From Bryum argenteum (lineage: Eukaryota > Streptophyta > Bryopsida > Bryales > Bryaceae): DNA of 64,000 nt. Of the stretch, positions 1 through 64,000 are shown piece after piece (the first letter of the stretch is position 1; the number at the start of each line of letters is the position of its first letter). The DNA is taken from positions 1,736,001 through 1,800,000 of the forward strand of contig CM073323.1 in assembly GCA_037043015.1 (NCBI GenBank), given 5' to 3'. The notes beneath the pieces were generated by a model that was given only the letters and a program-made list of their open reading frames with translations, searched no databases and was not told where the DNA came from. The position numbers and the translations under genes are program-made.

Positions 1-557
1 GAGCGAATACTTTAAACGTGGATCTAGCTATCACGAGATTCTGATCTATCCTTAGAAGATCCAGTCAGATTCAGCATTTTTGGACACAAAGTCCCTCCTC
101 CTCCTCTTCCAGCAAAATCATTCACCCTCATGCATGTGAGGAATGGTATCTGCATCTTCACTGCTCGCTTCTCAAAGTCCACCCAAGAAGGTAATCCGAG
201 TTACATCTGTTCTTACTCGAAAAGTAAGAGTTTTGTGTCGGACATGTTTGTTCTTCTTGAGAATGATACAGTGTGTGATGGTATCAAATTAGTAGTTTTG
301 TTTAGCGCGTAACCTCCTGTCAATTGAACCTACAACCCTAGAAACTCGGAATTGTTGATTCCGTTCCCAATTTTTTTATTTTTCTTAAGGCTAGTCATTC
401 CTAGATTTAAGAGACAAGCGTTGAAACCAAATCTTAGTGTTTTTGAGAGACACACTAGCAATGTGTAGTGCACTCGATCCTTGCGTGTGTGAGGGCAGAT
501 TGAGGGTCCTTTTACATTATGGACCAAGAGCCATGATCAAGAAAATTAAAATTGTTT

Positions 558-595
558 TCATGGTCATGGCTCTTGGCCAAGAGCTATGACCATGA
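558..595. repeat. 38-bp near-perfect palindrome
   Basis: Bases 558-576 are the reverse complement of 577-595 with one mismatch and no spacer. The half-site core CCAAGAGCCATGA occurs a third time at 524-536. It could form a cruciform or be the junction of two inverted copies of a small repeat. Function unknown. Confidence 0.85.
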
Positions 596-780
596 TTAAT
601 CAGAAATAATCAGCTTGGTCACTCTTGTAGTGTAAAGTGGATTTGGACCGTGACAAGTTTAAGTTCAATTTTCTAATGTTCATCATTATCTCTTTTACGG
701 TTCTACCCTTTCCTTTTTCCTCCTTTCTCCTTGAATAATTGAACACTAGCCAATCTATATTATTTGAGCCTCATGGTCTA

Positions 781-830
781 CTTGATTGTAGTTGAGTCGA
801 GGCATTTTCTTCGACTCAACTACAATCAAG
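781..830. repeat. Hairpin with perfect 20-bp arms
   Basis: Arms 781-800 and 811-830 are exact reverse complements (arm begins CTTGATTGTAGTTGAG), separated by a 10-base loop at 801-810. Beyond one mismatch the arms continue for four more bases (GTCT/AGAC). Possible tiny fold-back element or a small hairpin-RNA locus; no flanking duplication identified. Confidence 0.85.
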
Positions 831-2403
831 GAGACTATAAAAACATTATCCACTATCAATGCAGAATTTAGCATACTTTGGGGACCTCAAAGCTAGCACT
901 CGTCATTCTCCTTTTTTCAAGTAAAGCCAAATGAAACCAAGAGCACTTTACTCTCCAATCAAGGAATTTTAGAAGGCCATGGTAAATCTTCATGGTCCTT
1001 AGTATAAAGCGACCTTGAGTGGGTATGTGAGACTCATCGTGGCTATTGCTTCCGGAACATGTGCACAAGACAACTCCACACTGGGAAGCTCCATTTGCGT
1101 GAACAGGTGGTGGTGCCCTGAGAAATTCATTTGCCACATTGAACTACTTCTGGACTCTCGATAGTTCAGAAAGTTCTTCAGGTGAAATGTGGATATCGTC
1201 ACAAAATTGCACTGAGATCTCTCCACATTATTCAACTGCTTAAATCCCCAACCTACAAATTGAGTACGAATCAAGCCAAGTTCATACATGTTGCACGAAC
1301 AGGAGAGAGAAAAGAAAAAGAAATCACCCAGACAGTGTAAGTTCAATTTCCCAAGCTTGAACCTGTCTCTCTTTTGTTAGATGAGACATGATTCATGTAC
1401 TAGCCTTTGGCAATATTTTCTTTAGAGAACAGTAAAAGCTGCACATTTAACACATTCTGTTTCAGATTCAAGTGACACATTTTGTTTCATATGCCTCATT
1501 CTGTTCAAAGATTCATGTGGAATGTCGTGTTGCTTTGCTTTGAAAGTGTCCACATCGAAAAAGGTACATTGTTTGTGCATTTCAAGAATGGACGTACCGA
1601 GTATCTTCCCAGGCCATGTGATTTTAGAACAGAAAACTGTTTGATGGAAGGTCCACCTCATTTGAGTCCAGGTACAATTTTCTCTCTCTTTCTGTCACCC
1701 CACGAAAATTGTAGGTATTGTAATTGATTGACGTTTTCTAAACCTACTGCACTAACTTTAGTGTGCAATTATTTCCTCGTACAAGGAGTATCTCAATCAA
1801 TATACATACGAATATTGGAAACTCCAAATTCTTTACAGCAAATTTTGCATAACATTTTCAGAATTTATCAAACTTTCTAGACTGTTACAACTTAGTAGTA
1901 TCCGTAGTAGCTATTTTGCAAGTTTTCAGCTAATATCCGTAGTGGTACTTGTATGTGATAGGCCATAGGCCAATTCGAACACTCGGTTGATGAATTTCTA
2001 TTTTACATCTAACTTTTCAATTTGATGATCCAATTCCATGTCAAATCCGAAATTTTCTGAGTACCAATATCAGTCTCCTCTAAGAATAAAAAGTTCCAAA
2101 AAAAAGATCGAGCTCAATTTTCTTTTATGATTTCCGTTGAATTGACTTTAAAAAAAAAAAAGAAAAAAAAGAAAAAGATAACACGATTTTAAAGCAATAT
2201 AAAAAGAAGACGAGAATATGAAGGAGAAGTAGAATGAAGAAGGAAATAATAAATGAAAGAGAGGCTCAAACGAGCAGGGAAATGTGGCAGTGGATGACTC
2301 TAAAAAAGCCGCAGACAACCGCGGAGTTACCGCGGGGTTTCCCCAAGCGCTACCGCTGACATGCGGCCATCTGAGTGTCTTTTAATTTTCGGGAGGTTTT
2401 AGG

Positions 2404-2417
2404 GGTTTAGGGTTTAG
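2404..2417 (+). promoter_or_regulatory. Telo-box upstream of SLX9-like gene
   Basis: GGTTTAGGGTTTAG lies about 60 bases before the start codon of the SLX9-like gene. Telo-box motifs (AAACCCTAA on either strand) are established promoter elements of plant ribosomal-protein and ribosome-biogenesis genes, so the motif agrees with the assigned function. Transcription start not determined. Confidence 0.55.
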
Positions 2418-2478
2418 TTGAAGGAAGTTGCTGAATCAATCTGATTCCGCAGAAGAGTGAGGAGGTCAATCTGCAGCC

Positions 2479-4003
2479 ATGGTAAGTCATACTGATTACT
2501 GCATCAACACGGTGCCTTTGGTTGCTTTTCAGTTGCAATTCCTCTTCAGTTTGATTTTGACTTGTCGAAATACTACGGTGTAAGGAATAGTTCAGTAATG
2601 CGGAGCTGGGATGATGAATTTGTTCGGGTGGACAGGTGAAAAAGAAAACAGCCCGACAGAAGGTTCGTGACAAGACCACGAAGAAGGAAACGTCCGAAAG
2701 GGTAACGTGCTCCTGCCTACTAGAACCCCTGTGTCCTCAGCTTTTTCAACCGTACGATTGCACAACTGCGGAGAATTGGCTTCATTTTGATAAACGGTGG
2801 TTGCTCGTTTTGTAATCGCAGCCAGATGACGATACTATGGTTCACGATGCAGCGAGGTATGCAATTATTACTTCATGGAGCTCTAGTCAGTCGATGTTCA
2901 TTAATGAAACTTAGTTCATTGAAGTCTTTTAGAAACTTAGATATTTTAGGCTTTTTGTAGAGAATTTGCATGGAGTTTTTTTTGGAGTTTCTTATCCGGC
3001 TAGTGGTGAATGATCCTTCGCGAATAATGATCCAGTATTTATCTTCATTCTTGGTGGAGTACGTATTGCAGTGAGTGGGGCAGCGAAGGTGGAACAGATC
3101 TTAAGTCGGAGCGCGCAAGCGTTAAGCGGAAGATGGCGAAGCAGATGCGCTTTTTGAGTAGTCAGTATTCTTCCCGAAGCATGTATTGCCGGTTATTATT
3201 TACGTGGGCTCCTTGTGGCTTTTCTGATGTTGGTACTTTGTGCAGAGTTGGAGGAAACGCAGAAGGTTCTGTCTGCCAAGAAAACCATCTCGAAGGTATG
3301 TGTGTGCATTTCATTACATTTTACAAATCTGCTTCTTTGACTTGCCCTTCCATTTGGCTTAGCCTTCTGCGGTTAGCGGCAGCACGTTTTGAGATACTCT
3401 GCAATTTTTTTCCGACATGCAAATTCTACCCTCGTGCACTTCTTCGTCTCTGTTTGTGTAACCGAAAGACCTCTGCATATTTGCATCACTTCGCGTGCAG
3501 AAATCAAGGCGCAAATCACAAACTGGGAAAACATTGAACGATCTTTCTTCGCTTGCGGAGTTCTTGCCCTCCATCACTTCTTCGACTACATCTACGAGAA
3601 CTAAAGTTCTTCGAAGCAAAGCAAAGCAGAAGATTGTGTACGTCCCTTTCTTTTCCCAGCTGTCTTTAAGAAATCTCTCTTTCGCACAAGGCTTTCAGTT
3701 TCGCCTTGCACAGCGTTCGAGTTGTAGGTGCTCGACTCCATCAGCAATTCGCTTGCTGTATGCAATTCAGTTTGTTGGCACGCAGATGTGATTTTACTTC
3801 AAAAGCTCATGTGATTTTGTTTTTGATGGTGTAGTACGAATGAAACAAAGCAGCTTGCAGCAGTGCTTTCTCATCCACAATTCAAAGCCAACCCATTTGC
3901 TGCCATTCAACAGCACTTGGCTACCACACTTCCTCCGCCTACTCCAGAGCCCATTCTGAAGAAGGCACCTGCAAAAGCGGGCTCCAAGAAGAAGAAGAAA
4001 TAA
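2479..4003 (+). CDS. SLX9: SLX9-like ribosome biogenesis protein
   Basis: Seven coding exons: 2479-2481, 2636-2701, 2822-2856, 3072-3157, 3246-3295, 3501-3637, 3835-4003. All introns are GT-AG and phases agree, giving 181 residues. The first coding exon is only the ATG, followed at once by a GTAAGT donor. The N-terminus is basic (VKKKTARQKVRDKTTKKE), a nuclear/nucleolar feature. The middle has KRKMAKQMRFL and LEETQKVLSAKKTISK, then the family block LNDLSSLAEFLPSI, the RSKAKQKIV segment, and the C-terminal motif QLAAVLSHPQFKANPFAAIQQHL characteristic of SLX9/FAM207A proteins; it ends in a lysine tail. SLX9 acts in 40S pre-rRNA processing in the nucleolus (family knowledge). The end of exon 4 (3157) is the least certain boundary, because the donor there has a weak consensus. 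Confidence 0.85.
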
Positions 4004-5859
4004 GAGTAGGTTTTTTACCTCGTGCTGTTGAAATTCTAATTGCTGTGAAAACATCTGCTATCACCAAAGACTTTGGGTTTGACTGAGCTGAGCCTGTTCT
4101 TAGGACTTTTACCATTCATTAACATCACGATTCACTGGTGCCAGAAGTGTTCTTGTTCTAATGTCCTGTTTTACTTATGCAGGCAGTCACTTCTTGGTGT
4201 TCAGCCAAGGACCATCACTCCAAATTGTAGCTTTGGGAGCGAAACTTTTCCCCACTGAAGTTTGAGTGGCGTTCCCGTAAACCTTCACTTTTTTAAGACA
4301 TAGCGGAGAGTCATTATTGTGGTTGTTATAGATCTGAGGATGCGTATTTCGTACTTGTCACCCATTCTTAGTGCCCGCCGAGGGTAAATGAACACTGCAA
4401 TCGATTGTTAGTTGCGAGGTCGCATCAAATGGTGCACTTGCTGAGCTTCTATATACTCCCCCTCTTTCATGTCTGGGTTTGAGCAGAATTTTGAGAATGC
4501 AAATGCACTTTTATGTGAGACGGTGTTTGCCTTAAGCCCGGTTGTAGAATTCTATCTCCAAATGTTCAAGTTCCGGGACATCAGAGTTGTGTTTTAGTTT
4601 CAAAGTCCCATGACTCACTTCCATATTATCTGTCAAAAATGTATCTTTTGCCTTAACAACTTTGTTTGATAGGAGGTCAGGAACCTCCGTTTGCATGATG
4701 TCAATCACACCTCCCATGGCTTGAACATACAGTAATAGGGTAGTGCTCGACCTATGACATTGATATTGTACACTCTAAGCTGAATTCAGGAACTCGCGAA
4801 AGTGAGAATAGTTCGTTATTATCTTGATTAGACCTCCTAAAATGTTTGTAAACATTTTGTGAACTCCTGATCCAGAAGGGAACCTCTGTATGTCTGGTAT
4901 TTTTTACATATCTTCGAAGGGGGTAGCATATTTCAAGCCATGATGTATTGGATCTCGTTGAGCCTAAGCTGATCAGGGGAGCTGATAGTATGGGAATTGT
5001 GATAATACTCTTGTCCGTTCATTACGAATTTGAAATTGTTTGTTTTATGATTGATGTACGAATCTAGTGGGATCTCGGGTTCCCCTATTTGATTTGGCAA
5101 ATACCATCTCTTCATCACCATTTGAAGGGTTTAGAGATCAAATTTTACTTTTTGGAATCTTCTCATTGAGATGCATTTAAAATCAAAAATTCATTTCTCA
5201 TTGAGTTTGTGAGCAGGTGCAATATGAAGTCAATGACCATTTTATTTGGCAGCCCAGGTCTCACTATACAATCCATATGTTATATTTAGAGGCTAATCTA
5301 TTTTATTCCGAAGTTGAGTACCGTAATGGGTCCTCAGATTGAACACCATAAGGTATAAGCACCCATAACCAGAAACACACCCATGACGGACAATTAGAGT
5401 TTCCCATAAACGCAAATGGTTGTACCAAAAACAGTTTTTAATATCATAAAGTGCAAGGACCATGATGGCTTTGTGGTAAGGAAGCTGCCAAAACATCGGC
5501 ACCCATTTTTGATGGCTGAGAGTGGGCGTGATCGTGTTCACATTAGAATATCCACTTATCAGTTTTAGGTCCACAGAGTGCTGAATTTGTATCGCATTCA
5601 GGCTAAAATTTCATATTTATGTAAGTCGTAATTGCTCTAAGTGTTGTCGGTCATGGGTGAAGCTATATGTTTGCCATGGGCTCTGAACAACTTTTGCAGA
5701 AAAGAATTTGTAGTAATTCTAATATTACTTAATTTATTTTTGAAAAATCCTCATTCTTCATGAACCTTATGTTACTACGCACAAAAAATAATTCCTTATT
5801 GATAACCCAAGTTCCGATATGCTGAAATGCTTAACTTTTCGGTTACAGGTGCTCATACC
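4004..5859. other. SLX9 3' region and intergenic DNA with a dispersed repeat
   Basis: The first part probably holds the 3' UTR of the SLX9-like gene. No coding exons are recognised. About 5080-5280 is related to 38640-38880 (shared phrases such as CGGGTTCCC, CCATCTCTTCAT and GAATCTTCT in the same order), so part of this stretch is a dispersed repeat. Confidence 0.5.
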
Positions 5860-5863
5860 TTAA

Positions 5864-6097
5864 CCCTTAAACGTCATATGTTGTCCTGATACCACACCCA
5901 AAATCTCTTTTAAACTCCACTTTCAGCATTATTCTATTTTTAATTTGCGTGAGCTCTATTCTAAGAAAGTATAGATCTCTTTAAGGTGCTCAGTTTGGAA
6001 TTTTAAAAATTCCATTTGGTATAATGGAGTGTAAGTTATGAGCAAGATTCTCTAAAAAAAAAACCCAACCCCTCGGGCTGGCTCTGACGTTTAAGGG
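5864..6097. mobile_element. piggyBac-like MITE, 234 bp
   Basis: Perfect 13-bp terminal inverted repeats CCCTTAAACGTCA (5864-5876) and TGACGTTTAAGGG (6085-6097), bounded on both sides by TTAA (5860-5863 and 6098-6101). TTAA target duplication plus CCC...GGG ends is the hallmark of piggyBac-type elements. There is no coding capacity, so it would be non-autonomous. Two further elements with related ends occur at 39633-39892 and 58896-59635. Confidence 0.75.
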
Positions 6098-6628
6098 TTA
6101 ATCGGACCTCAGATACAACCTTGGTGCTGAATGATTCAGATATTGAGAACGTACTTTTAACACAGTTTAAATTTAGAAATGTTCAGTTTCTAACATAAGG
6201 ATATCGGTCTCTGTTTTTTTCTCTTTCTTGATTTGCTTGAATCAGTCAATGTATTGTTGATTAAAAACAATACATCTAGTTCATAGCATGCAAGCTTAGA
6301 GAGTTTACAGCTTTTTATGATTTTTGCAAATATCTGGAGCTCAATGAAAAATTGGGAGGATAATCTCAACAAGGCTCACTCAAAGTTGCCAAGTGAGGGT
6401 GCAGGATTGAGCCACTGAAGTGTTAGCTCAACCCTCCTACAAAAATCAGTGGTTGTCAACCAATGTGAGTCAAATCTATCTAAGTAAATGGATGAATGCT
6501 GAGAGTGGCAATGAATATGTGTTTGGTGTGGAGCAAGGTGGTCTTGATGGCTTTCCAGATTTTAAGCTCTCTAAAGTGCCCAGTCCACCAACCATGAGAG
6601 AAACACACTGCATTCCTCTCAAGCCAAA

Positions 6629-6785
6629 TAAGCCATAGCACAGAGCCCCAAAAAACAATCCATAGCTTAGTGGCATCTCACCCTAAGTGAAAATGGATGC
6701 CAAAGAAGCCATAGCACAAAGCCTTGGAAAATAGTCCATAGCTTAGTGGCATCTCATTCTAAGTGGAATGGAGAGCCAAACAAGC
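6629..6785. repeat. Two-copy direct repeat, about 78 bp each
   Basis: Two adjacent units share AGCCATAGCACA, CATAGCTTAGTGGCATCTCA and CTAAGTG in the same order. The pair lies just downstream (minus sense) of the L1 zinc-binding region and may be part of the LINE 3' end. Confidence 0.6.
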
Positions 6786-6799
6786 ACTGATGGCAGAGA

Positions 6800-8613
6800 A
6801 GTGAATTCTATAAGCCATTAGACTAAGGGATCTGCGTAAGTTTAAATAGATTGGTTTGGACATACCTCCGGCCATGTAGTGCCTTGGAACACTGAAAGAA
6901 TTGATGCAGAACGGTCTCCGGAAATGGATCTTCACAACTGGGGCACCTAGCATCAAGTAGTCGTCTCATTGCTGCCTCCAAATGTTTACTGCTACAGCCT
7001 TGTCATACACGGACCATATGAACATTGCTTCCTTCTATGGCTTGACCTTGTTCTAGACTTCACTCTATCCTGGTTTAAAGTCCATGGGCATGTGTAGGCG
7101 CCAATTCTCTAGAATTGAACGTTTCAGCTGGAACGCGGGGGCTAGGTAGAGGCGCTATTTCTTGGTTGTGTTGCCAAGTAAGGAGGTCTTCCTATCCTAG
7201 CTCCACCTTCCATGATCAAACTTCAACCCTATTGTAATACTTGCAAACCAAAGAAGAAAGAGAGAATCTCTTTTGGGGAGAATCTAAAACAGAGAGGAGA
7301 TTCTAACTTTAGCTAAATGACTCACAATAGGAAGATTAGTAGAGAGCATGGGGGCGCAAGATCGGAGGAGGTGAGAGGGCGAAGATCAAAAAGAGCGATG
7401 TTAGAGGGGAGGAAAATGTGGGTTTGAGCACTTGTACGAGTGGAGTGAAATTTCCAGGGGTTCTAGAGATCATGAGTGGAAGCTCTTGTAATGAGTTGAT
7501 GAAGAGACCTTAGTACTCACATGGTTTAGATTGAGAGGAAGAGAATAACATTAGAAGCGAGGCAGGTAGAATGGAGTTGAGCAGGTTAGCACATGCATTA
7601 GCTTATGAGTCAAGCACGTCATACATGAGTTGGGCCTCCGACAAAGTTAAAAATCTACTCTAATCTAGACACCAAACATCCTCGACTTGAGAAAATCCTT
7701 TAATCATTAGTTTAGGGATTCTATGGACATCAAACGAAGAGTGGTGAAGTAGCAGGTGAGAAAGAACCAAATAGAAGTAGAACAAATTTCATCAATGCTT
7801 TTAAGAGGAAGAAGGGTCACTCTAGTTGCTAGCTCTCTCTAGGCTTGGATGATTCTGTTCCATAATCTAAAGCCTCTAGAAGCATCAAATTTATGTAACA
7901 TTAGCCAAGCTAGAGTAGAGGGCCACCTACCAAGCTCATAAGGTTGAGTTTGGTTAATCTTGTGACGCAGAAGGAGCTGGAGTTTTGTAGAACAAGGAAT
8001 AAGAGCTCTTATAATCCACTTAGTCATCATAGCATGAGTAACAATCTTTGGGTCAAGAAGGCTAAGATCCCCTTTGGACTTAGGTAGACAACAGTCATCA
8101 CAGGCTACTCTAGTCCTCTTATATTTAACGAAGTTAGACCACAAAAAATCCTAGCTAGACTCTTGATTTTCCTAAAAAAATCAAAAGAGCCGACCTAGGT
8201 GCACAAAAGTACCACAAAGAGGAGAGAACAACAGTGTCAAGGATAGTGACGCGATGTGCTAAAAAGAAGTAAACAATTTCTGAGTAGGCTGATTTCATGT
8301 ACAATTTCTTGTACAAGAATTTATTTATATCTAAAACTTGAGCATGGAGATCAAAAGGTGTGCCCAACAGCTTAGGAGTGACATGCTTTTGGGCCTATTG
8401 ACAAGGAAGTTGGGCAAGCTATTGAGGAGGGGGAGGAGTTAACTAGCTAATAAGCTACAATTTTGGTCCAATTTAAGTGGAGTCGGGAGGCCAAGATGAA
8501 TTGACCTAAAAAAGAAGTGATGTAGGAAGGATAGTCTGAGTGCTCAAAGGTACGAAATTCTTGTCATCTGCTTACCAGATGATTAGGTGTTGGTTACATG
8601 AGTTAGGCAGTTT
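6800..8613 (-). pseudogene. L1-type LINE, 3' half (RT C-terminal region and zf-RVT), decayed
   Basis: Minus-strand reading shows successive LINE segments in the expected order but in shifting frames. Around 8155-8367 is the RT linker region. At 7839-8144 is the block with LPKSKGDLSLLDPKIV and AMMTKWIIRAL, typical of plant L1 RT C-terminal segments. At about 6850-6955 there is a zinc-binding motif reading ARCPSCEDPF...VLHQFFQC (zf-RVT). This is the distal half of the element whose RT domain lies at 12289-13030; the two were separated by insertion of the LTR element at 8619-12283. It has multiple frameshifts and is not functional. The exact 3' end was not found. Confidence 0.7.
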
Positions 8614-8618
8614 GATAT
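8614..8618. repeat. Target-site duplication GATAT (left)
   Basis: GATAT directly precedes the TG start of the left LTR and is repeated directly after the right LTR at 12284-12288, a 5-bp duplication as expected for Ty3-type integration. Confidence 0.9.
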
Positions 8619-9341
8619 TGTAACAACCCTCTAATAGGTTTATTACCAACTCACAACACAATTTAGCTAGGAAGACAAAACCTAGAACTTTATTAAGCTC
8701 AACCTCCCAACCATAGAGAAGAGCTCACCGTCAAAGAGAGCCTCTACCTTCTCACCCCCGAGCTTATATATGAGTTCCTTCCCAAAAGGAACTACAGTCT
8801 ATCTTAGGCTATGTTCCAGAGTCTAGCCTATTCATAAATCATTCTATCTTCTTTACTCCTATATCTGGAGTAAAGATAATCCATAGATCGTTCTAGATCC
8901 TTCTATCTCTTTAACTCGGAGACTCTTCTAGATCTTTACTCCTATATTTAGAGTAAAGACAATTCATCACGATCTTTACTCCTATATTTAGAGTAAAGTT
9001 AATTCACTACTATCAGTAATCTAATTCTAGTGTACCTCATCTTGAGTTGTCTAACTCTTGTATACATGTTCTCAATCTTGGAGTGGTCTGACTCCAATGC
9101 ACTAAATATAGAGCTGTCTAACCCCAGTGCACATGTTCTCAATCTTGGAGTGGTCTGACTCCAATGCACTAAATATAGAGTTGTCTAACTCCAGTGCACA
9201 TGTTCTCAATGCGGGTTGTCGACTCCGGTCCATCCATCCTCAATCGGGAGTTGTCGACTCCTTTCATCCTCTCGCTTACACACTTTGTCAATGTGGTTAG
9301 AAGATTTCATTCATCCATCTATCAATGTAAGTTACCTTACA
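8619..9341 (-). repeat. LTR (3' LTR in element sense), 723 bp
   Basis: Starts TGTAACAACC and ends ACCTTACA; almost identical to 11560-12283. It contains internal short tandem motifs (repeated CTCCTATATTTAGAGTAAAG, and TGTTCTCAATCTTGGAGTGG with TGCACTAAATATAGAG). Immediately inside, on the minus strand, is a polypurine tract (GGAAGGGGAGGAT, about 9342-9354) preceding this LTR, which fixes the element's sense as minus. Confidence 0.9.
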
Positions 9342-9399
9342 ATCCTCCCCTTCCATTAAAAGTCATTGTCCTCAATGACAAAGTCGATAATCCCTTCTG

Positions 9400-10873
9400 A
9401 AATCAACTTCTCTCTCCCAAGAAGCTTCTTCTTCCTGATAATCCTTCCACTTCACATAGAATCTACGGAATGTCTTATTCCTCGATGTTTGATTCTCCAC
9501 CGTCAAAATCTTCTCGGGTTGAGCAAGTAGTTCTCCTCGGGAGCGCTTTTTGGAAGATCGGGCAAAATATGACTAGGATCGATATACATACTTCTCAACA
9601 AACTCACATGAAATACATCATGTATCTGCCAATCCTCAGGCAACCTCAGTTTATAAGCAACTTGTCCTATTCTCTCAATAATTTCAAGAGGACCTCAAAA
9701 CCGAGGTGATAACTTCCTTGACTTACCAAGCTTGAGTCCAGATCTTTTTGGAGCTACCTTCAAAAAGACTTTATTACCCACTTCAAATTCACGGAAGATT
9801 CTTTTTCTATCAGCATAGTGTTTAGCTCTATCTTGAGCACTCTTCATAGCCAACTTTGCCAACTCTCTAATTTCATTCATTTCCTTAATCATTTCATTAA
9901 TGCTTTCAAATCTCGTAGTAGGAGTAGAGAGTGTTATAGGAGTTCTACATTCTTGACCATATAAAACATAGAATGGACTTACCCCAATACTACTATGAAT
10001 ATGATCATTGCAAGCAAATTCAATCAAATGCAACCACTTATCCCATGAGTGTTGTTTCTTACCAACATACATTCTCAACATATCTTCAAGAGTCCTGTTA
10101 GTTCTTTCAATCTGGCCATCACTCTCAGGATGATATGCAGTACTCAACTTAATTTTGGTCCCACACAATTTGAAAAGTGTGGTCCAAAATTCACTCACAA
10201 ACTTACGATCTCTATCACTTATAATCTCACGCGGAATTCCATGGTGTTTGAAGATCTCTCTCATAAATAACTCAGCTACCCCATAAGCAGTTACAGTAGT
10301 AACTGTAGGAATAAAATGAGCTATCTTAGTGAGTCTATCTACAACCACGATGATGCTATCAAAGTTACTTCGAGTCTTAGGCAATCCAACAATAAAATCC
10401 ATACTGACTGATTCAAATTTCAAGTTAGGAACACTAAGAGGTTGCAACAATCCAGGACTCTTCACTTGTTCAAACTTAGAGATTTAACATTTCAAGCATC
10501 TTTCAACATATTCTTTGACATCCTTTTTCATTCCTGGCCAGTAATAATGACGCTTGACTGCCATATAGGTCTTTTGAAAACCTGGGTGGCCTGCTATTGG
10601 AATATCATGAAGGTTATTCATAATATTGAGTCTATATTCCCCAGCCTTGGGAATACAGACTCTGCCATAATAATATAAAACTTCATCTTTCAATTCAAAA
10701 GGCTTAAACTTATCGATTTCATTCACAGTTCTAGCTTCCTTAGACAGACTTTCAAATGGAATTTTAAAGAAATCATCATTAGGATAATGCAATTTGATTT
10801 CATCCATCAGAGAATTTCTGATGCATGAAATAGCATTTGCTAGCGGTCTTCTAGAAAGAGCATCAGCCACCAC
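9400..10873 (-). pseudogene. Chromovirus pol remnant: RNase H tail, integrase, chromodomain
   Basis: Reading from 10910 leftwards: EFDFEIEYVKGKENVVADA, the conserved end of Ty3-type RNase H; then the H2C2 integrase zinc finger (GHPGFQKT...CLKC, about 10484-10600). A TAA stands where Q is usual after CLKC. The integrase core (9695-10465) has MDFIVGLPKT, SDRDRKFVSEFW and HPESDGQIERTNR, which supply the D,D,E triad. A TGA interrupts just before GPLEIIERIGQVAYKLRLP (GPY/F module). Downstream (about 9400-9530) a chromodomain-like stretch reads FYVKWKDYQEEEASWE. The order and the chromodomain identify a chromovirus. At least two nonsense changes make this copy defective. Confidence 0.85.
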
Positions 10874-10914
10874 ATTTTCCTTACCTTTAACATATTCAAT
10901 TTCAAAATCAAACT

Positions 10915-11340
10915 CTTGACTTGTATTGGGTTACAGACAAACTTCCCTGTTTCAAGTCATAGAGCCCTTGGCGCATGTCTTCTCCGTAATTCCCAGGAAG
11001 GAATTCTTGAAGAAACAAATGCTTGAAAGTGCTCCAATTTGACAGAGGTTGAAATCCACGATTCTCCCGGTCGTTCTTCAAATTATCGTACCACACACGA
11101 GCTTTGTCATGAAGACAAACCACCATAGCCTTGATCTTGTCATCATCTTGGTAATCAAGTGAAGAAGTCCTCCAAAGATGGAAATAAAAGACTTGACCTC
11201 CTCCGGTTTGCGTTCCTTCCCAAAAAAGAAGGCTTGAAAGGATACTTCCTCAAGTCGTTCAAAACATCAACTCTTCTAGGACCATGACCCTCAACGTAGA
11301 TGTTGCAACAGACTCTATCTCTCTTCATCTAGCGGTAAAA
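10915..11340 (-). pseudogene. Ty3-type gag fragment, fused to RNase H tail
   Basis: Minus-strand 10908-11126 encodes DKARVWYDNLKN, SNWSTFKHLFLQEFLPGN and LYDLKQGSLSVTQY, the classic retrotransposon gag (capsid) pattern. The reading stops at the junction near 10918, where gag sequence passes directly into RNase H sequence, showing a deletion of the protease and RT segment. N-terminal gag sequence towards 11340 is frame-broken. No zinc-knuckle is seen because it lay in the deleted part. Confidence 0.8.
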
Positions 11341-11559
11341 AGATGAAGGAGGGCGAGGAGCGTCTCGACGAACACCTGGGAAGAGGTGGAGCTCCGTGTT
11401 GTACATAATTCTCTCTAGGAAGAGGATGAGCTCAGTTGAAATGAATCCAAAATTTCCCTCATGGCTCCCATCACTCCTCTCATAATCCTCTCTTCCAAAC
11501 CCGCAAGAGGATCAACTCTCCTTCCAAACCCCGGAGGATCCATACCGCTCGATACCAAT

Positions 11560-12283
11560 TGTAACAACCTCTAATAGGTTTATTACCAACTCACAACACA
11601 ATTTAGCTAGGAAGACAAAACCTAGAACTTTATTAAGCTCAACCTCCCAACCATAGAGAAGAGCTCACCGTCAAAGAGAGCCTCTACCTTCTCACCCCCG
11701 AGCTTATATATGAGTTCCTTCCCAAAAGGAACTACAGTCTATCTTAGGCTATGTTCCAGAGTCTAGCCTATTCATAAATCATTCTATCTTCTTTACTCCT
11801 ATATCTGGAGTAAAGATAATCCATAGATCGTTCTAGATCCTTCTATCTCTTTAACTCGGAGACTCTTCTAGATCTTTACTCCTATATTTAGAGTAAAGAC
11901 AATTCATCACGATCTTTACTCCTATATTTAGAGTAAAGTTAATTCACTACTATCAGTAATCTAATTCTAGTGTACCTCATCTTGAGTTGTCTAACTCTTG
12001 TATACATGTTCTCAATCTTGGAGTGGTCTGACTCCAATGCACTAAATATAGAGTCATCTAACCCTCAAAGCACATGTTCTCAATCTTGGAGTGTCTCGAC
12101 TCCAATGCACTAAATATAGAGTTGTCTAACTCCAGTGCACATGTTCTCAATCTGGAGTTGTCTGACTCCGGTCCATCCATCCTCAACTGGGAGTTGTCTG
12201 ACTCCTTTCATCCTCTGCTTACACACTGTCCAATGTGGTTAGAAGATTTCATTCATCCATCTATCAATGTAAGTTACCTTACA
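11560..12283 (-). repeat. LTR (5' LTR in element sense), 724 bp
   Basis: Near-identical partner of 8619-9341; begins TGTAACAACC and ends ACCTTACA, followed by the GATAT duplication. Small differences from the partner are concentrated in the tandem-repeat part at about 12040-12200. Confidence 0.9.
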
Positions 12284-12288
12284 GATAT

Positions 12289-13030
12289 CATGGAGGAAGC
12301 CTTCTTGGACTAGAGACTTGTACATGGCATTAAGAGCCTCTCCAACAACAAGTAAAGAGATAGGGAGTGAAGGGGCAGCCCTGCCTAACTCCTTTGTTCA
12401 GACCAAAAGATTGGGAGATTTGGCTGTTACAAGTGACGAAAGCTAATGCGTTAATAAACCATCAAGAGACGGACCAAGACAATATAAAAAGGGGGAAGAC
12501 CAATGGCCTTTAAGACTTGAAACATGAAAGAGTATTCTACGGTGTCATAGGCTTTTCTGAAGTTTAATTTGAGCAGAATAAGGTCATAATTAGAGATTTT
12601 AGCCCATTCTATGACTTCATGAGTAACAAGAACATTGTCAAGGATATACATGTTAGGCATGAAAGCAATCTAGTCAGAATTTGGAAAGAGAGCTTGGAGT
12701 CTAAACTGCAGAGCTTTAGCAGTATAATTTTGTCAGTAGAATTCAGAATAGCAATTGGTCTCCAATTTCCTATGAGCTCCTTCTCATGGCCCTTATAGAG
12801 AAAGGTGATGAGACCCTGAGTGACAAAGCCTGAGTGAGAGAGCCACGTAGAGAACTGCTAAACACTCACTCTTGGACCATGGTTAGGAAATCTTGGCTTA
12901 TTGGAGGCCAAAACTTAGTGTAAAACTCAATTGGCACACCATCTCGCCCGTGGCTCTTCTCTCTAGCTAGAGACTTAGCTGCCTTCAGGAACACACTATT
13001 AGTAAACGGTTTGTTGGGAATTGGTCATTT
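12289..13030 (-). pseudogene. L1-type LINE, reverse transcriptase part, 5'-truncated
   Basis: Minus-strand reading from about 13020: FLKAAKSLARERSHGRDGVP then IEFYTKFWPPI, matching the plant L1 RT entry motif (KSPGPDGIP..FY). Further on, 12451-12660 has ILDNVLVTHEVIEWA and LLKLNFRKAYDTVEYSFMFQ, RT motif A with the catalytic D changed to N (LDFxKAYD reads LNFRKAYD). Frames are broken. No upstream endonuclease is visible between 13030 and the PDX2 promoter, so the copy is 5'-truncated, as is common for L1. It continues, after the LTR insertion, at 8613-6800. Confidence 0.75.
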
Positions 13031-13520
13031 TTAGAGAGGATAATTTCTAATAATTTCAAGCATGCCCAGAAGTAAGTAAATTCTCGTGGTTTCACAACAA
13101 AATTTGATGGACACTTTGGAGAGCTTGGTCAAAGAAAGTGAAAGGAAAAGAAGGAATCTTGTCGGCTTATGTGGTGTGCGTTCCCAGGAACGGGGGAACA
13201 GGGTCGGGTGACGCAAGCCATGCGAGGGAGTGAAAGGGCGAGAAGCCGAGAATCAAAAGCAGCAGGACTGCAGGAGGATCCGTCCAAAGCGACCCCAGAC
13301 GATCGTGGCCGGGCAGCCAGTTGCAGTGGGGCCACCGGCGTCTGGTGTCCCAATTTCCAGCGCTGGGGACACGCTCGCCCGCCGCTGGCCGCCTCTGCTC
13401 CTCACAAAACCAGCTCGCCAACTACTCTTCAACTGTTGCCTCTCCGCATTGTTTCGCCGCCCCCTGCCCATTCTCTCGCACCCATCCTCTCGCACTGATC
13501 ATCCACAGCAGCAAGCAGCC

Positions 13521-15040
13521 ATGGCGGTGGGCGTTTTGGCGCTCCAGGGTTCTTTCAGGGAGCACATCGCCTGTATGCCTCTTCTTCTCTTCCAATTCCC
13601 TTCCCTTTGCTTCATCATTCGCAATTTGGCTGATGTTGCTTGTATCAGGTTTGCGCAAGCTGGGTGTGGACGCCTTGGAGATTCGCAAGCCGGAGCAATT
13701 GGCGGGCCTGTCGGGTCTTATCATTCCGGGCGGCGAGAGCACCACCATGGCTAAATTGGCGGAGAAGAACATGCTTGTTCGTGCCCATTCCTTGATTCTC
13801 CTTGTTTAATCCTGTGCTTCATTCCGAGCTCCAGCTCATTGCTTGTTAATGTTCGCAGTTTCCAGCGTTGCGAGAATTTGCTAGCTCGGGAAAACCGATC
13901 TGGGGCACATGTGCTGGCCTCATCTTTTTGGCTGACAGAGCTTCCGGTTAGAGCACAACTGAATTCCTTGCTCTATCACTTCTTTTCTTTTGTTGTAATT
14001 TAACACGTCCGAGGGTTTAAGAGACGGGTTTAAGCCTTACTTTCTGTAATTTATCGCCGACCTATTAATATGGATCCTCACGGACTTGGGACTTTTGAAG
14101 TAGAAAAGATAATGAGACACTAGGCCACTTTGAGGTGTAGGGATTGAAGCTTGAATTTGATGATTTGACGCAGGTGTGAAGACGGGAGGCCAAGAGCTAT
14201 TGGGAGGTCTTGATTGCACTGTGCACCGTAATTTCTTCGGCAGCCAGGTACTACGAACGTCAAGTTTAGAATCGTTTGCTTGCTAACTGTGCCAGTGTCG
14301 TTCCGAGCGGAGTAAGCAAAGTGTTACTCGGTCGTGCAGTTGAACAGTTTTGAAATGGAGCTTCCTGTTCCAATTCTGGCTTCCAAAGAGGGAGGTTCGG
14401 AGACTTGTCGTGCTGTATTCATTCGCGCCCCTGCGATTGTGGACGTGGGCCCTTCTGTGCAAGTGCTGGCTGAGTATCCCTTGGCACCAGGTCAATCCGT
14501 TGACGATTCAGACCAGGTAAAAATTCTTAATCTCTGCCAGAGCAAAATATCCATGGAATCGCCCGACGAGATAACAGGAACTAGTCCCGATCTTAATTAG
14601 CTGTTGTCAAGCTCTATGCAGAAAACATAATCCGTAATGCACTACGAAGTTCTGATAGTGCTGCCCCCCTTTTATTACAGAAAGGAGGTAGCAAGGAGAA
14701 GGTTATTGTGGCGGTGAAGCAGAACAACATGCTAGCAACTGCATTTCATCCCGAGCTAACTTCGGATCTACGATGGTAAGATTCCGCTCTCATGAAACAT
14801 GAATTGAGTTTTTGTACCACTTTACTTCTGTCCGTGTCTCTCTTACCCCTTGCTGCCTCGCATCTTTACAGGCACAGCTTCTTCATGAACATGATCAGCA
14901 GTGGAGAGGAGGGTACTCAGGTTCCAGGGACCGAGGGGGTGATCGCTAAGAAGGCTGCTTTGCCACAAGCGCTCACTCAAGTCAGAGATCTGCCTATCTT
15001 CAAAGAAGCCAGTTTTCTTAGCCTTGAATTGGAACAGTAA
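13521..15040 (+). CDS. PDX2: Pyridoxal 5'-phosphate synthase glutaminase subunit PDX2
   Basis: Seven exons: 13521-13572, 13649-13776, 13859-13946, 14174-14247, 14340-14516, 14681-14775, 14872-15040. Phases agree throughout and the product is 260 residues (plant PDX2 is about 255). It is the class I glutaminase that hands ammonia to the PDX1 synthase for vitamin B6 (PLP) formation in the cytosol. Start [16 protein letters not shown] matches the SNO/PdxT family. PGGES (residues 44-48) is the oxyanion-forming loop. GTCAGL carries the nucleophile Cys78, and FHPEL carries His196 and Glu198, so the Cys-His-Glu triad is intact. VHRNFFGSQ and [11 protein letters not shown] are further family blocks. 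The C-terminus ends with DLPIF followed by an extra short tail. The 5' UTR region (about 13440-13520) is C/T-rich. The neighbour on the left is a dead LINE, so there is no operonic context. Confidence 0.95.
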
Positions 15041-16075
15041 TATTCTACCCACGGGGAGGGATATCATCCATTTAACAACATTTTTTTAAACCTCGGTAGT
15101 TACAATCATCTAGGGGTCACTTGTTCAATTATCAATAAGTTCGGTAGCAGGAACTTCTATTTATCACCCTGATCTTGATTATCCAATGCGTAGTTGGATA
15201 GTCGAGTAATAGATCTCCCTACGTAATTTAGACATTGTCCGACATGATCGATGAAATTACGATCAACCTGATCTGTACACTACGGAAACAAATCAATATC
15301 ATATTAGGTACTCAATTCTCGAAAGAGGTGCTGACCACAATTGCTAAAATTTCTTCAATCTGCTTGATCGTATTTGCAAGGTTGGAATCATGTGAACTGT
15401 ACAGGTCATTATGTCCTCCTTGCATAGATCTCGTATATCAAATTTACAAATCCCAGCACTAAGACTATATGATTATCGATTGAGATTAAATCTCGTAGTC
15501 AATAGGGTGAAGATTTTGAATGACCAAGTTCAGTTTTGCAGTAACAATTTCAGAAAAATGTAGTTTACCTTTCCAAACAAACACTCTGCGTTTGCATGTT
15601 TTTTTTTAACCCGGAGGCGATGAGACCTTAGCCTTGAGGTACCCTAGGACCCTATTTCATTCCACTCTCAATTTCACAAATCATTTCTGGCGAAGGAGGG
15701 CGTAATCACTTTGCTCGGCACGCATCTAGCACGTCAGGCGGAGGTTGTCGTTTCCTGAAATTGGGAGAAGGCGTTTTCGAGGCGTGGAACTAGGGCTGCT
15801 GGAGGAGCTCTTATCGAAGTAAGTTACTGTGCTTTTTAAAATCCGAAGAGGGCTGCTACACTGCTCTGTGCTGTGCTTGTTAGCAAGCTGTTGAGATCCC
15901 ATCTACCCTTTTTGGTTCCCGCTCACATTTCTTGATTGATGAGACATTGCTGTGTTCTGCTCGTGTTGGTTTTTCGACAGAAGGGCTGCAAGGTCGAGAT
16001 CGTTGTTTCACCACACCGCGTTTGGAGTACTGTACAATATTCTGAGACCTAATCACTTGGATTGCAGGTTGTGGG
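15041..16075. other. Intergenic; possible untranslated exon and intron
   Basis: No recognised coding sequence. About 15700-15820 looks like a G-rich leader ending in a good donor (TCGAA|GTAAGTT at about 15820), and a matching acceptor (GATTGCAG) lies at about 16067, just before the small ORF at 16076. This suggests a transcript leader reaching towards the tRNA gene, but no evidence beyond splice signals is visible. Confidence 0.35.
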
Positions 16076-16237
16076 ATGTCGGTGCTCCAAATAGAGAGCG
16101 TTCATTGTAGAGTCTCGATTACAGTTGATGAAGGATTGAAAGTTTTCAGTGGACCTTTGACTGTCCGGTTTATAGTCGTAAACTCTGGCCGAGCAGACAT
16201 CAACCAGCCAGCAGTGTCGCTTTGGCCGAGTGGTTAA
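16076..16237 (+). CDS. Small ORF (53 residues) running into the tRNA gene
   Basis: ATG at 16076 opens a 53-codon frame ending at TAA 16235-16237, inside the D-arm region of the tRNA-Ser gene. The protein begins MSVLQIESVHCRVSITVDEG and matches no family I recognise. It follows a plausible spliced leader (donor about 15820, acceptor about 16067). It may be the truncated start of a gene whose rest has been lost, or a chance frame. Confidence 0.2.
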   Translation: MSVLQIESVHCRVSITVDEGLKVFSGPLTVRFIVVNSGRADINQPAVSLWPSG

Positions 16238-16297
16238 GGCGTGTGCCTGCTAAGTACATGGGGTTTCCCCGCAAGAGTTCGAATCTCTTAGGCGACG
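16216..16297 (+). tRNA. tRNA-Ser(GCT)
   Basis: An 82-base cloverleaf: acceptor GTCGCTT pairs with AGGCGAC (one G-T pair), discriminator G. A-box TGGCCGAGTGG and B-box GAGTTCGAATCTC are intact. The anticodon stem TGTGC/GTACA closes the loop CTGCTAA, giving anticodon GCT (serine AGC/AGT codons). The long variable arm (TGGGGTTTCCCCGC) is the class II feature of tRNA-Ser. No CCA is encoded and no intron is present. A T-rich Pol III terminator follows at about 16330-16342. Confidence 0.93.
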
Positions 16298-16329
16298 GAT
16301 GTGAAAGACGAGGTGCGACCACGCTGGCT

Positions 16330-16342
16330 CTTTTGCTTTTTG
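16330..16342 (+). terminator. Pol III terminator of tRNA-Ser
   Basis: CTTTTGCTTTTTG, containing T4 and T5 runs about 35 bases after the mature tRNA 3' end, in the position expected for RNA polymerase III termination. Confidence 0.6.
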
Positions 16343-17690
16343 AGGCTGCTGCAGACTTGTTTATAGGTTTTATGGTCTTGTGTTGTACAATATGCAATGT
16401 ACAATATGTTGTATAATAGTCTTGTATCAAATGCTTCGAAAGTGTATTTTATTCTGGTGGAGTAAATCTGGAAGGAGCTCGTCACAACATGCAGTAGCTG
16501 CCATTCAAAGACTAGAGGCTTCTCCGGTCCACATGATTGTCACGATGGATTCTGATACAAGGATACAGAAGTCTGAGTCTCCTTCATGCACCTTCTCAAA
16601 ACCAGGTGCGCAATGCAACATCAACTTACTGTCAACTGATATTGCAGGTTGCCGAATAACAACTAGATTGATCTCTTTCTTTTCCAAAATCTAGAATGAA
16701 AATTATTTGGTGCCAAACAAAGCTCTCATGTACTGACCGCGCAATTGGGTGCTGAATCTGAGATTCACGTATTCAAGAGGAGTTGGCACGGCCATGTACC
16801 TTTTCTCTGACAGTGTCTAGAAGCCCCAACGAGATTTCCTCGTAGACTAGAGCAGGCACACACAACAGATGGTCTAAAAGATGCAGTGGCACGAGTACGA
16901 GAAAGCAACAACAAAAACATCGAAGTGGTGTATGCTCTTTAGGAAGGTGAGAGAGACAGAAACCTGGGCGTAATAGGTTACCGATAATAATGATCTGAAT
17001 TTGTTTAGGCATTGACGTAAGGTGTACCCATATACATATACAAGAATCAGATTTTCTAAGAGTCAATAATTTCCAGACTATGAGAGAATTCCAAACTAGG
17101 TTACTCGAGCTATTCTACACCCCCAGACTTCGATACAGGGTTTCGGCCATAATTTGCTGTACATGAACTATTCACCCATGTCCATCATGTTGAAGAATGA
17201 GCTTATAAGCTGTCTACCTAAAATGACCTTCCTGTGTCTAGAATACAAACGACTGAGCTATGAGTCGTAGCAGTAGAATACAAACGACTGGAGCTACGAG
17301 TCGTAACAGCAACAAGGTGTTGCCGAAGATATGTATGTGAATGACACTCGAAAAACTAGGATCTTGTGAAGGCATATGCCAGAATGGGAACAACCTAAAC
17401 CTAGCACTATGCGACTTTTCCAGCACAGCTTGTTTCAAATCAAGAGACTATTGGTACAACAATGAAGGAAACTGTACACGTAGCGAACCCTCTCGCTGAT
17501 TGCGAGATTTAAGTGTAGTGCCGCTTTGGAGTGACAGAAATCGCTCCAGGCCTTGGTTCGCTAAATTTGTACCTGCGAGTTGAGCTCAAATATCAGCATT
17601 GGCACTAAGTGTGGCGCGCTTTTGTTTTCAAATTGCAAAACAAGTCGATATCACAAGCATAATGCAAGTCTTAGAACAAAGCCAACGTTG
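16343..17690. other. Intergenic; 3' flank of the Smr-domain gene
   Basis: No gene recognised. The right part probably includes the 3' UTR of the minus-strand Smr gene. At 17237-17310 a short direct repeat (AATACAAACGACTG twice) overlaps a small hairpin built from ACGACT/AGTCGT. Nothing else stands out. Confidence 0.45.
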
Positions 17691-19475
17691 CTACACTTGA
17701 TACTGATAAGTGATTCTGGAAGGAGAGTAACAGGTGTAGCGAAAGTACCCATGAGTCAAGAGGAAATTTTTGACTGCTAATGGAAGAGAAGGACCACCTT
17801 TACTGTGGTGCCCAACACCTGCAACATTGCATTCGGAATGAAATGAAAGATTGAAGGTGAAAAGTGCTAATCGCCTCAACTTCAAGCACTACTAAAGGGT
17901 GAGATTTTGGAGATCACTGTGGAGATTAATTTGGATACGAAAACCAAATCTGTTGAGAACAGAGCATAAGAATTTCTGATGTACTTTCAAAATATGAGAA
18001 TCGAAATGAGTGACAACAAACATTGGTCAGTATTACATCGTCATCAACAACAATGGAGAATTACAAGCCTAGGAATCCTGCCAAGAATTCTCATTAGCGA
18101 CAGAATTATTGAATTTGAGTAAAACATTTGAATATACCTGTAACAACGGAAAGTTCATTCTTCAAAACAGTTCGTGAAGCTGCTAAAGGCAGCGGCTGCC
18201 CCTTCCCAACGCCTTGCGTCCGCTGCGGATGATCATAAAGAAAATTTGGATTCGCTGCCAGCTCCTTCTCAAGATGAGCAAGGCGTTCTTTCAGGGCATG
18301 AACCGCCTCGGTGGCGTGTAAACCGTGCAGATCAAGCGCCCACACATTCACATCTACATGATTCGAAAACCACAAATGAGCTCGCTTCGTAAGAGATGCA
18401 TGGTTGATAAATTGGCAGACTCGACCACAGTAGAAATATTTGTGCATGTTCTTACCTGCATTTCTAGAATAAAGTATCTCCTCCGCTGCTTGAGCATGTA
18501 ACTGTTCAGCAGTTTTGAGATTCTCCTGAGCTTCTCGAGAAAACTGCTTTGCGTGTGCATGATCCCCGGCCATGTACGCATTGTATGCACCCCGAGCGTA
18601 CTTCCCACTCGCCCTGTACCAAGTTAACGTGATTCCTTCTCAGAAATTTTGTCCACCCCAAATCAATACACGTAAAAGTATCACAAATATTGAAAAATTT
18701 ACTGTGAAATCTGAAGTGTAGAACAGCACGTAAGTCATGATGAAAGTTGAGAGCATGAACGTCGGCAGATAAATTGTTTCGAGATCAAGTTCTTTAACAG
18801 AAATTTTTATTTTTCAAGAACATCACATCAAGGGAGGATAATAACCATGACAAAAAGAAGTGGAAATTTTAGAAGCTGCTTTTAGCTTTATCATACACGT
18901 GTTCAAAATTGACCGGGACATGTCAGAAGGAAATACTGTAGTCGAAGGACTCAGAGAAAAAATTCAGCACCGATGACATGCAAAAAGAGGAACAAAGTCG
19001 CACGCTACCGACAAATCAGAACGTACCGGCTCAGTCGCAGAGCTTCTCTTCGGAACTTCAAATACACGTCATTTTCCTCGCACTCCGATGCTCCAGCGGG
19101 ACGAATCCTGTCATTGACACTAGCTGGCGGTATTGCAGGAGTTGCCATGGCATCAAGCTGCTGGGATGCCATGGCCTCGTCTCCATCCACGGCGTGCAGG
19201 ATGTCGCGCAGCAGCACGTTGTCTGCCCAGCCATGCCGCTCCCGCAGTCTAGCAACCACGGCATCCTCCGGTGTACTGGTCGCAACCCCCGCCTCATTCA
19301 CTAAGCCCTTGCTCACGACGCTCACGAACGGCGCCGGTCCTGCTACTGCGCCTCGTCGCACGGCAACCCCCGAGTTCTCTCCTAACGACGGGAAGGCTTC
19401 AGCAGCAGCCCCGCTGCTGCTGTTGTTTCTGTTATGGAGGCGTGTCAAAGACGACCATCCCTGCGGCTTCTCCAT
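17691..19475 (-). CDS. Smr (small MutS-related) domain protein with DUF1771
   Basis: Four exons on the minus strand: 19475-19027, 18613-18456, 18353-18138, 17818-17691; phases agree, 316 residues. The N-terminal part holds a CUE-like helical segment (VVARLRERHGWADNVLLRDI, residues about 70-110). Then comes DUF1771, beginning YLKFRREALRLSR and continuing through GKYARGAYNAYMAGDHAHAK to AEEILYSRNA (about 137-202). The C-terminal Smr domain starts VNVWALDLHGLHATEAV and contains the conserved glycine-rich turn VTGVGHHSKGG and the end AVKNFLLTHGY. Smr domains bind or cleave nucleic acid. In plants this architecture is that of the SDE5/At5g58720-type proteins, one of which acts in small-RNA pathways (family knowledge; orthology not tested). 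The LDLHG motif is intact. Confidence 0.85.
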
Positions 19476-20999
19476 TTAAACACTGCAATGGATTGATGAA
19501 TCATGAAAAATATGGTGAAATGAAAAAAGGGGCTCAAAACATCGGCGTGGACAGGGATGACCATGTGCATTCGTCTTGCCAGAGCGCTTGCCCTCGCGCG
19601 ACTGATGGACGGTTGTGCGCTCCGCCGAATCGTCCGCCGGTCATGTGTACCTGCCAGTGGTCAAATTCTGAGTGGTCTCGCTGATTTGGGAAACTGACAA
19701 GTCAATTGTGTGGTAAATGGTACGCAATCGGATATTCCACTTCAAAGAGATTGATTGATTTACACAATAGAGGTTATTGATAAGCATCCACCCCCTTTAT
19801 AGCCCTTTCTTTTACTTTTTTTAATAATAGACTCTTTTACATCATTCACGTCAAAAGTTGCGTAAAGTCAAGATTATAATTTTACATTATGATGTTCAAT
19901 TTTTTGCAAATCATAGAATTTTTCCATCAATCATTCAAGAATACTTAAACTATCAGGTTTCTCCACTCTCAAGAAAGTGTCATATATGGAAATGAACTAA
20001 ACGTAACTTATTCAACTTATTCAGAGCTCCAAATCTACCCAAAATTGTTGTATAATCTTATGTATTCCAAATAACCTCCCCAATATAGTTACTACATAAA
20101 CTTCAAAACTCTACCAAAAACTAAGATCTTGTTTTCTTTCAAGTTTTTAAATATATTCTTTATGTGTGCTAGGAGGTACATAGTTCAATTTTCAAATACA
20201 AAGGCATGTTCTTGTAGTTCAATTTTCTAACAAAAAAATAACTAACTACCTTTTTGCTATAAAAAATGGGCCTTTGTATTTGAGTTCTAGTATACTTGCA
20301 TGTGAAGAATCAAGGTTTTCCCTGGGTTTCATATCTCTTGTGAGGATATGAATTATGTCCAAGTCAAGTCATGTTGATCGTCAAGTCATGTCCTAATATT
20401 GGTTATGTTGGCCTTCAAAACTCTTCCTTTTGACATAAAGGGCTTTTCTATAAGCATAACCTACATTCAATCATTCAAATGTCATAAGGTGACATTCTCC
20501 AAGTTCACGATATGATCATATAACTACTAGAAATAGGTTGGTTCTTTACTACTTGATTACTACGTTATTTCAATGATGCTCACTCCAAACAAGGGTTTAT
20601 ATTTTATGCAAGTGAATGAATCAAGTCAAAATAGGTTGCATTAATTTAAGATAGATCATATAACTAAAAGCTTGAGATTTTTTGTATCAAAATAACATAC
20701 TCGTGACAAATGCGGCCTACACGTGAGGACCAAATAAAAAATTGTGGTAATTGGAACCCCATTAGTAAAGGGGCTAGGATTGATGAAGGGGCCGACTCCA
20801 AGAGATTTAAGGGCGGGTTTACACTCTGAATTTGAGGTCATTTCTGGGGCTAGGCTATGGAATAGCTCACTGATTTAGGAGGTAAAGGTCATCCCGAGTG
20901 GATTTACACTAAGAGTAGGAACCAATAATATCCTAGTATTTTTATCTTACGCAAATTTTGTTTTACCATTTAGTGGAGCAAAGCATGGCTCCGACGTTA

Positions 21000-21190
21000 A
21001 TCCACCCTAAGGCCAATTTTGGATGATATTTATCTTGTCTTGCGTTAATTTTGGATGATATCTGTCTTGTCTTGCATTAATTTTGGATGATATTTGTCTT
21101 GTCTTGCATTAATTGTCTTGCATTAAATGAGTAAAAGACAATTTTGAATAATATTTGTCTTTTTAAATAATATTTGTCTTGTCTTGCAAC
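21000..21190. repeat. Tandem repeat, about 38-bp unit, roughly 3-4 copies
   Basis: The unit AATTTTGGATGATATTTGTC followed by TTGTCTTGCATT recurs three times with small differences and then degenerates into shorter TTGTCTTGCATTAA units. Confidence 0.75.
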
Positions 21191-21223
21191 AAATAAATTC
21201 TATATGCACATGGACAAGGTCCT

Positions 21224-21309
21224 AACTTGACCCCAAGGTCACAAGAAGAGAGCTCCTAAAATGCTCAACTTGACCCCAAGGTCACAAAAAGAGAGCTCCT
21301 AAAATGCTG
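21224..21309. repeat. Two-copy tandem repeat, 43-bp unit
   Basis: The unit begins AACTTGACCCCAAGGTCACA and continues AGAGAGCTCCTAAAATGCT; copies at 21224-21266 and 21267-21309 differ by very few bases. A separate 17-bp duplication (ACTTCTATGTGCGAAAG) follows at about 21358-21391. Confidence 0.8.
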
Positions 21310-22235
21310 AGCCACCTTGGGGCCATGTCATTCACGTTCGATCACTAGTTCAACAATACTTCTATGTGCGAAAGACTTCTATGTGCGAAAGAAGTAATCA
21401 AACATACCAGAAAACATTGAAACTAGTCAACCTTTTACACATGAACTGAAATTCATTGGGGAGAAGCAAGGAATTCAATCAAGTCTACTGTTGCACAAAG
21501 CTTTATCCGAAGAGAATGTTCTTGAACTATGACAAGTTCAACGTGTATGATACTTTAATTTGTGCTTCAGCGCAGTTCATTCCGGATGAAGCAGTTATCC
21601 ATTATCCAGAATACAATAGATTACTGACGTTCATTAACAATTTCAACCTCCGGAATTAAAACAGATAATAGCTTCCTTAAAGACGAGAAAAGGGTATTAG
21701 TTCTTCGGTTAAAGAGAGTACCTGAATTTACGAGGTTGTAAAATACAGTGATATCAGAGTTCTTAGTGTACAATCTCTATTTTCAACCAGTCCAAAACTT
21801 TGCACATCGTGCCTACGACCGTTTGTAATGTTAATCGCTTTCTGAGGGGTATTCATAACCCCGAAAAGTGATGCCATGTGTTGAAAGCATCTGCTGCTGA
21901 GATAGGAGCTATATGAACGGAGGGCACCGCACAGAGCGGATTATCGCCTTTCATCACCAGCGCCATTCACTATCTGCATTACACGGAAGGACAACCTACA
22001 GTGAGTAGAAGAAGCAGAATTATCACGAACTAAACTGCAGACCGAATACTGAAAAATAAGCAATCCTTTAAAACTCCAAAAAGAAGAACAATTATGTAGT
22101 GCGATCTATATTGCAGTCGAAAAAAGATTCACTCTAGATCCAAGCATATGGTAATGGTAAACCAAGCCGAGCATAAGTAAGGAAGACAGAAACAGCTATC
22201 TATTTGTTTTCATATCTTCATGATAGGGTTCAGAA

Positions 22236-23928
22236 TCACTGTACTTTCCCAATGAAGGCCTGGACCTGGGCTTTGAAACGCGCATCTAGTGCTCTCTCAG
22301 CTAAGTCAAACACCCATGAATCACCATCATTACTTGGAACTTTCTCCTTACGAATATACCTGGCCAACGAACAATGGATCCCACAAGGTCAGTCAATAAG
22401 GTACTAAGAGGGCATCAGAAGATTCAGAACGCTAGATCAGGAGCTAGGGAGTTGGCTGACGAACTGTTCTGAACCAAACCAAACTGAAAATTAAAAACTC
22501 TGGTATTGGAAAGGGAAGAAAGCCATACTAAAGAAGTCGATGGAAAAAGACAAACTCTTGAAAAATGTAACCGGATTCTAGGAACATACCGCTGCCTGAC
22601 TAGTGTTTGTATAGCCTCTTTGACGTTGCCAAACACTGGGTGACTATTGTCGCACTCGTGAATACCCATTCTTTTCAATTGTGTCCACAGCGTTTCTAAC
22701 CGCATCAAACAGCGCCCCAAAATTCAGTCAGTGGACCAACAAATGCTTGGAACGTAAACCCAAGTACTACATGTATCTAACAACAAGTGCAGTCTGTACA
22801 TAAAATGATTGTTAACTACTTAGGGCAGCAAGAAAACGACATCATAACAGGTCAGTGGATTTTCATAGACCATCGCGGCTGCAAATGAAGTGATGTGTAG
22901 AATGACAGAAGTGGTGTTCGGCGAAGGACCCGTAGACCGCTCTTCACCAGAAGAACTCAGTACATTACCTTCTGGGACTCTCTCTCCCCCAAGTTGAATA
23001 ATGCCAACCACAACAACCGCGAATCCCACGGGGGCGGCAGTAAGAGGGGTTTCTATGAATTTCTTGCACCGCTCCTCCGACACAAGGCTCTTCAGCACGT
23101 ACACCTTGACTTCAGCTGATGGTGCTGGATCAGCAAGCCACGAAGAATCCACCGAACAATTATGAGAAAGTAATCGGAAGCGAAATGCTCTCAATGCTAG
23201 GGTTTAGTACGTTTGCCATGACCCTGCTACTGGAGCACGTAATACTCAACTTAAATAACGATTGGTTTTCTAGTCATACGAATTGAACATTTTCTTGTCC
23301 ATCGTATCTGTCCGCCCCTGGAGCTTGAATGATATCGTTTTAGGGAAAAAGAAGAACCGAGATCCGAAAGAAGGCAATTTCACGACCTAACTACAACTCT
23401 TGGAATCATTTCGAGATAAGTTGATACAACATCCATGCTCCTGCAGCAGGGAAACGCAGTGCCTGGTTCGAGGACAGAACAATAAAAGTGTTTGAGAAAT
23501 CTTACCTTGAGACGCGGAATTCTTCGATCCCTTTGTCTGCCGAGAGAGATGGATTTCGACCATTTCCAGACCAAACGTGGCCTTCAGCTTAGCCTGCAAA
23601 ATTGCAACGTGCCGCGTAACAACAAAAATAATCCGCCATAATCCGCAGAAACCAAATTAAACAGACGGCTGAAGGTTCATGTACTTAAGCTTGTTAGAAT
23701 AAAAGCATGTGATTAGGAGTGCAAAAGCCGTAGCCTCAAAGTCAGGTACGTGACTAGCACACAGCACACCTGCGCATTTGCAATGACAGAGCTCGGGAGA
23801 TTGCGCTGCTTGTAATTCTCCGTAATAAGGTGGGCCAAATCCTCTCGTTTGACAGGCACATTAGGTTGCTTGTGCGATCGGAAGAGCATGTAACGTACAA
23901 CCTCTGCGGTGAGCTTGTCGAGCTCCAT
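22236..23928 (-). CDS. NSE3: SMC5/6 complex subunit NSE3 (MAGE domain)
   Basis: Five exons on the minus strand: 23928-23770, 23593-23506, 23124-22969, 22695-22590, 22359-22236; 210 residues with consistent phase. The first exon reads MELDKLTAEVVRYMLFRSH then VPVKREDLAHLI and YKQRNLPSSVI, the first winged-helix half of the MAGE homology domain. Exon 2 (FGLEMVEIHL) and exon 3 (KVYVLKSL, VGFAVVVVGIIQLGGERVPE) follow it; exon 4 has LWTQLKRMGI then HPVFGNVKEAIQTLVRQRY; exon 5 has SWVFDLAERALD. This order matches plant NSE3, which pairs with NSE1 (RING) and NSE4 in the SMC5/6 complex for DNA repair in the nucleus. The exon 3 acceptor could be at 23124 or about nine bases further in; either keeps the frame. 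Slightly shorter than the Arabidopsis protein at its C-terminus. Confidence 0.9.
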
Positions 23929-24764
23929 CTATGTCCGCCGTTGTTACCGTCGTGGCTGAAGAAGAAATGAAAAAGAAAGAGAAAAAAGAACGACAAGAGC
24001 GAGTGCTTAGATGCTGAACCCTAAAAGAGCAGAGGCCATCGCTGAGCCATGGACGTGCTATACTACGCACAGAGAGCGGGCCAGGGAACGGAGATGGCTG
24101 CACAATTCAAACTCCGATTTCTTGTTGCCGACATGAGGCTTCTCATGGGAGGGCCAACCTCAAAAGGACATGGGACTGCGCCAAAGGCCACTGCCCCGCC
24201 CAAATTCTGCTCGCCTGCCTGCCGCCATATTCTCTTTACTGCAGGTAAATAAATTAGGACCATCAAAACCCCTCGTGGAGTTGGAGTGATAAGAATGTCT
24301 ATGGTAAGGTGTCCTATAATGGCGCAATTTTCAGTACAGAAAATCTACAGGAATGTTGCCAGTGCAAGCAATTTTTGTGCATGTGGAAAATTAGTAGAAA
24401 ACTAGAGCAAGTGGAATCATCATTTTTGGACTCTTCTACAGTAAGTAATGAATTTTCAAAGATGGAAATATAGGTGTTCCTAAAATGGTGCCCTAAAGTG
24501 ACGCCCTATAATCTTTGCAGTGTGTACATGGTTCTGTTGTATGGAGAAGCTATTATGTACGTGACAGTGAAGATTACTAGGGCTCCATTTTCGGCACTGC
24601 GCCATTTTTGGCTGCTCTACCATAAATTAATCTTGATGATTTGTGCACATGACATAACATAATAGTCGGATAATTTTTAATTGTATGTGAGAAGACTCTG
24701 TAAAGTAACTAAGATTATTATGATATCTTGATTTTGATTAGTTTATTAATACTTTATAAACTAG
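23929..24764. other. NSE3 upstream region and intergenic DNA
   Basis: The NSE3 5' flank, with a C/T-rich stretch (plus strand A/G-rich at about 23965-23995) and a telo-box-like AACCCTAAA at about 24013. From about 24460 to 24570 the sequence resembles 63723-63820 (shared CCTAAAATGGT, GTACATGGT and CTATTATGTAC in order), so it is a dispersed repeat. No gene recognised. Confidence 0.45.
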
Positions 24765-24766
24765 TA

Positions 24767-24868
24767 CTCCCTTTGTCCCATTATAATTGTCCAATAGGTT
24801 CTCTCAAATCTATCTTGGAAGGTGGATTTGAGAGAACCTATTGGACAATAAAAATGGGACGGAGGGAG
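24767..24868. mobile_element. Stowaway-like MITE, 102 bp
   Basis: Begins CTCCCTTTGTCCCA and ends TGGGACGGAGGGAG, flanked by TA on both sides (24765-24766, 24869-24870). The CTCCCTCCGTCCC end and TA duplication are those of plant Stowaway/mariner MITEs. The interior is almost fully palindromic (GTCCAATAGGTTCTCTCAAA against its inverse). Sister copy at 29959-30059. Confidence 0.9.
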
Positions 24869-24870
24869 TA

Positions 24871-27800
24871 TTAGTGTAGTGACCCAATACTCCCTCATAC
24901 AACAATGGGAGCTTCATCAATTATTGGAACAAATTAGATACGAGGGTACATAGCCGCACTTTTTGTTAGTTAAGAACAATGCTATTCCAACCCACACACT
25001 TTAATAGGTCGGTCCAGTCAACATAAGCCACAACTGACAAAGTACACCCACAAACCCTTGGTTCCTGCCTCATCGTCTCGTGACCCAAACCCTAGTCGAG
25101 ATTTTTTATCCACTTAGCCGACTAAGAAACCCAATCAGCTTACCGAATCGACCGGTCCCCATCCAACCGATGTCATCACTCAACTCAAGAATAATTTGAA
25201 TATGAACCTCTTAAGTAACCTACGGACACTCAACCAAACCTCCCCACAAGTTTGGATGCAAAACCACGTGTCGGATGTATCATGATTGGTTGTCACATCG
25301 TTAACACGACTGGGTATTATGGTGAAACTACGAGCGTGTAATAGCAATGGTCCGTGTTTGATTCATGTAGCCTCATTAAGCATTTTTGTAGATAGTTGGT
25401 GCTATTCATCAGGTTAGGTTAGGTAGAAGTTACATCAACCCATTGAAGCCTACTTCCCCTCTTTTTGACAAGATTACTTATCTCAATAATTGAAAGTAGT
25501 TGAATATTATTTCATTGTAATTTTGATTTACAGAAGTTTTGTATATAGTGGTGAGTATTTACTAATTACTCCAACTACTAAACGCATTACCAACTTAAAA
25601 CCAAATGAGAATTGCAATTAAACATCTAGTCTAGTTTGATTGGTCAAAAATAAAGTGAAGTTGGTTATATCTTCATATTCATGTTAATTTTCAAATAAAA
25701 TTGAAAATATGCACAGGCTCAAATACTTGAATTGGTCCATAATGATCTCAACCTCGAAAGTTGAAGAGCTCAACTTCAATGTATTATTCTTAGAACCGCC
25801 CTCTTTTAATGCTAGCTCACATATTTTCAATCAATGAAGTATTTTGAGAAATTTGATTGTAGGATATGGTAACTAACATACATGTTCACCAATCATAATG
25901 TACAAAGTTGGATATAATAATAATTTACCTTGTTATAAAATGATATTGTAGTATTTAGCGAGCATAGAAAATGATTTCATGTAGTAAAAATGATTTGAGG
26001 CTTTTCAAATTCTTCTTGTTAGAGGAGTTAGGTTCATGGTGCATAATTCTACGGCCATGGGGCATATGTAACTTAGAGAAAAGCTTGATATCTTGTATGG
26101 GGGTTTGCTTGAAGACCATATATAAAGGTTGGTTTGTGACGATAAAAAAAAGAATTGATATTTCATTGTACTTTTTGGCCACCTTTAGTAATGGTGTAGA
26201 ATAATATTAACATACTACATACTAATCAAATAGGCTAGAATCATATTGGAGTAAACAATATTGCACTTAGTCTTATGTCCCTATAGACAAATGACTCAGG
26301 TTTTTAATATTCCTAAATACAAGTGATGCTTATGTTCTTATATTGTCGTGATCTAAAAAAAGTTTGATTATTTACAAACCACCTATAGCTTTTCAAAATA
26401 AAAGAGGATTGGGCATCAATGTAAATAGATGTTATCACTTGAAAATCTATTGTCATTATTTAGCTCAAAATTTGTAAGCTTGGAGTTGTGATCACAACCA
26501 CAAATACATTCAAAATATCATAAAATTCTCTATATCATTGATTACAACATATTGGTTTGTAATCTCTCTATATTATCTACTCTAAACAATCAGTCAAAAA
26601 TATGTTCATGAACTTTAATTTAAAACACTTCTCCATATGTCTTATAAATGGGAATTTGACCCTTCACAAGAACCATGCTTATATTCCTTCTCATGTTTTA
26701 TTAAATTTCCATGTTTTTAAAGAGCTACTTCTAATACATTCTTCTGTGATGCTTATAAATCATGCCAATTCTCACCTACCAAAAATTATCAATAAGATTA
26801 GGTGGACTTTATAAAAAGAATATTTGAATATCTACATAATTATTAGAATTACTTGCGATGATAAATTCTAACCTATAGAAAAACAAGATTATAGAAGAAA
26901 TCAAGTAACTAATCAATAGAATCTTGATATTCCTTTTGATTCCACCTATATCTTTTTGAACGATATTGTTGTATATAGAGTACATTTATTGCACTTATGA
27001 AATTTTTCTCCAAGATTTACCTATTATCTCAAAATATCTATATTCCACATTAGTACATCTATACCTACAAGATTCATGGAATTTTTTTGACTTCCAAAGA
27101 TGTACAAACTAACTTTTCTATACTCTTGCTTAATCAACATTTTGAGATCCGTCATGACAAGCTTTGAATCAATCAATATGTAACTGATGAATTTGAATTT
27201 GAAAAATAAATTTGAAATAAATTTGATTCATTTGATAAATTTGATTTTTTCGAGGAGGTGGAATAGTAAGATGAGGCCAAGCAAGAAAGGCACCATCAAC
27301 ACCACGAAGTAAAAATGTTGAATTGCAAGAAAGAAAGAAGGAAAGAAAGGTTTTAGAGCTCGTAAGCAAAATGAGAAAAATGATGAAGTTATTTTATGTG
27401 TGAGTCAAGAAAGCAAATGGTGACTTATGGAAGGGTATCAGAACTTGTTGTGCGTGGGAGTTGTAGCTAGTAACCTTTTTGGTTACAAGTACTCGCTTGA
27501 ACAATTGGATTGGTGTTGCCTTTCAAACTAGCACGCAAAACATTATCTAAATAATTTGGAAGATAAGGTTTGCGGGTTGTGTAGGAGAGATGAGCCCATG
27601 TGCGTACATGCAATTTGGGTTGTGAATGTTGGGACTGGCAAACAATTGGTGTCAAGGGGCATCATCCACTTGCTTTGTATAACCTAATGAATTACTGCAC
27701 TTTGGTCACCATATGCATAAATATTTTGCTACAATGATTTGCAAATGTATGAAGTTGATTATTGGACCCAAAAGAAAAAAAATAGGACTGTAAGTTCAAA

Positions 27801-28298
27801 AATAAATAAATTGTAGTTCCTTTCTCCACGTATGCATTCAATTGCTTTAACTAGAAAAAGAAGAACACCAGACTCTTACAGGTTGGCGTAAATATAGTGT
27901 CTGTTCGACCTACCATTCATAATATGTCTCCATGACATGACAACTTGCTTCACCTACCACATAATTAGGATAACAAATGTATAATTGCATCACAATTTGC
28001 AATTGCACTCAAGGATGTCACCCACTTGCTATGAAGGTTTTAAGTTTGAACCTTTTATGAAGGAAAATGACTTTCACTTTTATAAATTTGGCATTTACAT
28101 ATTATGTAATATATGTGAGCTTCTTGATATCTATTATAATTTAAAAAAATTGGTTTAAATTGTTTTGAAATTTGAAATTTTTAGTGGCCCCCAAATCACC
28201 AGAAATCACAAAAATGACCTACTTATAAATCTAGCAGAAACAATAAGATGGATATTATAAGATTATTTAAGTATGCGTGGCAACGCCGCAAGGGCATA
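24871..28298. other. Long AT-rich gene-free stretch
   Basis: No coding exon, RNA gene or intact mobile element is recognised. Short open frames (for example 25971-26204, 26602-26814) are AT-driven and lack any family similarity. It is probably decayed transposon DNA. The right end carries a possible Helitron terminus (see 28272-28302). Confidence 0.5.
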
Positions 28299-28302
28299 CT
28301 AG
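28272..28302 (+). mobile_element. Possible Helitron 3' terminus
   Basis: GCGT...ACGC hairpin followed by GCAAGGGCATACTAG and then T. The hairpin close before a CTAG end resembles Helitron 3' ends and the confirmed-looking end at 28538. No 5' end was assigned, so this may be a solo end. Confidence 0.4.
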
Positions 28303-28360
28303 TACACTTCAAAATAACATAGTATTCCTTAATGAAATGATGATTGTTATTCAACACATA

Positions 28361-28538
28361 TCTATATTACAATACAGGAGGCTTTGTCTCACACGACGGT
28401 TCCGCGCTGGAATCCGTCGTCGTGGATTCCAACGGTCAATACCCATTTTGAAGTTTATCAACTTATTTGAAGTTTATGAACGTTTCATAGCTTTAGGCAA
28501 TCCAAGTTGAACGTGCTCAAGGGCACGGGTCCCACTAG
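28361..28538 (+). mobile_element. Short non-autonomous Helitron, 178 bp
   Basis: Starts TCTATATTAC (Helitron 5' TC end, preceded by A) and ends with a CGTGC/GCACG hairpin followed by GGTCCCACTAG and then T. Insertion between A and T without a target duplication, 5' TC, 3' hairpin and CTAG are the defining Helitron signs. There is no coding capacity. An internal stem (CGACGG...CCGTCG) lies at about 28398-28425. Confidence 0.6.
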
Positions 28539-28559
28539 TTATGCTACAAAATGATTGAG

Positions 28560-29955
28560 ATGCATAAAAATTTAATCAAAGGGGATTCAGGAACTGGGAC
28601 GGAGGATAAGAACCAGAACAAATAATGAGAATCAAAAACAAATAATGGAAACTAGGTAAGAATGATGGGAACCAATCAAGGAAGTTTGGGATGGGGAACT
28701 AAGAACAAACGATGGAATCTATGAACGGGAGTTTGGAGGTTATGAACCATTAAGAAAAAAATGGGGGATGGGTAACCATAATAGAGGACGGGGAACTGGG
28801 AAAATGGAAGAAGGGAACGAAGGACATGCTACAAATCTTAAAAAACATGGGGAACCAAAAGGATGGGAACGGAGGACATGATATAAATCTTAAACAATAT
28901 GGAGAATTGAAAGTAGGGAACTTGGATATTGATTGCATAATCCATAATTTCAACATCACCAAAAAGCTCCAACTTTGATTTTTTTTATTTATTTTTTTTT
29001 TTTTTTTTTTTATTTTTTTTTTGAATATTCAGGTCTGAAATTTTTACACATTACATAAATTTCAACCGGACCTTTCTGATAACCGTGTCCGGTGGACACG
29101 GGTAAGAACTTGTCTCTATATAAAAAGGAATACGTTTTCTCTGCCTCTCCTTGGAGATCCATACATGCATGGTCATGGTTGTGGCCATCATCTTTTAGTA
29201 ATGTATATACGACATGAAGAGTTGTAAAGATTTTGAAGGGTTTCCGTAAGTGGTATTTGATTGTTATTAAGAGTTCATTAGATTTCAATAATATAAAAAG
29301 GAGTGAAAGGGACAAGGAATATGGAACATGAAAATGGGAGCAAAGAAGGAATAAACGGGAGATTAAGGGAACATTGGAAGGGAACTAGAAACGAGGAAAA
29401 CATAATGAGAAATGGGAACAAATGATGGGAATAGGGAATGAATCATAAAAACCACGAAGGAAAGTTGTGGGACAGGAAACTGGGAACAAAGGATGGGAAT
29501 GGGGAAGGGGAGTTTGAAAGTAGGGAACCAATAAGAAAAAAATGGAGAATGGGAAATCAAAATAGAAGACAAGAAACTGGAAACAAGGGAACGGAGGACA
29601 TGCTACAAGGACTTAAAAAGCAACCCATGCTAGTGCAGAATCCTAGACGTTTATGTCTAAGTTTGGTTAAGTTTGCCCTGGCCGGTCCCGGCGAGGGGCC
29701 ACCACGTTGCAACTTTTTTTTTTACTTTGCAATTGAGGTGTCTCAATTTGTTTCACAAAAAAAAAAAAAAAAAAACAAAAAAAAAAATTAAATTAAAAAA
29801 AAAAAAAAACAAAACAAAAATTAAATTTAAAAAAAAAAAAAAAAATCTTAAAAAGCATAGGAAAGGGAGAAGAAGGGAACGTAGGACATGCTATAAATCT
29901 TAAATAGGAGGGGGACCATCGACACGGAACCTAGAATGGGGGTAGTTTTTAAAGA
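28560..29955 (+). repeat. Purine-rich degenerate repeat tract
   Basis: The plus strand is strongly A/G-biased with recurring GGGAAC, GATGGGAA and GGAGGACATGCTA phrases. Recognisable longer repeats of GGGAACGGAGGACATGCTA followed by AAATCTTAAA occur at about 28811, 28862, 29588 and 29867. The tract is interrupted by a retroposon-like segment at about 28979-29320 and by poly-A/poly-T runs. It looks like an old minisatellite array. Confidence 0.6.
28979..29110 (-). mobile_element. Poly(A)-tailed retroposon fragment (minus sense), copy 1
   Basis: A T-run (28979-29021) is followed by GAATATTCAG and then the segment ATAAATTTCAACCGGACCTT and GTGTCCGGTGGACACGGGTAAG. The same segment, also after a T-run, occurs at 30121-30245. 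Read on the minus strand both copies end in poly(A), as SINE or processed retroposons do. Confidence 0.5.
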
Positions 29956-29958
29956 GTA

Positions 29959-30059
29959 CTCCCTCCGTCCCATTTATATAGTCCAATAGGTTCTCTCAAA
30001 TCCACCTCATGAGGTAGATTTGAGAGAATTACTGGACTATATAAATGGGGTAGAGGGAG
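29959..30059. mobile_element. Stowaway-like MITE, 101 bp
   Basis: Begins CTCCCTCCGTCCCA and ends TAGAGGGAG, flanked by TA at 29957-29958 and 30060-30061. It shares GTCCAATAGGTTCTCTCAAA with the copy at 24767-24868 and folds back over nearly its whole length. Confidence 0.9.
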
Positions 30060-30120
30060 TACCAAATAAAGTGCTCACCCATCGGGACGAGGGGACGTTA
30101 CTCACGAATTAATCAAATAC

Positions 30121-30245
30121 TATTTTTTTTTTTTTTTGCATATCTGAAAGACATGAGTATATACTAATATCTATATATATTTTTACATCTTATAAATTTC
30201 AATTTGACCTTTTTGATTGATGTTGTGTCCAGAGGACACGAGTAA
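30121..30245 (-). mobile_element. Poly(A)-tailed retroposon fragment (minus sense), copy 2
   Basis: T-run at about 30123-30138, then ATAAATTTCAATTTGACCTT and GTGTCCAGAGGACACGAGTAAG, homologous to copy 1 at 28979-29110. Differences between the copies suggest moderate age. Confidence 0.5.
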
Positions 30246-30654
30246 GTCAAATACAAGAATATTACTTGCAGTACAACCCATTACATGTATAAAAACCTTT
30301 ATGTTATATGATTATTTTGCATATACAACAATCGACTACACCAAATACGTCCTCAAATTATCAAATACTTCTAGAGTGTACTGTATTCTTCAACTGAGTA
30401 CGGTATACGCTTTGTAACCTTACACTGATATGAATCATCTGGCTTCCAATCAAAGCGAGTGTTCCGAGATATCACATCGACAGAAATCATCCAAATGTAA
30501 GGAAAGGTAACCCGCCATTGATGGAGGACAACGACAAGTGTCACTGAGAGAAAGGGGACTCGTCTATAAGCAGAAGCTTTTTGGATGAAAACAAACCAGG
30601 GCGGATGGATGAGGGACAGAGACGGCCAATGGAGGGTGAGCATCACAAGCCCAC

Positions 30655-30665
30655 CTTATCTTATC
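30655..30665 (-). promoter_or_regulatory. Overlapping GATA/I-box motifs upstream of PsbT-n
   Basis: CTTATCTTATC, two GATAAG sites on the minus strand sharing one base. GATAAG (I-box) is an established element of light-regulated photosynthesis promoters. A CCAAT (30626-30630) lies nearby. The sites are about 135-145 bases before the start codon. No clear TATA box is seen, which is common for nuclear photosystem genes. Confidence 0.45.
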
Positions 30666-30799
30666 GACAGCTGCTCTATTGGCAATCCCTGTGCTCATAT
30701 TTCAATCTTCTGATCTTTCAAAACTACATTGTCGATCTGCGCTTCATTTCGATCTGCAATTTTATCGTCTTTAATTTGTCGAATTAACCAGTTGCAGCC

Positions 30800-31640
30800 A
30801 TGGCCGGACTTGTTGCTGCTTCTTCCGTCGTCGGCGCTTGCGCCTCGTTGGCTGGCGAGCGCATTGCCGCCCCTGCTCGCTCCGCTGCCGTCTCCGTCCA
30901 GGTACATTTTCTTCATAAACCGATCATTCATTGTTGGGGTTTCGTCTGATTTGTTTAACATCGAGGGTAGCGCATTCCTGTAGCTTCGGCTGATATAAGA
31001 GCTTGAAAGCACATGTCAAAGCATATTGCGATTGCATGATGTTAAGCGCGTGTTCTTAGATCAGCGCTGCCTGATATGCTAGTTCTAGCCATTTTTAATG
31101 AAGGATGAATATGTCTACTTAGCGAACTTCCTGCCTATGGACGAGGATCTCGTCCAGACAATGTCCATGGGCAATTCCTGTTATTCTATCGTCAGTAATG
31201 ACGAATATTTTGCATGCACGTCGAAAGTGACCACATGTACTGCCTTGGATAATGAACGAGTCCAACGTCGAAGAGTATGATCTGGGATATTGTATTGCAC
31301 ATTCTTGTACGGGGACTAGCGATCTCCTTCTCGATTGTCGTCGGCTATGGAATTTGAGCGGATATCGAGTTTGAAATTGCTGGCCATATGACTGCAGATG
31401 GGACCCGTGAGGTGCGCGGCCAAGTCCGATGCTGAGATCGTGAACAGGCGTGCGATGATCGCCGCTGCCGCCGCGTCTGTGTTGGCCATCGCCACCCCGG
31501 CGTTCGCCGTGACGGAGGGCACCCCCCAGAACGCTGGCTTCGGACTGCAAGACCAGGTGAAGAAGGGATCGAAGGAGGCCAAGAAGAAATTCGCCAACAT
31601 CTGTGTGTCCCAGCCCACCGCTTCCATCTGCCACGGTTAA
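30800..31640 (+). CDS. PSBTN: Photosystem II 5 kDa protein PsbT-n (nuclear-encoded)
   Basis: Two exons, 30800-30901 and 31398-31640; phase 0, 114 residues. The first exon is an Ala/Ser-rich transit peptide (MAGLVAASSVVGACASLAG...). Exon 2 begins with the end of the stromal-targeting part and then NRRAMIAAAAASVLAIATP followed by AFA, a twin-arginine thylakoid transfer signal with an AxA cleavage site. The mature peptide of about 43 residues contains KEAKKKFANICVSQPTASIC, matching the conserved C-terminal block of plant PsbT-n including its two cysteines. It is a lumenal photosystem II protein. The second exon is GC-rich with strong C/G third positions, unlike the AT-rich surroundings. The intron is about 496 bases. 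Confidence 0.92.
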
Positions 31641-33287
31641 GTAGCCCCAGGAGTCGGGTGTGAGCATCAATGTAGATTTTATCGCTCTTTTGCCTGAGGA
31701 ATCGGCTTGTATTTCTCATGAGATGTATGTAGATCATGTTTGGCATACTATAAATTACTGTACCATGATTGGTACATGCAAGCTTCCATATTCGACGTGA
31801 TTGATATCTCGATGACGTGCTGAGCATAAGTTGGATGCAGACCGAAATCTGGAGTGCCTCATTCATGGAAGTCATTAGTTTTTAGAGGAGTCGCATTGAT
31901 ACGGTAGTTCAAATCTTTCCGCAGTTTGGTCAGACGTTGGTAATGAACAGCAGCCAGCAAGTTCAGCCGGAAACTTCTTGAACCCTCTAAATTCATACAT
32001 TGAAGAGCGAAAACTTGTGCAGATCACATTTCGAACGTCTTGCTCTTTCTGCATGCAAGCAGAATAGTAAGGGAGTTGCCGCAAGGCTAGAAGATGGCGG
32101 CTGATCAAAATAGATTCGTAAACGACATTCTCTGGTACAGGTTACAGGTGGCCCCCTTAACGAGTATGTAACACTGTAGTTCTTGAACTGAAAAGTGGAG
32201 GCTTGTTCCAAGACTAGTGATTTTCGCTACAAGATAAACAACTCAGTCACCAACCAGAATGATGCAGCAGTGAAGAGGATCATATGGGCATATCTAGAAA
32301 CTTGTAGCGCTGAAAAATCCATTGACAAAGAGATGCTTTTAGTGGATCTTGAAAGCTACTTTTCACTTTTGTCCACGTTATTTCATCAAGTCCGAGAACA
32401 TTTCCTGGTTTCTTCCAATCGTACCAGTACAACCCTTTTCCGTTTCGAGGAAATAGTCTTCGTGAGATTAACAATTATCCTTGACACATTTTCTCATAAA
32501 TTCGAAGGGATACTTTTTTGTCAAATTTGTCACAAATCAATATCTACATGTACAATATGTCGAGTACGTTAGCAACTTCGCAAGTTCTGATTAACTCGCA
32601 TAAGGTAGTGAATCAATTTACATGCGAAGCTTGAACTGGTCCAAGTTGACGACACCGAAACCTCTTGAATATCATCTTCTGAAAGGTCACATCCTTTTGG
32701 TCTCACACAAAGCACTCAAATGGACACACCACAATCAAAACATACTGTACCATACTCAATAATTTCACGGAAAGATATGTGCATGAAGGCTCCAAAAGAG
32801 CTTAAGGTGTGAAAAGGGCCCCAGCAAGACCATGTATATCTTCCACTTTAACTTGTGCTAAACTGTATTGTCATATGTTACAGACCTCTTTTGTCGATTT
32901 GGCGAAGTACACAGAAACTGGAAAAGGCAGACCACATGATCGCGAAGTGCTTCACTCCAGTCCTCTACTAGCGTTGCACACCTTCAATGCCTTCGTAACC
33001 ATCTGTAAGAAGCAAATCATCAGTGTTGTGCAGATCAGCAAAATGGGTTAGCTTTGAAAACAAGGAAAGAAATTATGCAGTTGAGAATGCATGCCAATAG
33101 CCGGGAGAAACAAGGTGTAAATGGAGAAAAAGCAACCACAAGGATAGCTCCCATATCTTCCTTAAAAAACGTTTCCAAGCATTTCAATGATACCAACAAC
33201 GTAGATATTAGAGAGCTGAATATACCTTATGCTTTCCAGCGAGGTATAAACAGGGACATTGTGGCTGACGGTAAGGCAGTTACTTTC
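31641..33287. other. Intergenic between PsbT-n and INTS7 (convergent 3' ends)
   Basis: The two genes converge here, so 3' UTRs probably occupy each edge. An open frame of 125 codons at 32195-32572 (plus) has no recognised relatives and overlaps an antisense frame of similar quality. No RNA gene or mobile element is recognised. Confidence 0.45.
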
Positions 33288-36200
33288 TCAGACAGTGGCA
33301 CTGTTTGCAGTAATTTTCAAGGTCTCACGAATTCGTGAAGGAAGAGGAACCCACGGTCTGTTCTTGGTATCCATGCCCACACAGTCGAAGGACAACTGGT
33401 ACTGGCCGCATGGAAAAGCCGAAACATCCAGATTGCACGAGGAAAAGCCTTTGCCGTTTCTATCCATTGTAAACACGGCAATGCTTCTTCCAGCACTTCG
33501 TTTGACACTCTTGCATGAGTGTGTGTCCTCTTTCACAACTGGCAACGACACCAAGTCATGCTCAAGTTCCACAGCCTCCTCCACATCCTCACACTTGGCT
33601 CTTTGAACCAGCTTTTCAATCACGGAGAAGTCCAAGGGAATCTGGCCGTCATGCCACCCCAATTTCCACTCCGCGTACAGATCTTCCTCTACAATCGAGG
33701 TACTCTCAACACCTTGATATGATAGGACACAGAATAGCGACGATATCCTTGAAGCGCTTTCCGCCGGCAGGCTACTCAGTTGCGCGCAGATACTCAAAAC
33801 AAGAGTAGAGCCTTGCTTTATGGAGAGTTCGGTGTGCTCTTCCCCTCCAATTTGAGCTACGAACAACTCCACTGCTGCACGTGGCCTGCTTACTCAGCAC
33901 ACAATTCCAACGTACTCAAATCGCAGGTCCGTGAAGATATAGGAGATGACACATGAAGGATATTATAACCAGCAATGCACAAACTAGTTAAGTATTCATG
34001 ATTTGGAAGACAGATATTTTGTGAAGATCACGAAGAGGGTGAGGAGAGTACCTTGTACAGAAGAAGTACCGTGGAACAGGGAAAGGAATATGTAAACATT
34101 CTCCAACCAAAACTTGTAAGAACTGGAGAGCCTCCACACGAACATCCTGAAAGCTACTTCGTTGTCTCATTATAGAATTCCCTCTCTCTAACTTGCTGAT
34201 TATCTTGGAAGCCCAATCACAGACGTTGACAAGAGGGCCGATGGGGTAACACCCTTCCGAAAGATGTCCTTTCGTCTCGTCTTGGGCCCCTGCCCAGGAC
34301 TGCAAAAGCTCGATACCTTGGGAATTCCTCGCTTCTTTCAAACGAAGGTAGAGATTCTTGGCGGTAGGACGGTGCATGAGGTTGTCAGCCGAAGGAACGA
34401 CCACTCTGAAGACAGTTGCTGTGCAGAAGGCAAGTAAAGAGCAGCTCAGAGCAGCTTCAACAAGACACTGGAGGCTCTCCTGATCAAGGCCTAGAAACGA
34501 TAACCCAAGGACATCCAGCTCTTTGCTGAGGTGCATCAGCTGAGAACATATCCGGGAAGCTTTCTCTTCCGCGCTTCTGAAAGTAGATTCAGTCTGCCAG
34601 TCAGAAACAGTACCATCGCCAGCTGGAACGGGGCAGTCCATGTTCATATCAACTGCAGGTGTCGTCGTACTTGGCAGATTATAGCTTGACAACACAAGCT
34701 TTAAGAGTTCAAGAAGTTCAGCAACGGATTGTACCATGCGAAGACGAATGGATACAAACCATCGCTGAAACTCAAATGTCCTCTCAGAGCATACACCAGC
34801 AGCAAGTACATTTCCTACTTGACGAAGAAGAGGCAAGGCTCTTGATGCAGCTTTACCAAAGTCGCCTCGTTCCAGCACCTGCTTATCCGTGTCGACTTCC
34901 ATTGCCATGCTTGTGCCAGGCACCTCTGGTAATTTACAACCCTGATCCATTTCCTCATCGGAGAAACTAAGAATAGCTTCAGCATTTGCCAAGTGTGAGA
35001 CACCCAGAAGCCAAGAGTAACAGCCTTCTGAGCGCACCTTCTTTATGAGTACCTCAAAGAGAGTACACGCAGGTGTCCAGAACCCATTCGTTGCTGCCTC
35101 CGACGCTACTTTGTACGCTGTCCAAACTTCTCCAAATTTTCTCATCTTATCGACGCACTTGGTGATGTGGCCTTCAATGCTTGCTTTGTGCTTACTGCTT
35201 CTCCTTCCACTCAAACTCCAGACTCTCAATAATGGCGGAAGAGTGGCTCTTAAAATGTGACATGCAGAATCGTCTCCTGATACTTGTGTTGTCAAGTCCA
35301 GAAGCTTCGGAAGAATTGAGCAGGCTGCAGTCGTATCCATGTGATTGACGCCCGAATACAAGCAATGGCAAAGAGTCAACACGAACTCTAATTCCATCTC
35401 TAAGCGCGTGCTGGCATCCTCAGGAACCACCTCTGGTTTTGTGCTTTCCTTGCGATCTATCTCCATCAGAGCTACTGTATCTGCTTTCTCCATCAATGAT
35501 CTCAGACCTTCTACATACCTCTTTGTGACCGCTTTAATCTGGAAAGAAAGTGACTCCAAAATCAAGGGTACGACCTCAGGGCACTTCTGCATGAGCCTTG
35601 AGACAAGTCTTGTGATGACTTGAAGCCTGTCAGGATTAAATTGTTCCTTCGCCTCTCCAGTGACACTTTTCTTTGCGTTGCGTGAAATAAGAGCACCCTC
35701 CAAGGCCAATTGGTCACATAACATCAATCCAACTCTTAATGCAAAGTTCCTGTTGCTTTGGGGACCATTGCGCACGTATATGTTCATACCCTTTTCGTTG
35801 CTTATACCACCAACTGCCTCTAAACCGGCTTTGCTGATCTTAGTCGTTATGGGTTGTGGAGCATCTAAATTGCAACAAAACGATACCAAGCATTCGAGAG
35901 CTGCTTGTCTCAGTAGCCAAGGGTAAGACGAAAAATTCGACTCGACTGTCGACAGAAAGCGATAAAGCTCGGTGCTAGCCTCCACTCTGACGAAATACGC
36001 TGACAGCTGCAGAACAGTAAAATGTGCAGAGCCAGATTAGAGATTCGCAACCTACTCGACTCTGAAATGGTGTGCACATTCGCATCCATACAGTGCATAT
36101 AATGCAAGTTCAGTGAAAGTCACAAACTTGAACCTTGTGGAGGATTTCAAAAGCGAAGCCTCGAAGAACTGGAGCTGCGGTGTTATCTTGGGCAACCGAA

Positions 36201-38100
36201 AGAAGAACAGAAAAGTCCCACTTGCTCGAGACTGTGGATCGGGCAGCTCGAAAAGCTAGCTTGGATAAGCATTGCAGCGCGACAGCACGAACTGTAGCAC
36301 GAGGATCGGAGCTCACATAAGCAAATAGCAACTCCACCTGCAATTCACCTGCCCACTTTAATATCAACAGGAGGTGGCACTGCAAGTTCACCGTCAACGA
36401 TCTACTGCTCAAAACCTTCACAACTATCTTCAGAACCAAAGACAGGCAGACTTAGAACAAATAAGAGCGTACAGCACCATCTGCCCACCCTGTACGTTAC
36501 TATTACATGATCAAAACAATATAATCATCTGTGAAAGGTCGACGATCGTGCAGAAGACAAATGCGAAACACATGTGGCCATATTTGCAAGTCAAAAGCCT
36601 TAAAAAAAGATAGCATACTTGTCTTTCAATTGTGACGGTCGATTTGAGTGCCAGCGCAGTAAGAGACGTGAGCATGGCAGAAACGATGTCCGTGGTAGGC
36701 AATCGCATCACCAGAGATTCCCCTGCCTGCACAATTTCACCAGACCAATATTTGTGAGAGAAACAAGGACATCTGATCCATATCAGTGCAACCTTCAATA
36801 ACGAGATCTATAGCATAACAAGGTGCCGCAAGTTACTGAAGGGCTGTGATTGAAACGAGCACAAACCTCGTGAGCCTGGATGGAGAGATGAGAAGATGCT
36901 CCGATTGTGGAGAAGACGCGAATTACAGAGAGCTTCAGCGCCGGAGAGGACCCCATGGCGTTCATCATGTCCACCACTTTCTCGAATGCGATCTCCGCAA
37001 AATGCAACGATAACTCACACAGACAACCCGTAGCGAAGAGTGCGGCTTCCACCTGATCCACCGTCACATGAGTCACATAAGGTAGACGCCCCCAATCAAA
37101 ATTTGATGCTTTCTCACACTGTTATATCTTTAAACCGTGGAACTGCAATATGCTGTAATTCTATTTGTAGGAAAACCTCGAGTTGTGAAGTTCTTACGTG
37201 AAACACTTATTGATTCAAAAGGGAGGACTAAACAATCGAGTGGACGCTTATGCGAAGGACACCACACAATAAGAACTTCATGATTACTGGACTCAAAAGT
37301 TTATTTGAGCTCTTGCAAAGAAAAAAAAAAGGAAGGTATTACCATGTGTACATGTGTCAGATAGACATCATAAGGCATCAGAGATGTATGGTCTGATGGA
37401 AGCAGTAAAGAAAGGAGAGTAGATTGTTTCAGAGATTTCACCTCCTTAGAATGTGGCGACTCAAGAGCTTCGAAAACAAGTCGGTGCACGTCCACACTGT
37501 CGGCAGCAATTTCGCCGAGGCATCCCAACATCCGCAAAGCCAAAGCCCTAGCGACCACATCGCCACTGTCCATCACCGATTTCACCCTCTTCAAAACTTC
37601 CTGGTGATTAGCAATTCTTTCTTTCTGAAACAACCCTGTGCCAGAATTCTTTCGCATGCCTGCATTACTCTTGGACACCAGAAGAAACGCCTTAAGAATA
37701 CACAGTCGAGTGAAATTGTTTCCAGTTCGGAACGAATCCGCCAGGCGTTGCAGCATGGCAATGGCGAACGTTTTGTCCTCGCCATCTACGAGCTTGTAAA
37801 GAGCCGCTGTTTCCACAGAGGTAATGGGCTCCTCGTTCCACCATAACATCCGCGGCCCAGTTCTGAGAATCGCTTCACAGGGGGCACCTGCAATCAATCG
37901 AATTACAATCAAAACCCTAAAACCCTAAACCTTGAACCCTAGTTTCTGATTCCAGATTGCGTTGTACCTGCTTTGGTGGTCCGCAAGCCGCGTTCTAGAT
38001 CCACATTCCATTGCAAGGCTTTGGCAGCGGCGATCTCAGGCAAGCCAGTGGCGGAAATGGCAGCGCCAGGTACCCCGCTGGCACCCAATTGCTCCCCCAT
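33288..38100 (-). CDS. INTS7: Integrator complex subunit 7 homologue (EMB1895-like)
   Basis: Seven exons on the minus strand: 38100-37968, 37887-37442, 37052-36867, 36726-36619, 36337-36134, 36006-34052, 33885-33288. Phases close exactly and give 1209 residues, near the length of the plant homologue. The protein is an ARM/HEAT-type helical repeat scaffold. Family blocks visible are AKALQWNVDLERGLR, ADSFRTGNNFTRLCILKAFL, VARALALRMLGCLGEIA, SKEVEAALFATGCLCEL, DPRATVRAVALQCLSKLA and the C-terminal VELFVAQIGGEE...NRPWVPLPSRIRETLKI. Integrator is a Pol II-associated complex for snRNA 3'-end processing; the Arabidopsis homologue is required for embryogenesis (family knowledge). I chose the ATG at 38100 because the frame upstream has only a GTG. 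Most of the C-terminal half is one 1955-base exon. Confidence 0.9.
37912..37930 (+). promoter_or_regulatory. Telo-box cluster in INTS7 intron 1
   Basis: Tandem AAACCCTAAAACCCTAAAC lies within the first intron (37888-37967), followed by a further AACCCTAG. Telo-boxes near the 5' end are frequent in plant housekeeping genes and could act as intronic regulatory sites. Confidence 0.4.
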
Positions 38101-39628
38101 CGGACCCAAACTCGTGCTCCCACCGCCCTTCTCACCTCCGTGGAAACATTGCCGACTGAGGCCTCCGACGAAAACCACCGACTCCAATCGAACAATCTGT
38201 GCATCAAATGCCACGCTCTTGCACTCTCGTAACGTTTGTGGCAGCTTGAAGCTCTGGCATGAACATTTTCGTGAAACTACATTGTCAATGCTTTGCTTGA
38301 AGCATCGTCCATGCAGATGGTTTGAGAGAATCGAAGCATCGATGTGGCCGAAGGATTATTCTCTCGACCAGTACCGCTGTAGTTACAAATTGACTGAGTG
38401 AAACTGGCACTTCAAATTGGCCCTTGAATTGGCACCTGTAATTGCCCTTAAACTGGCACCTGAAATTAGTTAAAGTATCAGCACTATTGACCTTTTTCCG
38501 TCACTTCTATTAAGTGCAAATGGATGGGTTTAATTTATATTAGAGTGTCGAAGTCATTGAGTGATTTTCAAAATAACTTGGTGTGTTGGGAAGAATTATT
38601 TAGAAGAGGAAAAAATAAGAAAAATAATATGGGTTGGCAGGACCCGGGTTCCCATAGGAATATCTCATTTTTGTAAATGCCATCTCTTCATTTCTATTTG
38701 AAATGTTTTGTAAAAAAATGAAAAAAATTTCTTTTCAGAATCTTCTTGTTGCGATGCGTTCAAGAACATAGTTTTTTTTTCCCACGTAAGATTTATAAAG
38801 AGGTGCAATTAATTTTGAAGTTGCTCTTAGGAATGTTTTGGACCGTGGGCCCGGTTTCATATACTATTTTCATATGTTTTATTCTCTACTTCCATCACAT
38901 CATGTCATAAGGGCAATAGATGGTCTACTCAAACCCCATTCAAAATCATAAAATTCTCAATAAAAATTATAGATTAAAAGTTGTAATTAGTACAAAAGTA
39001 ATTTTATATTATATTTTAATTTAATTTTGTGTATAATATACAACTTCATTAAGTTAGAAATTTCAAACTCAAAATATACCAATCATTCGATGTGCAAGAA
39101 TGTTGGAAAGTAATATCTACAAATTTGAAATATAATATATTTGTAGTGTTGTAGGGTGTAAGATATGAAGATTTGCCTTTCTTTCTTGTAGTTTACGCAT
39201 GTAGGTTCTGAACTTCTGATTATTGAATATGGTGTTGGGTATTCTGGTGCATAAATATGTTAGACTCCTAACTAAAAATAAATGTTGTATTGGTTCAAAT
39301 TAATCAATGAAAAACCTAAAGTCACCCCCTTTATCAATTGTAAAGCCAAGCAAATATTTTTTTGAAAATAAGTTTTTAAATTTGTGCTTTATTGAGTTAT
39401 CTATCCATTACAAAAACAACAATTAACCTGGACAAAAAACTCCACCTACGATATTATTTCAAAGTCAAAGTCTCAAGAAGTGTTGTGTGCATTTTTTGAG
39501 AGAGTCAATCAAATGCCTTCCCATGCCAAAAATTCCATAAATGATGCAAATGAATAAAGGACTGAATGGTTGGAGTTTATAGTAACATGTCATGAGCACA
39601 TGAAACTGTTATTATTTAATGTGTGTAC
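38101..39628. other. INTS7 upstream region and intergenic DNA
   Basis: The INTS7 leader and promoter extend to about 38400. About 38640-38880 is the partner of the dispersed repeat at 5080-5280. The rest is AT-rich with no supported gene. Confidence 0.45.
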
Positions 39629-39632
39629 TTAA

Positions 39633-39892
39633 CCCCTAAAGGTCCTTGATACAAAATTGTTCAAATTATCAAAAAGAACCCTCTTCTACTTCAGGTGCAA
39701 AGAAGCTCAATCTAAGCATTGATTAGAAGATTCAACCGTAGGATCTTGAAGTTAACTTGACCCTTTCCTTGAATGTCAAATTTGAACCGTTAATCTTTCT
39801 CCAATTTTGAGATTATAATGGTCAAAGTTGGCTGAATTTTCTCCCTGCGGAAATTCCAAAAAGCGATTTCCGCTTTCTTGGACCTTTAGGGG
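39633..39892. mobile_element. piggyBac-like MITE, 260 bp
   Basis: Perfect 13-bp inverted ends CCCCTAAAGGTCC (39633-39645) and GGACCTTTAGGGG (39880-39892), each bordered by TTAA (39629-39632, 39893-39896). A subterminal hairpin (GCGGAAAT...ATTTCCGC) lies near the right end. No coding capacity. Same family type as 5864-6097 by TTAA-CCC ends, but with distinct terminal bases. Confidence 0.75.
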
Positions 39893-39896
39893 TTAA

Positions 39897-41152
39897 CATG
39901 AATGCAAGGTTCTAAATGAAACCTTCCATTCCTCCAAAAAAATTTGAAACTGTATGTGCTTCTCCTCACTACTTAAACATGCAATTAAGCAATTATGCAC
40001 TTGGCCAAGTGCGCTAATTGGCACTCAATAACAACAAGATTTTGAACGGAAATGTTTTTTGGAAGGAAAAAAATCCCAAAAATCCCTATTTTTTCTTTGC
40101 TATATTTTTGTGACAATATCATGGAATATTGGTTTCTCAATGTGTACATAAGTGAATAATTTTCACTAATTCCGTAAGATTGTGCATAATGTGCATGCAC
40201 TAAACTTGAACTAATGAAAAATACTATTGATTAATAATAAATCTTTTGCCAAATCATGTTTTATTGCTTTGAGAACATTGCCAAATTATCATGTTCAAAG
40301 ATTGCCAACATTTGTTTTAGTACTTTGTGCACCACATGTAAACTTCCATGTTGTACATATACATATGGCTCTATATATACTATTTTTGGCATTCATAAAA
40401 CAAATATACTTTATAAGAGATATAAGGCCAACATGTACTATTCAACGAGAAAATATGGAGCATCTCGCTCTATATTATATGCAAATCTATACAAACAATT
40501 CATAACCATACTTAAGAAACTAATAAGTAATAACAGTAAAGACCATAATCAAACTATTAATGATAATACTATAATCAAACATGTATAATATCATAACCAA
40601 ACTTTTGATACCTAATTCAAATATATCAATCAAACATAACAATCCTATCATTAAACCATCCGTGCTTCTCCCAATCCTTGTCAATTGTAGAATTTGTTGT
40701 GGTGGTGCAAGCCGTGGCAACTTTGAATATCATTGAAACACAATATCATCATGGTCAATATTAATATAGTCTAACATAGTAATTTTTACTTGTTCAAATT
40801 TAAAAATAACCTCATGTGAAAGATGTTCATTAGTTAAAGAATCACGAATACAATGGTCTATGTCTCGGTAAATTCTATTACTTTTGTGGTATGTTCAAAT
40901 TTTATTTAAAACTTCCTAAAATGACTTCATGTGAATCATGTTAATTGCAAAATCTCTAAACTAATATATTTATTATATCTTGCTAAAGTCTAGAACAATT
41001 TTTAATTTTAAGTTATTTTAAAAAATCAACAATAGTTGCACAATCTTCAAACTGAATTTATACTTGTTATGTCTCGCAAAATAATACAATTCTTTTAATT
41101 TCTTGATTTTTTACTTTTTAAATTTATTGATTGTTTAATTTTTTAAGCTAGG
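39897..41152. other. AT-rich gene-free stretch
   Basis: No gene, RNA or intact mobile element recognised. Open frames at 40227-40588 are AT-driven and overlap in two frames. Confidence 0.45.
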
Positions 41153-41449
41153 GGTAGTTGATTTCCTTCAAGGGGTGTGCGTGCACACATTCCTTGGTGG
41201 AGAAGGATAAAAAAAATTTTAAAAATTAAAAAAAATAAAAAAGTAAAAAACTTTTAAAAAATGGCTGATTTCCTGCAGGGAATGCTCCAGGGGTGTGCGA
41301 CCCCTGCGTAGGTACCCCCCTTGCAGCAGAATCTGAAACAACGATGCAAGCTGGCTGAACATGTCAGCTGGTTCAGGATCTTCATGTGCTCCTTCAAGAT
41401 CGTGGCAACATCTCCAGTCTCTTCCAGAAGCTTGTAGTATCCTCGGAGA
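41153..41449. mobile_element. Left arm of a long-inverted-repeat element (split by LINE)
   Basis: Starts with GTTGATTTCCTTCAAGGGGT followed by GTGCGTGCACAC (41156-41190), an A/T-rich spacer, and then ATGGCTGATTTCCT followed by CAGGGAATGCTCCAGGGGTG (about 41262-41300). Both blocks recur as inverse copies in the same order at 54940-55130. About 41340-41449 reads, on the minus strand, as an open frame (YYKLLEETGDVATILKEHM). If the LINE is removed, this joins the open minus-strand frame ending at 54420. Confidence 0.65.
41438..41449. repeat. Probable LINE target-site duplication (left copy)
   Basis: TATCCTCGGAGA here is repeated exactly at 54420-54431, directly after the (TATC)n tail of the LINE. 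The first four bases may be part of the tail, so the duplication is 8-12 bases. Confidence 0.6.
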
Positions 41450-41910
41450 ACAAGACCATTGAACTGGACGAGGGAGAGCGATGGAAGGCTGAAACGCTCC
41501 GCGTTTTGTGGTGAGGAGGGAGAGAGAGATGGGTGTTAGTTTTCTAACATCCTTGTGTTAGCAATGGGTACTATGTGTTTGTGTTGATTGAAGGGGAGTT
41601 GCAGGCTGGGCTGCGGTGACATTGCTTAGAAACATGCGGCTTCACAGAATACGCTCAATCTCACACTAGAGAAACAAGAAAAACATTCCAAGAGAGTTCA
41701 GATCTAGATTCAGATCTAGATCTAGAATGCAAATCTGGGATGGGTGTTGGCATCCTAGTGTTGGCAGATCTGTAGCTGTATGAGTTGGGTCATACAGAAC
41801 ACTAAGCAATGATCATTTCCGGCTCCCCTAGTCTCCACATTCGCTATAGACCCTACGCCAATCACAGCTCTCTCTCCCTTGCACCCGAAACAAGGAACTG
41901 AAGGGAAGAT

Positions 41911-44555
41911 ATGCGCGGTAGCAGAAGTCCAGCAGCTTGCAAAACTCCGGCAACAACCAGGCTACTTTCTCATACCACAAACCTTTGCTGTTACATTATA
42001 TTGTTGTGTCTATATGCTTTAGTAGCATCAAAATTCTATTGCAACTCTACATTGTGCTTTTCTAACAATATGAGCTACATACTAGATCTATCGTCTAAAC
42101 TCTGTGGTGCGGCCCGCCCTATCAAGAAGGCGCAGAAGATGGACCAGATCGCTCCCACCCCGCCCCAGCAAGCAATGCTTGCCCTGCGCAGCATGAGAAG
42201 AATGTCGGTAGAGATGTACATGATGATGCCGAAACCGCATTCCAGCATGCAAAACAAGAACCTCCAAAAGAAGTACCACAATGTCGAGCGGCGTAACCTC
42301 CAAGTGACATGCAAGACTTTGCATCCGCCCTGCAAGCACAATCAACACAAGGTGACTACCGAGACAGCATGTCAACATCCCAACATGTCATGCAATCAAC
42401 ATAAGGTGGCCACCAAGACAGCATGTCAACATCCCAACATGTCATGCAGCATGTCAGCATCCCAACATGTCATGCAATCAACACAAGATATCGGTCTGTG
42501 GAATGTGAAGCAGCTGGAATGTGAAGCAGTTATATACACTGCTGAACTGATTACTGCATACGAGGCCCAATTCGACCTTGGAAGGTGTAGCCGCATTTTC
42601 ACCTCCCCGCACGTGCTTCAAAGCAAGATCAACAGCAAAACTGCAACAACGCTACACGTGACCTCAACAGACTGCAGCAGTAGATACTCAAACCCCAAGC
42701 TAGATAGCAACATATGCAAGAAGAAGCAAGAGAGGAAATCGAACACCGCTCAAGACTGCTGCAAGAAAGATGTTGCTGAAGAACTAATCCTCCACCAACG
42801 ACTACAACCTGCACAGGCAGACTGGGATGCCAACACGTCATGTTCGAAGATTGACGAACGGTGGCGATGCAGATCCACTCCAACGTTACTATTGCAGGTA
42901 AGTATCCTAAACCCTAAACTCACGAACAGCTACGTAACAGTCCATCGCTCCTGCAATGAACGGCATTCATCGGCGGAAAAGAAGAAGAAATGCCACCATA
43001 TAAGAAGAACTGCTTGTAAGACGGTACTCACTTCTCATTGCAATCACGAACGCTGTTTGTATGCCTCAGAACTAGTAGCTTTCCTTGCTCTCCCTAGTAC
43101 CCTCTCGAAAGTACCCTGTAATCTGTGTGCAAGGATAGCAGTAGCAATAGCCCGAAACCTCAGAAGGCTTAGTATTCGTATATTAATTCTCTTAGCATAT
43201 CAGACGAGTAATTATTATAGCAAGTTACCTGTAGTGTGTTTGAGTCCTCTACTAGAAGTGCCGCTACAGAAAAGGATCACAGGAGCCTGCGAAAGTGTCA
43301 CCAATCAAGTAAGTGTGTTTCTCCAAATCTTTTGCAATTCCACCCCTGATCTAATCCAAAAGAAACCTAAGTGCAAATCGCGCTCGTTTAGTATATACCA
43401 AGTTAATTGTTGCTACTCGCATAGATTTCTCCGATACTGTGGCTACTGGTGTTGCTTGGTGGTGTCGTGCGAGTGTCAAATTTCGCAGAGCTACAAGCGC
43501 TGCAAAAGCATTGCCGAACTAAAGGAGAACGCCGTTGTGCCAAAGATCTACGTTAGCGCTGTCGTTGCGGGAGGAGAGGTTGCTGTCGGTGCGGAAGGAG
43601 AGGGTGTTGTCGCCGAAACTGGGGCGGAGGATGCTGGTGCACTGAAGCTGCTTGTCTGGAGCCGTAAGTGCGTCTGCGCGGGTGCGACATCGACGAGGAG
43701 AATACCAACGATCAAGTTTGTGTTGCTGCAGCCCCAAGTGGACCGTTCGCCGAGGTTACGTAAGCCAAACCCTAGCTTTGCCGTGACAGCGTCGCGGTGC
43801 ACCGTCTGTGAACACACGCTGCCGAGAAGGAGCAACAGATCTGCTTCAAGGAATTCACATCAGGACACACTATCAAGAAGGCGCCTTGCATCATCCCCGT
43901 CGAATCAACCCCGAACACATTCGACATCACAACTCCAAAAATCAAAACCGATTGTAGAGAAGGAAAGTGTGATCGCACAACTGTCTACAGCAGGACTGCT
44001 GCACCCACTCTCAACAAAGCTCCTACCCGGAGTAAAAAGTTGGCTGGTAGGGGGACAGACAGTAAATCAACGTAACATCTCTCCAGGTAAGACTCTCCAA
44101 CCCACGATTAAGTTTACACTTGATATGACTGTTTTAATGAACCAAAGAATTACTTCTGTTACAATGTACAATGTGCAATGTACTAATCATAAGATTACAT
44201 GTTTGTATGATACTTTGTGCATAAGTAATATGTATATTCATAATAAAGTATTATGCAATAGTAATAAAGTTAATAGTTATATCAATGTATGTGCCACAAT
44301 GAATGCCCTCATTCTTAAAAGTATGATTTCTTGGGTATGTGTCAAAAGTATAAATATTAAGAATATTAATAGGAGCAGTAAAGAAGATAGCACACGTATC
44401 CTCAAAATGCATGATAAAAAGAAAACTCTCCCCCCTATCTTCATACTTTACAAAGCCCCCCATATCATGATGGGGGGAGAAGGAGAAGAAGGGATTAATT
44501 GGAGAAAAATGGAAAAAAGCAATATTAACACTACAAAAACTTTTGTATGTAGTAG
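41911..44555 (+). CDS. Stop-free N-terminal extension of LINE ORF1, function unknown
   Basis: An ATG at 41911 opens a frame with no stop for about 880 codons before the probable ORF1 start. The translation resembles no family I know. It has a hydrophobic stretch near the start (CCYIILLCLYALVASKFYC), many Cys, Ser and Lys residues, and a 54-bp tandem repeat at 42341-42448 that preserves the frame (repeating TACQHPNMSC). GTAAG-type sequences at about 42897, 43309 and 44088 might be splice donors, so part of this could be intronic. The absence of stops over this length is very unlikely by chance, implying past selection on this frame, at least at the RNA/protein level. Confidence 0.4.
42341..42448 (+). 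repeat. In-frame 54-bp tandem repeat, 2 copies plus partial
   Basis: Units at 42341-42394 and 42395-42448 (ATCAACACAAGGTG...CAACATGTCATGCA), followed by a partial third unit to about 42490. The length is divisible by three, so the long frame is preserved. Confidence 0.8.
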
Positions 44556-46200
44556 GATGGCCCAACAAAGCACAAGCTCAACCTCCAAGGGCGTTGTTAA
44601 AAATCTAACCCAAGATCTTGTTATGTCAGAAGGATTGACGTCTAAAAGGCAAATTGATGAGAATAATCTGGTTGTCACGTCAAAGAAATCTAAGGGAAAA
44701 ATCAATGAGAGGAGATTTTGGCTAGGCTTCCAAGCTCACAATTTCTTGGATCACTATAATGATGCAATGATAGAGAAAATCAGTAAAAAAGAAGAACTCA
44801 TCAAAAAAGGTCTAGGGAAAGTGGAGAGAGAGGAGTTTGAGAAGAGCATCCCTTCTTTCCCATATGTTCTACAAGAGGAATGGCCTTCTAATAGATCTGA
44901 TGGGAAAGAGGGGCAACACTTCAACTTCACCCAAGTCCCAAGTGAGGTGGAAATAGATGAATATGGATATGCACTAGACTACCAAGTTGCCATCTATTTT
45001 GAAATTAGCACCCGTTCTACCACAAAGGAAGAGATAGGGGTACAAGTAGAGTCTAGATTAGCAAACATGGGCATTGAATTGGGCACTCTCATGGGTGAAC
45101 CAATTGCCTACCTTTGCTACCACCAATCAAATATTTGGTGTGGGACACTCAAAATCCACCTAAAAAACCCCAAAATCGATGCTAAGGACCTTCTCAAAGG
45201 TAAAAAGCCATTTATTCTCAATATAGATGGCAAACTTTTGAGAGGGAAAGTTTGCAAATCCTATGACGCTTTGGCTATTAGCAGCTTACTGTCCGTCAAA
45301 ATCAATAGCCCAAACATCTCCAACAAACATTGGGCCACCATGATGGAGGCCTTTGTTGAAGATGGCTTTAAAAGAGGGCTAGATTTTGAGATCACAAATG
45401 TCCAAAAGAATTTAGAGGCCGACTTTGCTTGGATAGTAACCACTTCACCAACTCAAGTTAAACTTTTGAAAAAAGAAAAAGTTAGATTTGAGAATGAAAT
45501 CTTGGAAGGAACAATTCCATCCAAAGTGAAGCTAACGGATGACGAAAAAGCAAAAAGAAATGTGCTTGTGTTAATTGTCAAAAACCTTAACAAAACCAAA
45601 ACAAAGGAAACAATAGAAATTGAAATTAGAAAACTCATGGGTGAAGACAATGTGGTAGACGTGTATTTTCACCTTGAAAAAGGTAAACATGTCGGAATGT
45701 GCAATGTAGAATGTCTAAACATAGCAGTCTACAAAAAATTCGTCAAAAAAACTCACAAGATATTAAACAAATATGTTGAGTTTTTTCCCCACCCCAAGAG
45801 CTTGGAAGGAACCATCAAACCTAATGAAGATGATCTAAAAAGACTTGGGTTTAACGACATTAACAACGCCCTTGCAAGCACGGTACAAGCCATGGAGAAC
45901 AAGGCAACAAAATCATACACGAAGGAGGATCTACAACAAATTGTGAATGAAGCTGTGGAGAAAGGGAGTACCAAAACCATGGAAGTTATGAGAGAGGAAA
46001 TGGGGGTGATGAAAAAGGAGATCGTTGGAGAAGCAATGAGCTATGTGGAGAAGGTACACCTAAAAGCATCACAAAGCATTCAACAACAACTCAAGGCTAT
46101 GCATGACATGTTTGCCATGACAATGCAAACCATTGAGTCCAACAAAAAATTATGCCTAGGCCAAAGGGAAGAAAGTGATTCAATGGAGACGGAAAACTAA
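44556..46200 (+). CDS. LINE ORF1 protein, RRM-like with C-terminal helix
   Basis: The likely functional start is MAQQSTSSTSKG (about 44556) within the longer frame; about 548 residues. It has a lysine-rich segment (VVTSKKSKGKINERRFWLGF), a central unknown domain, then an RRM-like fold: RNVLVLIVKNLNKTKTKE (RNP2-like), KHVGMCNVECLNIAVYKKFV and KILNKYVEFFPHPKSLEGT. After this come NDINNALASTVQAMEN and a long charged helix (about 45950-46160) that probably forms a coiled coil for oligomerisation. ORF1 proteins of LINEs bind the element RNA and package it. The frame is intact with a normal stop at 46200. Confidence 0.65.
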
Positions 46201-46436
46201 ATTGGCACACCAAAGGCCCAACGACACATAGCTCAAAACCAAGTGTATTTTTTAATACAACCAATAAAAGTAGAAACTATATAACCCCAATTATACCAAA
46301 AATAAACATTACCAAAGCCAAGCCAAAAACACAAAAAACCCAACTTACCCGGCCACAGAAGTTAGCCAAAATAAACACAAAAAATCCGAAATATCCCATC
46401 ACAAGACAATATCTGCACCACAAAAAATTCTCCAAG

Positions 46437-47522
46437 ATGTCCAAAACTAAACAAACAAACCATACACACAACTCTACAAAAAATCGAGCTCGGTCTCCCG
46501 GCCTCGCCTATAAACTAAATTTACTAAACCCATACAAACTACACGTACATAACATCACATCCACACTATCATATATAAAGAAACTTTTTGGGCCTCAAAA
46601 ACTAAATAAACCTTACAAAAAGTCAAAAAACCCCATGAAAGACCCACAAACATGCCACTCAAAAAAACTAAAACCATTAAAACCCACTCAATACACCGGA
46701 CACACAAACAAACAAATCCGAACTCCGGAGCTCACCTATGAACTAATAATCCAAAAAATACACACACAAAACATCACACTCATAAAAATTTCAAAAACAT
46801 CAACCCACAATACTAAAACATACCACTACACATACAAAGACAAATATCACTTACCAAAATGCGGAGATTTCGAAACCAACCCAGGGCCCATGCCGAATGT
46901 ACTCAAAACACACCCATCCGTCCATAAACGAAGATGCAAAATCTACTTCATACCATGCACAATTAGACTACACCCGGAATATCAACACTTATCAGCACAA
47001 TTTGCACCATGTCTCATAAATATTCACCCAAAACATCCAGAAGCACAAATAAAATATCCATATCTCACAAATTACGTCCGGGAAAACTCTCAGCATCCAG
47101 CACCACGCATATTATATGCTCTTATCACAACAATAAACCCATCACCAGAAACATGCACCCGCATGCTCGAACATCCCAATGACCCAAATTGGACCACTAT
47201 ATTACTTAACAAAATGGCCACACTTCAAAACCCACCGGAAAGACATCTTAATAACACACACCCATACACACAATTCAAAAACGCTAATTCTAACCTAATA
47301 AACCCCCCCAACACCATACACGAACAATTATATGAATTCATTCAACAAAACAACACACAACCCAATCAAGAACAATTAAAAAAAGAATTCCCATTTTTAC
47401 CCGATAACCTACTTGCAGAAGCCCTAAAAATCAATGAACCCCTTCCCGAATATTCTCATCCACCTCCAAAGACCGGATATGCCCCCCACAAAAAACAACA
47501 CAATCACACTCACGAACCATAA
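46437..47522 (+). CDS. LINE second ORF with 2A ribosome-skipping motif
   Basis: 361 codons. A basic N-terminus (MSKTKQTNHTHNSTKNRARS) leads to HLPKCGDFETNPGP; the 2A signature D-x-E-x-N-P-G-P is at residues 144-151 (46866-46889), and the next codon is ATG. The 2A motif makes ribosomes skip the Gly-Pro bond, releasing an N-terminal peptide of about 150 residues from the downstream protein. The following about 210 residues (KRRCKIYFIPCTIRLHPEYQ..., NPPNTIHEQLYEFIQQN) have no recognised domain. The last 89 bases overlap the start of the endonuclease frame by +1, with a C6/A6 run (about 47481-47493) in the overlap. The normal product may therefore be a fusion by frameshift, or the shift may be a mutation. 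Confidence 0.7.
   Translation: MSKTKQTNHTHNSTKNRARSPGLAYKLNLLNPYKLHVHNITSTLSYIKKLFGPQKLNKPYKKSKNPMKDPQTCHSKKLKPLKPTQYTGHTNKQIRTPELTYELIIQKIHTQNITLIKISKTSTHNTKTYHYTYKDKYHLPKCGDFETNPGPMPNVLKTHPSVHKRRCKIYFIPCTIRLHPEYQHLSAQFAPCLINIHPKHPEAQIKYPYLTNYVRENSQHPAPRILYALITTINPSPETCTRMLEHPNDPNWTTILLNKMATLQNPPERHLNNTHPYTQFKNANSNLINPPNTIHEQLYEFIQQNNTQPNQEQLKKEFPFLPDNLLAEALKINEPLPEYSHPPPKTGYAPHKKQHNHTHEP
46863..46889 (+). other. 2A-like peptide motif GDFETNPGP
   Basis: Codes GDFETNPGP, preceded by HLPKC. All invariant residues of the 2A signature (D, E, N, P, G, P) are present. The position near the N-terminus of the pol precursor is the same as in trypanosome L1Tc, where 2A activity is documented. Confidence 0.8.
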
Positions 47523-49608
47523 AACGCATATAGTCACTTGGAATGCCTCATCACTCAACACCGCCCTCCCAAATTTACATGAACTAATCACTAACACCCC
47601 AACAAGCCCGGCAATCATTGCAATACAAGAAACTAAACTAACTGCCACAAAATCTACCAAATATCTTCAAAATTTATTCCCTAATCACAAAATGATCTTC
47701 AACAATACACACACACTAACACGATGCATGCAACAACGAATGGAATATACACCTACAAGAGGAGGTCTCTTGTTATTTATAAACAACAAATACACATACC
47801 CAGGTAATGTTAACAAAATCCCAACCCCCGCCGCAATATCACCATATTTACAAATTATAAAAATAAAAAACGAACCTCTACAACCTTGGTTACTTATACA
47901 CATGTATATGCCGTCACATCCAGAAGACACCCCTTACATAGAAACAATACAACAACAAATAACACAACAGATTACAGCACACCCTAACCACATTCAAATA
48001 TTATGTGGGGATTTTAATAGAGACATAGCTCTCATAGGTCGTCGACACGAATTAAACACAACTCCACCGCAATTAGAAGACAGAGATTGGTGAGCATTCA
48101 CAGATTCCCTACAACTAACATATATACCAACAAACACTGTATATTCAAGACAAGGAGGACAAAATTATAGCAAAACTAGCCTAATAGATGGATTTTTCAT
48201 AAATACCCCCAATAACAATTCATACACATCGCTAACTATTACAGAACATAACCTCAACTCAGATCATTCTCCAATTACTCTTCAAATACCTCCAAACACA
48301 CTGCTTGCAAGACCCCCACAAGAACCAACATCTAAACCGATAAGAATTTTAAATCCTATTCCACAAGAAAACCTTGATAAATTTAAAACAATATTCTATG
48401 AAGACAACTCAAACGAAATCAATAACCTCACCTCTCTTCTCTCAAACACTCAACTAACAACTACACAATGGCAAACGGCATGCGAAAAACTAGACCACTT
48501 AATTCAAAAAACATCCAAGTTAATTGAAAACACTTGCAGCGCACCACCTTTGCCTACACTAACACCACGCACATCTGAACAAGGAGGATTTCTACCAAGA
48601 AAACTCCAAAAACAATGGAAAAAACACCTAACCACATACCATCTAATTCGCAAGGCTATATACAGTACAAAAAACACCCCCAATTGGCAGCAACACCCCA
48701 TAATAGAAGAACTAAGCAAACATACACACACAAACATTCCACCACCTCCACCACAAACCAACAATCCACAAGAATGGATCCAAACCCTAGCAGAAATAGC
48801 AAAATCATCAAAAAAACAAGCACAAAAAATCACTACGAAATTCACCCAAGCATGCATTAAAAAAGCCATCACGAAATATAGGCAGTTATACGACAAAAAT
48901 CCAAAAAAAAAAAACAAAAAAGTCTTCAAATATCAAGATACCCCACCACTTGACTGCATCATAGAAGATACCCCACCACTTGACTGCATCATAGATAGAT
49001 ATAACAACCTCTTAACCAACCCGAAAGACATCGCAATTGAAATACACACACAACAATCTCAAACTAATAGGCCCACAGTCCCAACATGTTATCACCAACC
49101 CCAACACCCAACACTATGCACATGTAGCGTGAGACAATACCCATGGCACGATTTAGACGGCTTTGTAATAGAGAAAAGAGGTAACCCACAAACCCCCTTA
49201 CTTGAATACTTCAACGATGAAATATATAGCCAATGTTTAAAACAATTATCCAATAATAAAGCACCGGGACCGGACAGAATCCCTAACTCCATTCTAAAAA
49301 ACATGCCCGACAACTTTCATAAACTACTATCCATGTTTTTTCACCACTGCTACAAACAAAGTCAAATACCAACATCATGGAAACTAAGCCTAACCATACT
49401 ACTATACAAAAAGGGCGATCCAGCGGTACTACCAAACCACAGGCCTATAGCGCTAGCCAATACAATCTACAAACTCTTCACGAGTACTCTCACACTTATA
49501 CTTTCAACATATGGCGAACATCACCAAATACTACATGACAGCCAAGAAGGCTTCCGAGCAGAAAGAAGCACAACCAGACAAATACAACTCATCACTGCGA
49601 CCTTTTAG
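47434..49608 (+). pseudogene. LINE ORF2 part 1: AP endonuclease and RT N-terminus
   Basis: One frame from 47434 (or the ATG at 47478) to 49608, interrupted only by TGA at 48091-48093, where W or similar is expected (DW*AFTDSL). The endonuclease domain shows THIVTWNASSL, AIIAIQETKL, ILCGDFNRD and, past the stop, LNSDHSPITLQ, so the N, E, D/N and D-H catalytic set is complete. A linker contains a 24-bp tandem duplication (repeat of DTPPLDCIIED, about 48939-48986). The RT begins with KQLSNNKAPGPDRIPNSIL, WKLSLTILLYKKGD, NHRPIALANTIYKLF and QEGFRAERSTTRQI (RT motifs 0-2). After 49608 the frame is lost in the RT palm. Confidence 0.8.
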
Positions 49609-50100
49609 AGGACGAAAACTCACAAATCAAGACATCTATATACTATATATAGATTTTAAAAACGCATTCGGTTCCTTCCCCACGCCGACTACTACTCGCA
49701 GAATGAAAGACCTTGGTTACCCTTTAGACGCATTACGCTAATTGGTAACATATACGCAAACTCTTCCACAATATTCACAGGCGATTATTTTGGCAAGACA
49801 GAACCAATTCCAATACAAAGAGGAACCATTCAAGGCGACACATTAAGCCCCTACCTATTTCTCATATTTCTAGAACCACTACTAAGATGGCTACAAAGAG
49901 GGAATAATGGCTATACATTTGGTACATCGAAAATAAACATTACAAATTCTTTGCCGATACGCAAACGATTTAGCTGACTTGCAAACACCCTCCAATCCAT
50001 ACAAACTCAAATATACAAAATAGATAAATTTCTCGAATGGGGCCGGTATGGACCTCAAATACAGAAAAATGTGCTATTACAGGCTGTCCGAATAAATCCA
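49511..50100 (+). pseudogene. LINE RT palm region, frame-broken, YADD changed to YAND
   Basis: The catalytic palm is readable only by switching frames: motif A YIDFKNAFGS (about 49646-49675), motif B RGTIQGDTLSPYLF (about 49819-49860) in another frame, and motif C YANDLAD (49958-49978) in the motif A frame. In motif C the first catalytic Asp is replaced by Asn (AAC, consistent with a G-to-A change). The thumb continues from about 50040 in a third frame. At least three indels fall within about 450 bases. Confidence 0.85.
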
Positions 50101-53100
50101 AAATAAAGCCCGATAAATTCAAGGAAAAAATAGAGCAACACCACATCACCTATAGAAACCAACCAATTCCTATCCTTCACCAAAACGAACCTTATATCTA
50201 CCTTGGTATCCACATGGTACCCTCTCTAAAATGGAAAATCCAAACACACATCGCCACAAACAAACTCATCGACCAATGTAAACAACTCGCAAAATGCCCC
50301 GCAACAATCAAACAAAAAATCAACATGGTTGATACAGTCATCAGAGCAGGGATCGCATATAGCTTCTACGCAGTCCCATTCTCACTTCCAACCATCAAAA
50401 AACTTGACAAAAAAATTATAGGACTCCAAAAAACAATTTGTGGCCTTCCAAAATGCACAGCGAACGTGATAACCCAACTTCCTCACAAACTCTTTGGTCT
50501 TCAAGCATTCTCACTAAAAAACGCATATCTAAGATGTATCGGCGAACAACTTAGAAATGCACTTAATGATCAAGGAAGACTAGGCAATATTTACAAAGGC
50601 CTTATTCAACACATAACGTCCAAACACGGTGGCGCCAAAAACATCCCCAGATTAAAAGCCTCCGACTGTATAAACTCTCCCATATCAAGAACACTATTTC
50701 TTCTCAAACAAGATGGAGGTATACATCTAAAAAGTACCAATAATGACTTCCAATTACACAAAACCGTACTGGAACGACAGTGGTTAGAACAAGTCACAAC
50801 CGAACTTCCTCACCTCAACCCGGAACTATCAATCAAGCTCTTACACAAGCTTCTAATACACAATATCTACAAAATAAAGCACATCTCTCTCCCAAACGGT
50901 ACGTACCTCATGTCACCAACTGACTTTGCAACCTACCATAAAACACCAACTAAACTTGAGAAAAGTGCGCTAGAAATAGCTGAAAAACTATTTTGCCAAA
51001 CTAAATGCAACCCAAATTGCCCTAACACCTGCACCCAACACCCACCGGCCCGCAAACTCAAACCAATATACATCTCAGACAATTTTGACTTACTCCCAAG
51101 ACATTTAAATACCCGACCACAACCTACTACCCACCAAGATACTCACCAAATAAGCCCACCACCTAACATTAAAAACAACCCTCTTGAACACCCCATAACT
51201 ACAATATTAAATCACAAAACAGTAACTGCAAAAGACAAATACAAAATACCTAATACCCACAATACATACCTATGCAAATGGCACCACAATAACACGACAT
51301 ACCAGAAATGGCTCCAACAGAGAGACCTATTTCCCCTAAATTATCCAACAGTCATTTCACACAATATTCAACTACTTACGGATTACTACACTAAATCGCA
51401 ACATGATCACTATCGAAACTTGATCAACGCTCACTTCATACAAGCACAACTCAAGGACACCAGGTTCATACCACCACCATCAATTACCCCACTTACGCAA
51501 ATACACTTTGCAGAATGTAATCCAGAAAGAGACATTATTACTAACAAAACCACCATACAAATAAATAACGAATCAGCTCACCTATACGAAGACAATGGCC
51601 GATACCTCACCACTATACCCATAAACAGATTACAGTGGCTATGGCAACAATTTAACAAATACTCAAACAACTCACACGGGCTAATGCCATACACACAAAC
51701 ATTTGAAACAGAAATAATATGGCTATACCAAAGATATAAAGCTCAATCTTCCAAAAAAAACCCGAAACTAACACCCCACCACACCCTTCCAACAAACATT
51801 CTCGATCATATCACCACTAACCTCCAAATCAATCACTCATATTTTTCATCACCAATTACATGCTCCACCAAAATAACAAAATATTTCTCCCCTTTCTCCC
51901 GAGACAAAATCTTTGGATCTCGTGGCAACGCTTTTGAATATAAATGGACGGGCATAGGGTATGCGCACACCCATAATCCGGAAACAACCCAACAAGCCAT
52001 CCACTGGGCGAGATTAGCGGCCAAACACGACGCAAATACAATCACCATAATAGTCACCCCCGACCCAAACTGGTACCAAAACCCAACCCCGTATATTGGA
52101 CCTTTCCCCGATACACATATAATAACCCATTTCACCGCAGACTCCATCACATACGAAATCCCAGCACCCCCACAAAAATACAAACCAACAACCGAACCAC
52201 TTGCAATATCCATCATGTGCATACACCATCAAAACAATCACGTTGGTACATTAGAGCAAATTAACAACATTAAAAATGCAATTGAGGCCATGGCAATCCC
52301 ACACTACTATATACAACAAGCTCCACCAACCCCATACAACACTATCGTCAATAAAAATAAAAGATGGAATAAAATGTTATACCCCTCATATACAAACTCA
52401 AACTCCGAACCCACATGTATACCCCCTCTACCAACGTTTGAAATCAACCTTACTCTAAAATTCCAACCGCAATACAGCTACTATACGGACGGCTCCTTCA
52501 TACCACCTAAAGAAGCCGACGACGGACATTGGAAAAAAGAAAAAGCTGGATACGGCATCTACAATCCCACAAAACCTGACATGCAAATATCAGAAAGACT
52601 TCCTGGCCTTCAAACATGCTTTCGTGCCGAATTAATGGCTATATATACAACCCTACACTTAATCAACACCAAATACCCAAATGAACCGGCCTATATCTTC
52701 ATGGATTGCATAAACTGCCTATATAATCTAAAAACTCACATATTACACCCATCCACACAACACAACCATCCTGACAAAACCATCCTAACAGAAATGGTTG
52801 AGATATTACAAAACCGTACTCAACCTACTATATTCCACAAAGTTAAAGCGCATATTAACATCACTGGCAACGAGGAAGCAGACAAACTTGCGAAAGCCGG
52901 CGCCACCAAACGATATACGGTAGCCACAAAACCCCATGAATTTGCACACACCACACCATTCTATTACCAGAAATATGAATGGCCAGGACCCCTAACTCGC
53001 CCAGACAAAGGCCCCGTCAGATGCCTTCAAACATACATACACAAACAAGACTACGACAACAACCTTATAATACTCGCTGACCAATTCCCCAACATCAACA

Positions 53101-53936
53101 AATGGACAACAAACCCGGATATTGACAATGAATTATCAAATGCATACTGGCTAAACCCCATAATTACGGACTCCCAAAAAACAACTATTTTAAAGCTACG
53201 CACCGGCCAATATATGGGGAACGCAAGGAAACAACTATTCTTTGGTAGAGAACGATTCCCATCAATAACTTGCTCTATATGTAACTCCATGGATGCCGAC
53301 ACATGGTTACACGCATTACTCAAATGTGGTCACCACCACATACACGCCCTTAGAATCAAGAGACATAACAAAGCCGTATGGGAACTAAGAAAATTAATTC
53401 TCTCATCTCAAAAATCACGTTGTTATATCCTCATGAACGCAGGCACATTTAATAACAACTCCCAAGAAAATACGGTCCCTACATGGCTATTACAATGCAA
53501 ATGTACACAACAAAAATGTCATTGCAACGCTAGATTCAAACCGGATATACTATGCGTTAAAGGTCTACCACACAAAAACGACCCACCACCACACCCGATA
53601 GACAACCTCACACTTCAATTTATAGAATTCACATACTGTAACGATAGATTCTCTCAAGAAACAATTAATAACAAAACCGACAAATATCAACCACTTCTTG
53701 ATAAACTCCGTAACCTAGGATGGAAAGTAGACCCCCTCATAGTCATCACAGCGGGTGCTAGAGGCACAACACACAAACCATCAATGAAACTTCTTGCAGA
53801 AAAATTTAACTTATCAGAAACATGCATAAAACGCACATTCCATGAAATAAATACCATCGCCATTCAACACGCCGGATCAATTATTTTACACAAAAGGAAA
53901 ATTGAGAATAACCAAACAATCCCCACAATAATGTAA
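50037..53936 (+). pseudogene. LINE ORF2 part 2: RT thumb, long linker, RNase H, zinc motif
   Basis: An open frame of 1299 codons. The first part is the RT thumb (EPYIYLGIHMVPSLKWKIQT). A long linker of about 700 residues has a CNPNCPNTCTQH cysteine cluster (about 51008-51043). RNase H follows: YYTDGSF (D, 52488), CFRAELMAIYTTL (E), YIFMDCINCLYNL (D) and VKAHINITGNEEADKLAK (H and D), so the active-site set is complete. A C-terminal zinc-binding segment reads CSICNSMDADTWLHALLKC then GHHHIHALRIKRH (about 53269-53360). About 190 further residues follow, ending in a normal stop. RNase H after RT is an I/Ingi/R1-type feature. The frame is remarkably intact given the broken palm upstream. Confidence 0.8.
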
Positions 53937-54112
53937 CAATAAAAGGAGGAGGGCGTGAGAAATGGCGCAAACCACTTCCCACAAGAATAGTCACACTTGT
54001 CTCAGGTAGATGGGACAAGGCCGATTGATTGGTACAAATTTCCCCTATGTGTATAACACACTAGCAAAGACCAAGCCATGTATATCACATTAAACGCTCA
54101 AACGGATCCACC

Positions 54113-54167
54113 GAGTATCGAACCCGGACCGCTTATTTGTGACTCAAACATCCCTACCAATCAACTA
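54113..54167 (-). other. Antisense tRNA-like A/B boxes in LINE 3' UTR
   Basis: On the minus strand, TAGTTGATTGGTA (A-box-like, 54155-54167) and GGTTCGATACTC (B-box, 54113-54124) are spaced as in a tRNA. A T-arm CCGGG/CTCGG folds, and a weak acceptor (5 of 7 pairs) can be drawn. It is not a functional tRNA gene. It may be a SINE relic or a tRNA-like structure of the element's 3' end. Confidence 0.45.
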
Positions 54168-54399
54168 GGAATCATGGCTCGGCGACCATACCCACAATAA
54201 AGTACAAAATATAACTTTACACAAACCTTAGAAAGATAATATTGACTATTTCTTGGTTACTACATTTCTTTTGGCTACTATAGTGTCTAATCCCGAAAGG
54301 GGTGAGTAGTCTAGTACCGAGTCCTCTTGTCCGGTGGGCATTAGGACACCGGCTTGACGAATGTACACTCTAATCACGCCCCCCAAAAAAGGACCGGAG

Positions 54400-54423
54400 T
54401 TTTTATCTATCTATCTATCTATC
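54400..54423. repeat. (TATC)n tail of the LINE
   Basis: TTTTTATCTATCTATCTATC directly precedes the right copy of the putative target duplication. Short tandem tails are usual at the 3' end of non-L1 LINEs. Confidence 0.7.
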
Positions 54424-54431
54424 CTCGGAGA

Positions 54432-54903
54432 CGAAGCACTTGCGCAAGACACATGAGCCGAAGAGCACACACATGAAGAGGAACACCGAAGTTTTGTACG
54501 ACCACGAGAAGACCGCAGCCGATACAGAGAATGACGTTGATGTGAGGTACATTCACAAACATCGCGACGTGAGTGGTACCACCATGCTCGGTGGCCGATT
54601 TCCACCGTAAAGGTCGGGAGCAACATCCATGCCAGGATATGAAACGCACTTCGAGCTTCGTTTGGAATCCTGTTTGCACCTCGGGAGACTCTCGGACGAT
54701 TTTGTCAAGCGAGGCGTCTTGCGCAGTCCGTAGGTGTGGAGGATGTGGGAGAGGAGAGGAAGGAGAGGCTACTGCGAGGATGCTCTCCGACATCCGCACC
54801 ACTTTTCCCTTCTCTCTCCCTCGACCCTCCTTCTCCCCTCCCATAGCTGCACCTCTGTTGTCGCCGCTGCCGTCGCCACAAACCCTAAAATAAGTTTTGT
54901 TTT

Positions 54904-54935
<32 letters not shown>

Positions 54936-55130
54936 CTTCTTCTCCAGGGAATGCTCCAGGGGTGTGCGTACGCACCTCCCTGGAGGAAATCAGCCATCCT
55001 CTTCTTCTTCTTTCCTTTTATAATTATATATATTTTTTAATTTTTTTTGGTTTGTTTGCTGCCTCCAAGGAATATTTCAGGGGTGTACATATGCACACCC
55101 CTTGAAGGAAATCAACCAACCTTGTATTTG
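54432..55130. mobile_element. Right arm of the long-inverted-repeat element
   Basis: A minus-strand open frame runs from 54997 to the LINE insertion point (…PLHVCALRLMCLAQVLRLRG) and would continue into 41449-41340 after LINE removal; the protein is not recognised and another frame also looks plausible. A T-run (54901-54937) follows. The inner palindrome (about 54945-54995; CAGGGGTGTGCGTACGCACC) and the outer palindrome (about 55065-55125; AGGGGTGTACATATGCACAC then CCCTTGAAGGAAATCAACC) are inverse to those in the left arm. A fragment of a further copy is at about 55190-55215. Confidence 0.6.
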
Positions 55131-57022
55131 AAACCTTTTAAATATTTTTTAAAACCTTTTAAATATTTTTTATTCTTAAATATTTTTTGGCTACCTCCAA
55201 GGAATCCTCCAAATGTAACAAAAAAAATGAATTCAAAATAAAGTGTTTAGTTGAGGAATGTCTGATCATTGAAGGTGTTTGTATTGCTGCATGAAAACAA
55301 TTTTGTTGTATCTTAAGTTTTTTTTGAAAAATTTCTAATATTAAACATTCAAAACATTTGAATGATTTTAATAGAAGACTTTTTAATCTAGAGGTTATTG
55401 TTTCACTAATATTTGAGTTTTTGTTGTATGTTGTGAACCAGAAAGAGTCTTGACTGGCCCTAGTTGGAGGAGAAATCACAATGTATTTGGAATACAGGTT
55501 CCAAGCAACATTTGCATTATCCAATCTCCGAAGGCTCACATATTAGAATATATTGTAATGCAAACCGAAGCTATTGACGATGACCGGTTGTAAGTAGCAT
55601 TAAATACTAGTATGTAATCCGAGTGTTTTGTGTATGCTAGGTGTTTCTAGATGTATATATGTACTAGATAGTACAAGATCGCAAAGATGATTTGTAGACA
55701 AGTTGTTGCGATGGACATATGGATGCAATTTCATTATATGGTCAAGATTGTATAATATGGAATATATTTTTATCAAATGTCCATTGATGCCTAGTTTTGT
55801 AAACAATTTGGTGCTTACGTCATTCTGCTAACCAGGAATTATATAAACTACAATCTACACAAAACTTTAGCAGCATATAATATACATTTCAAATATCCTT
55901 GGACAAAGATAATCATATTATTTATAGGAATTTATAACAAAAATACGTTGGCAATGCCATTAAAAGACTTCTTATATTACCACTTTTGACATTATGCAAT
56001 ATTTTTACATAACAACTTTTTTATAAAAAAATTTAAGTTGAAAAATTTAAAAAATCATTTTTGCACACAATGACCGTCGTAGTACCTCAAGTGCACTTTT
56101 AAATGGCCAAGTGCATAATTGCTTAATTGCATGTTCTTATAGTTTTGTAAAAGGAAGCCATTGTCACATTTTTGGGTGAAAGTAATGGAATAAGGGCCAA
56201 TGATGTCATTCTGCCCTAAAAAAGAAGAAATTGAAAAATATAAAATGTTATTACAAAACTTTGATCCAATATGGTAGAACTTAGATCCAATTTGGTAAAA
56301 TTTTAATTCAATTTGGTAAAACTTTGATCCAATTTGGTAGAACTTTGATCCAATATGATAAATCTTTGATCCAAAATGGTAAAAACCTTGATCCAATATG
56401 GTAAATCTTTGATTCAAAATGGTAGAACTTTGATCCAATTTGGTATGTAGACTAATTTGATAATGTCAAACACTCAACTTTTAAGACCTGTTGAATATCC
56501 GAAAACTGAGTTTCAATGAGATACCTACATAACATTAATTTTTTAATATGATTGAGGTGATTTTGACCTTACAACTCTCATGAGAGCATGTAAAAGCATG
56601 ATTGAGTAATCATTACACAATCTACCACAGGCCATCACACATACAATATATGTAGCATGTTAAAAATAGATCCTCTCATGCAAGCAGAATCTAATCAAAA
56701 TAGATAACATTGCACCGAGGCAGTCAGACTCCAGCCCGCACTTTATCTCAACGAAATTGAAATCAGCGAGCAACTCACTCTACTGTGTAATACTAGCTAA
56801 AACTTGTAGCATGAAGGAACTCATTCAATCTCTGAATGATATACTCACCAAAATCATCAACAATATCATTGATTCTAGCTGGGGCTGAGCTCCTACCACA
56901 CAATTTCATCGTCGATTAATAAGAACTGACTATATTGACGTAGACATATAGACACATAAAATTTTAAGGCATGGTACCGTATGCTATGAAGAGAATAGCT
57001 TCTCAAGGACCCAAATGCAGCA
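55131..57022. other. AT-rich intergenic stretch with a minisatellite
   Basis: No gene recognised. It contains the 21-bp minisatellite at 56257-56446 and many short AT-driven frames. Confidence 0.5.
56257..56446. repeat. Minisatellite, 21-bp unit, 9 copies
   Basis: Consensus unit AACTTTGATCCAATATGGTA plus one base; eight units of 21 and one of 22 bases. Because 21 is divisible by three, it translates on the minus strand as a repeated FYQIGSK peptide, which is probably incidental. Confidence 0.9.
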
Positions 57023-57247
57023 CTAGACTACATCACCTTTATTCTTTGGCGTACTGTATTTGCACCTGGGGCAGCCTGCTCCCATGCAGTAGTGATCATC
57101 TGTTTGTGTAGGATCTGGCTCTCCAGCTGCTTGTGACGCTCTGGTTGTCACCCTCCCTGTGGAAGGGATTGCCATTGGGCATTTGGGGTTGCATGGATCC
57201 ACGCGATTTCCTTCGATGGCGACCAGCTCCGCAGTTAAGGGCGCCAT
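57023..57247 (-). CDS. Small Cys-rich ORF with upstream TATA box
   Basis: ATG at 57247 gives 74 residues: MAPLTAELVAIEG..., then DPCNPKCPMAIP and, near the end, HYCMGAGCPRCKYS, five cysteines in two clusters. I do not recognise a family, and the N-terminus is not a clear signal peptide (an in-frame TTG eleven codons upstream would add a more hydrophobic start). A good TATA box (TATAAAG, minus strand, 57344-57350) is about 100 bases upstream, which is the best reason to take the frame seriously. Confidence 0.3.
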   Translation of the reverse strand: MAPLTAELVAIEGNRVDPCNPKCPMAIPSTGRVTTRASQAAGEPDPTQTDDHYCMGAGCPRCKYSTPKNKGDVV

Positions 57248-57343
57248 GATCAGCAAGAGTGATACACTAGATTGCAAGCAACTCGAATGAAGGAAGATGC
57301 TCCCGATTACAGATGCTGAATGTATGTGGAGGCCTTACTGTCT

Positions 57344-57350
57344 CTTTATA
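57344..57350 (-). promoter_or_regulatory. TATA box candidate
   Basis: TATAAAG on the minus strand, about 100 bases before the ATG of the small Cys-rich ORF, within GTATAAGTATAAAGAGAC. The spacing fits a short leader. Confidence 0.35.
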
Positions 57351-57809
57351 CTTATACCACCGTTCAGTCGAGCTTTCTAGCATCCCAATTTTCAACAACG
57401 TACTTCGCTGTATGTTGCTCCACCTGCTCGTAGTTTCACACAGGCATGTCAGTAACTGCGCAGATCTAGTTGATGACTTCCAGTCCTTCGGGGTCGATCG
57501 ATCATCAAAGTCTCGAAATTGGTAGACAGGTGATACACAAAGTGCAAGAATTGTACACTGACGACTCTGCATTGACAGTAGGTACTTTCCGGCCGAGAGA
57601 GGATTTTAGCAGCAGTCAACGTCTGGGAGTGAATCAGTATTTATCAAAGTTGCATTTAGACTTTGTTCGGAGCGTACGAAGTATAAACTGTTCCCAATAT
57701 GATTGTTGACATGAGAGAGTTCCTTGATCAGCTTCAGGGAACTTGTATAGAGCTCTCTACAATTTGGAAGTGCTCTCAGTATTTGACGAGTACGATCTCC
57801 AAAGCTGTG

Positions 57810-58052
57810 TCAGTGTAAATGTGAGCTGTCAAAATGTCTGTACTGTACAAGAGCCGGTGTTCGTTTCATTAGCCCCGGTTGACTTGCATCGTCGAGCGCG
57901 CTTCTCAACATCACATCGAAACTTCCGGCCAACACAAGACGGGAATAATCAACTGCCTGCAAGTTGTTCGGAGGTGGAATCCACAGTCCGTCGGTGAGAG
58001 TCTGTAGATGACTTTCGAAGTCAGCGAAGTATTCTTTTAAGAATTTAGACAT
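57810..58052 (-). CDS. Unrecognised 80-residue ORF
   Basis: ATG at 58052: MSKFLKEYFADFESHLQTLT, later GLWIPPPNNLQAVDYSRLVL and FDVMLRSALDDASQPG. Its composition and spacing of hydrophobic residues look protein-like rather than random, but I cannot name a family. A possible splice donor (CAG|GTATGT) overlaps the start, so it may instead be intron sequence or part of a longer, spliced gene. Confidence 0.25.
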   Translation of the reverse strand: MSKFLKEYFADFESHLQTLTDGLWIPPPNNLQAVDYSRLVLAGSFDVMLRSALDDASQPGLMKRTPALVQYRHFDSSHLH

Positions 58053-58891
58053 ACCTGGACAATTACGAAGCTCACGTGCCTGCCCATGGATCGAGTTGAA
58101 GGGTCGAAGTACATGATTCAGATGGATCAGCCGTTGAATTCCAGTTAGTCGGGACAGATTATTATATCTTAACTGAACTGGTACACACACACGTGTGTTA
58201 TTTAAATAGAAGCTGCAAAATGACAATCATGTCTTTGCTCAATTCAATTGAAGAAAGCTTGAGTTGAAATTCAGGGAGTTCGACAGACTGTGTATGGTAC
58301 GGGCCCAATTTCAGATTTAATATCAAACGATACTCTGAAATTTCATACATACACACCTCGACACCAAGGTAGTTTTATTCGACATCTGTGAGGGCGAAGC
58401 TTGGAAGTCATATGAGCGTGGCCACGGCTACCATATATTCGACCGCGTCAATATCAACTCGGTGATGAACAGTCGACAGCATTTAATTATTCTATCTGAA
58501 CGCTTTTTGTTGTGAGCACTTGATTTTTTTCTTGAATCGATCGATGAGCAGTTAACTTATCTGGGGATTAAAATGCAGCGTCCAATCTGCTTGAAATGTT
58601 GAAATGTGGGTATAATATATGGTATCTGACAGTTAGACAGCATGCAGGCCACTGTTTTTAGTCTTTTAGCACACGCTCTGTCCCTCTGTCTGTGACACTT
58701 TAAAGGAACAGTACAAAGTAAAGTAAAAGAAACAAGATTCCAGTTTCCGCGCAGTGTCTGCGGCTCATTCTGCGGCATCGAGAGCCGCACTTCGTGGTTA
58801 TCGAGACACCCTTCAGTGAAAAGCTCACGGGACATTCACGGGTTTAGAGAAGCTCCGGTTCTTGAGAGTGGCGCGGCAGCCATTGTGCTGC
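58053..58891. other. Intergenic, nothing assigned
   Basis: No coding, RNA or mobile feature is supported. Confidence 0.45.
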
Positions 58892-58895
58892 TTAA

Positions 58896-59635
58896 CCCTG
58901 GAACGTCGAAGCGGCCATTTTATGTCCGATGAACAGAACATTTCTCACTGTAACCTATTATTGCGGGATGAATTTCATTCATGATTTTTGTAATTGGATT
59001 TATGAATGATAATAGCATATCATGGAATTCATTTGAGGTCATTTAAGGTATTTCCTAAGATCACATGTGGTATGAAAGTTGAAAGAATGGTTAAAAACAA
59101 ATCAGCACACAGTGCATTTCTGCAACTTTTTCCTACTTTTATTAAGTCTCAAATTTAGGCAACTAAATGATCTCTTTTGAGTTCAAGCTCAATTCATAAA
59201 ATGAATCTTACCAAGTCTTGTTTCTACTCCAAGTTAGAATTTCAAGAAATTCCTAATATCTAGTGATTTACTCGACACCTTAAGTTTACATGCCTATAGG
59301 GTCTCTTTCTCAATTTTCAAATATAGCATGACACGAAACCAAGGATTACACCATGCTATTCTTCACTACAATGTCCCCTTATTCTAAAAATTTCAGATTT
59401 TTTGAAAGTGATTTGTATTTGATATGAATTATTTTTGGTTTTTCTTTGAAAATTCACTTGAATTTCAAATCTTCCCAAAAAAATCTGAAATTTTTACAGC
59501 ATATGAAAAGCATGTGATCACATCTACGAAAAATAAAATAAAATATTTTACTTTCAGGTAAAGTGGCGAAATGGAGGATTCAGAGTAAGGCATATCAAAG
59601 TTCAGGCCACGGTTATGGGCTCCGACGTTCTAGGG
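58896..59635. mobile_element. piggyBac-like non-autonomous element, 740 bp
   Basis: Inverted ends CCCTGGAACGTCG (58896-58908) and CGACGTTCTAGGG (59623-59635) match at 12 of 13 positions and are bordered by TTAA (58892-58895 and 59636-59639). The interior has no recognisable transposase. It shares the CCCT..AACGTC end pattern with the 234-bp element at 5864-6097. Confidence 0.7.
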
Positions 59636-59639
59636 TTAA

Positions 59640-60488
59640 TCTACGGTTTGATCTGATTGGGAACCTCACTCGATCGAAGGCTAATTGCTTTAAATTATAT
59701 CAAAATCAAGTCTTTGAGCTTCCGAAGTTTCAGTACAATAATCAAGGACACTACCCTTGAGGAGGTACATGAGAAGCTGCCCGTACTTGAACCCATGTAA
59801 GCTGCGCATTTGGGTAGCGCAGACTCAATTTCAGTATGTTAGTATACAAAGCATCTAAAGTATGAATCACTTCCCAGGAGCTTGCCTTTCAAAAAAATTA
59901 TTGGACGGATGGAGGATCCGAAATTTGAATACCAGGTAGATCTTCAACATTTGGCGTATGAGATGGATTTGAGAACAAATTCATGGATACGGTATTGGTG
60001 AATCATCAATGTTGTTGATTCATCTGTGGGATCAGATCTTGTGTATACATAAGTCAATCTATTCATTCACACTAATTAAGTTTGACCTAGTATACCATGG
60101 AGGCCTACTTTGTTACATCTTGAGCTCAGCGACGACCCTTCTCATTTCACGATACTACATCTCAAGAAGCATAAATAAAAGAATCACTTAAGGTTAGAAA
60201 TTAAGAATCACTTAAGGAAATATACATGACATTAGAGACTTCTTACAATAATTATATGGTCACTTACAAATAATTTTTGATGAACGGGAAAACAACATAT
60301 TGATTTGAAATTGGACATTGCCATGTAGGGTTTGAGCTATGTCCTCTTTTTTTGGATGTGTGTCCAACTTTGAGGATTTCAATGTAAACAAAGGTGGATA
60401 AAGAGGGTTTAGATTAAAACAATGAAAAATAAGTTCCAACACAAAATCAATTTTATGACAACGACAATTGCACAATCTCAAAAGCATG
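59640..60488. other. Intergenic, nothing assigned
   Basis: No supported gene or RNA. Short frames only. Confidence 0.45.
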
Positions 60489-60490
60489 TA

Positions 60491-62515
60491 CAGTACCCTC
60501 CAACAAGTCTTGCAACCATTTTGTGAACTCTTGAAATTCTCTAATTCATTTTCAAAATGGGAGGATTTTATCAAATTTATCCTATTAAATCTTTTGTGTT
60601 ATGGACCCTTCACGTGTTCATAAAATGTCAATGTTAAAAAACAAAATCTCTATTTTTGATGAATTATTTTATCTTTTTCACTTAATTTCAAAAAAAATTA
60701 ACTGAGAAATATATATGATGATTTTTTAAAATTTGATTGCACCAATCTATAGGATATATCATTGTTCACATTCTTGGTATTACAAAGATGCATACTATGT
60801 AGGTAAAATTCTCCTCTATGTGGCTCTAAAGTATTTTCATAGTTTCCATTCATTCATATTCTAGGCTAAGGAAATCAAACTCATATATTAAATCAAAATT
60901 TGATCAAATAAAGTCAAATAAGGTATCATTACAAAGCTATAGTAGTATAGAAGCCTAATATGATATGAAGTTTACAATATGTCTTACTCACTAACAAATA
61001 TTCTACAAGAAATGGAACACCTACTACCATCGAGTGCTACCACCTTGAGTCGCTATTACAACTTTCATCCTGGGTTGGCATTGTTGAAATCAACTTCTTG
61101 ATGCTTTCTTGAGGTATATCCTCCCAAGCCGTGATTGACCGATGTCCACATTTCGTCTTTGTTTCGTGGTCTATTTCTCTCGTTGCACTTGATCTTTAAC
61201 TTGCTTCCGGACATTCTCTATAGGATTAAGGTCGAGAATTTGGTGGCCATTCAAGCTTTTTCAATCCAAGTTGTCGTCTCCAATCTTTTTGTATATTACT
61301 ACCATGTCTTTGAGCACCATCCTCCATTAAAATGAGGTGCTCATAGTGGTCATGGTGCCAATAATAATGCTCTAATGCTCCTTGAGATACTATCTCTACA
61401 AAGTCTTTGGCGGTCGTCTATTAGGAGGAATTAACGCCAAATAAGACTTAGAAGAGCCAAACATAGCACCCCATACCATAATTGAAGTCCTTCCGGATTT
61501 GAATGTAGGTGCTAAGCAATTGTAGTTGTAGCATTCATATGCTTTTCGCCGCATTACCTAATTTGGCGTGATGGTTTTCCAACTTCAAAGGATGACTCAT
61601 CGGTCCAAATCACATTACTCCAATCGTCAATCGTCCAATGCAAGTGCCCCTTTGCAAAAGCCAACCTCTTTGCCTTGTGTATGTCACTCAAGAATGGTTT
61701 CTTCACCGCAATGCAATCGTAATACCAAGCTCATGAAGCTCTTTACGTAAAGTTGACATACCCACGGAAGATGTCACATTGCTGCACAATTCTGCAAGAG
61801 GAGCACGATGATTACTACTAAGATCTCTATGGAGCCTTCTCCTATCTCGATCACTCATGTTTTTTGGCCTACCGGATCTACTTGTTGGCAATACAGAGCC
61901 ACTAATTCTAAATCGCTTGAGAATCCTTGAAATAGTCGATTTTGGCCTTCCTACAATGTTTCCAATTTCACTCACCGACATGCCAGCTTTCTGCATACCA
62001 ACTATCATGTGTCGTATATCATTTGATACATAACTCCTTGTCATGGTGCACAATCCTCAAACAACACTTACATCCACAAAAAGTTTGATAAAAAAGGTCC
62101 TAACAACAACACAGAAACGATATGTTTGACAAACAGGACTTGTTGCACACAACTTTTCTAAGAAATGTGTACCATCAAGATGACTTACAAACAAGTATGT
62201 GTATCTCTGGACCCTCCCAAGCTCAAACATACTCAAAATCTGATATCCCAGAGAAGAAGTGATCACATTAAGAAGGGTACCATTTTCCAAGATTTTTAAG
62301 CATGATGGCAATTTTGGTAGACACATGGCAATGGATGCCTCTTTATATTTAGAAAATGCTTGGTGTATGAAGGTAACTGGAACACCTTCCATGATGCAAA
62401 AAATCTCATGGAGATGTGATGATTATCATGCCAACACCACCATTCTAAAACAGGCCATGGGATATGTTTTAAGTGAAAAAACAATGTGTGTTGCAACACT
62501 TGTTGGAGGGTACTG
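60491..62515 (-). mobile_element. Complete Tc1/mariner-type transposon, 2025 bp
   Basis: The terminal inverted repeats start CAGTACCCTCCAACAAGT (60491) and match the inverse of the right end (62490-62515) over 26 bases with one difference. TA flanks both ends (60489-60490, 62516-62517), the Tc1/mariner target duplication. A transposase relic on the minus strand occupies 61024-62044. Tc1-type (as opposed to the plant mariner/Stowaway type) transposons are rare in land plants as far as I know, so lineage placement is of interest. Confidence 0.85.
61024..62044 (-). pseudogene. Tc1-type transposase, frameshifted
   Basis: From ATG 62044: MTRSYVSNDIRHMIVGMQ, then AGMSVSEIGNIVGRPKSTIS (first helix-turn-helix), SGRPKNMSDRDRRRL and TLRKELHELGI (second HTH). 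A frameshift near 61705 is followed by KAKRLAFAKGHLHWTIDDW and VIWTDESSFEVGK (first catalytic D). A further break lies near 61555, then SGRTSIMVWGAMFG, stops near 61390, MEDGAQRHGSN (second acidic block), a 2-base loss at NS(PD)LNPIEN (third D region, about 61225), and the end AWEDIPQESIKKLISTMP followed by VVIATQGGSTRW. The HTH, GRPR-like linker and DDE blocks are in Tc1 order. Several indels make it inactive. Confidence 0.85.
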
Positions 62516-62523
62516 TACAACTG

Positions 62524-62581
62524 TACAATTTCAATTTAATCTTTCAATTTCTTGTTCAATTTCAATTTCAATTTCAATTTA
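62524..62581. repeat. (ATTTCA)n microsatellite
   Basis: Repeats of CAATTT/ATTTCA, immediately outside the right end of the Tc1-type element. Confidence 0.8.
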
Positions 62582-63933
62582 ATAGTAGAATTCCAAATAT
62601 GCTCTTAACAATAATTGTTTGTTGTACAGGAAACACTACCTGTAAATAATGTAAAATGGACATTGTTGAGATTATTTAACATTTTGGCCACTCACAACTA
62701 GTTAGTAATAAAATTACTTACTCACAACTAAGTAAATTACTTGCCCCTACGATGCAAGTGAGAGATGAGAAGTGTAATTTACAATGTGCAGATTTGACTT
62801 TAATTATTCAAGGACAAATAAGATACTTTGTGGATTGGAGGAAATAAAAAATTTATAGCTATATATCTATCTTTTTCTTTCTATATTTCACTTAAATTAC
62901 AATTAATTTTAGTCTAATTCTCATAAGTCTTTGTCTATTTTGAATTTAGAACACAATTATTTGAAAAGTATTGTAAACGCAATGGGAATAAGCTTATAAT
63001 CTTAACCATAAAATCTTGTACAAGACTTATTGGAGCTTATGTCAATAAAATTTTAAGTCACCTCACAAATTACAAAATCATGATGTATTTATACCAAAAA
63101 ACTTTAGATTTCTGTATTTTTACTTTGAAGTAGAAATGTTACCAAGAAACCAATTGCAATAAAAAATTACCAACTAGAAAATCGTTAAACATTATTTGCA
63201 AAGCAATCCCTTTACAAAAAACTTCACTAATAAGTCTCTCAAAGAACTTCCAAATGGTGAGCTATGCCCCAAATTCTACAATCATATGAAAATCAGTTTA
63301 TGTCAGACCTCTCGCACTAAAATCCTTGCTTTCTCTTCAAGACATCTTGAAAGTCCTTGCACTAGAATGCTAGCCATAAAGCTAATGATCTCAGAGGAGG
63401 CTCAATTTCTATCACAAAAACTAGAATAAATTTGGGTTTTGGCACACCAATGTTGCCAAGAAACAAAGTACGAATGAAGAAGTCACTACTCTACATTCAG
63501 GATTCCAATTTTTGGACTAGAGGACGTCTACGAATCAAACAACAATATGTATTTAATGCTCCATACATGGGAGAGTGCTTAAAAATGGTTCAAATTCTTG
63601 ATTTTCCAACCTCGAATGGGGATAATAGTCAAAGCAATTTTCATGCATGGGGAAAGTAAATGAAAGGATAGTGATAATGGGATTGATTTCATAAAATCTT
63701 GACTCTTATACAAGATAATTTTGAAGATGGACTTGAAGGTGTTTCTAAAATGGTACCTTAATGTTGGATGAGTACATGGTACTACTGAAATGTGAAACTA
63801 TTATGTACCTAATAATGGAGTGCTATATGAGCTTCCAGGAAAAATCCCTCCCACAATAGTGGGTTGGCAATCGTGCTCCACAACTCCGCAGACGAAATGT
63901 ACTAGGTAACGCAAAAGGAGCCACTGGTTATGG

Positions 63934-63994
63934 AAAATAACCTGTGGGGCATCCTTTCAAGCCGCGGGAGCGGCGAGGGAGGTGCCCCACTAGA
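63934..63994 (+). mobile_element. Possible Helitron-like or fold-back terminus
   Basis: Nested inverted pairs, GTGGGGCA/TGCCCCAC outside and GCCGC/GCGGC inside, followed by CTAG. It resembles the Helitron 3' ends at 28302 and 28538, but the base after CTAG is A rather than T, and the window ends shortly after. Confidence 0.3.
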
Positions 63995-64000
63995 TATTTT

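Follow-up and report, generated by a model that had tools for sequence, protein, structure and literature searches.

A conserved 2A (StopGo)-type motif ahead of the ORF2 enzymes in a Dualen/RandI-like LINE family of the moss Bryum argenteum

The window analyzed here is a stretch of 64,000 nucleotides from the moss Bryum argenteum (assembly GCA_037043015.1, contig CM073323.1, positions 1,736,001 to 1,800,000 of the forward strand), and coordinates given below without another label are those of the window. The genome encodes LEAFY, and one of its DNA-binding exons agrees at 102 of 106 residues with chain 4bhk, the structure of a LEAFY homolog from the moss Physcomitrium (242.9 bits, versus 172.4 for the next LEAFY structure), as expected of a moss host. 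The + strand carries a LINE, whose parts and flanking repeats are as follows.

41438-41449, + strand: candidate 5' target-site duplication TATCCTCGGAGA, 12 bp, 30 nt ahead of the shared 5' end
41480-54418, + strand: the whole LINE (~12.9 kb), taken as the extent of its alignment to copy L027x; it ends in (TATC)n
44557-46200, + strand: ORF1, from the ATG of MAQQ; its third-position bias is seen in L012-type copies
46179-46862, + strand: leader of ORF2, whose open 2A frame starts ~21 nt ahead of where the ORF1 frame ends (-1 relative to ORF1)
46488-46508, + strand: one copy of a hairpin-like, GC-rich leader repeat, GCTCGGTCTCCCGGCCTCGCC
46803-46862, + strand: the 20 codons 5' of the core, THNTKTYHYTYKDKYHLPKC, likely the ribosome-tunnel context of the 2A of the window subfamily
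46863-46889, + strand: 2A (StopGo) core GDFETNPGP, conserved in the family, with a predicted skip between G and P
46890-47468, + strand: conserved region directly after the 2A, predicted to be helical, beginning MPNVLKTHP
47521-48348, + strand: AP-type endonuclease (Exo_endo_phos)
49417-50210, + strand: reverse transcriptase (RT), with the frame broken inside
51678-52064, + strand: PCIF1-like domain without an NPPF motif
52479-52901, + strand: RNase H
53256-53783, + strand: CCHC knuckle and restriction-like endonuclease (KPD...E)
54420-54431, + strand: candidate 3' target-site duplication TATCCTCGGAGA; the TATC tail may account for its first bases

Exons of INTS7 (Integrator subunit 7) lie near the LINE at 33988-37924 on the - strand, and a tRNA gene (Rfam RF00005) is present at 16216-16297 on the + strand.

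The original prediction gave the element a length of about 13 kb. This size is upheld by its alignment to copy L027x from 41480 to 54418, in two blocks of 97.5 and 98.1% identity, and by the 12-bp repeat that flanks it. Three copies can be aligned with each other over ~11.7 kb at 95.6-97.2%. Flanking repeats of 12-13 bp are found at L012x, L019x, L027x, and the window, and one of 9 bp at L022x; the repeats of these five full-length copies fit target-site duplications. At L012x, L019x, L027x, and the window, the 5' flanking repeat is separated from the shared 5' end by ~20-37 additional bases that the copies do not have in common.

In the window copy, GDFETNPGP is encoded by GGAGATTTCGAAACCAACCCAGGGCCC (46863-46889, + strand) and an ATG follows directly. 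The motif lies within an open frame (46179-47522), 228 codons past the frame opening and 142 codons past an ATG at 46437, a position that is Ile in the sister copies L002 and L027. Thus, the claim that a 2A motif is present in the ORF2 frame right before an ATG is borne out by the reading of this segment. The accompanying claim that every invariant residue is present does not hold: the V/I position is F in the window copy, as against V (17) or I (26) in the 43 others among 44 motif rows; some loci among these rows overlap, so that some sites are counted twice. ORF2 of the window is also split into several frames. With its F at p13 and its broken frames, the window copy is a decayed example of the family, a dead relic. 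Because F at p13 is missing among the active variants named in sections of a StopGo survey (PMC12846837), low skipping is predicted for this copy, which is probably a poor 2A.

The motif is widespread in the genome. A degenerate codon pattern for GD[VIM]ExNPGP has 161 matches (84 + 77) in the 259-Mb genome (25 contigs) and 0 in a reversed control, which rules out a chance origin. When the 133-aa region around the motif was used in a protein search, 150 copies were scored among 296 candidates. The canonical core is present in 22 of the 25 distinct loci fetched first, which are the best matches or have long open frames (L009-L028 were chosen partly for the latter, favouring intact copies); the exceptions are the window (F at V/I) and L003 and L020 (K for E). 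A less biased sample consists of 20 places taken at even steps from the remaining 125 scored copies. Here 13 are canonical, 1 has GDIQ, and 6 have other, mostly different changes, a pattern that looks like a conserved motif decaying in dead copies. The other family copies were thus checked for absence or out-of-frame placement of the motif, and it was found to be conserved in them.

This conservation is seen at the level of the protein. Each core residue is spelled by at least two synonymous codons across loci, and in ten window-type copies the core sites that vary in at least two copies fall 0/0/4 on codon positions 1/2/3 (2/1/5 when all variable sites of the 27-nt core are counted). With shared variation confined to third positions and synonymous codons in use, the core is under amino-acid-level selection. 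Third positions also dominate in the 603 nt 3' of the core in the window-type alignment, with variable sites at 31/21/70; at 630-1500 the phase bias is weak (130/124/171), as expected because the frames are broken.

Immediately upstream of the core, the context is a property of the subfamily. Window-type copies have 22 variable sites of 90 at -90..0, versus 257 of 480 at -570..-90, and their context, YKDKYHLPKC, is outside the classes named in the section on contexts of PMC12846837. Other subfamilies differ from the window type (for example, IPNxLFLLLC). Among them, contexts with LLLLC or LLLQC resemble the L-rich, p12=D class of known StopGo sequences; according to the same section, natural upstream contexts include L-rich, LLLLSG-like ones with G before D (PMC12846837).

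The leader, the part of the ORF2 frame between ORF1 and the 2A, has a length of 228 codons in the window, ~620 in the L012 type, 821 in L023x, and 1,389 in L017x. Over the 970 nt upstream of the motif, 19 of the 30 motif rows, representing 18 of 27 distinct sites, have 0 stops in the 2A frame and 6-45 in each off-frame; the remaining 11 rows, which have 2-19 upstream stops in the 2A frame, are decayed copies. In three near-identical copies the 2A frame is stop-free over ~1,240 nt and each off-frame has at least 21 stops. An A/C-rich composition was rejected as the source of this openness, since the off-frames are full of stops. Substitutions within the leader have no third-position excess (25/33/28 by codon position in the three-copy set and 95/84/78 in the window-type copies); the codon-phase counts are 45/23/14 for ORF1, where the silent position is shifted by the frame difference, and 15/12/34 for ORF2 at 700-2500. 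In a comparison of 39 dissimilar motif-bearing sequences, agreement per position in the leader is 0.09-0.16 as far as 21 residues short of the motif, rises to 0.18-0.24 from there to 6 residues short of it, and reaches 0.52 over the final five (block means), and conservation extends ~45 residues past the motif; these sequences were picked by the motif, so that identity of the core is by construction and the comparison is informative in the flanks alone.

The original prediction placed a basic N-terminal peptide upstream of the 2A. There is no sign of a defined, conserved one, as the leader is without amino-acid constraint and hardly alike between subfamilies. Given its stop-free 2A frame and its lack of third-position bias, the leader looks translated yet free to drift, with the 2A being the first thing after ORF1 that matters.

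Leaders can also contain a GC-rich, hairpin-like repeat, GCTCGGCCTCCCGGCCTCGCC. In a scan that allowed up to 5 mismatches in 23 bases, 1-5 copies of it per leader were found in 17 of 24 copies, on the element strand only, and none in the other 7; at no more than 1 mismatch, it is present at 129 places in the genome and 0 in the control. In database relatives, the leader peptides GSASRPRHK and RARPTGLA look as if encoded by this repeat, either in the same frame or in a different one, which suggests that it is conserved as RNA or DNA.

ORF1, which matches no Pfam family above its cut-off, travels with the 2A. A search with ORF1 scored 79 matches among 330 candidates; 63 of the 79 are followed within 8 kb by a 2A of the same strand and 0 have one on the opposite strand, and 16 have no 2A place among the 169 such places compared. 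The junction could be read in four subfamilies, and in each of them the shift from ORF1 to the ORF2 frame is -1. The two frames overlap by 21 nt in the window, 22 in L023x, 223 in the L012 type, and 217 in L017x; those of L025x do not overlap. In-frame fusion of ORF1 with the 2A, seen in L019x and L022x, was rejected as the native state: because intact-looking layouts keep ORF1 and the 2A one frame apart, the fusions are read as separate indels in the ORF1 tail. In L017x, the ORF1 stop occurs within an AUGA, such that an AUG in the ORF2 frame overlaps it ~3954 nt before the 2A of this copy, and more than 1,300 stop-free codons lie between this junction and the 2A. An AUGA overlap is the layout of coupled termination-reinitiation, which parts of PMC5972666 also describe for the LINE SART1. 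The window, L023x, and L012-type junctions contain no AUG at the ORF1 stop and, inside the overlap, no canonical -1 slippery heptamer in phase with ORF1.

Portions of the protein downstream of the 2A define the class of the element. The ORF of L010 (2584 aa) has Pfam matches to RT (5.3e-27), a PCIF1-like domain (7.8e-13), and RNase H (PF00075, 1e-11); its endonuclease matches are weak, below the cut-offs, and no protease domain is present among its Pfam matches. Of 11 aligned A1 members, 10 match Exo_endo_phos (E up to 0.01), and the N-terminal endonuclease is an APE fold according to its model (mean pLDDT 56), whose best fold matches are ExoIII/APE1 (up to 6.6e-11). At the C-terminus, the CCHC and KPD...E residues are invariant in 7 of 7 aligned copies except for one K-to-R change. 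A poor model of this domain (mean pLDDT 49) has as its five best fold matches R2 proteins only (E 1.2e-4 to 3.1e-3, TM 0.30-0.34 of the query), the next being viral cap-snatching nucleases (1.4e-2); a sequence search of the PDB returned no significant relative of this domain (best E 1.1).

In an RT tree that has no RTE row and no Dualen reference sequence among its rows, the family joins two sequences, P0057 and P0059 (100/98), and then P0066 (R2) and P0065 (96/95). A Papaver sequence, P0090, falls with P0081, P0083, and P0089 in a clade separate from the moss family; from their PF13966 domain, we take these rows to be plant L1. The original prediction had assigned the element to L1 or RTE. 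Membership in plant L1 was rejected, since the RT lies outside the rows read as plant L1 and since both RNase H and a restriction-like endonuclease (RLE) are present. Membership in RTE was likewise rejected given the RNase H and the R2-type RLE; RTE elements are not known to have an RLE or an RNase H. By domain content, with APE, RT, RNase H, and an R2-like endonuclease in one element, the family is instead like Dualen/RandI, a LINE group with two endonucleases. The combination of APE and RLE in one element marks Dualen in part of PMC4640811. Portions of two other papers list Dualen/RandI from green algae alone (PMC3747384, PMC4438587), and passages of another place relatives in Chlamydomonas (PMC8226300).

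Relatives of the family are present in protein databases. The RT part, used as a query, returned 96 proteins without informative names (62 with identities of 46-74%); a profile spanning the 2A-to-endonuclease region matched 138 proteins (120 listed); and an N-terminal profile aligned 84 stretches among 194 proteins, 59 of which span the whole core. These 59 cores comprise 38 that are canonical, G[DGCN][VI]ExNPGP, 8 that are intact except for E (5 with H and 3 with Q in its place), and 13 with other changes. Thus, the expectation of a 2A-type signature near the ORF2 N-terminus of a land-plant LINE stands: the signature is in frame and is kept both in family copies and in database relatives. According to sections of PMC12846837, H at p14 (the E position) occurs naturally in active StopGo sequences and E14Q retains partial activity; the recurrent replacements of E in the relatives are therefore variants known for StopGo.

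We consider it likely, from these patterns of sequence conservation, that intact copies have a functional-type 2A at the N-terminal boundary of ORF2p, and that skipping there would free ORF2p from the leader. For this to occur, ribosomes would translate ORF1, and some would go on into the ORF2 frame, -1 relative to ORF1. Entry could be by termination-reinitiation at the overlapping AUGA in one subfamily (L017x) and by frameshifting or reinitiation elsewhere. The ribosomes would then cross a leader that needs to stay stop-free and whose amino acids would be irrelevant. At GD(V/I)ExNPGP, the nascent chain would be released between the last G and P, and translation would restart at the Pro. Consequently, ORF2p (helical region, APE, RT, PCIF1-like domain, RNase H, and RLE) would gain a uniform N-terminus, freed of the leader, and the 2A would decouple it from the 5' module of the element.

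A different, unlikely reading is that GDxExNPGP is the start of a folded ORF2p domain, that no skip occurs, and that the leader remains as an uncleaved N-terminal tail. The ~45 conserved residues past the motif and the predicted helical region that comes next agree with such a domain, and because constraint continues downstream of the 2A, part of the conservation of the motif could indeed belong to its start. However, the residues required for StopGo are fixed while x varies, and divergent relatives keep NPGP even where the MPNxL that follows is replaced by LSHI, KLNL, or RNTL. The recurrent substitutions of E, H and Q, are again those known for StopGo in the relevant sections of PMC12846837. 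In addition, the leader is without constraint, and the motif can occur in tandem in single frames, with two motif-like sites in four relatives.

It is very unlikely that ORF2 starts at the ATG after NPGP, leaving the motif untranslated as an RNA-level element or a product of chance. An ATG does follow NPGP in 43 of the 44 motif rows of this genome, many gene calls in relatives start exactly there, and no in-frame upstream ATG is found at a constant place across subfamilies. Yet 10 of the 38 canonical cores in relatives have K, R, L, or I in place of Met behind NPGP; for this reason, a start codon at this position fails as a general explanation and was rejected as a general rule. The shared variable sites of the core, all of them third positions, and a 2A frame that is selectively stop-free upstream also argue against it. 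Finally, that the motif is an ancestral relic, which skipped once and is used by no present element, is extremely improbable: the window and 6 of the 20 sampled copies (7 with GDIQ) are off the canonical core, but shared core variation is at third positions only, long frames are open across the 2A, flanking repeats of 12-13 bp remain at the window and 3 of 4 further full-length copies (the last has 9 bp), and NPGP persists in relatives at 36-53% identity to L010.

Some copies contain more than one motif. Among 100 pattern sites listed of the 161, at least 10 pairs are <5 kb apart, 9 of them in frame, and similar spacings suggest that some of the pairs descend from one event. L011 and L018 each have two 2A motifs inside one open frame. 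In these copies (L011 1435-2971 and L018 1470-2316, element strand), two different fronts, truncated at different points, are joined in frame, by a short stretch of simple repeat, to leader-2A modules that closely resemble each other. Two motif-like sites each are also present in the relatives P0106, P0108, P0149, and P0189. Since a 2A would make ORF2p indifferent to its 5' fusion partner, ORF2p could ignore whatever is fused ahead of it, and such chimeras could work.

Decoupling of ORF2p by skipping at the 2A fits both the dissimilarity between leaders and the presence of copies with tandem 2As, fused in frame on the 5' side. A broader role of the 2A, as a translational insulator, is offered tentatively, as a conjecture that we hold somewhat less probable than not. 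The translated leader would be selected only to stay open, because it matters as RNA and not as peptide; the leader peptide would be discarded, and 5' modules could be swapped or fused freely, including in multiplied chimeras with two in-frame 2As. A role of the leader as RNA is suggested by the GC-rich hairpin repeats that many leaders carry.

A 2A was reportedly described by Heras in 2006 in the trypanosome elements L1Tc/Ingi, where it is said to follow the short N-terminus of a single-ORF element. The moss family is like these in having a 2A in frame ahead of the endonuclease of a non-LTR element; it differs in having ORF1 and a long unconstrained leader before the 2A, in its land-plant host, and in its dual endonuclease. 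Odon and colleagues are said to have found 2As in 2013 in animal APE-type LINEs of the CR1/L2/RTE/Rex kind. These have in common with the moss family an L-rich context and GDxExNPGP near the N-terminus of the EN-RT ORF, and are unlike it in RT clade, host kingdom, and domain set. One database protein, P0094 (LLLVSGDIQINPGP), looks like the 2A of such an animal-type APE LINE. Dualen/RandI LINEs, which were reportedly described by Kojima and Fujiwara in 2005, share with the moss family the presence of APE and RLE in one element, RNase H, and an RT on the R2 side. The moss family is set apart from them by its host, its 2A, its PCIF1-like domain, and the lack of a protease among the Pfam matches of L010.

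Similarities extend to other StopGo and LINE systems. The core octapeptide and the p14=H variant are shared with the StopGo sequences of picornaviruses and other RNA viruses, which sit in virus polyproteins and whose L-rich upstream class the LLLLC and LLLQC subfamilies resemble (sections of PMC12846837). With SART1, the family shares an AUGA in which the ORF1 stop and the ORF2 start overlap, seen here in subfamily L017x (part of PMC5972666); unlike in SART1, the AUGA is missing at the other junctions read, and what follows is a long leader that the 2A would remove. According to portions of two papers, 2As are known in trypanosome and animal LINEs, RNA viruses, and some sea-urchin genes (PMC4981915, PMC5972666). 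In a 2026 survey, nothing pointed to plant viruses using StopGo naturally, even though 2A is functional in plants (PMC12846837). Among the titles and abstract openings of the literature covered, none reports a 2A from a land-plant LINE or from Dualen; outside that scope are Odon 2013 and Rao 2025, the latter, judging by its title, a survey of 2As in eukaryotes and viruses. Thus, 2As in LINEs are already known, and it is the land-plant, dual-endonuclease setting that appears to be new.

If true, these assignments would mean that StopGo occurs naturally in the land-plant lineage and on the R2/Dualen side of LINEs, not just in APE-type clades. They would also provide a concrete reason for a LINE to have a 2A, the freeing of ORF2p from an obligatory, unconstrained leader. 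The natural variants (V/I/F, E/H/Q, and several upstream contexts) represent a ready test set for plant StopGo peptides.

A PCIF1-like domain lies between RT and RNase H (residues ~1830-1959 of L010) and matches the structure of human PCIF1 at 9.1e-5. PCIF1 is a cap m6Am methyltransferase in which NPPF is catalytic. Since NPPF is replaced by AHPH in L010, the domain of this copy looks inactive.
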